In this document: positions 1-64,000 of the stretch, one piece after another
How positions within the stretch are numbered: position 1 is the first letter of the stretch
Layout of the letters: each line of letters begins with the position of its first letter
Assembly: GCF_040786275.1 (NCBI RefSeq)
Contig: NZ_JBFMVT010000002.1
Span: 620,001-684,000, forward strand
Source of the DNA: Buttiauxella gaviniae
GTDB taxonomy: Bacteria > Pseudomonadota > Gammaproteobacteria > Enterobacterales > Enterobacteriaceae
Reading direction: 5' to 3'
DNA: 64,000 nucleotides
Notes under the pieces: generated by a model
Databases searched by the model: none
Seen by the model: the letters and a program-made list of their open reading frames with translations, nothing else
What the model was told of the DNA's origin: nothing
Translations under genes and position numbers: made by a program

Positions 1-196
<196 letters not shown>

Positions 197-272
197 TCAT
201 TCCTTCTCAGAGGGCTTACAGTGAGTATTGGGCATATGTGATCGCTGTCGAGGAACGGGGAGAATAAGACCG

Positions 273-290
273 TGGAAAGAGGGATTTACA
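273..290 (-). promoter_or_regulatory. TyrR-box-like operator upstream of ipdC
   Basis: On the minus strand this reads TGTAAATCCCTCTTTCCA, 11 of 12 defined positions of the TyrR box TGTAAA-N6-TTTACA. It sits 80 bp upstream of the ipdC start in the divergent gap to the aldo/keto reductase gene. TyrR activation of ipdC is established in Enterobacter, so the site fits its context. Which of the two divergent genes it controls is inferred from that knowledge. Confidence 0.6.
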
Positions 291-376
291 CTTAACTGGG
301 GTGTAGTCTGATAGCCAGAAATGTTGTGAAAACGTATACACTAAGTTGAGCATTATTCACTTAACGGGAATCGAAA

Positions 377-1366
377 ATGGTCTATCAGGCAAATCCTGCA
401 CGTTATGAATCAATGGAATATCGTCGTTGCGGACGCAGCGGCCTCAAACTCCCCGCTATTTCGCTGGGTTTATGGCACAACTTCGGTGATGCGACGCTGC
501 TCGACAACAGCCGTCAGCTTTTACACCGCGCATTTGATTCGGGCATTACGCATCTTGATCTCGCCAATAATTACGGGCCACCTCCGGGTTCTGCTGAAGA
601 AAACTTTGGGCGGATCCTGCGTGAAGATTTCCTTCCGTACCGCGATGAGCTGATTATTTCGTCGAAAGCGGGCTACACCATGTGGGATGGACCGTATGGG
701 GATTGGGGTTCGCGCAAGTATTTAATTGCAAGCCTTAATCAAAGCCTCAAGCGCATGGGACTTGAGTATGTAGACATCTTTTATCATCACCGCCCGGACC
801 CGGAAACGCCGCTTGAAGAAACCATGCAAGCGCTCGACACCGTGGTGCGCCAGGGCAAAGCGTTGTACGTAGGGATCTCAAACTACCCCGCAGAACTAGC
901 CGCGCAGGCAATTGATATTCTTAACGATTTAGGCACACCATGCCTTATTCATCAGCCACGTTATTCCATGTTTGAGCGCTGGGTTGAAGGCGGGTTGCTG
1001 GATGTGCTGCAAGATAAAGGCGTGGGCAGTATCGCGTTTTCCCCGCTGGCGGGCGGCCAGCTTACGGATCGCTATCTGGACGGGATCCCAGCCGATTCTC
1101 GCGCAGCCAGCGGGAGTAAATTCCTCAACGCCGAACAACTCACCGAGCAGAAGCTGGATAAAGTTCGCAAGCTGAATGCGCTGGCACAACGCCGTGGCCA
1201 GAAACTTTCCCAAATGGCACTGGCGTGGGTGCTGCGTGATGACAAAGTGACGTCGGTATTAATCGGCGCCAGTAAAACCAGCCAGATTGATGATGCGGTT
1301 GGCATGTTAGCTAATCGTCATTTCACGGCGGCTGAACGGGCAGAAATCGAAGAAATATTAGTGTAA
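377..1366 (+). CDS. Aldo/keto reductase, YghZ (Gpr)-like
   Basis: A 329-residue NADPH-dependent aldo/keto reductase. The catalytic tetrad is visible: Asp61 and Tyr66 in HLDLANNYG, Lys97 in SSKAGY, His138 in FYHHR. The nucleotide-binding end is seen as VLIGASKTSQI near the C-terminus. Along its length it resembles E. coli YghZ/Gpr, an L-glyceraldehyde-3-phosphate reductase that also detoxifies methylglyoxal, but it is about 17 residues shorter at the C-terminus and diverged enough to be a paralog. It is divergent from ipdC; a role in reducing the indole-3-acetaldehyde made by IpdC is only a guess from position. The ATG at 377 is preceded by a weak GGGA. Confidence 0.85.
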   Translation: MVYQANPARYESMEYRRCGRSGLKLPAISLGLWHNFGDATLLDNSRQLLHRAFDSGITHLDLANNYGPPPGSAEENFGRILREDFLPYRDELIISSKAGYTMWDGPYGDWGSRKYLIASLNQSLKRMGLEYVDIFYHHRPDPETPLEETMQALDTVVRQGKALYVGISNYPAELAAQAIDILNDLGTPCLIHQPRYSMFERWVEGGLLDVLQDKGVGSIAFSPLAGGQLTDRYLDGIPADSRAASGSKFLNAEQLTEQKLDKVRKLNALAQRRGQKLSQMALAWVLRDDKVTSVLIGASKTSQIDDAVGMLANRHFTAAERAEIEEILV

Positions 1367-1443
1367 CCGCTAACACTTAGCTGATGTAAAAGTCAGCTAA
1401 ATTAGCAAAAAGTGCTCTCCTTCGTGATTTAGGAGTTGTGGCG

Positions 1444-1470
1444 ATGAAACACTTATTTACCACACCTTAA
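1444..1470 (+). CDS. Possible 8-codon leader ORF before ypeC
   Basis: ATG at 1444 follows AGGAG at eight bases and opens a frame MKHLFTTP that ends at TAA 1470. A short GC hairpin (ACCGCCTGGCGGT) follows, then the ypeC ribosome site. It may be a regulatory leader peptide or chance; nothing else supports translation. Confidence 0.2.
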   Translation: MKHLFTTP

Positions 1471-1518
1471 TATTACGCTAACAGACCGCCTGGCGGTTAC
1501 CGTGTTTAAGGAGAGAGT

Positions 1519-1869
1519 ATGTTCAGGTCACTGATTCTTGCGATTGCATTACTGGCATCGGTACCGCTGGTGGCCAATGCGGGCGAAATCACCCTGCTGC
1601 CGTCGGTTAAGCTTCAAATAGGCGATCAGGATTATCGCGGTAATTACTGGGATGGTGGCGGCTGGCGCGACCGGGATTATTGGCGTCGTCACTATGAGTG
1701 GCGCGAAAACCGCTGGCACCGCCATGATAATGGCTACCACCGTGGATGGTACAAAGACCGTGGCCGTAGCAGTTTCGAAAAAGGCTATCGCGCGGGCTGG
1801 AACGATCGTGACGATCATCGGGGTCGGGGTCGTGGCGGTCACGGACATGGCGGCGGCCATCGCCATTAA
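1519..1869 (+). CDS. ypeC: Secreted small basic protein YpeC, DUF2502 family
   Basis: A 116-residue exported protein of unknown function. Residues 1-21 are a clear Sec signal peptide ending VANA before [15 protein letters not shown], the conserved DUF2502 opening. The mature part is rich in Trp, Arg, His and Gly, with repeated RDxxW/WRxxR motifs, and ends in a Gly/His/Arg tail (HGHGGGHRH) that might bind metal; that is inference. E. coli YpeC has the same signal, core and tail, and is also next to mntH. AGGAGAG precedes the ATG at 1519. The reverse-strand frame covering it is a codon-composition shadow. Confidence 0.88.
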
Positions 1870-1889
1870 TGACGCGATAAATGATTTTA

Positions 1890-1918
1890 AAGTGGGAGCT
1901 CAGGCTCCCACTTTTTAT
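1890..1918. terminator. Bidirectional terminator between ypeC and the bestrophin gene
   Basis: GTGGGAGC-TCAG-GCTCCCAC is an 8-bp perfect hairpin with AA before and TTTTT after it, placed between two convergent genes, so it can serve both. Confidence 0.85.
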
Positions 1919-1929
1919 TTGATGAAGGG

Positions 1930-2829
1930 TTAGAGCAGCCGGTAGTTTTTATCCGGAGTGATTTTTTCAGGCACCCGCCCCTCATGAATCATCTCCAGCA
2001 AATCAATTTCAATGGTATTGCAGATAGCATTTAAAGGCAGGTCGTTGTCTTCACGTCCAAAAGGGTCTTCTAATTCGGTAGCAATGGCATCCAGCGCCAG
2101 TAAGGCATACGTCGTAAACAGTGAAAACAACAGCGAAAGAAACCCAAAGCTATCAATGATCAGCAGCGGATAAATCGTACAATAAATATAAACGGTGCGA
2201 TGCAAAATCAGTGAATAAGCAAAAGGAATTGGCGTATTACTGATGCGCTCACACCCGCCCTGAATGGTGCTGATATTATTCAGGTAGTGATTAAAGTTTT
2301 GATAGTCTAAAGCGTTTCTCTTGTGACGAAAAAGCCAGGTACCAATCTCTTGCAGTAACGCATTACAGGGAGTGGCGACATTCAATTTCTCATACATATA
2401 GGGCGTTTGTGTTGTCACCTCAACCGGGATCCGCTCATGCCTCAGCATGGATTTTAATACATTGCAGTAACAGACAATAAAGTTGAGCAGCACTTTCATC
2501 TCTTCCTGATTCGCCTGCGTCGTGCTTTTAATTTCCCGCATCAGCGAGCGCGCGGTAATTAACAAATCGCCCCAAAGTTTTCTCGCTTCGGAATAACGAA
2601 TCCATGCGGCATTATTGCGAAAGCCGAGGAAAATAGAGATAGAAATCCCAATGAATCCAACCGGACTCTCTTTCGCATCAATGCCATGCATATGCAGGAG
2701 CGGAAGCACAAAGAGATAAACAATATTAAGCATAAAGAAAAAGAGTAACTGGTAAGAGATTTTCCTCATGATTGAGCCGCGCCATGAGAACAACCGCCTA
2801 AACCAATGCTGCTCAGGTCTGACGATCAT
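1930..2829 (-). CDS. Bestrophin-like membrane channel, YneE family
   Basis: A 299-residue inner-membrane protein of the bestrophin/UPF0187 family. The N-terminal MIVRPEQHWFRRLFSWRGS, the FIGISISIFLGFRNNAAWIRYSEARKLWG segment and ERISNTPIPFAYSLILHRTVY are diagnostic for the E. coli YneE type. Hydrophobic segments lie near residues 25-45, 55-70 and 210-255. Bacterial homologs form pentameric ion channels; the transported ion in this subgroup is not known to me. The start overlaps the stop of the upstream unknown gene by one base (TAATG), so the two are translationally coupled. In E. coli yneE is elsewhere and has no such partner, so this is an added locus here. Confidence 0.87.
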   Translation of the reverse strand: MIVRPEQHWFRRLFSWRGSIMRKISYQLLFFFMLNIVYLFVLPLLHMHGIDAKESPVGFIGISISIFLGFRNNAAWIRYSEARKLWGDLLITARSLMREIKSTTQANQEEMKVLLNFIVCYCNVLKSMLRHERIPVEVTTQTPYMYEKLNVATPCNALLQEIGTWLFRHKRNALDYQNFNHYLNNISTIQGGCERISNTPIPFAYSLILHRTVYIYCTIYPLLIIDSFGFLSLLFSLFTTYALLALDAIATELEDPFGREDNDLPLNAICNTIEIDLLEMIHEGRVPEKITPDKNYRLL

Positions 2830-3245
2830 TATTTATCCTTTGAGCATAAATTCGCCATGTATGCGTATACCGGTAGCAATTTATTTAAGTAATGCTCAAA
2901 AACCTGTTTTTTATCAGAAATTAAAATCTCTCCGTCCAGGAGACCCTGTTGATTAATGTATGAGGAGGGAATTTTCATCACGTTATCACCCTGGGTAAGC
3001 GGCTGATAATCAATTGTAATTGGCCCTAAAAAACCGGTGCGCACAATGTTCAGCTTGATTGTGCCAAAAAGACTGATCGTTAATTTATTGCTTTGACACT
3101 CTGCCACCTGATGGTGATACAGGCGCTCAGTTAATGTGATATTTTTCAGCAGAACCAGAGTATAATTATTCCATAAATTATCCATATGATTTTTTTGATT
3201 GTGAATATTACTGGCGTACTCTTTTAAAGATAAATATTGTGACAT
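2829..3245 (-). CDS. Unknown 138-aa protein coupled to the bestrophin-like channel
   Basis: I do not recognise this protein. It is cytoplasmic in appearance: no signal peptide or membrane segment, a polar N-terminal half that looks helical (residues 1-50, rich in Asn, His and Lys), then a beta-rich middle (KLTISLFGTIKLNIVRTGF, GPITIDYQPL) and a helical C-terminus. Codon use and AT content are higher than in the conserved genes nearby. It is the first gene of a two-gene unit with the bestrophin-like channel and shares one base with it. A role as a channel partner or regulator is inferred only from this coupling. The start at 3245 has a distant GGGAG. Confidence 0.6.
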   Translation of the reverse strand: MSQYLSLKEYASNIHNQKNHMDNLWNNYTLVLLKNITLTERLYHHQVAECQSNKLTISLFGTIKLNIVRTGFLGPITIDYQPLTQGDNVMKIPSSYINQQGLLDGEILISDKKQVFEHYLNKLLPVYAYMANLCSKDK

Positions 3246-3311
3246 AGCGTTGGGGCTCCCACCTCAGGTTGGATAATATAATGTCGATAAAATAGAATGG
3301 TAATAAATTAA

Positions 3312-4217
3312 CTAGTCGGTGCGCCCACTTTTGGTTAGCGCTTTGATAGTGTCACTCTGGAGAATGAAATCAATATAATTGCGTAGCGTCAGCGTATTGT
3401 TTTTATTGCTGGGGTAGATCATCCAAAGCTCAATTCTCTGCACGCTCCACGACGGGAGAATCACATTAAGCTGGCCGCTTTTCAGATACGGCTCAACAAT
3501 ATACTCCGGCAAAATCGCTAAGCCTGTACCCTGCAAAGCCTGCTGTAAAATATAGGTCAGGTTATCGCTGGTATGGCGCAGCGTCATAACCAATTTATAA
3601 TTACTGCTATCTTGCGAGAGCGTTACGCTTCGCCAGGTTTTATGCGTAATTAAATCACATGAATGTAATTCATCCGGGGAACTCACTTGATGCTTGTGTG
3701 CGTATTCAGGCGTGCCGACAATAAATCGATTAAACGTCCCGAGAAAACGCCCGATAAAAGAGTCATCCGAAGGCTTACCGATGCGGTAAGCCACATCAAA
3801 CGTATCGTTAACCGAACCATAGAATGAGTCAGCAGTGACCAGCTCCAGTTCAACTTGAGGATGCGCTTTTAGAAAATCATGATGTGGCGCAGGCAATGCA
3901 CTGTACATGAAGCCCGGCGGGGCAATTATTCTCAATTTTCCATTGGGGCTTTCGCGTAATAACTGAATGTGTTCGTCTGCCCGGCAGGCAACATCCATTA
4001 TTTCATGGCAGTACCGCAAATAACTTTCGCCCGCATAGGTCAGCGAGATTTTTCGCGTAGTGCGATTAAGCAAACGCAGACCAAGATATTCCTCAAGCTC
4101 ACTTATTTGCTGACTGACGCGAGATTTCGTCATATTCAACTCTTCAGCGGTCCTGGTAAAATTGCCATTTTTTACCAGCGTGGCAAAAAGCGCCATATGG
4201 TTAAAGTGTTTGAACAT
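3312..4217 (-). CDS. LysR-family transcriptional regulator, CrgA-like subgroup
   Basis: A 301-residue LysR regulator. Residues 5-64 form the winged helix-turn-helix (FATLVKNGNFTRTAEELNMTKSRVSQQISELEEYLGLRLLNRTTR), followed by a linker helix and a periplasmic-binding-like effector domain from about residue 90 (LRIIAPPGFMYSALP). The subgroup with RTTRKISLT and short effector domain ending near residue 300 is the one that includes CrgA and many orphan LysR proteins. AGGG lies seven bases before the ATG at 4217. It is divergent from a small membrane protein gene, the usual position of a LysR target, so that gene is a candidate. I cannot assign an effector. Confidence 0.85.
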   Translation of the reverse strand: MFKHFNHMALFATLVKNGNFTRTAEELNMTKSRVSQQISELEEYLGLRLLNRTTRKISLTYAGESYLRYCHEIMDVACRADEHIQLLRESPNGKLRIIAPPGFMYSALPAPHHDFLKAHPQVELELVTADSFYGSVNDTFDVAYRIGKPSDDSFIGRFLGTFNRFIVGTPEYAHKHQVSSPDELHSCDLITHKTWRSVTLSQDSSNYKLVMTLRHTSDNLTYILQQALQGTGLAILPEYIVEPYLKSGQLNVILPSWSVQRIELWMIYPSNKNNTLTLRNYIDFILQSDTIKALTKSGRTD

Positions 4218-4394
4218 GATAAAGCCCTGGTGTTTCTAAACATCAGTAGAAATCATACATAACCTGGCTGAGGTTGCACAGAGCTGATTGTTCAATAAAT
4301 CATGCCTGGTTGTTCTGGAAGTAATGACTAATCGAGAGAGGTTAACCGGATATAATCGGCGAAATTGAAAGATAAATAATACTTAATATGGGGT

Positions 4395-4589
4395 ATGAAA
4401 GTGACGTTTAATAGTAAAATATTGAGTATACCCTTACTTTTAATATTGCTACTCAATGCTTTTATTGATGTTTTTTTAGGTTCTATTGCTCTGGCAAATC
4501 ACAATTTTATGATTGTGGGTATTCTGGCTACCGCTTTCGCTATTCAGGGAATGTTTATGACAAGCGTCGCGAAGGGTAAATTTTGCTGA
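4395..4589 (+). CDS. Small two-helix membrane protein, unknown
   Basis: A 64-residue hydrophobic protein with two likely transmembrane helices, about residues 8-28 (LSIPLLLILLLNAFIDVFLG) and 38-58 (FMIVGILATAFAIQGMFMT). No family is recognised. It lies divergent from the LysR regulator, 177 bp away, and its low GC matches that regulator. GGGGT directly before the ATG at 4395 is a weak ribosome site, so the start and even coding status are uncertain. If real it would be an inner-membrane microprotein possibly controlled by the LysR protein. Confidence 0.5.
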   Translation: MKVTFNSKILSIPLLLILLLNAFIDVFLGSIALANHNFMIVGILATAFAIQGMFMTSVAKGKFC

Positions 4590-4638
4590 CCCCCAATTAA
4601 TGCGGCCACGAAAACCGTAGCCGCAAAAACTTGCCACT

Positions 4639-5911
<1,273 letters not shown>

Positions 5912-5926
5912 CAAACTATCAAAAGT

Positions 5927-5945
5927 GAGAATGATTATCAAATTC
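5927..5945 (-). promoter_or_regulatory. Fur-box-like site upstream of mntH
   Basis: GAGAATGATTATCAAATTC matches about 15 of 19 positions of the Fur box. It lies just upstream of the MntR palindrome and overlaps a possible -35 TTGATA on the minus strand. Fur control of mntH is established in E. coli and Salmonella. Confidence 0.7.
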
Positions 5946-6122
5946 ATTTAGAATGCATAAACTGATTATTTTGATAGACAGAAACAATGAGGGATTACAG
6001 GAGCGATTTTATACGCCAGTTAACGTTCTTACGCAGCGTCAAGCGTTATGTTAAGAATCTAAGCATTGACGCAACTTTTACCTTCTTTACTTAACATAGC
6101 AGAAATGTATGGTTGATCACTA

Positions 6123-6142
6123 ATTTTGAGATTGGTCACATG
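6123..6142 (+). promoter_or_regulatory. CRP-like site in the nupC promoter region
   Basis: TTTGA-GATTGG-TCACA matches 9 of 10 positions of the CRP core TGTGA-N6-TCACA. It lies in the 358-bp mntH-nupC gap, about 100 bp before the nupC start. NupC is known to be CRP/CytR controlled. The -10 could not be fixed with confidence. Apart from this site, the mntH operators and AT-rich sequence, the gap shows nothing else. Confidence 0.65.
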
Positions 6143-6235
6143 ACATAACTATAGTGTGCGATTGCTCTCGTTTTCTTATTGCTTGTTTCATAGAATGTGC
6201 AACGAAATTAAACCTGCCTCATGTTTGGAGCAATT

Positions 6236-7423
6236 ATGTCCCGCGTTCTTCACTTTGTTTTAGCGCTTGCTGTGGTTGCGCTGCTTGCATTGCTTGTAAG
6301 CAGTAACCGTAAGCAGATCCGCATTCGCTTTATTGTTCAGCTATTGGTGATTGAACTTATCCTGGCCTGGTTCTTCCTGAACTCTGAAGTAGGTCTGGGC
6401 TTTGTAAGAGGTTTCTCGGAGATGTTTGAGAAACTGCTGTCCTTCGCGAATGAAGGCACAAACTTTGTATTCGGTAAGATGAATGACCAGGGACTCGCAT
6501 TCTTCTTCCTGAAAGTACTTTGCCCAATCGTCTTTATCTCAGCATTGATCGGGATTTTGCAGCATATCCGCATCCTGCCGATTGTTATCCGCTTTATCGG
6601 TACTCTTCTGTCAAAAGTGAACGGTATGGGTAAACTGGAATCCTTTAACGCCGTAAGCTCGCTGATTTTGGGACAATCAGAAAACTTCATCGCCTATAAG
6701 GATATTCTTGGCAAGATGTCGCGCAACCGCATGTACACCATGGCCGCAACCGCCATGTCTACCGTGTCCATGTCGATTGTTGGCGCTTACATGACGATGC
6801 TGGAACCTAAATATGTGGTCGCAGCGCTGGTATTGAACATGTTCAGTACGTTCATCGTGTTATCTCTTATCAACCCATACCGTGTTGATGAAAGCGAAGA
6901 AAACCTGCAAATGTCTAATTTGCACGAAGGTCAAAGTTTCTTCGAAATGCTCGGCGAATACATTCTGGCAGGTTTTAAAGTTGCGATTATCGTTGCAGCG
7001 ATGCTGATTGGTTTCATCGCCTTGATTTCTGGCCTGAACGCACTGTTTGCAGCGGTTCTGGGTATCTCCTTCCAGGGCATTCTGGGCTACATCTTCTACC
7101 CTGTTGCCTGGGTGATGGGTGTGCCTTCTCATGAAGCGTTGCAGGTTGGCAGTATCATGGCTACCAAACTGGTTTCCAACGAATTCGTGGCGATGCTGGA
7201 TCTGCAAAAACTGGCGGGCACACTTTCCCCACGTGCGGAAGGTATCCTGTCTGTGTTCCTGGTTTCCTTCGCTAACTTCTCTTCTATCGGGATTATCGCG
7301 GGTGCGATTAAAGGCCTGAACGAAGAACAAGGTAACGTGGTTTCTCGCTTCGGCCTGAAACTGGTTTACGGTTCTACCCTGGTGAGTATTCTGTCTGCGT
7401 CTATCGCAGCACTGTTCCTGTAA
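6236..7423 (+). CDS. nupC: Nucleoside : H+ symporter NupC
   Basis: A 395-residue concentrative nucleoside transporter. The start at 6236 ([14 protein letters not shown]) is chosen over an in-frame ATG at 6221 because GGAG is five bases upstream and E. coli NupC begins at the same place. The family motifs [14 protein letters not shown] and [11 protein letters not shown] and about ten hydrophobic segments are present. It takes up pyrimidine nucleosides and adenosine with protons. One local difference stands out: between [10 protein letters not shown] and ISFQGILGY five residues found in the E. coli protein (WFGYS) are missing, with no frameshift. A CRP-like site precedes it and a strong terminator follows. 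Confidence 0.96.
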
Positions 7424-7433
7424 TTCTCACATT

Positions 7434-7464
7434 AAAAAACCGGGGTTTTTACCCCGGTTTTTTT
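7434..7464. terminator. Bidirectional terminator nupC / diguanylate cyclase
   Basis: ACCGGGGTTTTTACCCCGG hairpin flanked by six A and seven T. It ends nupC and, on the other strand, the convergent cyclase gene whose stop overlaps it. Confidence 0.9.
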
Positions 7465-9100
7465 ACGCCTGAATTTCGTCGTCCTGCCAGCACACCTGAT
7501 TTCTGCCGCGCGCTTTCGCGGTGTACATTCGCATATCTGCCACTGACTGGACCTGTTCAAGCGTGTATTGCGGATGTTCGCTGGAAGACGCCACGCCCAA
7601 CGAAGCGGTAACCGGTAGCGCGGTGCCGTCCTCGAGAATCAACGCTGATGCCTCAAGCTCCCACTTAATTCTGGTTGCCACCATAATGCCCGCTTTGAGA
7701 TCGGAGTCAGGCAGGTAAATGCAAAATTCTTCCCCGCCGATGCGCCCCAGAATATCCTGGCTACGTATCGCCCGTTGTATACGTCGGGTTGCATGAATCA
7801 GCACGTTATCCCCGACCAAATGCCCATAGACATCATTCACTTTTTTGAAGTGGTCGAGATCCAATTGCACGAGGGTGTAATCCACATAATTGGGGCTAAT
7901 TTGCGAGGTCTTCGCAAAGAAACCGCGCCGGTTGAGCGCCCCGGTCAAATCGTCGTGAAGCGCGTGATGCTGCATTTCGCGCTGCAAACTTCCCATGTTC
8001 CGCACCAGGCGACAAATCATGCGATGCGCGCCCCACAGGAAAAGCACGAATATCACCCACATGGTGATGAGCAAAATGCTGAAGCGCCCAAAGTCCTCAT
8101 GTAGCCCCTGGCTAAGGGTTTGGGTACTAATCAATACCGATTGCGTGCCGACAATTTTGCCAAAAGTAATAAATACCGTGCCTGAACGCATCGTGCCACG
8201 GGACGTACTTTCCAGCGTTTGGCGTATCGTCTGGAGCTGTTCCGCACTCAGTTGAACGTTATTTACCGCCCCCACGACGCCGGTTAAGGGCTGTAATTGT
8301 TCATCAAACAGTTGATAAGCGCTCTGCGTGCTTTCTGGCAATGAATCCGCAAGAAATTCCTGAACCGCCTGGTTATCAAAAGCAATGCCTAACAGCCCAA
8401 TCCACTCCCCGCCAAAATCAACAGGAATAGAGCCATTGATAAGGGTTTTATTGTCTGTCGCAATATTTTGCCGCGTCCAGAACGGTTCCCGGTGTGGGTT
8501 TAGCAGCGGAGAAGCCAGGACAAAACTCCCTTGCTTCTCATGGGGGTTGTAGCTCCTGATTAATAGAGAGTTCACCTCTTGCGATAGAGAGACAATAAAT
8601 TCACCGTCGCGCGAGATGTAGTACAAATCAGCTGACAATTCGTTTTCCGCCGAGGCCAACGGGAAAAGCCCCTGAATTTTACGTAGGGCATAAAGCTCCT
8701 GGCGCACTTCCATTGTTTCTTCCCCACGAGCCACCAGGTCTTCAGCGATAATATCGGGTAAGGGTAATTCGCCTATCCATAGCGGCGAACTGTCGGAATC
8801 GCCTTTAATTTCTGACGGAACAATAGCCGCGCCGGGGAAAATAGGGTCATCCATCGCTTCTATAAAGATACGTTTCAGGAAGCGCAGATTATCAATTTTG
8901 TAATGGGCTTTGCTCTCAATCCGCGCCACCACGCTTTCAAGATGGCTAAGTTGGCTGGTGCGATACCCGTGGCTAAACAATTTCCCCTGCTGCCAGAATA
9001 AAAAAGTTGTCAGCACAAAGACTGAGATAAAAACCAGATGTATCACACGGAGTGTTTTTGCCAACGGCAAGCGAAATCTATTCGCTAAAGAAGTGCTCAC
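7463..9100 (-). CDS. Membrane diguanylate cyclase, DgcQ (YedQ)-like
   Basis: A 545-residue protein: transmembrane helix about residues 17-40, a periplasmic sensor part to about 345 (contains a YISRDGEFIVS motif like YedQ), a second helix about 345-365, then a GGDEF domain. The active-site GGEEF is residues 455-459 and the product-inhibition site RSQD is 446-449, so it should make c-di-GMP and be feedback inhibited. Overall layout follows E. coli DgcQ. The start is GTG at 9100 with AAAGGG seven bases before it. It lies 36 bp downstream of pdeA in the same direction, so a synthase and a phosphodiesterase may share a transcript. E. coli has only pdeA at this place. Confidence 0.88.
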   Translation of the reverse strand: MSTSLANRFRLPLAKTLRVIHLVFISVFVLTTFLFWQQGKLFSHGYRTSQLSHLESVVARIESKAHYKIDNLRFLKRIFIEAMDDPIFPGAAIVPSEIKGDSDSSPLWIGELPLPDIIAEDLVARGEETMEVRQELYALRKIQGLFPLASAENELSADLYYISRDGEFIVSLSQEVNSLLIRSYNPHEKQGSFVLASPLLNPHREPFWTRQNIATDNKTLINGSIPVDFGGEWIGLLGIAFDNQAVQEFLADSLPESTQSAYQLFDEQLQPLTGVVGAVNNVQLSAEQLQTIRQTLESTSRGTMRSGTVFITFGKIVGTQSVLISTQTLSQGLHEDFGRFSILLITMWVIFVLFLWGAHRMICRLVRNMGSLQREMQHHALHDDLTGALNRRGFFAKTSQISPNYVDYTLVQLDLDHFKKVNDVYGHLVGDNVLIHATRRIQRAIRSQDILGRIGGEEFCIYLPDSDLKAGIMVATRIKWELEASALILEDGTALPVTASLGVASSSEHPQYTLEQVQSVADMRMYTAKARGRNQVCWQDDEIQA

Positions 9101-9136
9101 AAATAAGCCCTTTCGTCATATACATCTAACATCCTC

Positions 9137-11332
9137 TTACCTCTCAGCAGCAAGCAGGGGAAGAGGTTCTGGTTTGCCAATCAGATATCCTTGTAAATAC
9201 TGCACGCCTAACTCATTCAAAAGCGTACGCTGTTCTTCCGTTTCTACAAACTCAGCGACGACAATTAACTGTTTCGCCCGGGCCATATCGCAGATGGATT
9301 TAACAATGAGAGGGTCGAGCGAGTCAGAGGTTATGTCTTTGATAAAACAGCCATCAATTTTAATAATATCCGCCTGAAGCCGTTTGAGACGTTCGTAATT
9401 CGCATACCCGGTGCCGAAATCGTCAATGGCAATCTTGAAGCCGTGATCACGCAGCAGCGTAATATTCTGCAGCGGAGTTTCTGAGTTTGAAAAAGCCTGT
9501 TCTTCGGTCACTTCAATAATGACACTGCAGGTAGGCACCTGATATTGACTAAACAGAGAAACAATTTTCTGGGCAATATCCTTTTGCATTAACGTCAACG
9601 GCATAAGATTAACAGAAAAGCGAGGATGCTGGCTGGTATTGGGATGAAGAGATAAAAACTCTACCAGTTTATTTATCACTAACATATCGAAGCGCGTGCT
9701 GAGGTTGAACTCAGCAATGACAGGAATAAACTTATCCGGCGTAATAATTTCATCGTCAAAAATGATGCGACTAAGTATTTCGTGATACCCACAACCCGCT
9801 GCATTTTTTATCGGCTGCGCATAGAGTGCGACAGGATCCTCTTCATTTAGTGCGTGCTTAATTTTTTGCAGAAGCAACACGCGCTCTGTTGTTTTATCCG
9901 ATACATAGTCGATTCGGGTATTAAGGCTCAGTACGCGCATTGAAGCGCTCGCCTGATCGGAGAGATAACTTAATTGCCCTAAGGTCCGGTGTAATTCATC
10001 AAGATTATTGTCGATAACGCTATATGCAGCGCCGTACTCAATTTCCAGCATCGTGTTGTGCCAGTTTATTTTTTTGCTATTGAGTAAATCAACAATGTGC
10101 TCAAGGCGAGCATCGGTTTCCTGGCCAAGGAGAAAAATTAATAACTCACTTCCGGGTAATTGAAAGACTTGTTCATCTTCATGAAGATAAGGGGTTATTT
10201 GGTTGGTGATAACGCGTTTGCAATGAATACGCATCATCATGCCGTAATGTCGGCTTAGAAACTCCAGGTTAGACATGCGCAGACAGCAAAGCGTCCCGCC
10301 TGGATGGCACTGCACATGATGTTCGAGAGCGCGTAAATTGGGTAACTGCGTGAGCGGGTCAGTAAATGCCTGGGAACGGAAGATGCGTTTCATCCACTCG
10401 TTTTTCTTGAACATCATCGTCAAATACAACATACAGACGGAAAACGAGATAAAAACCGAAAGGATAAACGACAGGGAAAATTCGGTATTCACACCGTAGA
10501 GAAAACCGTCGTTATAAGTCAGCAGTAGCCACGCAGAAATGGCCCATAGCAGCGCCATTAGACGCGGGCCAAAGTGACGGATACCCAGCGTGAACAATAC
10601 GAAGATAACCGGCACCAGGTAGCCTGAAACCTGCAACATTCCCCATGATGAACAGAGCACGGCGAGAAGCGCAATCAGGCAAAAACCCCAGGTGAGAGAG
10701 TAAAGACGGCGTGGCCCACTAAAATCACGCAACACACAACGCCGCCAGAATGCCCGGGCGTAATTGGGATTTAACATCATTCTTAGCGGATAATAAAATA
10801 ACACGGTAAAAATGAGTGATGCGGCAATTAAGTTTTGTACATCCACTACCATAAAGATAAGGGAGTTCCCGCCAAAATAGGCAGCCACGTTATCGGGGAA
10901 ATGAATATAGTGCCCCGCGATATACATTAGCGCTTTAATACTGAGTGGAGCAATAAAGCCTAGCCAGAAGATTCTAATCCCCATGCCTTTATCGGCCAGG
11001 GAGTGACGCCACCGGACACCCAAATAATAACGTGCCATAAAACTACAAAATGTTATTGGGAATATCAGGCAAAACACAAATACCATTAACGGCATAAATG
11101 AGAAATGAAGGCATAAAGAAAATGCCGCCGCTGAGGCTAAAATCAGAGGAAGGATTGCCACGCGCCCGTAGATAAACACCATCGCAATCATCAAACTCAA
11201 TGGAAGATAAGCGAGATAAATCTGCTTGCCATCAATAGTGGTGGAAGGTGAAATGTAGCGAGAAAGTGGAACAAGTAAGAGGCATAAAACCAGTGCTGTG
11301 ACGGATTTTTTGATTGTTGTATTTAAAATCAT
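9137..11332 (-). CDS. pdeA: c-di-GMP phosphodiesterase PdeA (YfeA)
   Basis: A 731-residue protein with an N-terminal MASE1-like membrane domain (about eight helices, residues 1-300), a degenerate GGDEF domain (FTDPLTQLPNLRALE onward, no GGDEF signature) and a C-terminal EAL domain. The EAL motif position reads YAQPIKN; the catalytic surroundings NLMPLTL, DDFGTGYANY, IIKIDG and EFVET are present. E. coli PdeA shares the same architecture, size (729 residues) and atypical motif. The ATG at 11332 is preferred: it follows AGAG, and an upstream extension to 11413 is not found in E. coli. It would hydrolyse c-di-GMP at the inner membrane. Confidence 0.92.
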   Translation of the reverse strand: MILNTTIKKSVTALVLCLLLVPLSRYISPSTTIDGKQIYLAYLPLSLMIAMVFIYGRVAILPLILASAAAFSLCLHFSFMPLMVFVFCLIFPITFCSFMARYYLGVRWRHSLADKGMGIRIFWLGFIAPLSIKALMYIAGHYIHFPDNVAAYFGGNSLIFMVVDVQNLIAASLIFTVLFYYPLRMMLNPNYARAFWRRCVLRDFSGPRRLYSLTWGFCLIALLAVLCSSWGMLQVSGYLVPVIFVLFTLGIRHFGPRLMALLWAISAWLLLTYNDGFLYGVNTEFSLSFILSVFISFSVCMLYLTMMFKKNEWMKRIFRSQAFTDPLTQLPNLRALEHHVQCHPGGTLCCLRMSNLEFLSRHYGMMMRIHCKRVITNQITPYLHEDEQVFQLPGSELLIFLLGQETDARLEHIVDLLNSKKINWHNTMLEIEYGAAYSVIDNNLDELHRTLGQLSYLSDQASASMRVLSLNTRIDYVSDKTTERVLLLQKIKHALNEEDPVALYAQPIKNAAGCGYHEILSRIIFDDEIITPDKFIPVIAEFNLSTRFDMLVINKLVEFLSLHPNTSQHPRFSVNLMPLTLMQKDIAQKIVSLFSQYQVPTCSVIIEVTEEQAFSNSETPLQNITLLRDHGFKIAIDDFGTGYANYERLKRLQADIIKIDGCFIKDITSDSLDPLIVKSICDMARAKQLIVVAEFVETEEQRTLLNELGVQYLQGYLIGKPEPLPLLAAER

Positions 11333-11543
11333 AAGCTCTGGTGTGAGTATTCTGTCATTGTTTGGCAGCATTATTCGGTGATAAATAATACGTTTATTTA
11401 TTGCACAAATCAAGTTGACAGAATATTACATCTCTTTCAATTCATTCATTTTTAATACATTTCTACAAAGCGAAATAGTTTGATATACCCTCCTGAATAA
11501 TTCCTGAATACTGTTTTTCGTAAAAATGCAGAGGTCTGAAACG

Positions 11544-11572
11544 AAAAAACCCCCGCCATCAGGCGAGGGTTT
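11544..11572 (-). terminator. Terminator of the tRNA-Ala pair
   Basis: Read on the minus strand, CCCTCGCC-TGAT-GGCGGGGG followed by six T, eight bases after the last tRNA-Ala base. Confidence 0.85.
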
Positions 11573-11579
11573 TAAATTT

Positions 11580-11655
<76 letters not shown>

Positions 11656-11701
11656 ACGAATGGGTTTGGTTTTAACGATTCAAATCTTGCTGGTAAAGAT
11701 T

Positions 11702-11777
<76 letters not shown>

Positions 11778-11811
11778 GTAACCGTGAAACCGTGTCGTAT
11801 CGACGGGCGGC

Positions 11812-11840
11812 ATCATATGAAACCCATTCCATAGTGTCAA
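11812..11840 (-). promoter_or_regulatory. Promoter of the tRNA-Ala pair
   Basis: Minus-strand TTGACA (11835-11840), 17-bp spacer, TATGAT (11812-11817), followed by a GC-rich discriminator (GCCGCCCG) typical of stringently controlled stable-RNA promoters. Confidence 0.85.
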
Positions 11841-11999
11841 CGGCAAATTCTTCTTCTGCGATCAATCGTCGAAAAAGCAAGCAATCCAGGCAAACCTAAT
11901 TGCATCTCGTCTTGCTGTAGTTAATCCTGTCACAGTTTCCAGTAAAATGTTCCTCTAAAATGAACCTCTAATAACCCTTTTGAAATTAAGGAAAATCTT

Positions 12000-12353
12000 G
12001 TGCTCAAGGAACGTATGACCCCGGAAGAGCTGGCGGTGATCACTGGTTATAGCCGCCAAACAATTAACAAATGGGTACGAAAGGAATGTTGGCTCACTTC
12101 GCAGAAGCCCGGTGTTCAGGGTGGGAAAGCTCGCCTGATTCATGTGGATGAACGTGTTCGCGAATTTATTAATAACGCAAAACGCGTTTCTGAGAAGTTA
12201 GGCAGTTACCACGTCAATGACACCTCACTCGAAGCCATTCTGATGAACTCGTTGAAACAGATGTCGATTTCAGAACAAGAAAAGATGTCAGCTTTGCTTT
12301 TGCGGGAAGGGATTGCGGGCGTGCTAAAACGTTTAGGTATTCGCGATGACTAA
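12000..12353 (+). CDS. yfeC: YfeC, DUF1323 putative DNA-binding protein
   Basis: A 117-residue protein of the YfeC/YfeD family. An N-terminal helix-turn-helix of MerR-like look (TPEELAVITGYSRQTINKWVRKE, residues 6-29) suggests DNA binding; the C-terminal ALLLREGIAGVLKRLGIRD block is conserved in E. coli YfeC. Function is not known. The start is GTG at 12000 with AAGGA seven bases before it. E. coli carries a second copy, yfeD, directly after yfeC; here only one copy exists and a long terminator hairpin follows. Confidence 0.9.
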   Translation: MLKERMTPEELAVITGYSRQTINKWVRKECWLTSQKPGVQGGKARLIHVDERVREFINNAKRVSEKLGSYHVNDTSLEAILMNSLKQMSISEQEKMSALLLREGIAGVLKRLGIRDD

Positions 12354-12360
12354 CGCGAGT

Positions 12361-12392
12361 ACTATAAAGCCGGCATAAGCCGGCTTTATAGT
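12361..12392. terminator. Long perfect hairpin between yfeC and gltX
   Basis: A 14-bp perfect inverted repeat (ACTATAAAGCCGGC and its complement) with an ATAA loop separates two convergent genes. The stem itself ends in TTTATAGT rather than a clean T run, so it is a likely but not classical bidirectional terminator. Confidence 0.7.
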
Positions 12393-12419
12393 AAGTACGC
12401 TCAGTTACTGATTTTTGCG

Positions 12420-13835
12420 TTATTGCTGTGCTTCGCGCGCGGCAATATATTCCAGAGCCTTATTGATACGGGCAATAGAACGTTGTTTACCAATCGCATG
12501 AACGGTAACGTCAAGACCCGGTGACTGGCCTGCGCCAGTTACCGCAACGCGCAGCGGCATACCCACTTTACCCATTCCCACTTCCAGCTCATCAGCCGTT
12601 GCCTGAATGGCGTTATGGACATTTTCCGCCGTCCAGTCGCTTAAAGCTGCCAGTTTGTCGCGCACGACTTCCAGCGGCTGGCGCGCAACCGGGCGTAAAT
12701 GTTTCTTCGCCGCATCCGCATCAAATTCGCTGAAGTCTTCATAGAAGTAGCGGCAAGTTTCCGCCATCTCTTTCAGAGTCTTACAGCGATCGCCCAACAG
12801 TTTCACCAGTTCAGCAAGCTCAGGGCCGGTACGGGTGTCGATGTTTTGCTGCTCGATGTGCCATTGCAGATGAGTCGCAACGTATTCCGGCGCCAGATGA
12901 TTAATGTAGTGGTGGTTGAGCCACTGCAATTTTTCAGTGTTAAACGCGCTGGCGGATTTGCTCACTGAATCTAGCGTGAACAGTTTGATCATCTCTTCAC
13001 GCGTGAAGATCTCTTGATCGCCATGGGACCAGCCCAAGCGCACCAAGTAGTTCAGCAGCGCTTCTGGCAGATAGCCGTCATCACGGTACTGCATAACGCT
13101 GACCGCACCGTGGCGTTTAGACAGTTTTTTACCATCGTCGCCGTTAATCATGGAAACGTGGGCATAAAGTGGAACCGGGGCATTCAACGCTTTCAGGATG
13201 TTGATCTGACGCGGCGTGTTGTTGATGTGGTCTTCACCACGCACAACGTGGGTAATTTCCATATCCCAGTCATCTACCACCACGCAGAAGTTATAGGTTG
13301 GAGAACCATCGGTGCGGCGAATGATCAGATCGTCCAGCTCCAGATTGCTGAATTCGATCGGCCCACGGATTTGGTCATCAAAAATAACAGACCCTTCTTG
13401 CGGGTTGGCAAAACGCACAACGCAAGGTTCGTCGGTTGCGTGATGCTCATGACCGTGACGGCAGCGACCGTCGTAGCGTGGTTTGTCGCCATTCGCCATT
13501 TGTTCTTCGCGCAGCGCTTCAAGGCGTTCTTTAGAGCAGTAGCATTTATACGCGGTGCCCGCCTCTAACATTTCATCGATAACGGCGTTGTAGCGATCAA
13601 AGCGTTTGGTCTGGTAGTACGGGCCTTCGTCCCATTCCAGGCTCAACCAATTCATGCCATCCATAATAGCTTCGATAGCTTCAGGCGTTGAACGCTCAAG
13701 GTCAGTGTCTTCTATACGCAGCACAAACTCGCCGCCGTGGTTACGAGCAAAAAGCCATGAGTAAAGAGCAGTACGAGCACCACCAACGTGCAGATAGCCC
13801 GTTGGGCTTGGCGCAAAGCGAGTTTTGATTTTCAT
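12420..13835 (-). CDS. gltX: Glutamyl-tRNA synthetase
   Basis: A 471-residue class I aminoacyl-tRNA synthetase, same length as E. coli GltX. The HIGH-type motif is in [15 protein letters not shown] (residues 8-22) and the KMSKS-type motif is KKLSKRH. The zinc-binding Cys98, Cys100, Cys125 and His127 of the E. coli enzyme are all present. It charges tRNA-Glu in the cytoplasm; essential. It is divergent from the valine/lysine tRNA cluster with 260 bp between, which also holds nothing else recognisable besides the tRNA promoter. Confidence 0.98.
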
Positions 13836-14050
13836 TGAACGGCCTTAATTACGCAAAAGTACCGGGAAACCGGCAAATGCCAGGGAATATTTAGTCGACA
13901 ACATTCTACCACTCCAGTCTGATTCCTCAATGTCGATACCTTTCAATGTCAGCAATCCCTCTATTCTGGTGGCAAATCAATCGACAATGGGTATTTGTTG
14001 ATCGCATTGATTATTTTTACGACGAACGAACAAAATCTTTAGAAAAGGCG

Positions 14051-14078
14051 TTGACTCATTTTCAACTCTCCCTATAAT
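14051..14078 (+). promoter_or_regulatory. Promoter of the valine/lysine tRNA operon
   Basis: TTGACT, 16-bp spacer, TATAAT, followed by GCGACTCC, a GC-rich discriminator as in stringently controlled tRNA promoters. The first tRNA begins 18 bases after the -10. Confidence 0.9.
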
Positions 14079-14095
14079 GCGACTCCACACAGCGG

Positions 14096-14171
14096 GGGTG
14101 ATTAGCTCAGTTGGTAGAGCACCTCCTTTACACGGAGGGGGTCGGCGGTTCGAGCCCGTCATCACCCACCA
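14096..14171 (+). tRNA. valU: tRNA-Val(UAC), first copy
   Basis: 76 bases from GGGTGATTAGCTC to encoded CCA. Anticodon TAC in CTCCTTTACACGGAG. First of three identical copies. Confidence 0.97.
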
Positions 14172-14214
14172 TTCATCAGTGAGTGATACCGCAGTGTAGC
14201 AAGAGATAAGATTT

Positions 14215-14290
14215 GGGTGATTAGCTCAGTTGGTAGAGCACCTCCTTTACACGGAGGGGGTCGGCGGTTCGAGCCCGTCATCACCCACCA
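14215..14290 (+). tRNA. valX: tRNA-Val(UAC), second copy
   Basis: Identical to the first copy across all 76 bases; the 43-base spacer before it is unrelated to the next spacer. Confidence 0.97.
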
Positions 14291-14323
14291 TTATCTTTTC
14301 TTGCAATAGCAGTACCGAAGTTT

Positions 14324-14399
14324 GGGTGATTAGCTCAGTTGGTAGAGCACCTCCTTTACACGGAGGGGGTCGGCGGTTCGAGCCCGTCATCACCCACCA
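14324..14399 (+). tRNA. valY: tRNA-Val(UAC), third copy
   Basis: Third identical copy, encoded CCA, 33 bases after the second and only three bases before tRNA-Lys. Confidence 0.97.
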
Positions 14400-14402
14400 T
14401 TC

Positions 14403-14478
14403 GGGGCGTTAGCTCAGTTGGTAGAGCAGTTGACTTTTAATCAATTGGTCGCAGGTTCGAATCCTGCACGCCCCACCA
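14403..14478 (+). tRNA. lysV: tRNA-Lys(UUU)
   Basis: 76 bases with anticodon TTT in TTGACTTTTAATCAA. The acceptor stem is GGGGCGT/ACGCCCC; as I recall the E. coli gene it has GGGTCGT/ACGACCC, so a compensated base-pair change has occurred at the fourth pair. Encodes CCA. Confidence 0.97.
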
Positions 14479-14484
14479 ATGTAG

Positions 14485-14509
14485 AAAGGCGCCCTAAAGG
14501 CGCCTTTTT
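14485..14509 (+). terminator. Terminator of the tRNA operon
   Basis: AAAGGCGCC-CTAAA-GGCGCCTTT then TT, seven bases after tRNA-Lys. Confidence 0.9.
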
Positions 14510-14538
14510 GCTATGTGCGATTTACTCCACTCTTTCCC

Positions 14539-14566
14539 TCAAGTTTTCCCCTCTTCAGGCCGATAC
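14539..14566 (+). promoter_or_regulatory. Sigma-28 (FliA) promoter of the FlxA-like gene
   Basis: TCAAGTTT (7 of 8 against TAAAGTTT), 12-bp spacer, GCCGATAC (7 of 8 against GCCGATAA). It lies 30 bp before the FlxA-like start. E. coli flxA is a known FliA-dependent gene, so motif and gene agree. The spacer is one base longer than the usual 11. Confidence 0.75.
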
Positions 14567-14596
14567 CTCTTCTACTCAGTCTTTCAGGGAAACATC

Positions 14597-14941
14597 ATGA
14601 GCAATACCATTACCACATCTACCCCTTCGCTACAGTCCAATGCTTCCAACTCAGCAAGTTCTGGTGGAAATGACCTTGCTTCACAAATCAGCCGTATCAC
14701 TCTGCAAATCACCAAACTGACGCAACAAGCGAAAGATATTGCTAACGGCAGTGGCTCCGTTGATGAAAAACAAAAGCAGCAAGAGCTGATTCAGGCGCAA
14801 ATTAAAATGCTACAGGCTCAACTGGCACAGTTACAACGCCAGCAGGTTGAAGAAGCGCAGCAAAAACAACAGCAGCAGCAACCCAAAGTGGAAGGTGTGA
14901 ACAAACCTTCTGAAGCACACCAGATTGATATCTACATCTGA
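14597..14941 (+). CDS. FlxA-like flagellar-regulon coiled-coil protein
   Basis: A 114-residue protein starting [11 protein letters not shown] at 14597, after CAGGGAAACATC; an upstream in-frame ATG at 14513 lies inside the tRNA terminator tail and promoter and is rejected. After a Ser/Thr/Asn-rich N-terminus (1-30) it is a long coiled coil with Gln-rich heptads (residues 30-95) and ends HQIDIYI. E. coli FlxA (110 residues) has the same plan: Ser/Asn-rich start, QIxxLTxKL coiled coil, AQLAQLxRQQ and a terminal IDIYV. The function of FlxA is unknown. It stands where E. coli has xapRBA, and shares ten bases at its end with the convergent yfeR. Confidence 0.8.
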
Positions 14942-15867
14942 TCGTGATTAAAAAGCGGATCGCCCTTGCGCGCAGCGGTTAATTGCTGCGCCTGCTGGCG
15001 AACAGCCTGCCAGATAGCCTCCGCCGCGCGGGAAAGAGAACGGTTCTTGCGGCGCACCAACATTAATTGCCGATCCACAACCGGGATCAGAGGCCGTACA
15101 ACCAGCGAGCGTTCCTGAGGTAATGGCAGCGCCAACGCGGGAAGCACGCTAATACCAATCCCCGCTTCCACCATTGGGAAGAGTGTCGCAGGGTGGCCAA
15201 TCTGTTGAACGATATTTGCTTCAATGCCCTGGCGCATCAACGCATCATCAATCAGTGGTCGACTGCCTGAGGCGTAATCCTGCAATACCAAATTTGCCCC
15301 TTGTAGCGCTTGCCAGGGCACCTGCGCCTGCGCCGCAAGCGGATGATCATTGCGGCAAAGTAATAGAAAGGGTTCAGAGAGAACCCCTTCACAATCCAAA
15401 TCGCCAGCCTGAATGGGGTCGATAACCATGCCAAAATCAACTTCACCCTGGCGAATACTTTGCAGCACCCATTGTTGTGGGCGGTCATGCAGCACAAAGC
15501 GAATGGCTGGAAACTCGAGTGCGGCGGCGGCAATAGACTGCGGCATCAAATGAGCCGAGATAGTCTGGCTTGCAGCGACTCGAACGGTTCCGCTTAACTG
15601 ATGGCCGACGCTTCGTGTATCCAAAAGCGTCGCGGTAAGTTCTTCCAACAGGCGTTCAAGGCGCGCCGCGAGTTGCTGCCCGGCATCCGTCAGCACCACT
15701 TCACGCGTGGTGCGATCCAGCAGTTTGACGCCTAACTCACTTTCCAGCTCTTTTACACTGTGGCTCACAGCCGATTGGCTGAGGCCAATTTGCTCCCCTG
15801 CCCGGCTAAAACTGCCAGCATGCGCGACTGCAACAAAAACTTTTAACTGACGTAGGGAATAATTCAT
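14932..15867 (-). CDS. yfeR: LysR-family regulator YfeR
   Basis: A 311-residue LysR protein with an N-terminal winged helix-turn-helix (residues 3-62, [35 protein letters not shown]) and an effector domain from about residue 92 ([16 protein letters not shown]). It aligns along its length with E. coli and Salmonella YfeR, which is reported to control the divergent yfeH and to respond to osmolarity. The 90-bp divergent gap contains an imperfect dyad around ATTAATGCATTCA suited to LysR binding. Start ATG at 15867 chosen by family alignment. Confidence 0.93.
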
Positions 15868-15957
15868 CTAATAAATTCATTAATGCATTCAATAAATCAA
15901 TTTTATTTCTAAAATCGTTAAAAGCACAATAGCGCTACACCAGTTTGAGGAATGATG

Positions 15958-16947
15958 ATGAAACTCTTTCGCGTACTCGACCCTTTTACCCTGACGCTCA
16001 TTTTTGTCGTCCTGGTAGCGTCTTTCTTTCCCGCTCAGGGAAGTTACGTTGGTTTTTTTGAAGGACTGACAACCGCCGCCATTGCACTGCTCTTTTTTAT
16101 GCACGGCGCAAAACTTTCTCGTGAAGCGATTATCGCGGGCAGCAGCCACTGGCGTTTACACCTGTGGGTGATGTGCAGCACGTTTGTTCTTTTTCCGGTA
16201 CTGGGCGTGCTCTTTGCCTGGTGGGCTCCGGTAAACGTCAGCCCTGAAATTTACACGGGCTTTCTTTATCTGTGCATTTTGCCTGCCACGGTTCAATCGG
16301 CCATTGCCTTTACCTCTCTTGCCGGTGGTAACGTGGCCGCCGCAGTATGTGCCGCTTCAGCTTCAAGCCTGCTCGGTATCTTCCTTTCGCCGGTATTAGT
16401 TGGCATGGTCATGCATGTGCATGGCGCTAGCGGCAGTTTGCAGCAGGTTGGCAGCATCATGTTGCAGCTATTAGTTCCATTTGTGGCGGGCCACCTTTCT
16501 CGACCGCTGATTGGCGATTGGGTCGCGCGTCATAAAAAATGGATTGGTAAAACCGACCAGACGTCAATTCTACTCGTTATCTATACGGCATTTAGTGAGG
16601 CGGTAAGGCACGGGATCTGGCACAAAGTCGGCCTGGGTTCGCTGCTGTTTATTGTTGTCGTGAGCCTGGTTTTACTGGCCATTGTCATCGCCATCAATAC
16701 GTTTGTCGCAAGACGCATGGGCTTTAGTAAAGCAGATGAGATCACTATCGTATTTTGCGGTTCGAAAAAGAGCCTGGCGAACGGTATTCCAATGGCGAAC
16801 ATTTTGTTCCCGGTGGCTACTGTCGGAATGATGGTATTGCCGCTTATGATCTTCCATCAACTGCAATTAATGATTTGCGCAGTGCTTGCCCGGCGTTATC
16901 AGAAAGAGACACAGATGGCGACCAAAGCCGCCACCGATAATAGCTGA
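15958..16947 (+). CDS. yfeH: Bile acid : sodium symporter-family protein YfeH
   Basis: A 329-residue inner-membrane protein with about ten hydrophobic helices, of the SBF/BASS-like family (PF13593). Motifs AALLFFMHGAKLSREA, LPATVQSAIAFTSLAGGN and VFCGSKKSLANGIPMAN are conserved in E. coli YfeH; the last is the pseudo-symmetric substrate/sodium region. Substrate is unknown. Three in-frame ATG codons follow GAGGA directly; the third (15958) has the proper six-base spacing and matches E. coli MKLFRILDPFTLTL. It is the probable target of the divergent YfeR. Confidence 0.92.
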   Translation: MKLFRVLDPFTLTLIFVVLVASFFPAQGSYVGFFEGLTTAAIALLFFMHGAKLSREAIIAGSSHWRLHLWVMCSTFVLFPVLGVLFAWWAPVNVSPEIYTGFLYLCILPATVQSAIAFTSLAGGNVAAAVCAASASSLLGIFLSPVLVGMVMHVHGASGSLQQVGSIMLQLLVPFVAGHLSRPLIGDWVARHKKWIGKTDQTSILLVIYTAFSEAVRHGIWHKVGLGSLLFIVVVSLVLLAIVIAINTFVARRMGFSKADEITIVFCGSKKSLANGIPMANILFPVATVGMMVLPLMIFHQLQLMICAVLARRYQKETQMATKAATDNS

Positions 16948-16954
16948 TAAGCGT

Positions 16955-17170
16955 TTAGTGCCGCTTGAGGGGCTTTACCAGCCCCTCTAATCCTTCCGTT
17001 TTAATCAATAATGTGAGTCGCATCAGCTCGCCAAGATGCCCCTGAGGAAACTCGTCTTTGCGAGCAAACCACAGCAGATACTCTTCTGGCACGTCAATCA
17101 ACACGCGGCCTTTATACTTGCCGAAGGGCATCACGGTATTGGCTATCTCAATAAGCTGTTCTTTATCCAT
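16955..17170 (-). CDS. ypeB: YpeB, DUF3820 family
   Basis: A 71-residue protein beginning MDKEQLIEIANTVMPFGKYKGR; GKYKGR and the YLLWFARKDEFP block define DUF3820. No function is known, though the fold is related to proteins with nucleic-acid roles in other bacteria. The start at 17170 is one base after the ligA stop and inside the same transcript, so it is translationally coupled to ligA, as in E. coli. A GTG eight bases earlier, overlapping ligA, would add three residues and is less likely. Confidence 0.93.
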   Translation of the reverse strand: MDKEQLIEIANTVMPFGKYKGRVLIDVPEEYLLWFARKDEFPQGHLGELMRLTLLIKTEGLEGLVKPLKRH

Positions 17171-17171
17171 C

Positions 17172-19199
<2,028 letters not shown>

Positions 19200-19206
19200 T
19201 CAATAT

Positions 19207-19232
19207 AAAAAACCCCCGACATGCGGGGGTTT
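19207..19232 (-). terminator. Terminator after zipA
   Basis: Minus-strand AAACCCCCGCATGTCGGGGG followed by T6, between zipA and ligA. Its position means part of ligA expression must come from read-through or a promoter near 19200. Confidence 0.8.
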
Positions 19233-19258
19233 GGGAAGAAACATGTTCAGGACGGCTA

Positions 19259-20290
19259 TTAGTGGCTGGCGTTGGCTTCAACCACTTCGCGGATACGATC
19301 CTGATACTCACGCATTTTTTGCGGTGTCATCATGCGACGTTGATCATCCAACACGACGCCACCGACTTCATCAGCAATGTGCTGAGCAGACTGGAGCATC
19401 AACTTAAAGTTCTGCGCTGGATCGCCATAAGACGGCACTTGCATGAAGATTGTTACGCCAGGCGTTGCAAAGTTCGTCATGCCTTCGGGGTCAAATGAGC
19501 CAGGCTTAACCATATTCGCGAGACTGAACAGAACCGGACCGCTGCCATCAGGGCTGAGGTGACGATGGAAAATGTTCATTTCACCAAAGATAAAGCCTGC
19601 TTGCTGAATACTGTTTAACAGCACATCGCCATTAATCATGCTGCCCGCATGCGCAGAAACGTTCAGAACAATCACCGTCTCTTTACGACGAACCGGAGCT
19701 TCCGATGCCGGAGCAGGTTGCGCCGCTACAGGTTCAGGTGCCAGTTCAACATGCTGAGCAGGTGGAACCGCAGGCTGCTGAATGGTTGGCTGTTGAACCG
19801 GCGCTTGCGGTGCCACTGGCTGCGGTTGCTGTACCGGCTGTTGGTAGGCCGGTTGCTGATGAACAGCAGGCTGCACATGTTGCTGAGGTACCGGCTGGTG
19901 AATCGGCGCAACAGGCACTTCCTGACGCGGCGCAACCGGTTCAGGTTGACGCACGGGTGCACTCTGACGTGGCTCAGCCGAAGCGTATGGCGGTTCGTAC
20001 TGGTGTTGAGGCACCTGCGGCTGACGAGGCATTTCTGACTCGCGAGTCGTTGTTTCCGGCGCAGGGTTAACCCGACGCACGCGCACCTCACCTACTCCAT
20101 CATCTTGCTCATCGTCAGCCTCGTCGTCATCCGACTCGTATTCGTCACGCTTAGATTTCAGGCGCTTCATTGGACGATCACGAAAAATGGATGAACGTTC
20201 CTTACGACTCGTCCACAGACCGTGAACCAGTAAGGCTATTATGGCGATCGCGCCAACAATGATTAATATCAGACGCAAATCCTGCATCAT
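19259..20290 (-). CDS. zipA: Cell division protein ZipA
   Basis: A 343-residue membrane-anchored protein. Start [24 protein letters not shown] at 20290 as in E. coli; the in-frame extension to 20341 is not conserved. Residues 7-27 are the N-terminal transmembrane anchor, 28-85 a charged region, about 90-205 a flexible Pro/Gln-rich linker with many QQPV repeats, and 206-343 the FtsZ-binding domain ([30 protein letters not shown]). It tethers FtsZ to the inner membrane at the division site. The low-complexity linker also creates long antisense reading frames that are not genes. Divergent from cysZ. Confidence 0.96.
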
Positions 20291-20520
20291 TATATTCTCT
20301 GTTGTTCTAACACCTTGCCACCGCGGCAAACATTTACTCACTAAGAGTATTTGCCCATCTGCTCAAGTGCAAGTGCGCACACGGTTTTCTCAGCATAAAG
20401 ATGTATCGAAATCGGTTTTTTGCTGATTTTTCGACCATTTCCTAATAAGTTTTTCTCCTGACACTCAGTTATGATAGGTCTGCATGTCAAAGTAATGACT
20501 AAAAAGGAGTTCGTTCAAAT

Positions 20521-21282
20521 ATGGTTTCACCATCAGGAACCGTGCCACGCAGTGGCGTTTATTATTTTTCGCAGGGCTGGAAGCTCGTCCATCAGCCTGG
20601 GATCAAACGTTTTGTGCTCCTGCCGCTGCTGGTTAACATTTTATTAATGGGAGGCGCCTTCTGGTGGTTATTCACCCGCCTGGATGTGTGGGTTCCTACG
20701 CTTCTTTCTTATGTACCTGACTGGTTACAGTGGCTGAGCTACCTCATATGGCCCCTGGCGGTCATCTCCATTCTGTTGGTGTTTGGTTATTTATTCTCAA
20801 CGCTTGCAAACTGGATTGCCGCGCCTTTTAACGGATTACTGGCCGAACAGCTCGAAGCACGCCTGACGGGAGCAATGCCACCCGATACCGGTATCTTTGG
20901 CATCATGAAAGATATTCCGCGCATCATGAAACGCGAATGGCAAAAACTTGCCTGGTACCTGCCGCGTGCGCTTCTATTGTTGGTTCTCTATTTTATTCCG
21001 GGTATCGGTCAAACCGTTGCTCCGGTTTTATGGTTCTTATTTAGCGCATGGATGTTGGCTATACAGTATTGCGACTATCCGTTTGATAACCATAAAGTGC
21101 CCTTCAAAGAAATGCGTATTTCGCTGCGCGAGAAGAAACTCATTAACATGCAGTTTGGCTCCCTCGTCAGTCTGTTTACGCTTATCCCCTTCCTTAATTT
21201 AGTGATCATGCCGGTCGCCGTCTGCGGTGCCACCGCAATGTGGGTCGATTGTTATCGCCAGAAACATGCCATGTGGAAGTAA
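20521..21282 (+). CDS. cysZ: Sulfate channel/permease CysZ
   Basis: A 253-residue inner-membrane protein, identical in length to E. coli CysZ and similar throughout (FFPxxGWKL-type start [24 protein letters not shown], then [20 protein letters not shown] and [35 protein letters not shown]). CysZ lets sulfate enter for cysteine synthesis. Its neighbour 154 bp downstream is cysK. The ribosome site AAGGAG lies 11 bases before the ATG, slightly far. CysB control is expected but I could not define a site. Confidence 0.96.
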
Positions 21283-21435
21283 TTTTTTCAGGAGCGGCTT
21301 ATGTCGCTCCTTATTCCTTCTTGCTTCTCCTTATTTCCCTTCATCATATAGATATGCGATTTCTTTACTTCCCCATAACGTCTAAGCAGGTATGCTGATG
21401 AGGTTTCCCAAATTTCATACAGTTAAGGACGGGCT

Positions 21436-22407
21436 ATGAGCAAGATCTATGAAGACAACTCTCTGACAATCGGCCATACGCCGCTGGTTCGACTGAACCG
21501 CATCGGTAATGGACGCATCCTGGCGAAGGTCGAGTCCCGCAACCCAAGCTTTAGCGTCAAATGCCGTATCGGAGCCAATATGATTTGGGATGCCGAAAAA
21601 CGCGGTGTGCTCAAGGCCGGCGTCGAGTTAGTCGAACCAACCAGCGGTAATACCGGTATTGCCCTGGCCTATGTTGCCGCCGCGCGTGGCTACAAGCTGA
21701 CGCTGACCATGCCTGAAACCATGAGTATTGAACGCCGTAAATTGCTCAAAGCACTGGGTGCCAATCTGGTCCTGACGGAAGGCGCGAAAGGCATGAAAGG
21801 CGCCATTCAGAAAGCTGAAGAAATCGTTGCCAGCAATCCAGAAAAATTCCTTTTGCTCCAGCAATTTAGTAACCCAGCAAACCCAGAAATCCACGAAAAA
21901 ACCACCGGCCCAGAAATCTGGGAAGATACCGACGGCGAAGTGGACGTCTTTATTTCTGGCGTAGGGACTGGCGGTACGCTGACAGGTGTGAGTCGTTACA
22001 TCAAAAATACCAAAGGCAAAACGGATCTGATTACCGTTGCCGTAGAGCCTACAGATTCCCCGGTCATTGCTCAGGCCCTGGCGGGTGAAGAACTGAAACC
22101 AGGCCCTCATAAAATTCAGGGTATCGGGGCCGGTTTTATTCCTGGTAACCTCGATCTGAAGCTTATTGACAAAGTGATTGCCATCACTAATGAAGAAGCG
22201 ATTTCAACGGCACGGCAGTTGATGGAAGAAGAAGGTATTCTTGCCGGTATTTCTTCCGGCGCAGCCGTCGCTGCTGCACTAAAACTTCAGGAAGATGAAG
22301 CATTTGCCAACAAGAACATTGTGGTTATACTGCCATCGTCTGGCGAACGCTACTTGAGTACCGCTCTCTTTGCCGATCTTTTCACGGAAAAAGAACTGCA
22401 ACAATGA
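21436..22407 (+). CDS. cysK: O-acetylserine sulfhydrylase A (cysteine synthase A)
   Basis: A 323-residue PLP enzyme, same length as E. coli CysK. Lys42 (NPSFSVK) forms the Schiff base; TSGNTGIA binds the substrate carboxylate and [10 protein letters not shown] the PLP phosphate. It makes cysteine from O-acetylserine and sulfide. The C-terminus ends in ELQQ rather than Ile, so it is not itself a CDI partner peptide. GGACGGG precedes the ATG. A TATGCT -10 at 21391 with no clear -35 fits an activator-dependent CysB promoter. A strong terminator follows. Confidence 0.98.
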
Positions 22408-22429
22408 TGCCTTGCTCGTAAATATGAGT

Positions 22430-22457
22430 AAAAAAGCACCCGTCAGGGTGCTTTTTT
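22430..22457. terminator. Terminator after cysK
   Basis: GCACCC-GTCA-GGGTGC with six A before and six T after, 22 bases beyond the cysK stop. Confidence 0.92.
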
Positions 22458-22589
22458 GTGGCATGCGTCAAACTTTTGGTTACCCTACCATTGCGTCACT
22501 CTGTCAGGTCTGGTATCTATCCAGCAAATTATTTCGATGCGCGAAATTAATCAGAATGTGAGATACCTCTGCTGAATCGATTTAACGAT

Positions 22590-22619
22590 TTGGTGCTAAA
22601 TCACATTTCACGGCATAAT
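22590..22619 (+). promoter_or_regulatory. ptsH upstream (P0) promoter
   Basis: TTGGTG, 18-bp spacer, CATAAT, in the 394-bp cysK-ptsH gap. The surrounding sequence (GCTGAATCGATTTA upstream, GGCATAATG at the -10) matches the E. coli ptsH P0 region from memory. Further downstream, TAGACT at 22756 in the block CAGGCTAGACTTTAGTTCC corresponds to the E. coli P1 start region; that last 70 bp before ptsH is nearly identical to E. coli. A good CRP half-site TGTGA lies at 22556. Confidence 0.65.
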
Positions 22620-22801
22620 GATTAATGACGAGCGAGCCGCGAAGCGCATGGATCTTGCCAGAGCACATTTCGCGGTTCCCGAAAGCATCCTATGTCGCGT
22701 ACAGTTACAGTTCACGTTGACGCTAACTATACAGGCTAAAGTTTTGCCACCAGGCTAGACTTTAGTTCCACAACACTAAACCTATAAGTTGGGGAAATAC
22801 A

Positions 22802-23059
22802 ATGTTCCAGCAAGAAGTTACCATTACCGCTCCTAACGGTCTGCATACCCGCCCTGCTGCTCAGTTTGTTAAAGAAGCTAAAGGCTTCACTTCTGAGATC
22901 ACTGTGACCTCCAACGGCAAAAGCGCTAGCGCAAAAAGCCTGTTCAAACTGCAAACTCTGGGCCTGACTCAAGGTACCGTTGTGACCATCTCCGCTGAAG
23001 GTGAAGATGATCAGAAAGCAGTTGAGCATCTGGTAAAACTGATGGCTGAACTCGAGTAA
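22802..23059 (+). CDS. ptsH: Phosphocarrier protein HPr
   Basis: An 85-residue protein, apparently identical to E. coli HPr. His15 in [10 protein letters not shown] is the residue phosphorylated by enzyme I, and Ser46 in SAKSLF is the equivalent of the Gram-positive regulatory serine. It passes phosphate from EI to the sugar-specific EIIA domains. First gene of ptsHI-crr; TTGGGGAAATACA precedes the ATG. Confidence 0.99.
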
Positions 23060-23103
23060 GTTCTGGGTTCTTCGTAAATATCAGTCACAAGTAAGGTAGG
23101 GTT

Positions 23104-24831
23104 ATGATTTCAGGCATTTTAGCATCCCCGGGTATCGCTTTCGGCAAGGCACTTTTGCTGAAGGAAGATGAGATTGTCATCGACCGGAAGAAAATTTCTG
23201 CCGACAAAGTTGAGCAGGAAGTTGAGCGTTTCATTAGCGGACGCGCAAAGGCGTCTTCGCAGTTAGAAGCGATCAAAATTAAAGCTGGCGAGACCTTCGG
23301 TGAAGAAAAGGAAGCTATCTTCGAAGGCCACATCATGTTGCTGGAAGACGAAGAGCTTGAGCAGGAAATCATAGCCCTTATCAAAGATAAGTTAGTGACT
23401 GCTGATGCAGCGGCTCACGAAATTATCGAAGGCCAGGCAGTGGCGCTGGAAGAGTTAGACGATGAATACCTGAAAGAACGTGCGGCTGACGTACGTGACA
23501 TCGGTAAGCGTCTGCTGCGCAACATTCTTGGTCTGGCAATTATCGACCTTAGCGCTATTCAGGATGAAGTTATCCTGGTCGCTAAAGATTTGACCCCGTC
23601 AGAAACCGCACAGCTTAACCTGCAAAAGGTTCTGGGTTTCATCACTGATATCGGTGGCCGTACTTCCCATACCTCTATCATGGCGCGTTCTCTTGAACTG
23701 CCTGCGATTGTGGGTACCGGTAGCGTGACCAACCAGGTGAAAAATGGCGATTACCTGATCCTCGATGCTGTTAACAATAAAGTTTACGTTAACCCAACCA
23801 ACGACGAGATCGAAGCGCTGCGTGCTGTACAGCAGCAGGTTGCTTCCGAGAAAGCTGAACTGGCAAAACTGAAAGATCTGCCAGCAATCACTCTCGATGG
23901 TCATCAGGTAGAAGTATGCGCCAACATCGGTACCGTTCGTGATATCGACGGTGCAGAGCGCAATGGTGCAGAAGGTGTAGGTCTGTACCGTACAGAATTC
24001 CTGTTCATGGACCGTGATTCACTGCCAACTGAAGATGAGCAGTTCGCGGCGTACAAAGCTGTTGCTGAAGCCTGTGGCTCACAAGCCGTTATCGTACGTA
24101 CCATGGATATCGGTGGCGATAAAGAGCTGCCTTACATGAACTTCCCGAAAGAAGAGAACCCGTTCCTGGGCTGGCGTGCAGTGCGTATCGCTATGGATCG
24201 TAAAGAGATCCTGCATGACCAGGTTCGCGCGATTCTGCGTGCATCCGCTTTCGGTAAATTACGCATTATGTTCCCAATGATTATCTCTGTTGAAGAGGTT
24301 CGCGCTCTGAAGAAAGAGATCGAAATCATGAAGGCGCAGCTGCGTGAAGAAGGCAAAGCGTTTGACGAAACTATCGAAGTTGGCGTGATGGTTGAGACTC
24401 CGGCTGCGGCCACCATTGCTCGCCATCTGGCAAAAGAAGTCGACTTCTTTAGTATCGGTACCAACGATCTGACGCAGTACACCCTGGCCGTTGACCGTGG
24501 TAATGATATGATTTCACATCTTTACCAGCCAATGTCACCGTCCGTACTGACTCTGATTAAGCAAGTTATTGATGCTTCTCATGCAGAAGGTAAATGGACC
24601 GGTATGTGTGGTGAGCTTGCAGGCGACGAACGTGCTACACTTCTGTTGCTGGGTATGGGTCTGGACGAATTTAGTATGAGTGCCATTTCTATCCCGCGCA
24701 TTAAGAAGATTATTCGTAACACGAACTTCGAAGATGCGAAGGTGTTAGCAGAGCAAGCTCTTGCTCAACCGACAACGGACGAGTTAATGACGCTGGTTAA
24801 CAAGTTCATTGAAGAAAAAACAATCTGCTAA
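23104..24831 (+). CDS. ptsI: PTS enzyme I (phosphoenolpyruvate-protein phosphotransferase)
   Basis: A 575-residue protein, same length as E. coli EI. The N-terminal HPr-binding domain carries the active-site His189 ([12 protein letters not shown]); the C-terminal PEP-binding barrel carries [14 protein letters not shown], the conserved [10 protein letters not shown] and the catalytic Cys in GMCGELAGD. It starts the phosphorelay from PEP to HPr in the cytoplasm. The gap after ptsH is 44 bp and the one before crr 40 bp, so the operon is intact. Start ATG at 23104 with GTAGGG before it. Confidence 0.99.
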
Positions 24832-24871
24832 TCCACCGGATGCGGCCCAATTTACTGCTTAGGAGAAGATC

Positions 24872-25381
24872 ATGGGTTTGTTTGATAAACTGAAATCTCT
24901 GGTTTCTGATGATAAAAAAGACACCGGAACCATTGAGATTGTTGCTCCACTTTCTGGCGAAATCGTCAATATTGAAGATGTTCCAGATGTGGTGTTCGCC
25001 GAGAAGATCGTTGGTGATGGCATTGCAATTAAACCGACTGGCAACAAAATGGTTGCTCCGGTTGACGGCACCATCGGCAAAATTTTCGAAACTAACCATG
25101 CTTTCTCTATCGAATCCGATAGCGGCATTGAGCTGTTCGTTCACTTCGGTATCGACACTGTTGAACTGAAAGGCGAAGGCTTCAAACGCATCGCAGAAGA
25201 AGGCCAGCGTGTTAAGAAAGGCGACGTAGTTATCGAGTTCGATTTGGCCCTGCTGGAAGAGAAAGCGAAGTCTACCTTGACTCCGGTCGTTATCTCCAAC
25301 ATGGACGAAATCAAAGAGCTGATCAAACTGTCTGGTAGCGTGACCGTGGGTGAAACCCCAGTAATCCGCATCAAGAAGTAA
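24872..25381 (+). CDS. crr: PTS glucose-specific EIIA component
   Basis: A 169-residue protein, same length as E. coli EIIA-Glc. His76 and His91 (counting the initiator Met) in NHAF and FVHFGIDT are the zinc/phosphate active-site pair. Phosphorylated by HPr, it feeds glucose uptake, activates adenylate cyclase and, dephosphorylated, inhibits other permeases. AGGAGA precedes the ATG. A terminator follows 16 bases after the stop. The next gene here is cysM, not pdxK as in E. coli. Confidence 0.99.
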
Positions 25382-25396
25382 GCTATCCGCACAATA

Positions 25397-25427
25397 GAAA
25401 ACGGCACCCTTGCGGTGCCGTTTTTGT
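25397..25427. terminator. Terminator of ptsHI-crr
   Basis: AACGGCACC-CTTGC-GGTGCCGTT followed by TTTG; A-rich on the other side, so it may also end the convergent cysM. Confidence 0.9.
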
Positions 25428-25443
25428 TTCTAAAACGCGTGAG

Positions 25444-26355
25444 TTAAATTCCTGAACCCTGAGAGTAACTCTCTTCGCCAAATACCCCAGTCGATAAATA
25501 ACGATCGCCTCTGTCGCAAATAATCGCAACAACAACAGAACCAGGGTTAGCCTGCGCCACGCGTAATGCACCGGCAACCGCGCCGCCTGAACTCACGCCA
25601 CAGAAAATGCCCTCTTCGCGCGCAAGTTTGCGCATGGTTCTCTCAGCTTCCACCTGCGACATATCCATCACCTCGTCAACAAGGCTCGGGTCGAAAATCT
25701 TCGGCAGCCACTCTTCGGGCCAACGACGAATGCCCGGAATGCTACTGCCATCCTCAGGCTGTAAGCCGACAATTTTCACCGCTTTTTGTTGCTCGCGCAT
25801 GAACTGACTTACGCCGGTTACCGTGCCGGTTGTGCCCATACTGGAGACAAAGTGCGTGATGCGCCCCTGAGTTTGCTTCCAGATTTCAGGCCCGGTAGTG
25901 CTGTAGTGTGCGTAGGGGTTATCCGGATTATTAAACTGATCGAGGACTTTACCCTCACCGCGCTCATCCATCAAACGCGCCATTTCGCGTGCGCCTTCCA
26001 TCCCCTGCTCTTTGGACACCAGAATCAGCTCAGCGCCATAAGCCTGCATCGCGGCTTTGCGCTCAAGGCTCATATTGTCAGGCATGAGCAGCCGCATCCG
26101 ATAACCTTTCAGCGCCGCAATCATTGCCAGAGCAATCCCGGTGTTGCCACTGGTTGCCTCTATAAGCGTATCACCCGGGGAGATTTCACCGCGCTCTTGG
26201 GCACGCACAATCATCGAAAGCGCCGCTCTGTCTTTTACCGAACCCGCAGGATTATTCCCTTCGAGTTTGACCCAAATTTCACTGCCGTTATCAAGGCCGG
26301 TGCGCTGTAATTTAACCAGAGGCGTATTGCCAATCGTGCTTTCTAAGGTCGTCAC
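25444..26355 (-). CDS. cysM: O-acetylserine sulfhydrylase B (cysteine synthase B)
   Basis: A 303-residue PLP enzyme, same length as E. coli CysM. Lys41 (NNPAGSVKDR) binds [13 protein letters not shown] and SSMGTTGTVTG are the substrate and phosphate loops. Compared with CysK it has the CysM-specific GLQPEDGSSIPGIRRWP segment; the B enzyme also accepts thiosulfate to form S-sulfocysteine, which fits its place downstream of the thiosulfate/sulfate transporter. It follows cysA on the same strand but a terminator hairpin and a REP-like repeat lie between. Confidence 0.97.
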   Translation of the reverse strand: MTTLESTIGNTPLVKLQRTGLDNGSEIWVKLEGNNPAGSVKDRAALSMIVRAQERGEISPGDTLIEATSGNTGIALAMIAALKGYRMRLLMPDNMSLERKAAMQAYGAELILVSKEQGMEGAREMARLMDERGEGKVLDQFNNPDNPYAHYSTTGPEIWKQTQGRITHFVSSMGTTGTVTGVSQFMREQQKAVKIVGLQPEDGSSIPGIRRWPEEWLPKIFDPSLVDEVMDMSQVEAERTMRKLAREEGIFCGVSSGGAVAGALRVAQANPGSVVVAIICDRGDRYLSTGVFGEESYSQGSGI

Positions 26356-26381
26356 ATCTCAGTCCTGAATATTAAATCTTC

Positions 26382-26414
26382 GTAGGTCGGGTAGGCATCA
26401 GCGCCAACCGACAT
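26382..26414. repeat. REP-like palindromic unit between cysA and cysM
   Basis: GTAGGTCGGGTAGGCATC then AGCGCCAACCGAC forms an imperfect hairpin (GGTCGG/CCGAC ends) of the REP type seen in related intergenic gaps at 30.4 and 42.7 kb. Confidence 0.6.
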
Positions 26415-26416
26415 CC

Positions 26417-26442
26417 AAAAAAAAGCGGCCACAGAGGGCCGC
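26417..26442 (-). terminator. Terminator after cysA
   Basis: Minus-strand GCGGCC-CTCTGT-GGCCGC followed by eight T. Confidence 0.88.
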
Positions 26443-26472
26443 CAGAGCGATTCGTGTAGTGAGCTAAACTTA

Positions 26473-27573
26473 TCAGGCCGTCTGCGCCAGGTCTAGCTGA
26501 CCATTATAAGTACGCTGAATTCGATTATTGCCTTCATACAAACGCGCATGTTGCAGGCCAACGAACAGGCGCTCGCCACGAACCGGAACATGATTTTCAC
26601 GCAATACCACGGTCAACGGTTCGTCATACCAGCCCAGCGGCTGCACCACCAATTGCATGTAATGCCCGCGAGGGCTGATCTCAAGCACCTGCACCGGTAG
26701 TGGGGAATCCAGATTAGTACGGCGGCTAACATCCACTTCCCATGGGCGCAGGAATAAATCTACCGCGCCCTGATAAGCAGGGGTAAAGCCCAGTGGCCAG
26801 CGGTGTGCGCCAACATGGAACTGGCTACCGCGAATGGTGCCTTTCATACGGTTAACTTCGCCGAGGAACTCCAGCACAAAGCGAGTCGCTGGTTCACGCC
26901 ATACCGCTTCAGGCGTGTCCACCTGTTCGATATTCCCCTGGCTCATCACCACAACCCTGTCCGCGACTTCCATCGCCTCTTCCTGGTCGTGGGTCACGAA
27001 CACGCTGGTGAATTTTAACTCTTCATGCAACTGACGCAGCCAGCGGCGCAGCTCTTTACGCACCTGCGCATCCAGCGCGCCAAACGGCTCATCCAGCAGC
27101 AGAATTTGCGGCTCAACCGCCAGGGCTCGCGCCAGGGCCACACGCTGTTTCTGCCCGCCTGAAAGCTGAGCGGGGAAACGATCCGCCAGATGGGAAAGCT
27201 GCACCATCTCCAGCAAACGCGTCACTTTCTGTTTGATAGCGGCAGAAGATGGGCGCTCACGACGCGGTAAAACCGTCAGACCAAATGCGATATTGTCGAA
27301 CACCGTCATATGGCGGAACAGCGCGTAATGCTGGAATACAAATCCGACTTTACGGTCACGCGCGTGAATGCGGCTCACATCCGTGCCGTGGAAACTAATC
27401 CGCCCGCTATTCTGATGTTCAAGCCCCGCAATAATGCGCAGCAGCGTAGTTTTACCGGAACCCGACGGCCCCAATAACGCTACCATTTGACCCGAAGGGA
27501 TATCCAGAGAGATATCATTCAGCACCTGGGTGCGACCAAAAGATTTCTTAATATTGGTAATATCAATGCTCAT
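26473..27573 (-). CDS. cysA: Sulfate/thiosulfate ABC transporter ATPase CysA
   Basis: A 366-residue ABC ATPase. Walker A GPSGSGKT (residues 35-42), signature LSGGQ, Walker [12 protein letters not shown] and the switch His in [10 protein letters not shown] are intact; a C-terminal TOBE-like regulatory part follows from about residue 240. It energises the CysPUWA importer on the cytoplasmic face. It overlaps cysW by 11 bases. CysB plus N-acetylserine control is known for the operon in enterobacteria. Confidence 0.97.
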
Positions 27574-28438
27574 GATTTCCCTCCTGTTGCAGACGTTTTT
27601 CCTGACTGTTCAGACGCCATTGCAACGCACTCTTTAAGAACAACGTAACGATTGCCATCAGGGTCAGGAGTGCAGCGGCGGTAAATGAGCCGACGGTATT
27701 GTAATCCTGTTGAAGCAATTCAATCTGTAACGGCAGCGAGAATGTCTCGCCGCGAATCGAACCGGAAACCACCGACACGGCACCGAACTCACCGATAGCA
27801 CGGGCGTTAGTTAACACCACGCCGTAGAGGAGCGCCCAGCGGATATTTGGCAAGGTAACACGGCGGAACATCTGCCAGCCGGATGCGCCCAGCAGAATCG
27901 CCGCTTCGTCCTCCTGGCTGCCCTGGCTTAACATCACCGGCACCAGCTCGCGCACCACAAACGGACAGGTCACAAAAATCGTCACCAGCACCATGCCCGG
28001 CCAGGCGAACATAATCTGAATATTATGGGCATCCATAAAGCCGGCTAACGGGCCGTTCGAGCCATAAAACAGCAGGTAAACCAGACCGGCCACCACTGGC
28101 GATACGGCAAATGGAATATCCAGCAGCGTCAGCAATAACTGACGGCCAGGAAAATCAAAACGCGTCACCAGCCAGGCGAGCAAGATCCCGAACACCAGAT
28201 TCACCGGCACTGTAATCAGCGCAATCATCACCGTTAACCAGATGGCATGCAGCATATCCGGGTCAACAATATTATTGAGTGCGGGCATTAACCCTTTCGA
28301 AAACGCTTCGGCAAAAATTGAGGCCACCGGCACTACCAGCAGCAAAAACGAAATCAGCACGCCGATGCCAATCAGCGTCCATTTACCCCAGTTAAAACCG
28401 GTGCGACGATAGCTTTTCAATTCAGTTACGTCCGTCAT
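27563..28438 (-). CDS. cysW: Sulfate/thiosulfate ABC transporter permease CysW
   Basis: A 291-residue inner-membrane permease with six hydrophobic segments and the binding-protein-dependent transport EAA loop ([32 protein letters not shown], about 180-210), which contacts CysA. It matches E. coli CysW along its length. It shares one base with the upstream cysU and eleven with cysA, showing tight translational coupling. Confidence 0.97.
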
Positions 28439-29271
28439 CAGTGACCTACCACGCGCCGACCAAAGCGACTTTGCAACGTATTAATGGAAAACAGCAGCAG
28501 CAGCGAAGCGGCAAGGATCACCGAGGCAATCGCACTCGCCGCCGGGTAATCGAACTCCTGCAGGCGCACGAAAATCATCAAAGAGGTCACTTCGGTTTTC
28601 CAGGCGATGTTACCGGCGATAAAAATCACCGCGCCAAACTCCCCCAGGCTACGGGTAAACGAGAGCGCAACGCCTGCCATCAATGCAGGGGAAAGCTCAG
28701 GCAAAATCACACGGCGAAAACTCTGCCAGCGCGTCGCACCCAGCGTTTCTGCGGCCTCTTCATATTCCGGCCCTAACTCTTCAAGCACCGGCTGAATAGT
28801 ACGGACTACAAACGGGATACTGGTAAACGCCATCGCAACGGCGATACCAAGCCAGGTGTACGTCACCTTAATACCAAACTGCGCCAGCCATTCGCCGTAC
28901 CAGCCGTTGACTGAAAACAGCCCAGCAAGCGTCAAGCCTGCCACCGCCGTTGGCAGGGCAAACGGCAAGTCCATCAGCGCATCAAGCAGGCTGCGGCCCG
29001 GAAACTGATAGCGCGTTAAAATCCACGCCATCAACATGCCAAACGCGCCATTAAAAATGGAAGCCACCGCCGCAGATAACAGCGTGACTTTATATGCCGC
29101 CACAACCTGCGGGTTGGTGATGACTTCCCAGTATTGAGCCAGCGTCATCTCGGAAAGCTGCATCACCAGCGCGCTGAGCGGCAGCAGTAAAATCAGGCAA
29201 ACAAACAGCAAACTGGTGCCGAGGCTTAACGTAAAGCCCGGCAGCACACGTTTGGAGGAAACAGCAAACAT
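28438..29271 (-). CDS. cysU: Sulfate/thiosulfate ABC transporter permease CysU (CysT)
   Basis: A 277-residue permease, partner of CysW. Six hydrophobic segments; the EAA loop is EYEEAAETLGATRWQSFRRVILPELSPALMAG (about 175-205). The start ATG at 29271 is directly adjacent to the cysP stop at 29272. It and CysW form the membrane channel of the importer. Confidence 0.97.
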   Translation of the reverse strand: MFAVSSKRVLPGFTLSLGTSLLFVCLILLLPLSALVMQLSEMTLAQYWEVITNPQVVAAYKVTLLSAAVASIFNGAFGMLMAWILTRYQFPGRSLLDALMDLPFALPTAVAGLTLAGLFSVNGWYGEWLAQFGIKVTYTWLGIAVAMAFTSIPFVVRTIQPVLEELGPEYEEAAETLGATRWQSFRRVILPELSPALMAGVALSFTRSLGEFGAVIFIAGNIAWKTEVTSLMIFVRLQEFDYPAASAIASVILAASLLLLFSINTLQSRFGRRVVGH

Positions 29272-30288
29272 TTACTTATGCCCCGCCGCTACAAGCTTGT
29301 CGAACTCACCGCCGCTTGCGAAATGGGTTTTCATCACCTCAGGCCAGCCGCCAAATTCATCTTCCACGCGGAACAGTTCCGTTTGCGGGAATTTATCCTT
29401 CAGCTTTTCCATGACCTGCGGGTTATTCACGCGATAGTAATAATCGGTGATGATGGTTTGCGCCGCCGGGGTATACAGGAAGTTCAGGTACTCTTTTGCC
29501 GCTTTTTCTGTTCCGTTGGCTTTGACGTTTTTATCCACCCACGCAACCGGGAATTCAGCCAGAATATTGACCTTCGGTACCACAACTTCGTAGCCATCTT
29601 TTTCGTACTGCTTACTAATGTTGTTAACTTCGGACTCGAAGCTAATCAGTACGTCGCCCAGGCCACGCTCAACAAAGGTGGTGGTCGCGCCACGGCCACC
29701 GGTATCAAACACTTCAACGTTTTTCAGGAACTGCGTCATGAACTGTTCGGTTTTGGCTTTATCACCACCGTCAGCTTTGTTTGCCGCACCCCACGCGCCT
29801 AAATAGGTGTAACGCGCGTTACCGGAGGTTTTGGGATTAGGGAAAATCAGTTTCACGTCCGGGCGAACCAAATCGCTCCAGTCGTGGATATTTTTCGGGT
29901 TACCTTTACGCACCAGGAATGCCATGGTGGAGTAAAACGGCGAGCTGTTGTTTGGCAGGCGGGTTTGCCAGTCGGCAGGAATCAGGTTGCCTTTATCATG
30001 CAATATCTGCACATCGGACACCTGGTTATAAGTTACAACGTCAGCTTTTAACCCCTGCAAAATCGCCAGAGCCTGTTTGGATGACCCGGCATGAGATTGT
30101 TTTATCACCAATTTGTCACCGCTATTTTCCTGCGCCCACTGTTTCTGGAAGGCAGGATTCAGGGCCGCAAACAGCTCACGAGACACATCATAAGAGCTGT
30201 TCAGCAGTTCTGTAGCTTGAGCTGAGCCTGCCAATAACGCAGAGACAACGAGCGCACTCCAGAGTTTTTTTACCGACGTTTTAGCCAT
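29272..30288 (-). CDS. cysP: Thiosulfate-binding periplasmic protein CysP
   Basis: A 338-residue protein with a Sec signal peptide ending GSAQA at residue 25 and a mature start [15 protein letters not shown]. The motifs [15 protein letters not shown] and [12 protein letters not shown]-like [14 protein letters not shown] are those of the CysP/Sbp sulfate-binding family; it is closer to CysP (thiosulfate) than to Sbp. First gene of cysPUWA. Upstream lies an AT-rich 230-bp region with TTGACA at 30350 on the minus strand and, further out, a BIME-like repeat; a CysB site is expected but not defined here. Confidence 0.96.
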
Positions 30289-30437
30289 TGGGCACCCTTA
30301 TAAATGTGATAACCACCGAACTTCATGGTTACCAGTGTATTTATAACGAGTGTCAAAGCTGTAACGGTTTTATATATCGTTTGGTGATTTGCAATAAGAA
30401 AGGGGTATAAGACGCGGGAAGTTTTTGACGGGGGAAA

Positions 30438-30517
30438 TGTCGGATGGCGCTGACGCTTATCGACATGGCTCATCTGATCTTTTGTAGGGCGGGTAAGCGC
30501 CAGCGCCACCCGCCATC
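30438..30517. repeat. BIME-like pair of inverted REP units between cysP and yfeX
   Basis: Two hairpins: TGTCGGATGGCGC..CTTATCGACA (30438-30465) and GTAGGGCGGGTAAGCG..CACCCGCC (30484-30517), in opposite orientation. This gap holds ucpA, murRQP and yfeW in E. coli; here only the repeat remains. Confidence 0.7.
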
Positions 30518-30522
30518 CAATG

Positions 30523-31422
30523 CTACAGGCTTAATAACTTATCTAACGACGGCGCGAAGTAATACCCGCCTGTCACCGGCTTAGTGAAACGCAACATGCC
30601 GTCACGCTTACCGTCGGTTTCGCCAAACATGCTCAACAACTGCTGTTCGATATTGTGCAAACGTGCGCAATAAGCGATGAAGTACAGGCCGTGCGTACCA
30701 CTGGCGGTGCCGTATGGCAGACTCTGGCGCACAATCTTCAGGCCCTTACCGTTCTCTTTTAAATCGACACGGCTCAGGTGAGATGTTTCCGGGCGCTCGT
30801 CGCCGTCAATCTCTTCGTTAACCTCTTTGGTACGGCCGATGATCATCTCCTGATCGTTAACGCTCATGCGGTTTAGCTGCTTGAGATTGTGCTCCCAGCG
30901 CTGGACGAACACGTAGCTACCGCCTGCATCCACACCGTCATTGATAACCGCTACGCCACGGCGCGTCTCTTCGCCCTGCGGGTTTTCGGTGCCATCGACA
31001 AAACCGCTCAGGTCGCGATCTTCAACCCAACGGAAACCATGAACTTCTTCTTCGATTTTCAGCGCATCGCCAAACGCAGCAAGTGCCGCTTGCGCGACAG
31101 AGAAATTCACATCATGGCGTAAAGAGAGAATGTGGATCATCACATCGTGCTGAGTCGCCGGAGCAAGCCCTTTGCCCAGAGGCGCAAAGTTTTTCAGCTC
31201 TTCGGCACCCACGCCACCGCTTAAATCGCGCCACAGGTCGTGGCCAAATGCCACTACCGCGCCTAAATTCGCATCAGGAAATTTATTCTGAAGCGCCGTT
31301 AGGGATTGATTAAAGGTTTTGCAGCCCTGGCGAATTGCATCGAAATCACCCTGAATACTCGCTTCCAGCCAGACGGCGGCGCGACAATGTTCTGGCAGGA
31401 TGCCAGTTTGAACACGAGACAT
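30523..31422 (-). CDS. yfeX: Dye-decolourising (porphyrinogen) peroxidase YfeX
   Basis: A 299-residue cytoplasmic heme protein of the DyP family. The start [13 protein letters not shown] at 31422 follows an excellent AGGAGG; a longer frame to 31449 is not conserved. The DyP motif GFVDGTENP holds Asp143, and the proximal heme His and distal Arg lie in the regions conserved with E. coli YfeX (about residues 215 and 232). YfeX oxidises porphyrinogens; a claim that it removes iron from heme is disputed in the literature. It is downstream of yfeY but separated by a terminator. Confidence 0.96.
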
Positions 31423-31432
31423 GAATCCTCCT

Positions 31433-31461
31433 GAAAAAAAACACGCCACTCTACGTGGCGT
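31433..31461 (-). terminator. Terminator between yfeY and yfeX
   Basis: Minus-strand ACGCCAC-GTAGA-GTGGCGT followed by GTTTTTTTT. Confidence 0.85.
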
Positions 31462-31527
31462 TGATTCCCTTATGATACCGAATTACAGGTGCGCCTTGTT
31501 GAGGAGACGCAAACCCGCGGCGAATTT

Positions 31528-32103
31528 TTATCGACGCCAGATAATTTTGCTGATTTTCCAGCTTTTGAGGGCATCGTCAGAGGGCATCAACTCTTCCGGG
31601 CCGCGCCACTCGCCGGTGAAGAGATAGCTAATATGCTGGCTGTCAGGTGCCTTGCACTCCACGCTTGCGCTGTCGTCGCCCGTGGCTTTAACACATGTGC
31701 CAAATGCTTTGCCATAGAGATCGCTAAACGGCGTGCCGATTTTCACACCGCTGTCGGTTTTAATATCGCTGTCCATCACGTCAACGCGGCTTACCGTGCC
31801 TTTTTCGCCATTGACGATAATCATCACCGTTTTGTCGTCCATCGCTTCATAAAAACGAACGATTTCACCGTTATCGGTTTTCATGCCGCTGCGCAGGCGA
31901 TAATTATCGTTGAGCGCGCTGCTGACGGCTTTTTCATCCATCGGTGTGCTGGCGTTTAATTCCCCTACCCCCTGCTCACTCACCTCAAGCGACGAACCAA
32001 ACCAGTTCCAGGGATTTGCCGCCGACCAGTTAACGGATGACAGCGTGGAGCAGCCGCTCAAAACCAGGGGCAAACCCAACATCATCAGGCGCAGTGTTTT
32101 CAT
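31528..32103 (-). CDS. yfeY: Lipoprotein YfeY (sigma-E regulon)
   Basis: A 191-residue lipoprotein, same length as E. coli YfeY. Start MKTLRLMMLGLPLVLSGCS at 32103; lipobox LSGC puts the acylated Cys at residue 18. A longer frame upstream runs into yfeZ and is not conserved. The body carries SSVNWSAANPWNWFGSS and YRLRSGMKTDNGEIVRFYE, shared with E. coli. Function unknown; it is known as an RpoE-regulated lipoprotein, and a sigma-E-like promoter is visible 30-60 bp upstream. Confidence 0.95.
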   Translation of the reverse strand: MKTLRLMMLGLPLVLSGCSTLSSVNWSAANPWNWFGSSLEVSEQGVGELNASTPMDEKAVSSALNDNYRLRSGMKTDNGEIVRFYEAMDDKTVMIIVNGEKGTVSRVDVMDSDIKTDSGVKIGTPFSDLYGKAFGTCVKATGDDSASVECKAPDSQHISYLFTGEWRGPEELMPSDDALKSWKISKIIWRR

Positions 32104-32135
32104 CAGACATTCCTTTATTAAGCATGGGTACGCGC

Positions 32136-32164
32136 TTTGGAGTGCAAACTTTCCCAAAAGTGCC
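32136..32164 (-). promoter_or_regulatory. Sigma-E-like promoter of yfeY
   Basis: Minus-strand GGCACTT (one change from GGAACTT), 16-bp spacer, TCCAAA at the -10 position. It overlaps the region just after the yfeZ stop and fits the known RpoE control of yfeY. Confidence 0.6.
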
Positions 32165-32167
32165 AGG

Positions 32168-32614
32168 TTATTCCCGGCTGAGGGTAAAGTAATCGCGTAA
32201 TCGGCGGCTGGTACACAGCCACCATAAAGCAAAAATATCGGCAATTAACAGCGTAAGGGTAATGCCGGTCAACTCTTCACCCAGCCAAAGCAACACGATT
32301 TGCCAGGCTAAAACGCCCCCTTGCGCGGCATTCAATAACCAGCGCCAGGCTGACCATAAGCGGGGATATAAATGACGGCGGCCGCTTATCATAAATGCCA
32401 GCGCCGCAGGGACGCCGGGCAGCAGCCCAAACCAGAAGTTATCGCGATCGGGATAAAATACGCCGAGGATAGCATCACCCTGTTGACGGGACGCCGCCGC
32501 TAACACCAGCACAAACCAGGTTCGCGCCTGCAACAGGAGGATGCACCAGAACAAAAAAGGCGTTTTCAGATTACCGTGAGTGTCGTAATCCGAAGGTGGA
32601 TACATAGGAGACAT
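32168..32614 (-). CDS. yfeZ: Inner-membrane protein YfeZ, DUF2919
   Basis: A 148-residue protein with about four hydrophobic segments. The opening PSDYDTHGNLKTPFLFWCILLLQARTWFVLVLAAASRQQGD and FYPDRDNFWFGLLPGVPA match E. coli YfeZ. Function unknown. The start ATG shares one base with the ypeA stop (TAATG), so the two are coupled. It ends just before the yfeY promoter. Confidence 0.93.
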   Translation of the reverse strand: MSPMYPPSDYDTHGNLKTPFLFWCILLLQARTWFVLVLAAASRQQGDAILGVFYPDRDNFWFGLLPGVPAALAFMISGRRHLYPRLWSAWRWLLNAAQGGVLAWQIVLLWLGEELTGITLTLLIADIFALWWLCTSRRLRDYFTLSRE

Positions 32615-33039
32615 TAATATTCTTGGTCTTCAATCAGCCGCTTGCCAAGCATCACCACTTCCTGCTGCTCATACTCGAGGCGCTCATACATTCCAATCAC
32701 CAGGTCGTTTTCTTCACGCACCATGATATGAATCTTCGGGCAGCCACGAGCGATCAGTTTTTTTTCAAAGCGGCTAAGCAGAGCATTGGCGATACCACGG
32801 CCACGATATTCCGGATGAACACCGAGATAATAGGCCGAACCACGGTGGCCGTCATAACCGCCCATCAGCGAGCCCACGACTTCCCCACCCACTTCGGCCA
32901 CTAAAAACAGATCCGCATCGTGATTGAGTTTGCGCTCAATATCCATTTCAGGATCGTTCCATGGACGCAGTAAGTCGCAACGTTCCCAAAGCGTAATGAC
33001 TTCTTCGAAATCATCCTGGCGAAAAACACGTATTTCCAT
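32614..33039 (-). CDS. ypeA: GNAT-family acetyltransferase YpeA
   Basis: A 141-residue N-acetyltransferase starting [22 protein letters not shown] at 33039; four extra residues to 33051 are not conserved. The acetyl-CoA loop is [18 protein letters not shown] (about 76-93). The substrate is unknown. It is closely similar to E. coli YpeA and heads the ypeA-yfeZ pair, divergent from amiA. Confidence 0.94.
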
Positions 33040-33096
33040 GGTATTAGCCACCTGAAAAGTCTAAAACGCTGATTATGGCGGGAACTGACAATTAAC

Positions 33097-33111
33097 GCAA
33101 AAGCAGGTAAA
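33097..33111 (+). promoter_or_regulatory. CpxR-box-like site upstream of amiA
   Basis: GCAAA-AGCAG-GTAAA, one change from the direct repeat GTAAA-N5-GTAAA. CpxR activation of amiA is known in E. coli. It is 134 bp before amiA, rather distant. Confidence 0.5.
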
Positions 33112-33135
33112 AAATGGCATACTTATGCCTCATTC

Positions 33136-33171
33136 ATTTCTTGAAATGAAAAGATAATCATTTCAAGAAAA
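33136..33171. promoter_or_regulatory. Nested dyad in the ypeA-amiA gap
   Basis: A 13-bp perfect inverted repeat (TTTCTTGAAATGA at 33137-33149 and its complement at 33158-33170) with an 8-base gap. Each half is itself a near-palindrome ATTTC-N2-GAAAT, centres 24 bp apart. It looks like a double operator or a hairpin without a T tail; the binding protein is unknown. Confidence 0.5.
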
Positions 33172-33244
33172 TGCCTGTCGTTAAGCTACTGCCGATAAGC
33201 TATAAATGCCTATCGAGAATTTTTAAGATAAAAAAATTAGCCGC

Positions 33245-35028
<1,784 letters not shown>

Positions 35029-35040
35029 GTCTTAACAGAT

Positions 35041-35121
35041 GACCCCCTCCCAGCCTCCCCCTTGTCAGGTGGAGGAGTTAACGGCTCCCTCCCCTGGCAA
35101 GGGGAGGATTGGGGTGGGGTC
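35041..35121. repeat. GC-rich palindromic repeat GACCCC...GGGGTC, copy 1
   Basis: An 81-bp element between hemF and maeB built from paired C-rich and G-rich arms (GACCCCCTCCCAGCCTCCCC against GGGGAGGATTGGGGTGGGGTC) with an inner GGAGGAGTTAACGGCTCC. A second, longer copy is at 40677-40791. This is the site of the eut operon in E. coli and Salmonella. Confidence 0.75.
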
Positions 35122-35156
35122 CGAACCCGGCTCTTGATGGAGAAGGAATAAATCAA

Positions 35157-37436
35157 TTAAAGCGGAACGGTCTGCGCTTCAACAACCGCCAACGCCACCA
35201 TATTCACAATACGACGAACAGAGGCAATCGGGGTTAACACATGCACCGGTTTCGCCACGCCCATCAATACTGGCCCTACGGTCACGCCCTCTGAACTGGA
35301 AACGCGCAGCAGGTTATAGCTGATTCGCGCCGCTTCCACGTTCGGCATGATCAGGATATTGGCCGAGCCTTTCAGCGGGCTATCTGGCATACGCTCATGG
35401 CGAATACTCTCCACCAGCGCCGCATCACCGTGCATCTCACCGTCGATCTCCAGATCTGGCGCACGCTCACGAACCATCTCCAGCGTTTTACGCATTTTGC
35501 AGGCGGCTTTGGAATCTGAAGAACCGTAGTTGGAGTGCGACAGCAGCGCGACCTTAGGCTCAATACCGAAACGACGCACCGTTTCAGCAGCCAGCAGTGT
35601 AATCTCCGTTAACTCTTCAGGCGTTGGATCGTCATTAACGTAAGTATCCGCGATAAAGGTGTTGCCGCTTGGCAGCAACAGCGCATTCATCGCCCCCGCA
35701 GCTTTCACGCCTTCGCGATAACCAAACAGTTTTTCCAGTACGCTAAAGTGTTCGTGATACTCACCGATTGTGCCGCAAATCATCGCATCCGCTTCACCAC
35801 GATGCACCATGATGGCACCGATAACCGTGGTGTTGCTGATAACCGCACGCTGCGCTTGTTCCTGGGTAATGCCGCGACGTTTCATGATGTTGTAGTACTC
35901 GTTCCAGTACTCTTTGAAACGTGGGTCGGATTCGTTGTTCACGATTTCAAAATCAACGCCAGCGCGCATTTGCAGACCCAATTTCTTGAGGCGCATTTCG
36001 ATAACCGCCGGGCGGCCAATAAGAATCGGTTTCGCCAGGCCCAGCGTAATCAGCTCCTGAGTAGCATGCAGCACGCGCGCTTCTTCGCCTTCGGCCAACA
36101 CAACGCGTTTCGGATCTTTACGCGCCTGAGAGAAAATCGGCTTCATAAACAGGTTTGTTTTGTAGACGAACTCGGTCAGTTTCTCTCGGTAAGCGTCGAA
36201 ATCCTGTATTGGGCGCGTGGCCACACCGGTATCCATCGCCGCTTTCGCCACCGCAGGGGCAATCTGCACAATCAGGCGCGGGTCGAAAGGTTTAGGAATC
36301 AGGTAATCCGGGCCGAACGTCAGCTCTTCTTCACCGTAAGCCGAAGCCACCACGTCGCTTTGCTCGGCGTGCGCCAGCTCTGCAATAGCATGAACCGCAG
36401 CCAGTTTCATCTCTTCGTTAATCGCCGTTGCGCCCACATCCAGCGCACCACGGAAAATGAACGGGAAGCACAGCACGTTGTTAACCTGATTTGGGAAGTC
36501 AGAGCGACCGGTACAGATAATGGCATCCGGGCGTACTTCTTTTGCCAGCGGTGGCAGAATTTCCGGCTCAGGGTTTGCCAGCGCCAGAATCAGCGGCGAG
36601 CGCGCCATTTTCTTCACCATCTCCTGGCTCATCGCTTTCGGGCCAGAACAGCCGAGGAAAATATCCGCCCCTTCAATCACTTCATCAAGTGTGCGCTTGC
36701 CGTTGTCGTCCACCGCATAGGCCGCTTTGGTTTCCGCCATGTTCTCTTCGCGACCTTTGTAGATAACGCCTTTTGAGTCGCAAACCACGATGTTGTGTTT
36801 CTGAACGCCCAACTGCACCAGCAGGTTCATACAGGCGATGGCAGATGCGCCCGCACCGGACACCACCAGACGCACATCGGAGATATTCTTCTCAACGACG
36901 CGCAGGCCGTTAAGCACGGCAGCGGTACAGATAATTGCTGTCCCGTGTTGATCGTCATGGAACACAGGAATATTCATGCGCTCGCGCAGTTTTTTCTCGA
37001 TGTAGAAACACTCTGGCGCTTTGATATCTTCAAGGTTAATGCCGCCAAACGTTGGCTCAAGGGCAGCAATGACATCAATGAGTTTGTCCGGGTCCATCTC
37101 ATCAACTTCGATATCGAACACGTCAATACCGGCAAATTTCTTGAACAGAACGCCCTTGCCTTCCATCACTGGCTTGCCCGCCAGCGCACCGATATTACCC
37201 AACCCGAGCACGGCGGTGCCGTTAGAAACGACGCCAACCAGGTTGCCGCGTGCGGTGTATTTGTATGCCGCCAGGGGGTCCTTTTCTATCTCAAGACAAG
37301 GTGCCGCCACGCCCGGAGAGTATGCCAATGCCAGGTCACGCTGGGTGGCCAGAGGTTTGGTTGGGGAGACCTGAATTTTTCCGGGAATGGGAAATTCGTG
37401 AAAATCGAGGGCACTTTGCTTTAGCTGTTCATCCAT
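35157..37436 (-). CDS. maeB: NADP+-dependent malic enzyme MaeB with phosphotransacetylase-like domain
   Basis: A 759-residue protein, same length as E. coli MaeB when begun at [16 protein letters not shown] (37436); the 34-residue upstream extension is not conserved. Residues 1-430 form the malic enzyme (malic domain with YSPGVAAPC and [15 protein letters not shown], then NADP domain with [15 protein letters not shown]). Residues about 430-759 are a phosphotransacetylase-like domain that in E. coli binds acetyl-CoA as an inhibitor. It makes pyruvate, CO2 and NADPH from malate. Divergent from talA. Strong antisense frames over it are shadows. Confidence 0.97.
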
Positions 37437-37688
37437 TTCTTCGTACCTTTTTTTATAACTCTCAAGGGGGCGGTAAGTATCACGCTTGTGCGCGCGATAA
37501 ACTTTGAACATCGCCATACTATCAGCAACATCTGACAAAAATGTTAGTGAAACCGCATTACTATGTTACCAGGCATTAACAACATTGCTATGCCTATCTG
37601 CTATGCTTTTTAGTTATGCCAACGATGAATTTTCGTCGCGAGTGACATGGAACACTCGAGTAACATTATGTTTATAAAGGAAAGAGTC

Positions 37689-38639
37689 ATGAGCCAGTTA
37701 GACAGTATTAAGAAGTTCACCACGGTTGTCGCCGACAGCGGTGACATCGAATCTATCCGTCACTACCAGCCCATCGATGCGACCACTAACCCTTCGCTGT
37801 TACTTAAAGCGGCCGGTTTAGCGCATTATCAAACGCTTATTGATGATGCTATTGCTTACGGTAAACAGCGTGGGGGCACCAAGGAAGAGCAAGTCGTGCA
37901 GGCCTGCGACAAGCTAGCGGTTAATTTCGGCGCGGAAATTCTGAAAAGCATCCCAGGCCGCGTCTCGACAGAAGTGGACGCCCGCCTCTCTTTCGATAAA
38001 GAAAAGAGCATTGCAAAAGCCCGCCAGTTGATTGCGCTGTATGAAGAGTTGGGCATTGATAAATCCCGGGTGCTCATCAAACTTGCGTCCACATGGGAAG
38101 GTATTCGCGCCGCAGAAGAGCTGCAAAAAGAGGGTATCGACTGCAACCTGACGCTGCTGTTCTCCTTTGCCCAGGCCCGCGCCTGCGCGGAAGCGGGCGT
38201 GTTCCTGATTTCACCGTTTGTTGGGCGCATCTACGACTGGTATCAGGCACGCAAACCGATGGACCCGTATGTGGTTGAAGAAGATCCGGGCGTCAAATCG
38301 GTGCGCAATATCTATGATTACTTTAAGCAGTATAACTACAGCACCATCGTGATGGGCGCGAGCTTCCGTCGTACCGAGCAGATTCTGGCGCTGGTCGGCT
38401 GTGACCGTTTAACCATTGCCCCTAACCTGCTGCAACAGCTTCAGGAAAGCGAAGAGCCGGTCATTCGCAAATTAATCCCAGGCTCACAGGGCTTCCGCCG
38501 CCCGGAACCTATTAGTGAAGCTGATTTCCGTTGGGAACATAACCAGGACCCAATGGCCGTAGAAAAACTGGCTGAAGGTATCCGCCTGTTCGCCATTGAC
38601 CAACGCAAACTGGAAGATTTACTCGCCGCCAAACTTTGA
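37689..38639 (+). CDS. talA: Transaldolase A
   Basis: A 316-residue protein, same length as E. coli TalA, starting [22 protein letters not shown] at 37689 after AAGGAAAGAGTC. Schiff-base Lys131 is in [11 protein letters not shown]; the motif [13 protein letters not shown] is diagnostic. It transfers dihydroxyacetone units in the non-oxidative pentose phosphate branch. It is followed after 21 bp by tktB, forming the talA-tktB unit that in E. coli is RpoS-controlled. Confidence 0.97.
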
Positions 38640-38660
38640 ACGACAACTACGGAGTGAAAC

Positions 38661-40658
38661 ATGTCATCTCGTAAAGAGCTTGCAAATGCCATTCGTGCCC
38701 TAAGTATGGACGCGGTACAAAAAGCGAATTCGGGCCACCCAGGCGCACCAATGGGGATGGCAGATATTGCCGAAGTGTTATGGAATGACTTTATGCACCA
38801 TAACCCGACGAATCCCACCTGGGCCGATCGGGACCGATTCATCCTCTCTAACGGCCATGCTTCAATGCTGCTGTACAGTTTGCTGCACCTGAGCGGGTAT
38901 GACTTGCCGATTGAAGAATTAAAAAACTTCCGTCAACTTCACTCCAAAACCCCGGGCCATCCGGAAATTGGTTACACGCCGGGTGTGGAAACCACCACCG
39001 GCCCGCTTGGCCAGGGGTTAGCCAACGCAGTGGGTTTAGCCATTGCAGAACGCACATTAGGGGCGCAATTCAACCGCCCTGACCATGAAATTGTCGATCA
39101 TTTTACCTATGTGTTTATGGGGGATGGCTGCCTGATGGAAGGCATCTCCCATGAAGTTTGCTCGCTGGCGGGAACGTTGGGCCTGGGCAAACTTATCGGC
39201 TTCTATGACCACAACGGCATTTCCATTGATGGGGAAACCGACGGCTGGTTTACCGACGACACCGCCAAACGCTTCGAGGCGTATCACTGGCATGTGGTGC
39301 ATGAAATCGACGGTCACGATCCTGAGGCGGTGAAAAAAGCGATTCAGGAAGCGCAAAGTGTGAAAGATAAACCGTCGCTGATTATCTGCCGCACCATTAT
39401 TGGTTTTGGCTCGCCTAACAAAGCGGGTAAAGAAGAGGCGCACGGCGCGGCACTCGGTGAGCAGGAAGTGGCGCTCGCCCGCAAGCAACTCGGCTGGAAC
39501 CATCCGGCATTTGAAATCCCAAAAGAGATTTATCACGCCTGGGACGCTAAACAGAAAGGCGAAAAAGCAGAAGCCGCATGGAATGAAAAATTTGCCGCTT
39601 ATGCCAAAGCCCATCCTGAATTGAGCGCTGAGTTTAACCGCCGTATGCACGGCGAAATGCCAGAAAGCTGGCAGGAAACCACGCAGCAATACATCGAAAA
39701 ACTCCAGGCCAATCCAGAAAAAATTGCTACCCGTAAGGCGTCACAAAACGCCTTAAACGCTTACGGCCCGAGCCTTCCCGAATTACTTGGCGGTTCGGCT
39801 GACTTAGCGCCAAGCAACCTGACAATCTGGAAAGAGTCCAAATCCATCAAAGAGGACATCGCCGGGAACTACATTCATTACGGCGTGCGTGAATTTGGTA
39901 TGACGGCTATCGCCAACGGCATTGCGCACCACGGTGGATTTGTTCCTTACACCGCCACCTTCCTGATGTTTGTGGAGTATGCCCGTAACGCGGCGCGTAT
40001 GGCGGCGTTGATGAAAGCGCGGCAAATCATGGTCTATACCCATGACTCAATCGGGCTTGGCGAAGATGGCCCCACGCACCAGGCAGTCGAGCAGCTTGCC
40101 AGCCTGCGTCTGACGCCAAACTTCAGCACCTGGCGTCCGTGCGATCAGGTAGAAGCGGCTGTAGCCTGGAAAGCAGCCATCGAGCGGCACAACGGCCCTA
40201 CCGCGCTGATTCTTTCGCGCCAGAACCTCGCACAAATGGAACGCACGTCTGAGCAGGTCAAGGCTATCAGCCGAGGCGGTTATATTTTGAAAGACAGCGA
40301 CGGTACGCCAGACGTGATTCTGATTGCGACCGGTTCGGAGATAGAAATTACCGTGCTGGCGGCGAATAAGCTCAGTGAAGAGGGTCACAAGGTGCGCGTG
40401 GTTTCGCTCCCGTCTACGGATATTTTTGATGCGCAAGATGAAGCGTACCGCGAATCCGTTCTACCTTCGGATGTCACCGCGCGGGTGGCGGTAGAGGCAA
40501 GTATTGCTGACTACTGGTACAAATACGTGGGGCTGAAAGGGGCGATTGTCGGGATGACGACCTACGGGGAATCAGCTCCCGCCGACAAGCTGTTCCCGTT
40601 CTTTGGTTTTACTACGGAGAATGTGGTGGCGAAAGCTAAGAAGGTTTTGGGCGTTTAG
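38661..40658 (+). CDS. tktB: Transketolase B
   Basis: A 665-residue thiamine diphosphate enzyme. The cofactor motif [38 protein letters not shown] lies around 155-190; catalytic His residues are in [13 protein letters not shown] and the C-terminal half. It pairs with TalA in the pentose phosphate pathway. Its sequence is closer to E. coli TktB than TktA as far as I can judge, and the linkage to talA supports this. Followed by the second GC-rich repeat. Confidence 0.96.
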
Positions 40659-40676
40659 TCAGGTTCTGTTTGCCCC

Positions 40677-40791
40677 GACCCCACCCCAACCCTCCCCTTT
40701 CCAGGGGAGGGAGCAGTAAATTCCTCCACCGGGTAAGAGGGAGGGAGCGGTTAGCTCCTCCCCCTGGCAAGGGGGAGGCTGGGTGGGGGTC
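40677..40791. repeat. GC-rich palindromic repeat GACCCC...GGGGTC, copy 2
   Basis: A 115-bp relative of the element at 35041-35121: same ends (GACCCCACCCCAACCCTCCC and GGGAGGCTGGGTGGGGGTC) but with an additional middle module (GGGAGCAGTAAATTCCTCCACC). It lies between tktB and ypfG. Confidence 0.75.
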
Positions 40792-40800
40792 ATTATAAAA

Positions 40801-41844
40801 TCACTTCGTCACCCACAAAGTCGGCCACGACGCACTCCCATTCCACTCATCACACGTCGGCTCTTCGGCATAACGCACCAGACGGAAACGTTGCCCGTCA
40901 AAACGCCAGCGCGTCGAAACACCGCAATCGCCAATTCCACGCCCTTTGGCAAGCGTCACAAGCTCTTTATTGGTTTCGTCATAACCGGCATTCATCAGTT
41001 CAAGTTCGGTATTCCCACTTCCTGGCGTAAACGGCAGTTTTAAACGGATTTCTCGGGCAGCAAACGGTTTCTGGCGCGACACCACCCAGGCGAGATCGAC
41101 CACGTTATACGCCCCAGCTTCACACCCCGTCATTAGCAACGCTTTATCGTCACTCAGGGCAAAAACGCGCACTTCACGGCGGGCGGGATCTAAAGAACAC
41201 TGGCTGTTATTCATGCGCCAGGTGCCGTAATCCATCAGGTCGCTTTGCTCAATTTGCGTCAGGGGCGTGGGGGTTGGGTTGGTTAGCGTGACCTCTTTTA
41301 GCGCGGGCGCAGGCGGTACGCTAAGCGGGGGATCGTCCCCTTTTTTGATCCACGCGGTTTCGCTCCCCACACGCTGCTGTTGGCTGTCGATAAACAGGAG
41401 TGACGCTTTCAGGCCAGCAAGCGAGATATTTCCCGTCCCGTTTTGCAGCGTGATGGCATCCGCGTTAACGACTTTTTCGAGGAAGCTGTTAATCGCATCA
41501 GCATCGCCGGTTTTGAGATGGTGTGCAGTTTCCTGCCATTTGGCGCTCTCCAGCACCAGCGGTTGGCCGTCGACCACCAGGTGCTGAGCAATCGCTGGCG
41601 CTTTATTTTCTGCGGCGGTCATATTGCCTAAATCGATTCGCAGCGTCGCATCCGTATGCGCCCCGGCGCTACGAGTAAGCGTCATCACCAGGCCCTGATG
41701 CGACCCGGTGTTACGTGCGGTACAAAAATTTTGGTTATTACAGGTGACTTGCCAGTCGGAGAAAGATTTCTGCGCAGGTGCCGCGAAAACGGAGCTCGCT
41801 ATAAAGAATAAAAAAATAAACAGCGATTTAATCCGGAGACACAT
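40801..41844 (-). CDS. ypfG: Exported protein YpfG, DUF1176
   Basis: A 347-residue protein, same length as E. coli YpfG when begun at ATG 41844 (MCLRIKSLFIFLFFIASSVFA, a clear signal peptide cleaved before APAQKSFSDW). A longer frame to 41928 would bury this signal peptide and is rejected; a GTG nine bases upstream, close to AGGA, is an alternative start. The DUF1176 body shows KSFSDWQVTCNNQNFCTARN, RVGSETAWIKKGDDPPLSVPPAPALKEV and EPTCDEWNG..WPTLWVTK. Periplasmic, function unknown. Confidence 0.93.
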   Translation of the reverse strand: MCLRIKSLFIFLFFIASSVFAAPAQKSFSDWQVTCNNQNFCTARNTGSHQGLVMTLTRSAGAHTDATLRIDLGNMTAAENKAPAIAQHLVVDGQPLVLESAKWQETAHHLKTGDADAINSFLEKVVNADAITLQNGTGNISLAGLKASLLFIDSQQQRVGSETAWIKKGDDPPLSVPPAPALKEVTLTNPTPTPLTQIEQSDLMDYGTWRMNNSQCSLDPARREVRVFALSDDKALLMTGCEAGAYNVVDLAWVVSRQKPFAAREIRLKLPFTPGSGNTELELMNAGYDETNKELVTLAKGRGIGDCGVSTRWRFDGQRFRLVRYAEEPTCDEWNGSASWPTLWVTK

Positions 41845-41940
41845 TGGCGGCACACATCCTGGAGATGACGAAGATAAAAGACGGTCGAAAAGTGGCGATA
41901 TCTTCGTCTGGTTGAGGTTTGCGCTCAATCGGATTTATCG

Positions 41941-42001
41941 GATACCCTTCATACTTCACGCTGTGGCGTTGTTAGCCACAACTTGAAGTATTTTGGGTAT
42001 A
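41941..42001. repeat. 61-bp palindromic repeat ATACCC...GGGTAT
   Basis: Paired ends ATACCC/GGGTAT, ATACTTCA/TGAAGTAT and GTGGC/GCCAC around a GTTGTTA loop. Ends of the type ATACCCT..TTCAAGT are common in enterobacterial dispersed palindromic repeats. Located between the upstream regions of ypfG and the end of nudK. Confidence 0.65.
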
Positions 42002-42032
42002 GCAAAATAGAACCAACTGAATCTAAATTCGT

Positions 42033-42608
42033 TTAATCCATAATCCCGCGTAACTGCAGTTGTTGTAACAGAATGACCGTCTTTCCATCACGAATTTCAC
42101 CGGACGCAACCATTTCCAGGGCTTGCTTAAAGGGAAGTTCCAGCACATCAATATCTTCATCCTCAATGCCGCCCCCGGCATTTTCGCGGTGCGTATCGTT
42201 GTATTCAGCCATGTAGAAATAGATAAGCTCCGTTACACCGCCGGGCGACATATACAGTTCGAATAATTTTTCGACTTCCCCAACCTGATAACCGGTTTCT
42301 TCCATGGCCTCTTTACGGGCACACACTTCCGGTTCGTCGGCGTCTAACAAACCCGCGCAGGTTTCAATCAACATGCCATCGGGATTACCGTTAACCCACG
42401 TTGCCACACGGAACTGGCGCGTCAGCACTACGGTTTTTTTGTCTCGGTTGTACAGCAGCATCGTTGCGCCATTACCACGGTCATAGACTTCTCGTTTGTG
42501 GCGGATAGCTTCGGCTTCGTTACGGTATAGATCGTAGGTGATATTGCGCAGGATGAAGTAATTATCTGAGAGGATTTTATCTTTGATGACTTCGATTTTG
42601 ATCGACAT
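42033..42608 (-). CDS. nudK: GDP-mannose pyrophosphatase NudK (Nudix)
   Basis: A 191-residue Nudix hydrolase, same length as E. coli NudK. The Nudix box [21 protein letters not shown] (about residues 86-106) contains the metal-binding REAxEE-type residues, here KEAMEETG. It hydrolyses GDP-mannose to GMP and mannose-1-phosphate. The ATG at 42608 is chosen by alignment ([18 protein letters not shown]). In E. coli nudK is next to aegA; here the nap operon lies between them. Confidence 0.95.
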
Positions 42609-42699
42609 ACCGTCTCCACAAGGCGTTAGGGGAGTCGATAATCATAGGCTGGTAAGCAGTATATCTGCAACGGGGATTATCCTGAATAATTCAAGATGC

Positions 42700-42774
42700 G
42701 GGCGTAGGGTGGATTATTGTTAGCGACATCCACCCTACGCCCGCTGTGTCGGATGTCGCTAACGCTAATCCGAC
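42700..42774. repeat. BIME-like pair after napC
   Basis: First hairpin: 15-bp perfect arms GGGCGTAGGGTGGAT (42700-42714) and complement (42728-42742). Second: GTCGGAT..ATCCGAC (42748-42774). The two loops share GTTAGCGACATCC in inverted copies. Marks the end of the nap operon. Confidence 0.8.
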
Positions 42775-42782
42775 CTACGAAA

Positions 42783-43385
42783 TTAAAAACCGTTCTTAAC
42801 TTCGCTCATATCTGGCAGCTTATGCGCAATCCCTTTGTGGCAATCCACACAGGTTTGGCCATCTTTCACCGCTTTATCATGCATTTTTGCCGCGACCGTT
42901 TTCTGGGCGGTGAAATCCATGTAATCAAAGTTATGACAGTTGCGGCACTCTTGCGAATTGTTGTTTTTCATCCTTCGCCACTCGTTTTGCGCCATCGCCA
43001 GGCGATGATCATCAAACTTCTGCGGCGTATCGATTAAGCCAAACGCTTTGGCATACAACTCTTTGCTGGCCTGAATTTTACGTAAGATTTTCGGGCCCCA
43101 CTCATGCGGAACGTGGCAGTCCGGGCAGGTGGCCCGCACGCCGCTGCGGTTATTGTAATGCACGGTCTGCATATACTCTTCGTAGACGTTAGCGCGCATT
43201 TCATGGCAGCCGATACAAAACTCTTCGCGGTTTGTCATCTCCATGCCGGTGTTAAAACCGCCCCAGAAAATAATCCCACCAGCGAAACCAATCAGCAGTA
43301 ACGTGCCCAGCGCAAGGCGGCTCGGACGACGCCACCACTGCCATATGCGTCGGATGATGCCGGGTTTACGGGTTGATTTATCCAT
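42783..43385 (-). CDS. napC: Membrane tetraheme cytochrome c NapC
   Basis: A 200-residue NapC/NirT quinol dehydrogenase. One N-terminal transmembrane helix (about residues 25-45) anchors four CXXCH heme sites at 57-61, 87-91, 147-151 and 179-183. It passes electrons from menaquinol/ubiquinol to NapB-NapA in the periplasm. Last gene of napFDABC; starts 8 bases after napB. No ccm cytochrome-maturation genes follow, unlike the E. coli nap locus, so they must be elsewhere. Confidence 0.97.
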   Translation of the reverse strand: MDKSTRKPGIIRRIWQWWRRPSRLALGTLLLIGFAGGIIFWGGFNTGMEMTNREEFCIGCHEMRANVYEEYMQTVHYNNRSGVRATCPDCHVPHEWGPKILRKIQASKELYAKAFGLIDTPQKFDDHRLAMAQNEWRRMKNNNSQECRNCHNFDYMDFTAQKTVAAKMHDKAVKDGQTCVDCHKGIAHKLPDMSEVKNGF

Positions 43386-43393
43386 AATGGCCT

Positions 43394-43834
43394 CTAGTTT
43401 CCAAAGCCTTTAGACGGCGTGAAGGTGTTTTCGACAATCGGCGCCGCATCGGTTTGTGGAACGTGGCATTGCAGGCAGAAATAGCGGCGCGGTGCGACGT
43501 TAGAAAGCACCTTACCCTCGCTATCCATAAAATGCGTCGGGCTGACGCGTGGCGCGCCTGTCGTGCGGTAATGCTCAACGCCGTGGCATTGCAGGCAACG
43601 GTTGGTGTTTTTAGATACCTGGTAGCCGTCCACGCTGTGCGGAATCATTGGCGGCTGGTTGACGTAATTGAGCGCCATACGCCCCTGCTGCTTAGGCATA
43701 TGTATCGCCCCTTCCGGCGTGCCAGAAACCTCTGGAGACTGGGTCAGATCGACGCCGTTTGCCGCCCACAGTGCGCCACTCACCAGCACAGCAAACGCCG
43801 CAACCCATTGAAATAATGTCCTGGTCTTTTTCAT
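43394..43834 (-). CDS. napB: Periplasmic diheme cytochrome NapB
   Basis: A 146-residue protein with an N-terminal signal peptide (to about residue 25, LWAANG) and two heme sites CLQCHG (80-84) and CLQCHV (120-124), the NapB pattern. It forms the small subunit of the NapAB nitrate reductase. Twelve bases separate it from napA. Confidence 0.97.
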   Translation of the reverse strand: MKKTRTLFQWVAAFAVLVSGALWAANGVDLTQSPEVSGTPEGAIHMPKQQGRMALNYVNQPPMIPHSVDGYQVSKNTNRCLQCHGVEHYRTTGAPRVSPTHFMDSEGKVLSNVAPRRYFCLQCHVPQTDAAPIVENTFTPSKGFGN

Positions 43835-43846
43835 GATGTTATCCCC

Positions 43847-46333
43847 TTACACCTTCGCCAGTTTTACGGCACATTTCTTATAATCCGTCTCTTTAGAAAG
43901 CGGATCGGTCGCATCCAGCGTCAGGTTATTCACCAGTTGCGCAGCATCGAAGAACGGCATGTAGACCAGACCCTGCGGCGGCTTGTTGCGGCCACGAGTT
44001 TCGACAATCGACATCACCTCTCCGCGACGCGACATCACTTTCACTTTGTCGCCCCGGCGTAGATCGCGTGCTTTAGCATCCAGAGGATGGATGAATAAAA
44101 CTGCTTCCGGGAAGGCGCGATGCAGCTCCGGGACGCGACGAGTCATACTGCCGGTATGCCAGTGTTCCAGCACACGTCCGGTGGAGAGCCACAGGTCATA
44201 TTCCTGGTCAGGAGATTCAGCCGCAGGCTCATAGGGGAGCGCGAAAATCACCGCTTTGCCGTCTGGTTTGCCGTAAAACTTGAAGCCCTCACCCGCTTTC
44301 ACATACGGATCGTGGCCTTCGCTGTAGCGCCAGAGCGTCTCTTTGCCGTCAACCACCGGCCAGCGCAAACCGCGCGCTTTGTGGTAGTCATCGAACGGGG
44401 CAAGATCGTGCCCGTGGCCACGCCCGAACGCGGCGTACTCTTCGAACAACCCTTTTTGCAGGTAGAAACCCAGCTCGCGGGATTCGTCATTAAGCTGATC
44501 TTCAGCCAGTTCAGTCACAGGGAATTTGCTGACGTTAGCGTTCGCAAACAGCACGTCGAACAGCGTTTTGCCGCGATATCCCGTTTTCTGATCCACTAAC
44601 TCAGCAGGCCAGACGTCTTCCACTTTGAAGCGTTTGGCAAATTGCACTAACTGCCAGAGATCGGATTTTGCCTCGCCCGGCGCTTTAACTTGCTGACGCC
44701 AGAACTGAGTGCGGCGTTCGGCATTGCCGTAAGCCCCCTCTTTTTCCACCCACATCGCCGTCGGAAGGATCAGATCCGCGCTTAATGCGCTGATCGTCGG
44801 ATAAGGATCGGAGACAATCACGAAGTTGCGCGGATCGCGCCAGCCCGGCATACGCTCTTCGGTAATATTCGGCCCCGCCTGCATGTTGTTGTTACACATC
44901 ACCCAGTAAACATTGAGCTTGCCATCTTTTAGCGCGCGGTCTTGCGCCACGGCATGCAGGCCCACTTTCGCAGGGATCGTGCCCGAAGGCAGTTGCCACA
45001 TGTTTTCGGCGATTTGACGGTGTTTCTCGTTGGTCACCACCATGTCTGCGGGCAGGCGATGGGAGAAAGTACCGACTTCACGCGCCGTGCCACAAGCTGA
45101 TGGCTGGCCGGTCAAAGAGAACGGCCCGCAGCCAGGCTGAGAAATTTTGCCGGTAAGCAAATGGATGTTGTAGACGAGGTTATTCGCCCAGACACCACGG
45201 GAATGCTGGTTAAAGCCCATCGTCCAGTAGGAGATCACTTTCTTGCCGGGGTCTGCGTACAACTTCGCCAGCGCTTCAAGTTGGTCTTGTGGCACGCCGC
45301 TCATTTGCGCCGTTTTTTCCAGCGTGTACTCCGCCACAAACGCTTTGTAATCTTCAAAGCTCATCGGTTCCGAAGCATCAGACCCTGGGTTTTTGGCGGC
45401 CTTTTCCAGCGGATGCGTTGGGCGCAAACCATAGCCGATATCCGTCACGCCTTTACGCAGATTCACATGCTGCTTAAAGAACGACTCGTTGATGGCGTTA
45501 TTCTGAATAATGTAATTGGCGATGTAGTTAAGAATCGCCAGATCGGTTTGCGGAGTGAACACCATACCGTTATCGGCCAGCTCAAAGCTCCGATGTTGGA
45601 AGGTTGAGAGCACCGCGACATTTACGTTTTCATTCGACAGGCGGCGGTTGGTGATGCGCGACCATAAAACCGGGTGCATCTCCGCCATGTTCGAGCCCCA
45701 GAGCACGAAGGCGTCGGCCTGCTCGATATCGTCGTAGCAGCCCATCGGTTCATCCATACCGAAGGTGCGCATAAAGCCCACTACGGCAGAGGCCATGCAG
45801 TGGCGTGCATTCGGATCGAGGTTGTTGGAGCGGAAGCCCGCTTTAAATAATTTGGACGCGGCGTAACCTTCCCAGACCGTCCATTGGCCGGAGCCAAACA
45901 TACCGACCGCTTCCGGCCCTTTCTCTTTCAGGCTGATTTTGAATTTCTGTTCCATGATGTCGAAGGCCTGCTCCCAGGTGATGGGAGCGAACTCGCCTTC
46001 TTTATCGTACTGGCCGTCTTTCATCCGCAGCAGCGGCTGGGTCAGCCGGTCTTTTCCATACATGATTTTTGGCAGGAAATAGCCTTTGATACAGTTCAGG
46101 CCACGGTTAACCGGCGCATCCGGGTCGCCCTGGCTTGCGACAACACGTCCATCCTGAGTGCCGACTAATACGCCACAACCGGTACCACAAAAACGGCACG
46201 GGGCTTTATCCCATTTGATGGCATCCTGTTTCCCGACGACCGCACGGGCCACGCTCGGGACGCTAAGACCAGCGGCGGCCGCCGCGGCTGCAATAGCGTT
46301 CGCTTTCATAAAGCTACGACGACTGAGTTTCAT
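43847..46333 (-). CDS. napA: Periplasmic nitrate reductase catalytic subunit NapA
   Basis: An 828-residue molybdopterin enzyme, the E. coli NapA length. Tat signal [20 protein letters not shown] at the N-terminus, [4Fe-4S] ligands Cys46, Cys49, Cys53 and Cys81 (CRFCGTGC .. NCIKGYF), and the Mo-ligating Cys179 in [10 protein letters not shown]. It reduces nitrate to nitrite in the periplasm using bis-MGD. It overlaps napD by four bases (ATGA); NapD is its Tat-signal chaperone. Confidence 0.98.
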
Positions 46334-46593
46334 GGTGTTTCCTCACCTTGCTCATCCTGCTGGTGATAAACCAGCGACACCGCCAGCACACCCGCAATAT
46401 TGCGTGCCGACTCAATTTGATTCAGCAGCACGTCACTGCGCGCCGCTTCCATTACCACGACCAATTTGCCGTGTTCGGCATCGCTCACGGCCACTTCGCA
46501 GCCGGAGAGCGCGTTCAGTGCGTTGCTGATGTCGAGAATATTGTGTGGTTGCGCTTGAACCACCAGGCCACAGACGTGCCAGTTAGCTTGCAT
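46330..46593 (-). CDS. napD: NapA signal-peptide chaperone NapD
   Basis: An 87-residue cytoplasmic protein, same length as E. coli NapD, with the ferredoxin-like fold blocks [34 protein letters not shown] and [15 protein letters not shown]. It binds the NapA Tat signal and prevents premature export. It overlaps napF by 11 bases and napA by 4. Confidence 0.96.
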
Positions 46594-47074
46594 TTGCGTG
46601 CCTCATGGTGATGGCTGAAACCGGGCAGCCGGCGATACACGCGCCACAGGCGGTGCAATCGGTATGGTTCAAAGAAGGTTGTGCAATACCTGAAATCGAA
46701 GGACGAAAGGCAATGGCCTGCGTTTCACAGGTGTCCTGGCAGCTACGGCATTCCACGTTATTTTTTGCCAGGCAGTTATCACCAATGGACAGCGTATGCT
46801 CCCAGGGAGAAAGCTCACGCGTTAAAAAGAGTTGTTCCGGGCAGGCTTGCGCGCAGGCGTAGCAAAAAGTGCATTCGCCATGGCTAAAATTGACTTCGGG
46901 GTAACCCCCCTGGCCACGTTTTAGGACACGGGTTTCACAGGCGGATAGGCAGACATTGCAGCGGGTGCAATCAAGCAGAAAATGGTGTTCGTCTCCGCTC
47001 CAGGGCGGGCGGAACACCGTCGCGGAGCGTTGAAAGCTCCCGGTTAATAATCCACGTCGGGAAAAATCAGCCAT
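46583..47074 (-). CDS. napF: Ferredoxin-type protein NapF
   Basis: A 163-residue cytoplasmic iron-sulfur protein starting MADFSRRGLLTGSFQRSA at 47074, after AAGGATGTGCCTT; a longer frame to 47191 covers the promoter and is rejected. Four [4Fe-4S] motifs are visible: CTRCNVCLSAC, CTFCYACAQAC, CRSCQDTC and CTACGACIAGC. It is thought to help load iron-sulfur into NapA. First gene of the operon. The twin-arginine look of the N-terminus (SRRG) is a normal NapF feature and not an export signal. Confidence 0.95.
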   Translation of the reverse strand: MADFSRRGLLTGSFQRSATVFRPPWSGDEHHFLLDCTRCNVCLSACETRVLKRGQGGYPEVNFSHGECTFCYACAQACPEQLFLTRELSPWEHTLSIGDNCLAKNNVECRSCQDTCETQAIAFRPSISGIAQPSLNHTDCTACGACIAGCPVSAITMRHANAS

Positions 47075-47206
47075 AAGGCACATCCTTGCATCACAAATGC
47101 CAGATTTCGCAGCGCTGAAACTGGCAAACACATCTGTGTTATTTCCGTAGTTTTTACGGGTCTTTTTATTGAGTGTTACGGTATGTGACAAAGAGGAGTA
47201 GAGGCA

Positions 47207-47222
47207 TCACCCTTTAGGGGTA
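47207..47222 (-). promoter_or_regulatory. Possible NarP-type heptamer pair upstream of napF
   Basis: Minus-strand TACCCCT-AA-AGGGTGA: a NarL/NarP heptamer and an imperfect inverted partner in 7-2-7 spacing, 133 bp before napF. The second heptamer is poor. A lone TTGAT half of an FNR site lies just upstream (near 47236). Confidence 0.4.
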
Positions 47223-47258
47223 AATGCAGGGGTAAGATCAAAAAGGAATTCGGTTTGT

Positions 47259-47293
47259 AAAACAAACACTCACCCCGGCATGGAACCGGGGTG
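47259..47293 (-). terminator. Terminator after aegA
   Basis: Minus-strand CACCCCGG-TTCCATG-CCGGGGTG followed by AGTGTTTGTTTT, 10 bases beyond the aegA stop. Confidence 0.8.
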
Positions 47294-47303
47294 AAATTGT
47301 CGA

Positions 47304-49310
<2,007 letters not shown>

Positions 49311-49498
49311 TTACCCGTTTTCACAAACAGGAGGCTTATTTTTTATGGGGTGATGTTATTACCCGGCGAGGGTTTTGCTGGCAATGGTCATTTGCCCAGT
49401 TTATGGCGAAATCTGCTAATAACCTGGTACGGATCAATTTTTTTTCGTGTCTAATGAAACATCGTTTTGCGGCATGAATTTTTAGAGGTAGTTCCAAA

Positions 49499-51214
49499 GT
49501 GGTAGTAAAACGTTCGGTGTCCACAAGCCTTGCTCGCGCATTTTTTTACATCGTTCTACTGTCGCTGCTTTCCACTGGCATTGCGATGCTCACACTCGCC
49601 AGTAGTTTACGTGATGCCGAAGCGGTCAACGTTGCCGGTTCATTGCGTATGCAGAGTTATCGCCTGGGCTACGATTTGCAGGGCGACGGTGCGCACATAG
49701 ATAAATATCTTGAACAATACAACCAATCGCTGCGCTCGCCTGCGCTGCTTAAAATCGAGAAATTCTGGGTTCCAGCCGAAGTCCGGAACCGTTTTGCGGC
49801 AATAAATCATGCCTGGGCGGAGATGGAAAATCATGTTCGCAAAGGCGATTTATCATGGTATCAGGCCAATATCACCGGCTATGTCGCCCAAATAGACTTG
49901 TTTGTGTTGGCTCTTCAGCATTACGCCGAACGCAAAATGATGCAGGTCGTTCTCGCGTCGGTCGTCGGGTTTATTGCCATTTTCACGCTGGTCTTTTTCA
50001 CGTTACGCCGCTTTCGCCATCAGGTGGTCGCCCCGCTAAATAAGCTGATGGAAGCCAGCGCATCCATTCAGCGTGGCGAGTTTGAATACCCGCCATTAAA
50101 TACCCAGTTACCAAATGAACTGGGTTTGCTGGCGCAGACTTTTACGCGCATGTCGGGTGAATTGCATAAGCTCTATCGCTCACTTGAAGAGAGCGTGCAG
50201 GAAAAAACCCTGAATTTGCAGGAGGCGAACCGCACGCTGGAGGTGCTTTATGCCTGCTCGCAAGCGCTGACGGTCAGCACTATCGATCAGCACTGTTTTA
50301 CCCGCGTTTTGCAGCAGGTGCGCCATAAAACACCGGTCAATTATCTTGAAATGAAAACCAGTGATAACTGGAAAGTTCAGGATGGTATTCAACGCGAGAA
50401 TGTCGAATGGCAAACATTGCCGATTGTTCTTGAGGATAAAGCGTTAGGTTTACTCCGCTGGCAGGCGCCCGCTGGCGTTCCACCGCTCCCACTGATGCAA
50501 AGCCTGGCGAATATGCTGGGTCGTGGCCTGTATTTCAACCAGGCACAAAAACATTATCAGCAGTTATTGTTGATGGAAGAGCGAGCGACTATCGCCCGCG
50601 AATTACACGATTCTCTGGCGCAGGTGCTCTCTTATTTACGTATTCAACTGGCACTATTAAAACGTGCTGTCCCGGCAGAAAATCAGCCCGCGCAGCGCAT
50701 TATCGATGATTTTTCCCAGGCGCTGAATGATGCTTATCGCCAGTTACGGGAGCTATTAACGACCTTCCGCCTGACGCTTCAGCAGGCCGACTTACCGTCG
50801 GCGTTGCAGGAGATGATCGCTCCGCTGCGTAATCAGACTGATGCCACCATTTCCCTTGATTGCCATATCCCGACTCAGGCGCTGGATGCCTCGCAGCAGG
50901 TGCATTTATTGCAAATTATCCGCGAAGGCGTGTTGAATGCGATAAAACATGCCCAAGCACGTACAATATCGGTAAATTGTCTGACATCACCTTCCGGTAT
51001 TCACACGGTGAATATTCTTGATGACGGCAACGGAATTGCAAGCCTGACCGAACCGGAAGGCCATTACGGACTTAATATTATGCATGAACGCGCTGCCCGC
51101 TTAGGTGGCGAGTTGACTATTTCTCGGCCTTCGCAGGGCGGGACGTTGATTACGATGAATTTTCGTTCGCCGCCGTCAGAACCGGCGACGCATGAAACAC
51201 CCGTCAATCTATAA
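49499..51214 (+). CDS. narQ: Nitrate/nitrite sensor histidine kinase NarQ
   Basis: A 571-residue sensor. GTG start at 49499 (family alignment: MVVKRSVSTSLARAFFYIVLLSLLSTG). First transmembrane helix about 14-37, periplasmic domain with the nitrate-binding P-box GSLRMQSYRLGYDLQ, second helix about 148-168, HAMP, a GAF-like region and the HisKA_3 domain with the phosphorylated His in ERATIARELHDSLAQVLSYL, then HATPase. It closely follows E. coli NarQ. The narP gene begins 27 bp downstream on the same strand, so both form one unit here. Confidence 0.96.
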   Translation: MVVKRSVSTSLARAFFYIVLLSLLSTGIAMLTLASSLRDAEAVNVAGSLRMQSYRLGYDLQGDGAHIDKYLEQYNQSLRSPALLKIEKFWVPAEVRNRFAAINHAWAEMENHVRKGDLSWYQANITGYVAQIDLFVLALQHYAERKMMQVVLASVVGFIAIFTLVFFTLRRFRHQVVAPLNKLMEASASIQRGEFEYPPLNTQLPNELGLLAQTFTRMSGELHKLYRSLEESVQEKTLNLQEANRTLEVLYACSQALTVSTIDQHCFTRVLQQVRHKTPVNYLEMKTSDNWKVQDGIQRENVEWQTLPIVLEDKALGLLRWQAPAGVPPLPLMQSLANMLGRGLYFNQAQKHYQQLLLMEERATIARELHDSLAQVLSYLRIQLALLKRAVPAENQPAQRIIDDFSQALNDAYRQLRELLTTFRLTLQQADLPSALQEMIAPLRNQTDATISLDCHIPTQALDASQQVHLLQIIREGVLNAIKHAQARTISVNCLTSPSGIHTVNILDDGNGIASLTEPEGHYGLNIMHERAARLGGELTISRPSQGGTLITMNFRSPPSEPATHETPVNL

Positions 51215-51241
51215 CGATAATAAGCTGAAAAAGGGGGCCTT

Positions 51242-51886
51242 ATGAGTGAGAAAACTGTCTGCCAAGTGTTGATTGTTGATGATCATCCGTTGATGCGTCG
51301 CGGCATTCGCCAGTTGCTGGAAATAGATGACACCTTTTGTGTCGTTGGGGAAGCGAGCAGCGGGACCGAAGCCATCAGCCTGGCAAATCGCCTTGCGCCC
51401 GACCTCATTTTGCTTGATTTGAATATGAAAGGGCTGAGCGGGTTGGATACCCTGAACGCGTTGCGCCGTGACGGAGTGAATGCGCGTATTGTGGTGCTAA
51501 CCGTTTCAGATTCACGCAGCGATGTTTTCACGCTGATTGACGCCGGGGCCGATGGCTATTTGCTCAAAGACAGCGACCCGGATGTGCTGCTCGAAGATAT
51601 TCGCCGTGGCGCGAGCGAAGGTGAAGCGTACAGCGAACAAGTTGCAGAGTATCTGCGCACGCGCAGCACTGACAAACGCAGTGACGACCCTTTCGCCGTG
51701 TTGACCGAGCGTGAGCTGGATGTTTTACAGGAAGTGGCGCGGGGTTTATCCAATAAACAAATTGCCTCTGGTTTGCACATTTCGGAAGAGACAGTGAAGG
51801 TCCATATTCGTAATTTATTACGCAAACTCCAGGTACGCTCGCGGGTCGCGGCAACGGTGCTATTCCTTGAAAGCCGTGGGTTTTAA
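51242..51886 (+). CDS. narP: Nitrate/nitrite response regulator NarP
   Basis: A 214-residue response regulator: receiver domain with phospho-acceptor Asp59 in LILLDLNMKG and conserved VLTVSDSRSDVFTLIDAGADGYLLKDSD, then a LuxR-type helix-turn-helix (LTERELDVLQEVARGLSNKQIASGLHISEETVKVHIRNLLRKLQVRSR). LNMKGLSGLDTLNALRRDGV and the C-terminal block identify NarP rather than NarL. GGGGGC precedes the ATG. Directly after narQ; in E. coli narP is at the nap-ccm locus instead. Confidence 0.95.
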   Translation: MSEKTVCQVLIVDDHPLMRRGIRQLLEIDDTFCVVGEASSGTEAISLANRLAPDLILLDLNMKGLSGLDTLNALRRDGVNARIVVLTVSDSRSDVFTLIDAGADGYLLKDSDPDVLLEDIRRGASEGEAYSEQVAEYLRTRSTDKRSDDPFAVLTERELDVLQEVARGLSNKQIASGLHISEETVKVHIRNLLRKLQVRSRVAATVLFLESRGF

Positions 51887-51947
51887 CAGCGTTTGAGATT
51901 GCGCCCGCGCCGCTACAGAGCGCTAAAATAATTTACATTATCTCCTC

Positions 51948-51965
51948 ATTTTCTCCACGTTTGGA
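51948..51965 (+). promoter_or_regulatory. BaeR-box-like site upstream of acrD
   Basis: ATTTTCTCCACGTTTGGA agrees with about 14 of 18 positions of the BaeR consensus TTTTTCTCCATDATTGGC. It is 73 bp before acrD. BaeSR activation of acrD is established in E. coli and Salmonella. Confidence 0.65.
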
Positions 51966-52037
51966 CTTGCGGTTAAGGCTACAGTGACGACTGATACTTA
52001 TAATCACAATCTGAAGTACTAACGAGGTCCTGACTGA

Positions 52038-55000
52038 ATGGCGAATTTCTTTATTAATCGCCCCATTTTTGCCTGGGTGTTGGCCATTATTTTGTGCCTG
52101 ACCGGGTTACTTGCGATTTTCTCGCTCCCTATTGAGCAATATCCTGACCTCGCACCGCCCAACGTGCGTATCACCGCCAACTATCCTGGCGCATCGGCAC
52201 AGACGCTGGAAAACACCGTTACGCAGGTTATCGAGCAGAATATGACCGGGCTGGACAACATGATGTACATGTCCTCCCAAAGTAGCAGCACCGGCCAGGC
52301 GAGTATTACGCTGAGTTTTAAAGCCGGAACCGATCCAGATGAAGCGGTGCAACAGGTGCAAAACCAGTTGCAGTCAGCGATGCGTAAATTACCGCAGGCG
52401 GTGCAAACGCAGGGCGTAACGGTCAGGAAAACGGGCGATACCAACATCCTGATGATTGCCTTCGTTTCGACCGACGGCAGTATGGATAAGCAAGATATTG
52501 CCGACTACGTTGCCAGTAATATTCAGGACCCCATCAGCCGTATTAACGGCGTGGGCGACGTTGATGCCTACGGTTCGCAATATTCGATGCGTATCTGGCT
52601 CGACCCGACCAAACTCACCAGTTTCCAGATGACGACGCAAGATGTGGTTGATGCGATTGAATCGCAGAATGCGCAAATCGCCGTCGGCCAGTTAGGGGGC
52701 ACACCTTCCGTCGACAGGCAAGCGCTCAATGCCACGATTAACTCTCAATCATTGCTGCAAACGCCGCAGCAATTTAAAGATATTACGCTGCGCGTAAATC
52801 AGGACGGTTCAGTCGTCACGCTCGGTGATGTGGCAGAGGTCGAACTGGGGGCAGAAAAGTATGATTTCCTGAGTCGTTATAACGGGCAGCCTGCGTCCGG
52901 CCTGGGAATTAAACTCGCGTCCGGCGCGAATGAAATGGAGACCGATAAACTCGCCCGCGCCAAAATTGAAGAACTGTCACAATATTTTCCTCACGGCCTG
53001 GAAGCGAAAATTGCCTACGAAACCACGCCGTTTGTTAAAGCTTCGATTATTGATGTAGTAAAAACCCTGCTGGAAGCTATCGCGCTGGTTTTCCTCGTCA
53101 TGTATCTGTTTTTACAAAACTTCCGTGCAACGCTGATTCCCACTATCGCGGTACCGGTGGTGCTTCTGGGAACCTTCTCAGTGCTTTACGCCTTCGGCTA
53201 CAGCATTAATACCCTGACGATGTTTGCTATGGTGCTGGCCATCGGTTTGCTGGTGGACGATGCCATTGTGGTGGTGGAAAACGTCGAGCGCATCATGAGC
53301 GAGGAAGGATTATCGCCCAAAGAAGCCACGCGTAAATCAATGGGCCAGATTCAAGGCGCGCTGGTCGGCATCGCGATGGTGTTGTCAGCGGTATTCGTTC
53401 CGATGGCCTTTTTCGGCGGCACGACAGGGGCGATTTATCGCCAGTTTTCGATAACTATCGTTTCCGCGATGGTGCTGTCGGTGCTGGTGGCGATGATCCT
53501 CACACCTGCTTTGTGCGCCACGATTCTCAAACCGCTGCATAAAGGGGAACATCACGGTCAGAAAGGCTTCTTCGGCTGGTTCAACCGCATGTTTAACCGC
53601 AATGCGAACCGCTATGAAACGCGCGTGGGAAAAATACTGACCCACAGTCTACGTTGGATGCTTATTTACGTGCTGCTGATTGGCGGCATGGTGTTCCTGT
53701 TCCTGCGGCTACCGACCTCTTTCCTGCCGCTTGAAGATCAGGGCGTATTTACCACATCCATTCAGCTCCCGAGCGGTGCAACGCAGCAGCAAACCACCAA
53801 AGTGGTTGAGAAGCTCGAGCAATATTATCTGACCAAAGAGAAAGATAACGTGCTGTCGGTATTCTCCACTATCGGCTCCGGACCTGGCGGAAACGGGCAA
53901 AACGTGGCGCGTATGTTTGTTCGCTTAAAAGATTGGGACGTGCGCGATCCCGACACCGCCAGTTCGTTCGCCATTATCGAACGAGCGACCAAAGCCTTCC
54001 GCGGCATCAAAGAAGCCCGCGTTATTGCCAGCAGCCCACCCGCGATTAGCGGCTTAGGGAACGCAGCCGGTTTCGATATGGAATTGCAGGACCACGCCGG
54101 GGCTGGGCACGATGCGCTGATGCAGGCGCGTGACCAACTCCTGGAAATGGCAGGCAATGAAACGTTACTCACCCGCGTTCGCCATAACGGCCTGGACGAC
54201 AGCCCGCAAATGCAGATTGATATCGATCAGCGTAAAGCGCAGGCGCTGGGGGTTTCCATTGATGACATTAATAACACCCTGCAAACCGCATGGGGCTCCA
54301 GCTACGTGAATGATTTTATGGACAGAGGGCGTGTAAAAAAGGTGTACGTGCAGGCCGCCGCTAAGTACCGCATGCTTCCGGAAGATATTAACCAGTGGTA
54401 TGTGCGCAACAAAGACGGTGGAATGGTGCCCTTCTCCGCGTTTGCCAGCTCACACTGGGAAACCGGCTCCCCTCGCCTTGAACGGTATAATGGTTATTCC
54501 TCGCTGGAAATCGTCGGTGAAGCCGCTCCCGGCGTGAGTACCGGGACGGCCATGGAGATTATGGAAAATCTGGTACAAAAATTACCGAGCGGTTTTGGTC
54601 TGGAATGGACGGGCATGTCTTACCAGGAACGACTTTCTGGCGCCCAGGCCCCGGCGCTGTACGCCATTTCACTACTCGTCGTGTTCCTGTGCCTTGCCGC
54701 CCTTTATGAAAGCTGGTCGGTGCCCTTCTCGGTAATGCTGGTGGTGCCACTCGGCGTGATTGGTGCGCTGCTTGCCACCTGGATGCGCGGCCTTGAAAAT
54801 GATGTTTATTTCCAGGTGGGGCTGCTCACCGTTATTGGGCTATCGGCTAAAAATGCCATTCTTATCGTCGAATTTGCCAACGATATGAATGCCCAAGGCC
54901 GTGAACTGGTCGCCGCAACGCTTGATGCCTGCCGCCAGCGCTTACGCCCGATATTAATGACGTCTCTGGCGTTTATCTTCGGCGTGCTGCCGATGGCCAC

Positions 55001-55154
55001 CAGCAGCGGTGCAGGTTCTGGCAGCCAGCACGCGGTAGGTACTGGCGTGATGGGCGGGATGATTTCAGCCACGGTACTGGCGATATTCTTCGTGCCACTC
55101 TTCTTTGTGCTGGTCCGCAGGCGATTCCCGCTCAAGGAACATTCAGAAAACTGA
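52038..55154 (+). CDS. acrD: RND efflux transporter AcrD
   Basis: A 1038-residue inner-membrane RND pump, one residue longer than E. coli AcrD. It has twelve transmembrane helices with two large periplasmic loops; helix 4 carries [19 protein letters not shown] with the proton-relay Asp pair, helix 10 the Lys in [13 protein letters not shown]. It is distinguished from AcrB by its aminoglycoside-exporter-like porter sequence (for example [16 protein letters not shown]). It works with AcrA and TolC to export aminoglycosides, bile acids and other amphiphiles. A BaeR-like box precedes it and a strong terminator follows. Confidence 0.96.
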
Positions 55155-55175
55155 GTATTCTGAAAAGCAGGCAAC

Positions 55176-55206
55176 AAAAAAGCGACCTGACCGGGTCGCT
55201 TTTTTT
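55176..55206. terminator. Terminator after acrD
   Basis: GCGACC-TGACCGG-GTCGC stem with A6 before and T7 after; can also end the convergent ypfM transcript. Confidence 0.92.
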
Positions 55207-55256
55207 ATGGCTCAAAGGATATTGAGAATAAGAACATCATGTTCTTGCTGTTTGTT

Positions 55257-55316
55257 TCATTTACGAAGCATATCTTCGATGAAATCTTTCCAGTTCCCTA
55301 CTTCGTGTTCGATCAT
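55257..55316 (-). CDS. ypfM: Microprotein YpfM (19 aa)
   Basis: A 19-codon gene too short for ordinary gene calling: MIEHEVGNWKDFIEDMLRK, one change (Arg4 to His) from E. coli YpfM as remembered. GAGGCGG precedes the ATG at 55316 and a good promoter lies just upstream. Likely a small amphipathic helix; function unknown. Conservation of sequence, promoter, ribosome site and position between acrD and yffB makes it a real gene. Confidence 0.93.
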   Translation of the reverse strand: MIEHEVGNWKDFIEDMLRK

Positions 55317-55341
55317 AACCGCCTCTCTTATAATTGCTCTA

Positions 55342-55370
55342 ATTATACGTAATCCCTTCCCTGGAGTGAA
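55342..55370 (-). promoter_or_regulatory. Promoter of ypfM
   Basis: Minus-strand TTCACT, 17-bp spacer, TATAAT, 26 bp before the ypfM start. Confidence 0.75.
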
Positions 55371-55725
55371 GTGACGTTACTTTGCCCTTTCACTGGCTAT
55401 CAACAAATATTGAGAGTCGACTGCGTATTGCGTTAATTATCAGCTCAGCAGGTAATTTAAAATGTGACGATGCACCAGAAATAAAATGAATCGCTCACTT
55501 TCGGATTTTAGCCTACAAGCCACGTAAAATCTGACTTGTCGCCACTATCCGCAGATCGGTAATATTTTTTATTGCGGTGAAAAATCAATCAACCCTGGAA
55601 AAGAAATGCTATTACCTAACTTTTAGATTAGCAATTGAGATATATTCTTCCTTGCGACTTTTTTATCATTTTAATTATTCTCATTACCTGCATAAATAAT
55701 CATTGCCAAAAATAAGGAATTGCCC
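55371..55725. other. AT-rich gap upstream of yffB
   Basis: A 355-bp stretch without a gene. It should hold the yffB-dapE promoter (TATATT near 55639 is one candidate -10). I see no repeat, RNA gene or conserved motif here beyond AT-rich sequence. Confidence 0.5.
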
Positions 55726-56082
55726 GTGATAATTCTCTACGGTATTAAAAACTGCGACACAATCAAGAAAGCACGCCGTTGGCTGGAGACTCAGGGCGTG
55801 GAATACAAGTTTCATGACTATCGCGTCGACGGTTTAAATGCTGAACTATTGAATAGTTTCATCACGGAACTAGGTTGGGAGGCGCTGCTTAATACTCGCG
55901 GAACCACCTGGCGCAAACTCGATGAAGCACACCGAGCCAGCATTATTGACGCCCGCACGGCGGCAGAGCTGATGCTTTCCATGCCAGCAATCATCAAACG
56001 CCCATTGCTCTACGCGCCAGGGCAGCCTATGCTGCTGGGTTTCAATGAATCGAACTATCAGCAGTTTATCAACGAGGTATAG
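55726..56082 (+). CDS. yffB: ArsC/Spx-family protein YffB
   Basis: A 118-residue thioredoxin-fold protein, same length as E. coli YffB, from GTG 55726 with AAGGA seven bases upstream; a TTG two codons earlier is less likely. The motif [17 protein letters not shown] keeps the single active-site Cys; [10 protein letters not shown] and PAIIKRPLL are family blocks. It resembles arsenate reductases but is thought to be glutathione-related; no arsenic role is implied. dapE starts four bases after its stop. Confidence 0.94.
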
Positions 56083-56086
56083 TCCT

Positions 56087-57214
56087 ATGTCTTGCCCAGT
56101 TATTGAGCTGACGCAACAGCTTATTCGCCGCCCTTCCCTGAGCCCTGATGACGCTGGCTGCCAGGCGCTGATGATTGAGCGGCTGCGAGCCATCGGTTTT
56201 ACCATTGAACATATGGATTTTGGCGACACCCAAAACTTCTGGGCATGGCGTGGGAAAGGTGAAACGTTAGCGTTTGCCGGGCATACCGACGTCGTGCCTT
56301 CTGGCGATGCCGATCGCTGGATTAATCCACCCTTTGAGCCAACCATCCGCGATGGCATGCTGTTTGGCCGCGGTGCCGCAGACATGAAAGGCTCCCTGGC
56401 AGCGATGGTAGTTGCCGCCGAACGTTTTGTCGCGCAGAACCCAAATCATAAAGGCCGCCTGGCGTTTCTTATTACGTCTGACGAAGAAGCCAGTGCTAAA
56501 AATGGCACGGTGAAAGTGGTAGAAGCACTAATGGCACGTCGTGAAAGACTCGACTACTGCCTGGTCGGCGAACCTTCAAGCACCGAAGTCGTGGGCGACG
56601 TTGTGAAAAATGGCCGTCGTGGTTCACTGACCTGTAATCTCACGGTGCATGGCGTGCAGGGTCACGTTGCTTATCCGCATCTGGCTGATAATCCGGTTCA
56701 TCGCGCAGCGCCTATGCTGAATGAGCTGGTCACTATTGAGTGGGATAAGGGCAATGAATTTTTCCCGGCGACCAGCATGCAAATTGCCAACGTTCAGGCT
56801 GGCACCGGCAGCAACAACGTCATTCCAGGCGATCTGTTTGTGCAGTTCAACTTCCGCTTTAGCACCGAAGTGACTGACGAAGACATCAAACAGCGCGTGA
56901 TTGCCCTGCTCGATAAATACCAATTGCGTTATACCCTCGACTGGTGGCTTTCAGGCCAACCGTTCCTGACATCACGCGGGAAACTGGTTGATGCGGTGGT
57001 AAATGCCGTTGAGCACTATAATGAAATTAGACCGCAGCTGTTAACCACCGGCGGCACATCCGACGGGCGTTTTATTGCCCGCATGGGTGCTCAAGTGGTG
57101 GAACTGGGGCCGGTGAACGCAACCATTCACAAAATAAATGAATGTGTTAATGCCGCTGACCTGCAACTTCTTGCCCGGATGTATCAACGTATTATGGAAC
57201 AGCTCGTCGCTTGA
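56087..57214 (+). CDS. dapE: Succinyl-diaminopimelate desuccinylase
   Basis: A 375-residue zinc peptidase-family enzyme, same length as E. coli DapE, starting [17 protein letters not shown] at 56087; a 14-residue in-frame extension overlaps yffB. Metal and catalytic motifs [45 protein letters not shown] and the C-terminal [12 protein letters not shown] are intact. It hydrolyses N-succinyl-LL-diaminopimelate for lysine and peptidoglycan synthesis. Coupled to yffB as in E. coli. Confidence 0.97.
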
Positions 57215-57278
57215 TGGGCTTCATTCAATCATCGCCAGGTAAATTGGCGTTGTCGCAAGGCGAAAGAGAGGTATTGGC

Positions 57279-57470
57279 ATGGAATGGCTATCGCACTACT
57301 GGTGGGTTATCGTACTGGTGCTTCTGCTCGGTATCTTCCTTAATGTAATTAAGGATTTGAAGCGTATTGACCCGAAAAAGTATATGGCAAATAAACCGGA
57401 TCTTCCCCCGCATCGTGACTTCAATCATAAGTGGGATGACGAAGACGATTTTCCTAAGAAAAAGCCTTAG
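57279..57470 (+). CDS. ypfN: Small membrane protein YpfN, UPF0370
   Basis: A 63-residue protein with one N-terminal transmembrane helix ([17 protein letters not shown], residues 8-24) and a charged cytoplasmic tail [40 protein letters not shown]0370; function unknown. AAGAGAGG precedes the ATG. Follows dapE by 64 bp, possibly the same transcript. Confidence 0.93.
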
Positions 57471-57595
57471 TTTTCCCTCGTCCCTCTTCAGTGGGAGAGG
57501 GCAAATAGTTGATCTGGCTCTATCTCTCCAGGAGAGGGCTCTTATATCGATCTCGCTCTGACAATCTTTCAGGGTGAGATCTATAAGTTGCTGAG
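57471..57595. repeat. Three small hairpins after ypfN
   Basis: CCCTCTTCAGTGGGAGAGGG (57480-57499), CTCTCCAGGAGAG (57525-57537) and an imperfect GATCTC...GAGATC stem (57549-57580). The first resembles dispersed CCCTCTCCC..GGGAGAGGG repeats of enterobacteria; none has a good T tail. Confidence 0.5.
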
Positions 57596-58197
57596 GTTTC
57601 CGTTCACCCAAGCGTTTGGTTTTTCCATGTAATAACGGCTTACGGTGAACGTGCCATGGGAATTACGCCATTCCCCTGGCGACCCCGGCGCCCGGCAAGT
57701 AAATCGCCGCTAAAGCGGTAAACCCCAGTTTTTCCCCAACATTCAGGGTCGTTCGCGACTCGTTCCTGACGATCGCTCTCTCACGTGGTTCCCGACCACG
57801 TGACCCTGACTGTTGGGGAAAAACTGGGGCGATTTAAGCCGGGAACAAGAGCGTTGCTGTAAGTTTCAGGAATATTGTAGCGTTGGCTTTGCTGAAAAAT
57901 ATAAAGCAATGCCGTGCAAAAGTAATAATACAGAGTGGAAGCAAGGGTTTTGGGTCCGGCTTAAATCGCCTCCCTTTTTCCTGATTTTTAGGGTCGAGCC
58001 GTCGGGAACGGCGAGAGGTTGTGATCCGTCGGGAACGAGTCACAACCGGCCCTAAAAATCAGGAAAAAGGGAGGTTTACCGCTTGCGGCGATTTATTGCC
58101 GGGAGCCGGGATTCGAAAGGGTGTGGCGGCGAACACCCTTTCGACGTTCACCAGTTCGGTTACTGCATAGAACACTGGGCATCGGGTGAACGGAAAC
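57596..58197. repeat. About 600-bp nested palindromic element, unclassified
   Basis: Ends: perfect 14-bp inverted match GTTTCCGTTCACCC (57596-57609) and complement (58184-58197). Inner trunk: 57684-57724 pairs with 58073-58110 with few mismatches. Branch 1: 19-bp perfect arms 57723-57741 / 57811-57829, then CAGGGTC/GACCCTG and a tip hairpin CACGTGGT..ACCACGTG. Branch 2: 15-bp perfect arms 57828-57842 / 57956-57970 around an AT-rich core. Branch 3: 25-bp perfect arms 57969-57993 / 58050-58074, with tip hairpins GCCGTCGGGAACGGC and GTTGTGA..TCACAAC. A further 11-bp stem is at 58115-58142 and GGTGAACGT/ACGTTCACC pair at 57644/58144. The 11-mer CGTCGGGAACG or a variant occurs four times at branch tips. 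Only short unconvincing frames exist. It could be a non-autonomous mobile element or a structured RNA; I do not recognise it. Confidence 0.75.
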
Positions 58198-58278
58198 TCC
58201 CGAAACTGACAGAGTGAATATCATCTGCACTCAACTGAAATTTATGACTAAGAGGCAACCCCTGCACGGGATTCCCCT

Positions 58279-58977
58279 CTACAGAAATTCAACAATATCG
58301 TCGTCTTTTGGCGTACTGCCGCTCAGTGCCTCATCAAAATAGTGCTTCGGCACCGTATAACGCAGATGATCCAGGGCAATCTGAATACTACGGTCATCAA
58401 TCGCATGCCCTAAATCGTCAATCACATCCAGCGTCACATCGCCACCCGCCTGCGTTAATGCTTCCGACGCATCAAAAGCGTGTTTAACGTCCACAACCTT
58501 ATCGTCATCGCCATGAATTAAATGGATGGTGGTTAAGGTTGAAGCGGTTTTTGGCAACTGCGCATAACGTCCGTTAAACGCCACGACGCGCGAAGCGAGC
58601 CCTGGCTCGGCTTTTACTCCCTCAAGCGCCATGATTGCCCCTTGCGAAAAACCAATCAACGCCGTCGCATTCGCCGTAATACCGCTCTGTTTTTGCCAGT
58701 GGCGCACCACTTCAATAAACGTCGGCATAATGGCGTCTACTCGCTGCTGGCGATTTTCTTCGCTAACACCCGCCACGGAAAACCATTCGCGCCCCTGATA
58801 CGGGCCGCTTGGAGCGGGGCCGCCAATACTGACCACCAGCGCATCAGGAAAATGCGGCGCAAACCAGCTCCCGATTTCACCCATTGCAACGGGGTTATCA
58901 CCAACGCCATGAAACAAAAGCAGCAGTTGTTTTGCAGGTGCCGCAGGGCTTTGGACAACAAAATGATCATGTTTCAT
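58279..58977 (-). CDS. ypfH: Alpha/beta-hydrolase esterase YpfH
   Basis: A 232-residue carboxylesterase of the phospholipase/carboxylesterase family. The nucleophile is the Ser of GFSQGAIMAL; Asp and His of the triad lie in IHGDDDKVVD and DLGHAID; the oxyanion region is LLLFHGVGDNP. E. coli YpfH has esterase activity on palmitoyl-CoA and p-nitrophenyl esters. GGAGAAAACC precedes the ATG. It lies 74 bp downstream of tmcA in the same direction. Confidence 0.95.
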   Translation of the reverse strand: MKHDHFVVQSPAAPAKQLLLLFHGVGDNPVAMGEIGSWFAPHFPDALVVSIGGPAPSGPYQGREWFSVAGVSEENRQQRVDAIMPTFIEVVRHWQKQSGITANATALIGFSQGAIMALEGVKAEPGLASRVVAFNGRYAQLPKTASTLTTIHLIHGDDDKVVDVKHAFDASEALTQAGGDVTLDVIDDLGHAIDDRSIQIALDHLRYTVPKHYFDEALSGSTPKDDDIVEFL

Positions 58978-59051
58978 GGTTTTCTCCTCACGTTTATGGC
59001 GTTGACTATACGCTGGCTATCCGTGATGACCATGGCATTTGATTGAACGAC

Positions 59052-61067
59052 TTAGTGGAAAAATTGCAATTGCAAAAGCCGGTTTTTCAGGGCAATGCTT
59101 TGTTGCTCATCGCATTTTTCCAGCGCCTTTTGGGCTTCCTGGCGCATCACCGCCAACAAAGCCTTGCGCCCGGAAATCCGCCATTGCTGGCAAAGCACAT
59201 CCACGCTCAGGCGTTGTTGTACCCGCCCGCGCAAAGCATTGAGCGGCAGATCGCAGGCCAGTAATAAACGATTTAGCGAACCTAAACATGCCTCCAGCGG
59301 GCGATGCCCGAAGGCGAAACCTGCGAGTTCCAGCCAGTCATCACTGTTTAGCGTAGCCTCTTCGCAAGAAATAACCGGTAATGGATGGTCAATCCACGGC
59401 TGTAACCAGTGAATATCCCGCTTTAAGCGCTGTTGTTCGTGGCGGGTTAGCGCCTTCCCACGCTCAGTTAGCGGGAGTAACGCCATCGCCGCATAACACC
59501 CGCTGCTGGCCTCACGATGGCTGCCGACACGCACCAGTACGAAGCCACAACTTTCCCAAAAGCGCCAGAGTTCATCGGTGAAACCAAAGCTGACCGAGAG
59601 ATAATCGGCGGCGAACTGCGCCTGCGTTTTCACATAAGCGATCATCTGCTGGCCAATTTGCTGACGCTGACGTAACGGATGCACCGCAATTCGGCTGACG
59701 CGCAACCCTTTAAGCGTTGCGGCTAGCGGGCTACCGCCGTGTGCCGCCAGCGATTGTGCAACTAAATTCCCCCGAGGGCGCCTGAACCCCGCCCACACTG
59801 CCTGGCTCAGATTTTCATCAAGGCCCCCCTCTTCCACAAGCCAGGTTGCACCGAGAGTCTCTTCCTTGCTGATAGCGGCGATAAAATGCTGGCCTGGTGC
59901 ATCAAGCATCCGCCGCCAGTCCAGCGGAGTCGTACGGTAATGTGCCCCCGAAAGGAGACGATACATCTGTTGCAGTTGAGCCGAGGGCTGCAATTCATTG
60001 CTACGTTCAATGGTTTGCAGGGAAACCGTGCCTGAGGCCGCCGTGGAAATATCCGGTTCATCAAACAGCAAAATGGCGTCGATGAGCTTTTCCAGCGGAT
60101 CGTTCACCGCCCAGCGAATCGGCGTGGAGAGTGTGTAGCGCGTTAAGGTTTCAAGGCTTGCACAAAACTTCAGAACAAATCCGCGCCCGGTGCCTTCGTA
60201 GCCCTGAACGGTGGTTGTGAGTAACACTCGTGGGAAATGGGAAATAAGCCTGCGCAACTGCGGCGCGGGAATAGCAGCGGCTTCGTCAACGATCAGCCAG
60301 TCCGCCTGATAAGCGTCGGTATTAGCAAGCAGCGCATCCGGTGCGACAAAGTTAAAGTGCTCGCCAGCGTGCCCGGCAAGCACATCAGTGGCGGCTTTTC
60401 CCGGCGCGGTAACCAATCCCTTGCCTGCAATCTGGCGCAACAACATGCCCGCCAACGCAGATTTCCCACGGCCTCGTGGAGCGGTAACAACGGCTACTCC
60501 CGCAGGCATCTCTAAGAGCGCATCCAGAATGGCGGCTTGTTCGTCAAACGGCGCACCGCTCGCGGCATGCCATAAAGGGCGCGGTGTGAACACAGGAATG
60601 GATAACGGTTGATGCTGCAACCATCGCACACATTCGCTATCGGCGCGGATGCAGTGCTGCAAATGGGCGATGAAATGAGGTGTTGGGATAGCTTCAGATT
60701 GCTCGCTCCAGCGGTTCGAGTCGCAATCCGGCTGCATCAGCCAGTCGTCCCACGAGGGAGCAAGAACTACCAGCCAGCTTCCGGCTTTTAACGTGCCCGC
60801 AAGGGCTGCCAGCGCCTCAGCATCAAGCCCGTCTCGCGCATCAAAAACCGCGTGCAGAAACTCACGCCCCAGCAAAGTGCGCATAGCAGAGGTGGCGCAG
60901 TGAAGAGGTAATTCAGGCGCAGCCCCAACCCAGAGCCAGTCTCCCGGCAGTTGACGGGTAAGAGCGTGAACTTGCTGACTGCTCCACGCCCTTTCGCCCG
61001 CCATGACTATCATCCGGCGAATGCCCACATTGGCCATGCTGGCGGTGGCTTGCCTGAGCTGTTCCAT
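59052..61067 (-). CDS. tmcA: tRNA(Met) cytidine acetyltransferase TmcA
   Basis: A 671-residue enzyme that makes N4-acetylcytidine at the wobble base of elongator tRNA-Met. N-terminal DUF1726-like part (1-170), RecD-like ATPase/helicase domain with Walker A PRGRGKSALAG and Walker B LIVDEAAAIP, GNAT domain with VSRIAVHPLRQRQQIGQQMIAY, and a C-terminal tRNA-binding part. Layout agrees with E. coli TmcA. AAGGATTTAAGCC precedes the ATG. It begins 24 bp after ypfJ. Confidence 0.96.
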   Translation of the reverse strand: MEQLRQATASMANVGIRRMIVMAGERAWSSQQVHALTRQLPGDWLWVGAAPELPLHCATSAMRTLLGREFLHAVFDARDGLDAEALAALAGTLKAGSWLVVLAPSWDDWLMQPDCDSNRWSEQSEAIPTPHFIAHLQHCIRADSECVRWLQHQPLSIPVFTPRPLWHAASGAPFDEQAAILDALLEMPAGVAVVTAPRGRGKSALAGMLLRQIAGKGLVTAPGKAATDVLAGHAGEHFNFVAPDALLANTDAYQADWLIVDEAAAIPAPQLRRLISHFPRVLLTTTVQGYEGTGRGFVLKFCASLETLTRYTLSTPIRWAVNDPLEKLIDAILLFDEPDISTAASGTVSLQTIERSNELQPSAQLQQMYRLLSGAHYRTTPLDWRRMLDAPGQHFIAAISKEETLGATWLVEEGGLDENLSQAVWAGFRRPRGNLVAQSLAAHGGSPLAATLKGLRVSRIAVHPLRQRQQIGQQMIAYVKTQAQFAADYLSVSFGFTDELWRFWESCGFVLVRVGSHREASSGCYAAMALLPLTERGKALTRHEQQRLKRDIHWLQPWIDHPLPVISCEEATLNSDDWLELAGFAFGHRPLEACLGSLNRLLLACDLPLNALRGRVQQRLSVDVLCQQWRISGRKALLAVMRQEAQKALEKCDEQQSIALKNRLLQLQFFH

Positions 61068-61091
61068 GGCTTAAATCCTTGTTACATCAAG

Positions 61092-61967
61092 TTATTTGGT
61101 GGTGTTAGCAAAGGTGTTGCATTGCGCCGGATCGCCACTGTCAAACCCACGTTTAAACCAGGTATAACGCTGCTCTGAGGTGCCGTGAGTGAAGCTGTCG
61201 GGCACAATATGGCCTTGCCCCTTCTGTTGAAGACGATCATCACCAATCGCTTCGGCGGCGTTCAAGGCTTCCTGTAAATCTCCGGTATCCAACACTTCTT
61301 GTTTTTGCATGCTGTTACCCCACACGCCCGCGAAGCAGTCTGCCTGCAGTTCCATTTTTACGGAAAGGCGATTTCCTTCGGCTTCGCTTGCCCCCTGCTG
61401 GAGTTGACGAACTTTTGGCTCGATGCCTAAAAGCCGCTGGACATGATGCCCCACTTCATGAGCGATGACGTAGCCCTGAGCAAAATCGCCGTCTGCGCCC
61501 AGTTTGCTTTTCATTTCATCGTAGAAGGAGAGATCTATGTACACGGTGCTGTCAGCCGGGCAGTAAAACGGGCCCATAATCGACTGGCCGGTGCCGCAGC
61601 CGGTGCGTGTGACGCCCCGATACATCACCAGTTTTGGCTGCTGATAAGTACGGCCCATTTTCTGGAAAATTTCACCCCAGGTGTCTTCCGTTGTCGCGAG
61701 AATAACCTTCGTGAATTTCGCCGCTTCGTCATCATTCGGGCTGACAGAGCGCTGGGAAGATTGCGGTTGAACAGGCTGCCCGCCTGACAACATGGAAGTG
61801 AGGTCAACGCCGTAATAGCCCGCTACGACGACGACAATTAACAGGATGATGCCGCCTTTGCCACCCGGTAAGCGAAACCCGCCACCTCCCCCGCCGAAAC
61901 TTGGGCCGGAAGAGCTGTTTCGTCTGTCTTCTACATTGTCGCTTTCACGACGACCTTGCCAACGCAT
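61092..61967 (-). CDS. ypfJ: Predicted neutral zinc metallopeptidase YpfJ
   Basis: A 291-residue membrane-anchored protein of the YpfJ/zinc metallopeptidase family (PF04228). Start [19 protein letters not shown] at 61967 after AAGGGG; the upstream frame to 62069 covers the purC terminator and is rejected. A Gly-rich stretch ([15 protein letters not shown]) precedes the transmembrane helix (about 37-53), and the periplasmic domain carries the HEXXH motif in [10 protein letters not shown]. Function unknown. Operon with tmcA, as in E. coli. Confidence 0.95.
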
Positions 61968-62047
61968 AGCCGACCCCTTTATACACAACTTGTAATCAGT
62001 AGATCGTAGGTGGTTAACTTCAGAATTACCATAAGAAACAAGATGTG

Positions 62048-62080
62048 AAAAAGCCGAATGTGAAAACACATCCGGCTTTA
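62048..62080 (-). terminator. Terminator after purC
   Basis: Minus-strand AAAGCCGGATGTG-TTTT-CACATTCGGCTTT followed by TT, with one G-T type mismatch, 20 bases after the purC stop. Confidence 0.88.
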
Positions 62081-62099
62081 GGGGAATACGGATGAGGAA

Positions 62100-62813
62100 T
62101 TAGTCTAATTTAACGCCAAGACGGTGCGCAACTTCTTCATACGCTTCAATCAGGCCACCCAGGCTCTGGCGGAAACGGTCTTTGTCCATTTTATCGAGCG
62201 TTTCTTTATCCCACAGGCGGCTACCGTCTGGAGAGAACTCATCACCGAGGACAACTTCGCCGTTGAATAAACCAAACTCCAGTTTGAAATCAACCAGGAT
62301 AAGACCTGCGTCATCAAACAGTTTGCTCAGAACATCGTTAGCTTTGTAGCTCAATTCACGCATGCGAGCCAGATTCTCTTTGTTCACCCAGCCAAAGGTT
62401 TCACAGTAAGATTCGTTGACCATTGGGTCATGCATCGCGTCATTTTTTAAGAACAGATCAAATAGCGGGGGATTAAGTTCAATGCCTTCTTCAATGCCCA
62501 GGCGTTTAACCAAAGAACCCGCCGCACGGTTGCGGATAACACACTCAACCGGCACCATATCAAGCTTCTTAACCAGCACTTCGTTATCGGACAACAGCGC
62601 TTCCATTTGAGTGGGAATACCCGCCTCTTCAAGTTTGGTCATAATGAAATGGTTAAACTTGTTGTTTACCATCCCTTTGCGATCAAACTGCTCAATGCGC
62701 GCGCCGTCTCCTGCTGACGTATCATTGCGGAACTCGAGCACCAACAGATCCGGATTTTCCGTGCTGTATACGGTCTTCGCTTTGCCACGATACAACTCAG
62801 CTTGCTTTTGCAT
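62100..62813 (-). CDS. purC: SAICAR synthetase PurC
   Basis: A 237-residue enzyme, same length as E. coli PurC. It joins aspartate to CAIR in purine synthesis. Motifs [43 protein letters not shown], and [11 protein letters not shown] are the ATP and substrate sites of the family. AAGAAAG precedes the ATG. It lies downstream of bamC on the same strand after a terminator; PurR control is expected but no box was pinned down. Confidence 0.97.
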
Positions 62814-62888
62814 CTTTCTTACTCCAGGTGTGATTTAACTAAAAATTCCGCTATTTTTTGCTACGCACACGTTTGCGTAGCCTGGTAG

Positions 62889-62914
62889 AAAAAAGGCCAG
62901 AAAGATCTGGCCTT
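62889..62914 (-). terminator. Terminator after bamC
   Basis: Minus-strand AAGGCCAGA-TCT-TTCTGGCCTT followed by T4, just after the bamC stop. Confidence 0.88.
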
Positions 62915-62919
62915 AAAAA

Positions 62920-63954
62920 TTACTTACTGAATGCAGCCTGGAATACGGCGACCAGAGCATCGTTCTGAGACTGCGTCAGCGTGTGACCTTTCGGATCGAT
63001 GAACTGCAAGCTGCTGCGGTTATCGAGGTCGCCCACTTGCAGCTTATAGTCGCCGCTCACAAGGCCTGGGTCTTTCGCCCCCAAATCTTGCCAGTTGCTG
63101 TCAGACAATGGTTTGTAGGTTACCGCCATGCTGCCTGTAGAACGCGTGGAATCGGTGACTTTCATGCCCACTTTTTCAAGCGTTGCAGGTAAGCGACTCC
63201 AGACTACGTTGAACGGGCCGCGCACAACGAGCATCGGCAAGCCAGTGTCATCAGCGGCGCTTTGAACATCAAGCTGCGTCGCTGTACGGTTGTCTTTGGC
63301 GTTCTGCTGGTCGGTCTGGGTTTTATCCAGGCTTGCGCTGATGCTGTTGAGCATTTCTGCGCTGTAACGCTGCATAGATGCTGCGTCAGCAACCGGTTTA
63401 CCCGCCTGCTCCAGATTCAGCAGCTTAACCACCACGGCTTGTTGATAGCCCTGCGGTTTCACACTGATTTGATAGCGCCCACGGAACTGTTGATCTTCAT
63501 CAGCACGGTTCCATTGTACCCAGTCGGTGGTCAGGGTTTGGCTTGCGTCATCGCGTTTATCAATGCCGTAGTTTTTCGACTGAACGGCACTGACAACCTG
63601 CGGCCACAATGCTGCGTTGCGTGCGCTTTCAACCATCAGCGTTGCGGTATCCCCGGTAAACTGAGTGCGTGCGCCGCTGACCAATGCCAGAGGTTGAGCT
63701 GGCGGACGAATATCCAACTCTTTGCCTACTACGCCGCTGCCGTTGGTGACCGGAATATTATAATCACCATTCTGCACCGGCAGGATCATCCCCGCCGGGG
63801 AGTGGATTTCCGCGAGGGGTGCTGCATCCAGATAGGATTCGTCACCGCTAACCTGGCGCTTATAACGCTGGTCGGTGCTACATGCTGCTAACAGCATGGC
63901 TAACGAAACCACTGCAACTTTCGCCACCATCGACTTCTGTACTGAGTAAGCCAT
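62920..63954 (-). CDS. bamC: Outer-membrane assembly lipoprotein BamC
   Basis: A 344-residue lipoprotein, same length as E. coli BamC from ATG 63954 ([15 protein letters not shown]), preceded by GGGAG; a TTG one codon earlier extends the frame but is not needed. Lipobox LLAAC puts the acylated Cys at 25. The unstructured N-terminal part that binds BamD ([23 protein letters not shown]-like region) and two helix-grip domains (about 100-215 and 225-344) are recognisable. It belongs to the BamABCDE outer-membrane protein insertion machine. Coupled to dapA, which ends 16 bp upstream. Confidence 0.97.
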
Positions 63955-63970
63955 CAAATCTCCCTAAACT

Positions 63971-64000
63971 TTACAGCAAACCGGCGTGCTTGAGCGCGCT
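63971..64000 (-). CDS. dapA: 4-hydroxy-tetrahydrodipicolinate synthase, last nine codons (cut by window edge)
   Basis: Only the C-terminus SALKHAGLL and the stop TAA are inside the window. E. coli DapA ends ALKHAGLL and is directly upstream of bamC, so the assignment rests on that short match plus gene order. Confidence 0.8.
   Translation of the reverse strand, partial: SALKHAGLL

Follow-up and report, generated by a model that had tools for sequence, protein, structure and literature searches.

What kind of element occupies the gap between ypfN and ypfH in the stretch of DNA analysed here (the window, 64,000 nt)? A first-pass annotation had described a nested palindrome with perfect arms of 14, 19, 15 and 25 bp, and considered three explanations: a mobile element that is non-autonomous, a large structured RNA, or a DNA site with a structural role. 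A search for perfect inverted arms of at least 13 bp in window positions 57530–58265 returned exactly four (25, 19, 15 and 14 bp) and placed them identically (Table 1). Within 57596–58197, 50 13-mers have an inverted match, compared with a mean of 0.09 and a maximum of 6 in 1000 mononucleotide shuffles.

Architecture of the palindrome

The predicted single-strand DNA fold of the 602 nt has an energy of −203.6 kcal/mol, whereas 20 dinucleotide-shuffled versions give −93.4 ± 4.2 (z = −26). In shape it is a trunk bearing a central hairpin flanked by two Y-shaped arms, which reproduces the trunk with three arms that had been proposed for a single strand. Each of the outer arms carries two sub-hairpins, and the two halves of the palindrome repeat one unit of about 243 nt in inverted orientation. 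The middle of the central hairpin is shorter in several other copies. The longest ATG/GTG/TTG frame lying wholly inside the element encodes only 80 aa and runs across the hairpins, in agreement with the earlier view that no transposase or credible protein is encoded.

The borders originally given to the palindrome (57596–58197) had to be moved outwards, to about 57536 and 58258, as similarity among copies runs past them to TGTCTCTTATACACA-like ends. The element sits between ypfN, which ends at 57470, and ypfH (58279–58977, minus strand). A second copy in the same genome (L043, at 3994482) aligns with its ends at 84.5% over 71 bp on the left and 81.0% over 63 bp on the right. The left terminal repeat has CTCTTATA in common with CTGTCTCTTATACACAACTC, the start of complete copies in the richest genome seen (G009), and the right one agrees with the right-end consensus at 15 of 20 positions, counted by eye. 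The ends of the window copy are decayed and fall below the thresholds used for scoring both ends, its assignment to the Tn5-ended copies being made via L043, and no target duplication is recognisable at its borders.

Table 1. Positions of the element and its component features in the window
Feature	Position	Strand	Basis
Whole element, ~723 bp, MITE-like	57536–58258	.	Ends set by alignment with L043
Left Tn5/IS50-type terminal repeat, decayed, GGGCTCTTATATCGATCTC	57536–57554	+	Alignment with L043 TTGTCTCTTATACAGGTCTC
Small hairpin adjoining left end, GATCTCGCTCTGA / TCAGGGTGAGATC, with G-T pairs	57549–57581	+	Sequence; same region in G009 copies
14-bp perfect inverted arm	57596–57609 / 58184–58197		Inverted-arm search
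Left TRIP1-like unit (GGA strand minus)	57599–57843	-	Unit alignment; model R1
Trunk joining both units, ~57684–57724 with 58073–58110	57684–58110	.	DNA fold
First arm, 19-bp perfect stem closing left Y	57723–57829 (57723–57741 / 57811–57829)	.	Inverted-arm search
Left unit GGA hairpin a, loop CAGGA on minus strand	57755–57776	-	Unit alignments
Left unit GGA hairpin b, loop CGGGA on minus strand	57781–57803	-	Unit alignments
Central hairpin, 15-bp perfect stem, 113 nt between arms	57828–57970 (57828–57842 / 57956–57970)	.	
Right TRIP1-like unit (GGA strand plus)	57955–58194	+	Model R1
Third arm, 25-bp perfect stem closing right Y	57969–58074 (57969–57993 / 58050–58074)	.	
Right unit GGA hairpin b, loop CGGGA	57998–58012	+	Unit alignments
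Right unit GGA hairpin a, loop CGGGA	58018–58046	+	Unit alignments
Right terminal repeat, decayed	58239–58258	-	Alignment with L043; G009 right ends

Terminal repeats, target sites and distribution

Complete copies in G009 begin with CTGTCTCTTATACACAACTC and, read inwards from the other end, with CTGTCTCTTAGTCACATCTT. Both Tn5/IS50-type ends (CTGTCTCTTATACACA...) were detected in 23 of 63 loci, the window included among the 63, and the elements so delimited are 257–731 bp long; the remaining 40 loci lie below the thresholds. Perfect direct repeats of 8–11 bp (for example CCCAAAGGG, CGCTTAATG and CTCAGTCCG) border eight of the 23, when the element borders are left free to shift by up to 2.

When the flanks are rejoined, the target sites fold into hairpins, often CCCTCTCC..GGAGAGGG, a stem of at least 6 bp being present in 9 of 22 cases compared with 33 of 2250 control sites; one of the 23 both-ended elements (L125) was left out of this comparison as its flank is too short. 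With up to one mismatch, the pattern TGTCTCTTATACAC occurs 21 times in G009 against once for the reversed pattern, and it is present in all 12 genomes of the window genus, although it does not exceed the reversed control in some of them (G011, 1 versus 3; G006, 2 versus 2; G010, 1 versus 1). Hairpins of the form CCCTCTCC..GGAGAGGG with CCCTCACCC neighbours are found at window positions 57475–57540 and at L176, L181 and L186; they recur at intergenic sites, serve as insertion target and appear to be a separate repeat family.

Within its own genome (4.76 Mb) the unit is present at three places, the window, 3838072 and 3994526. Relatives of the window element were detected at E ≤ 0.001 in 17 of 99 genomes when the best five candidates per genome were scored; on that scoring 11 of the 12 genomes of the window genus match, its own included (G006 gave none), and the matches in other genera are short pieces of one arm only. 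Among the best 40 of 49 candidates in G009, there are at least 85 matching pieces at 36 or more distinct places, of which at least 32 span 250 bp or more. Searches with the window element gave nothing in E. coli genomes or in phages, and in plasmids one match of 54 bp; a source in any of these was rejected on that account. One G009 element searched against plasmids and E. coli genomes likewise gave no match. Two other loci in the window genome (L137 and L138, at 557467 and 1318848) show TGTCTCTTATACAG ends by CTC..GAG-rich flanks, have no match to the unit and are perhaps remnants of further elements.

That the palindrome is an insertion between ypfN and ypfH, as first proposed, is supported by its congeners. 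Five of the 12 genomes have a short gap (44–119 bp) and no element at this position: 75 bp in G009, 119 bp in G005, 44 bp in G003, 56 bp in G010 and, from hit coordinates, about 55 bp in G011. The others comprise the window genome, one with another insert (G007) and five in which the gap could not be resolved, G002 among them. Hairpins of the CCCTCTCC type lie in the gap of G009, G005 and G002, the contig of the last ending inside the gap. The G007 insert (L179) is distinct, about 0.7 kb long, and resembles a minus-strand gene; similar starts are seen at L178 (G008) and L180 (G004). The search of own and related genomes that had been recommended has thus yielded dispersed copies, shared ends and sites without the element. 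Relatives in 11 of the 12 congeneric genomes, Tn5-type ends with target duplications elsewhere and the empty gaps all support the option of a non-autonomous mobile element.

A candidate source of the transposase

An apparently intact IS50-like element is present in two copies (L202 and L211) in a genome of another genus (G232). Its 469-aa open frame is bracketed by CTGTCTCTTATACACA, the 16-bp end that it has in common with the palindromic element, and by CTGTCTCTTGATCAGATCT, and the borders of L202 carry a perfect 9-bp duplication (CGTGTAAGC). The product of L202 matches Tn5 transposase structures (E 3.3e-85) as well as an NCBIfam IS4 family model, PF14706 and PF01609 of Pfam, and not PF02281. 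Since the same 16-bp end bounds an IS encoding a Tn5 transposase homologue, the ends of the element are, as judged from their sequence, of Tn5/IS50 type, and a transposase of the IS50 group very likely moved it.

The partner appears to be missing at least from G009. No autonomous partner was found in the same genome as the element by profile search: PF02281, the Tn5 dimerisation domain, was detected in none of the 12 window-genus genomes (family-wide, in 7 of 198), and PF01609 in two of the six window-genus genomes searched, G009 not being one of the two. PF02281 is a weak test for the partner, as it misses the best candidate IS (L202). One PF01609 match (L237, in G000) has no Tn5-type ends.

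Among 198 family genomes, 11 contain CTGTCTCTTATACACA, and in two of these (G034 and G191) it resembles a sequencing adapter. Contig ends of these two assemblies (L199, L200, L208 and L209) carry CTGTCTCTTATACACATCTCCGAGCCCACGAG.., which misleads searches for Tn5-type ends. The CTGTCTCTTATACACATCT / CTGTCTCTTATACACATCTCCGAGCCCACGAG.. sequences there look like Nextera adapter retained in draft assemblies, and the occurrences of CTGTCTCTTATACACATCT at contig ends of G034 and G191 were discounted as such. The G009 ends are unlike adapter, being internal, diverging after ACACA and carrying duplications.

Homology of the repeated unit to TRIP1

A search for the unit gave 108 arms, of which 81 were distinct after filtering by length and start and 55 were less than 95% identical; 26 units of the window genus were used to build a covariance model (model R1). 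This model recovers TRIP1a (E 1.6e-7, L227), TRIP1c (1.5e-7, L228) and TRIP1b (8.3e-8, L229; 4.3e-8, L230) of E. coli. It matched all 12 Klebsiella loci, two of them weakly (E 0.0013 and 0.043), and 51 of the 55 loci given to it, those without a match being L156, L159, L164 and L216. Of 65 matches, 53 are on the strand bearing the GGA loops described below (the GGA strand), one is on the other strand (L170) and 11 are not comparable. In the window, the model matches the left unit at 57690–57843 on the minus strand (E 4.4e-37) and the right unit at 57955–58104 on the plus strand (E 4.2e-30), both units being themselves in the training set. An order-wide search with model R1, restricted to at most 20 candidates per genome and strict filters, gave matches in at least 4 of 148 genomes (three of the window genus and one of the family).

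Used as query, a related element from another genome (L040, G051) gave matches at E ≤ 1e-6 in 30 of the 149 family genomes; among 5426 E. coli genomes, 5375 had matches, with a median of three places. Its annotated places in E. coli are aqpZ–lysO, putP–efeU and dusC–yohP. The gene names lysO, dusC and efeU are synonyms of ybjE, yohI and ycdN. The three places correspond to the loci of TRIP1a, b and c (PMC10888264). On sequence comparison the unit is homologous to E. coli TRIP1, as model R1 finds TRIP1a, b and c. The statement that the family could not be named is thereby answered in part only: the unit is related to TRIP1, and the terminal repeats belong to the Tn5/IS50 type.

In the accessible part of its description, TRIP1 is a GC-rich repeat of 146–273 bp, present in 96% of 6725 E. 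coli genomes with a conserved double-Y RNA structure and located in K-12, as TRIP1a, at NC_000913.3 915016–915281; possible non-coding RNAs are suggested and no function is named (PMC10888264). TRIP1 is thus an E. coli repeat with no demonstrated function; that part of the text deals with E. coli only, makes no link to other genera, and mentions neither transposon-type ends nor CsrA. Titles, abstract beginnings and term counts in the wider literature gave no link of TRIP1 to CsrA or Tn5-type ends. In contrast to TRIP1, the units of the window genus are paired, inverted and enclosed by Tn5-type ends, at 36 or more places in one genome, and have loops of the form CNGGA rather than A(N)GGA. In a genome of another genus (G123, L201), a TRIP1-like unit is again enclosed by Tn5-type ends. 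A TRIP1-like copy also lies between asmA and yegH in E. coli (L171:1500–1760; in K-12, L216:486–760); it is complete in some strains and lacks the Y in K-12, and this locus is absent from the five TRIP1 loci named in the accessible part of PMC10888264.

A search of the window against Rfam returned only tRNAs at gathering score, with sub-threshold matches otherwise, and five loci gave only sub-threshold matches and none to CsrB or CsrC. A known Rfam family for the element was rejected, there being no match at gathering score.

Conservation of a predicted RNA structure

Read from the GGA strand, the predicted fold of the unit begins with an outer stem, followed by a long stem capped by a two-hairpin Y, then a small hairpin and two further hairpins. 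The check by a covariance model of homologues, also suggested at the outset, revealed compensatory double changes in 30 of 64 pairs among the 55 non-redundant units. On a tree of 81 units, with the structure defined without G-U pairs, Watson–Crick pairs changed to other Watson–Crick pairs 129 times, to G-U 24 times, to A-C 7 times and to other combinations 25 times. Gains of G-U thus make up 24 of 31 G-U and A-C gains on the GGA strand (p 0.0017), and 28 of 42 (28:14, p = 0.022) when the structure is chosen on the opposite strand.

Other measures weigh against this strand bias. Counts that permit G-U in each strand's own structure were set aside as strand evidence, because each strand's structure favours itself: in the window genus they give a G-U excess on both strands by cells (161:14 and 199:48) and 22:3 and 7:16 by columns, and in other genera 24:10 and 23:6; the strand-neutral count in other genera is only 6:2. 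The units of other genera came from 79 matches, reduced to 64 distinct matches of at least 120 nt and to 61 by removal of three from the window genus; 46 non-redundant units were used for the pair counts. Fold z-scores show no preference in the 16 of 81 units compared (mean −7.0 for the GGA strand versus −7.4, the GGA strand being better in 6 of 16). In 80 of 81 units the raw minimum free energy is lower for the GGA strand; as the z-scores are similar between strands, this reflects composition, and it was rejected as evidence after the shuffle control.

The loops of the two Y-hairpins keep GGA in 79 and 81 of the 81 window-genus units, and in the other genera in 61 of 61 (loop b) and 57 of 61 (loop a). 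The option of a structured RNA is therefore upheld in part: covariation, conserved loops and the strand-biased G-U excess argue for it, and the lack of strand preference in the z-scores does not. On balance, these sequence comparisons incline us slightly to the view that the unit acts as an RNA read from the GGA strand.

A doubtful but serious alternative is that the element is selfish palindromic DNA with no RNA function, its stems being kept by template switching or gene conversion and its fold mattering, if at all, as DNA. The excess of changes between Watson–Crick pairs (129, against 56 to G-U, A-C or other mismatches) also suggests conversion or template switching, and one hairpin (H2) has up to four pair types and almost no wobble. 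The similar z-scores of the two strands would fit this alternative, as would the promoter scan and the antisense position of the GGA strand at some loci, both described below. It accounts less well for loops that keep GGA while the stems change, since correction between arms need not preserve loops, or for the excess of G-U over A-C gains on one strand, seen even in the structure chosen on the other.

GGA loops and CsrA

The GGA loops of the window genus have C and a variable base before GGA (CNGGA) and no conserved A; in loop two the variants are CGGGA (56 units), CTGGA (18), CAGGA (6) and CCGGA (1), closed by U-A or C-G. A(N)GGA is present in both loops in 47 of the 61 units from other genera, where two of the 61, at L170 (G114, another genus), have loops of the window type. 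E. coli TRIP1a has UUACAGGGAUGU and CACAUGGAUGUG, and TRIP1 loops mostly show A(N)GGA, the CsrA/RsmE form. As far as the available text of PMC7652899 goes, the SELEX consensus for CsrA is RUACARGGAUGU, mostly in hexaloops closed by AC/GU, most of the selected hairpins have four or fewer contiguous pairs, and the RsmE loop is ANGGAN. The small number of contiguous pairs in the selected hairpins and the missing A in the window-genus loops count against the CsrA reading.

Since the GGA loops of the unit resemble these loop forms, CsrA is the leading candidate for a binding partner. The two GGA hairpins may bind CsrA, with read-through transcripts from either side carrying the sites; we rate this, from the loop sequences, as a good possibility that falls somewhat short of an even chance, and as likelier for the TRIP1 repeats of E. 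coli and Klebsiella than for the window genus. Both the RNA and the CsrA readings have been weighted down for the absence of a promoter match and for the pair counts.

GGA in hairpin loops on variable stems is a likeness to the CsrA-sequestering RNAs CsrB/CsrC and RsmX/Y/Z and to RrA/B/F, and the rrn-derived RrB binds CsrA in vitro via GGA motifs (PMC8144298, in its accessible part). The TRIP1-type unit has two GGA sites 26–28 nt apart on one strand; it differs from CsrB/CsrC and RsmX/Y/Z in having only two sites per unit, in being dispersed, and in lacking an Rfam match to CsrB or CsrC at the five loci. A broader proposal, which we hold more tentatively than CsrA binding itself, extends this to the Enterobacteriaceae as a whole, in which TRIP1-type repeats would serve as scattered RNA modules that bind CsrA. 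In the window genus such a module would have been doubled into an inverted pair that works in either orientation, enclosed by Tn5-type ends and multiplied in the genome; a transposable element would thereby be delivering sites for a global post-transcriptional regulator to 3′ gene regions. If CsrA does bind, the dispersed repeats would be part of a CsrA titration system and transposition could wire genes into CsrA control. Taken with the TRIP1 homology and the mobile double form, the conservation of the GGA loops makes a specific function testable in E. coli K-12.

Transcription signals and gene context

No promoter-like match was returned by a scan of window positions 57400–58400 and of the surroundings of TRIP1a. 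A terminator scan found no site inside 57539–58258 (it placed sites only at the left border of the element and, in one case, within ypfH) and none around TRIP1a. In the cases seen where the neighbouring genes run in the same direction, the GGA strand is antisense to them (aqpZ–lysO, putP–efeU in two strains, and one Klebsiella site by ccmI); dusC–mdtQ would be a further such case if the small gene yohP is disregarded. Eight of the 12 Klebsiella places lie between convergent genes, one between genes in the same direction, and three have a neighbour that is not annotated, the gene table being incomplete. The window copy is also flanked by convergent genes, and between such genes the orientation of the GGA strand is uninformative. 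The double element has one GGA unit on each strand, so its orientation on insertion would not matter.

This context raises the unlikely alternative that the element acts between convergent genes as a terminator or insulator in both directions; the hairpins would then stop or stabilise read-through, and the protein-binding loops would be incidental. The convergent genes at the window and at eight of the Klebsiella places suggest it, as does insertion into terminator-like hairpins, but repeats are expected in convergent gaps anyway since promoters are avoided, the terminator scan was negative within the element and around TRIP1a, and the conserved GGA loops are left unexplained. A one-off local rearrangement of ypfN–ypfH sequence, to which the CCCTCTCC-type hairpins in that gap of three congeners might point, has a negligible probability and was rejected, given the two further places in the same genome and the relatives with shared ends in 11 of the 12 genomes of the genus.

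Proposed origin and relation to known elements

The explanation that we regard as probable is a MITE-like element with Tn5/IS50-type ends and TRIP1 identity, with an RNA read from the GGA strand or CsrA binding as the leading function. An IS50-group transposase acting in trans would have mobilised this non-autonomous element, which would have inserted downstream of ypfN, probably into a hairpin of the CCCTCTCC..GGAGAGGG type. Its cargo would be two inverted copies of a TRIP1-type unit, whose GGA hairpins may provide CsrA sites on read-through transcripts from either side.

Like IS-derived MITEs (Tn5/IS50 group, IS4 family), the element is short, has no credible coding capacity, has ends like those of ISs with a Tn5-like transposase in the same family, and is associated with duplications of about 9 bp. 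It differs from them in its large structured cargo, in having no autonomous partner in the congeners searched and in its target, the apex of one type of hairpin repeat. REP/BIME, ERIC and similar enterobacterial palindromes are intergenic, dispersed and palindromic, as the element is; it is much larger than these, compound, and has IS-type ends. Even without a role for CsrA, it provides an example of Tn5-type MITEs aimed at hairpin apices. A different repeat of 157 bp has the same Tn5-type ends (L197 and L214 in G127, L205 in G209) and lies within hairpins of the CTCTCC..GGAGAG type or is bordered by repeated ATCTTATAGT.
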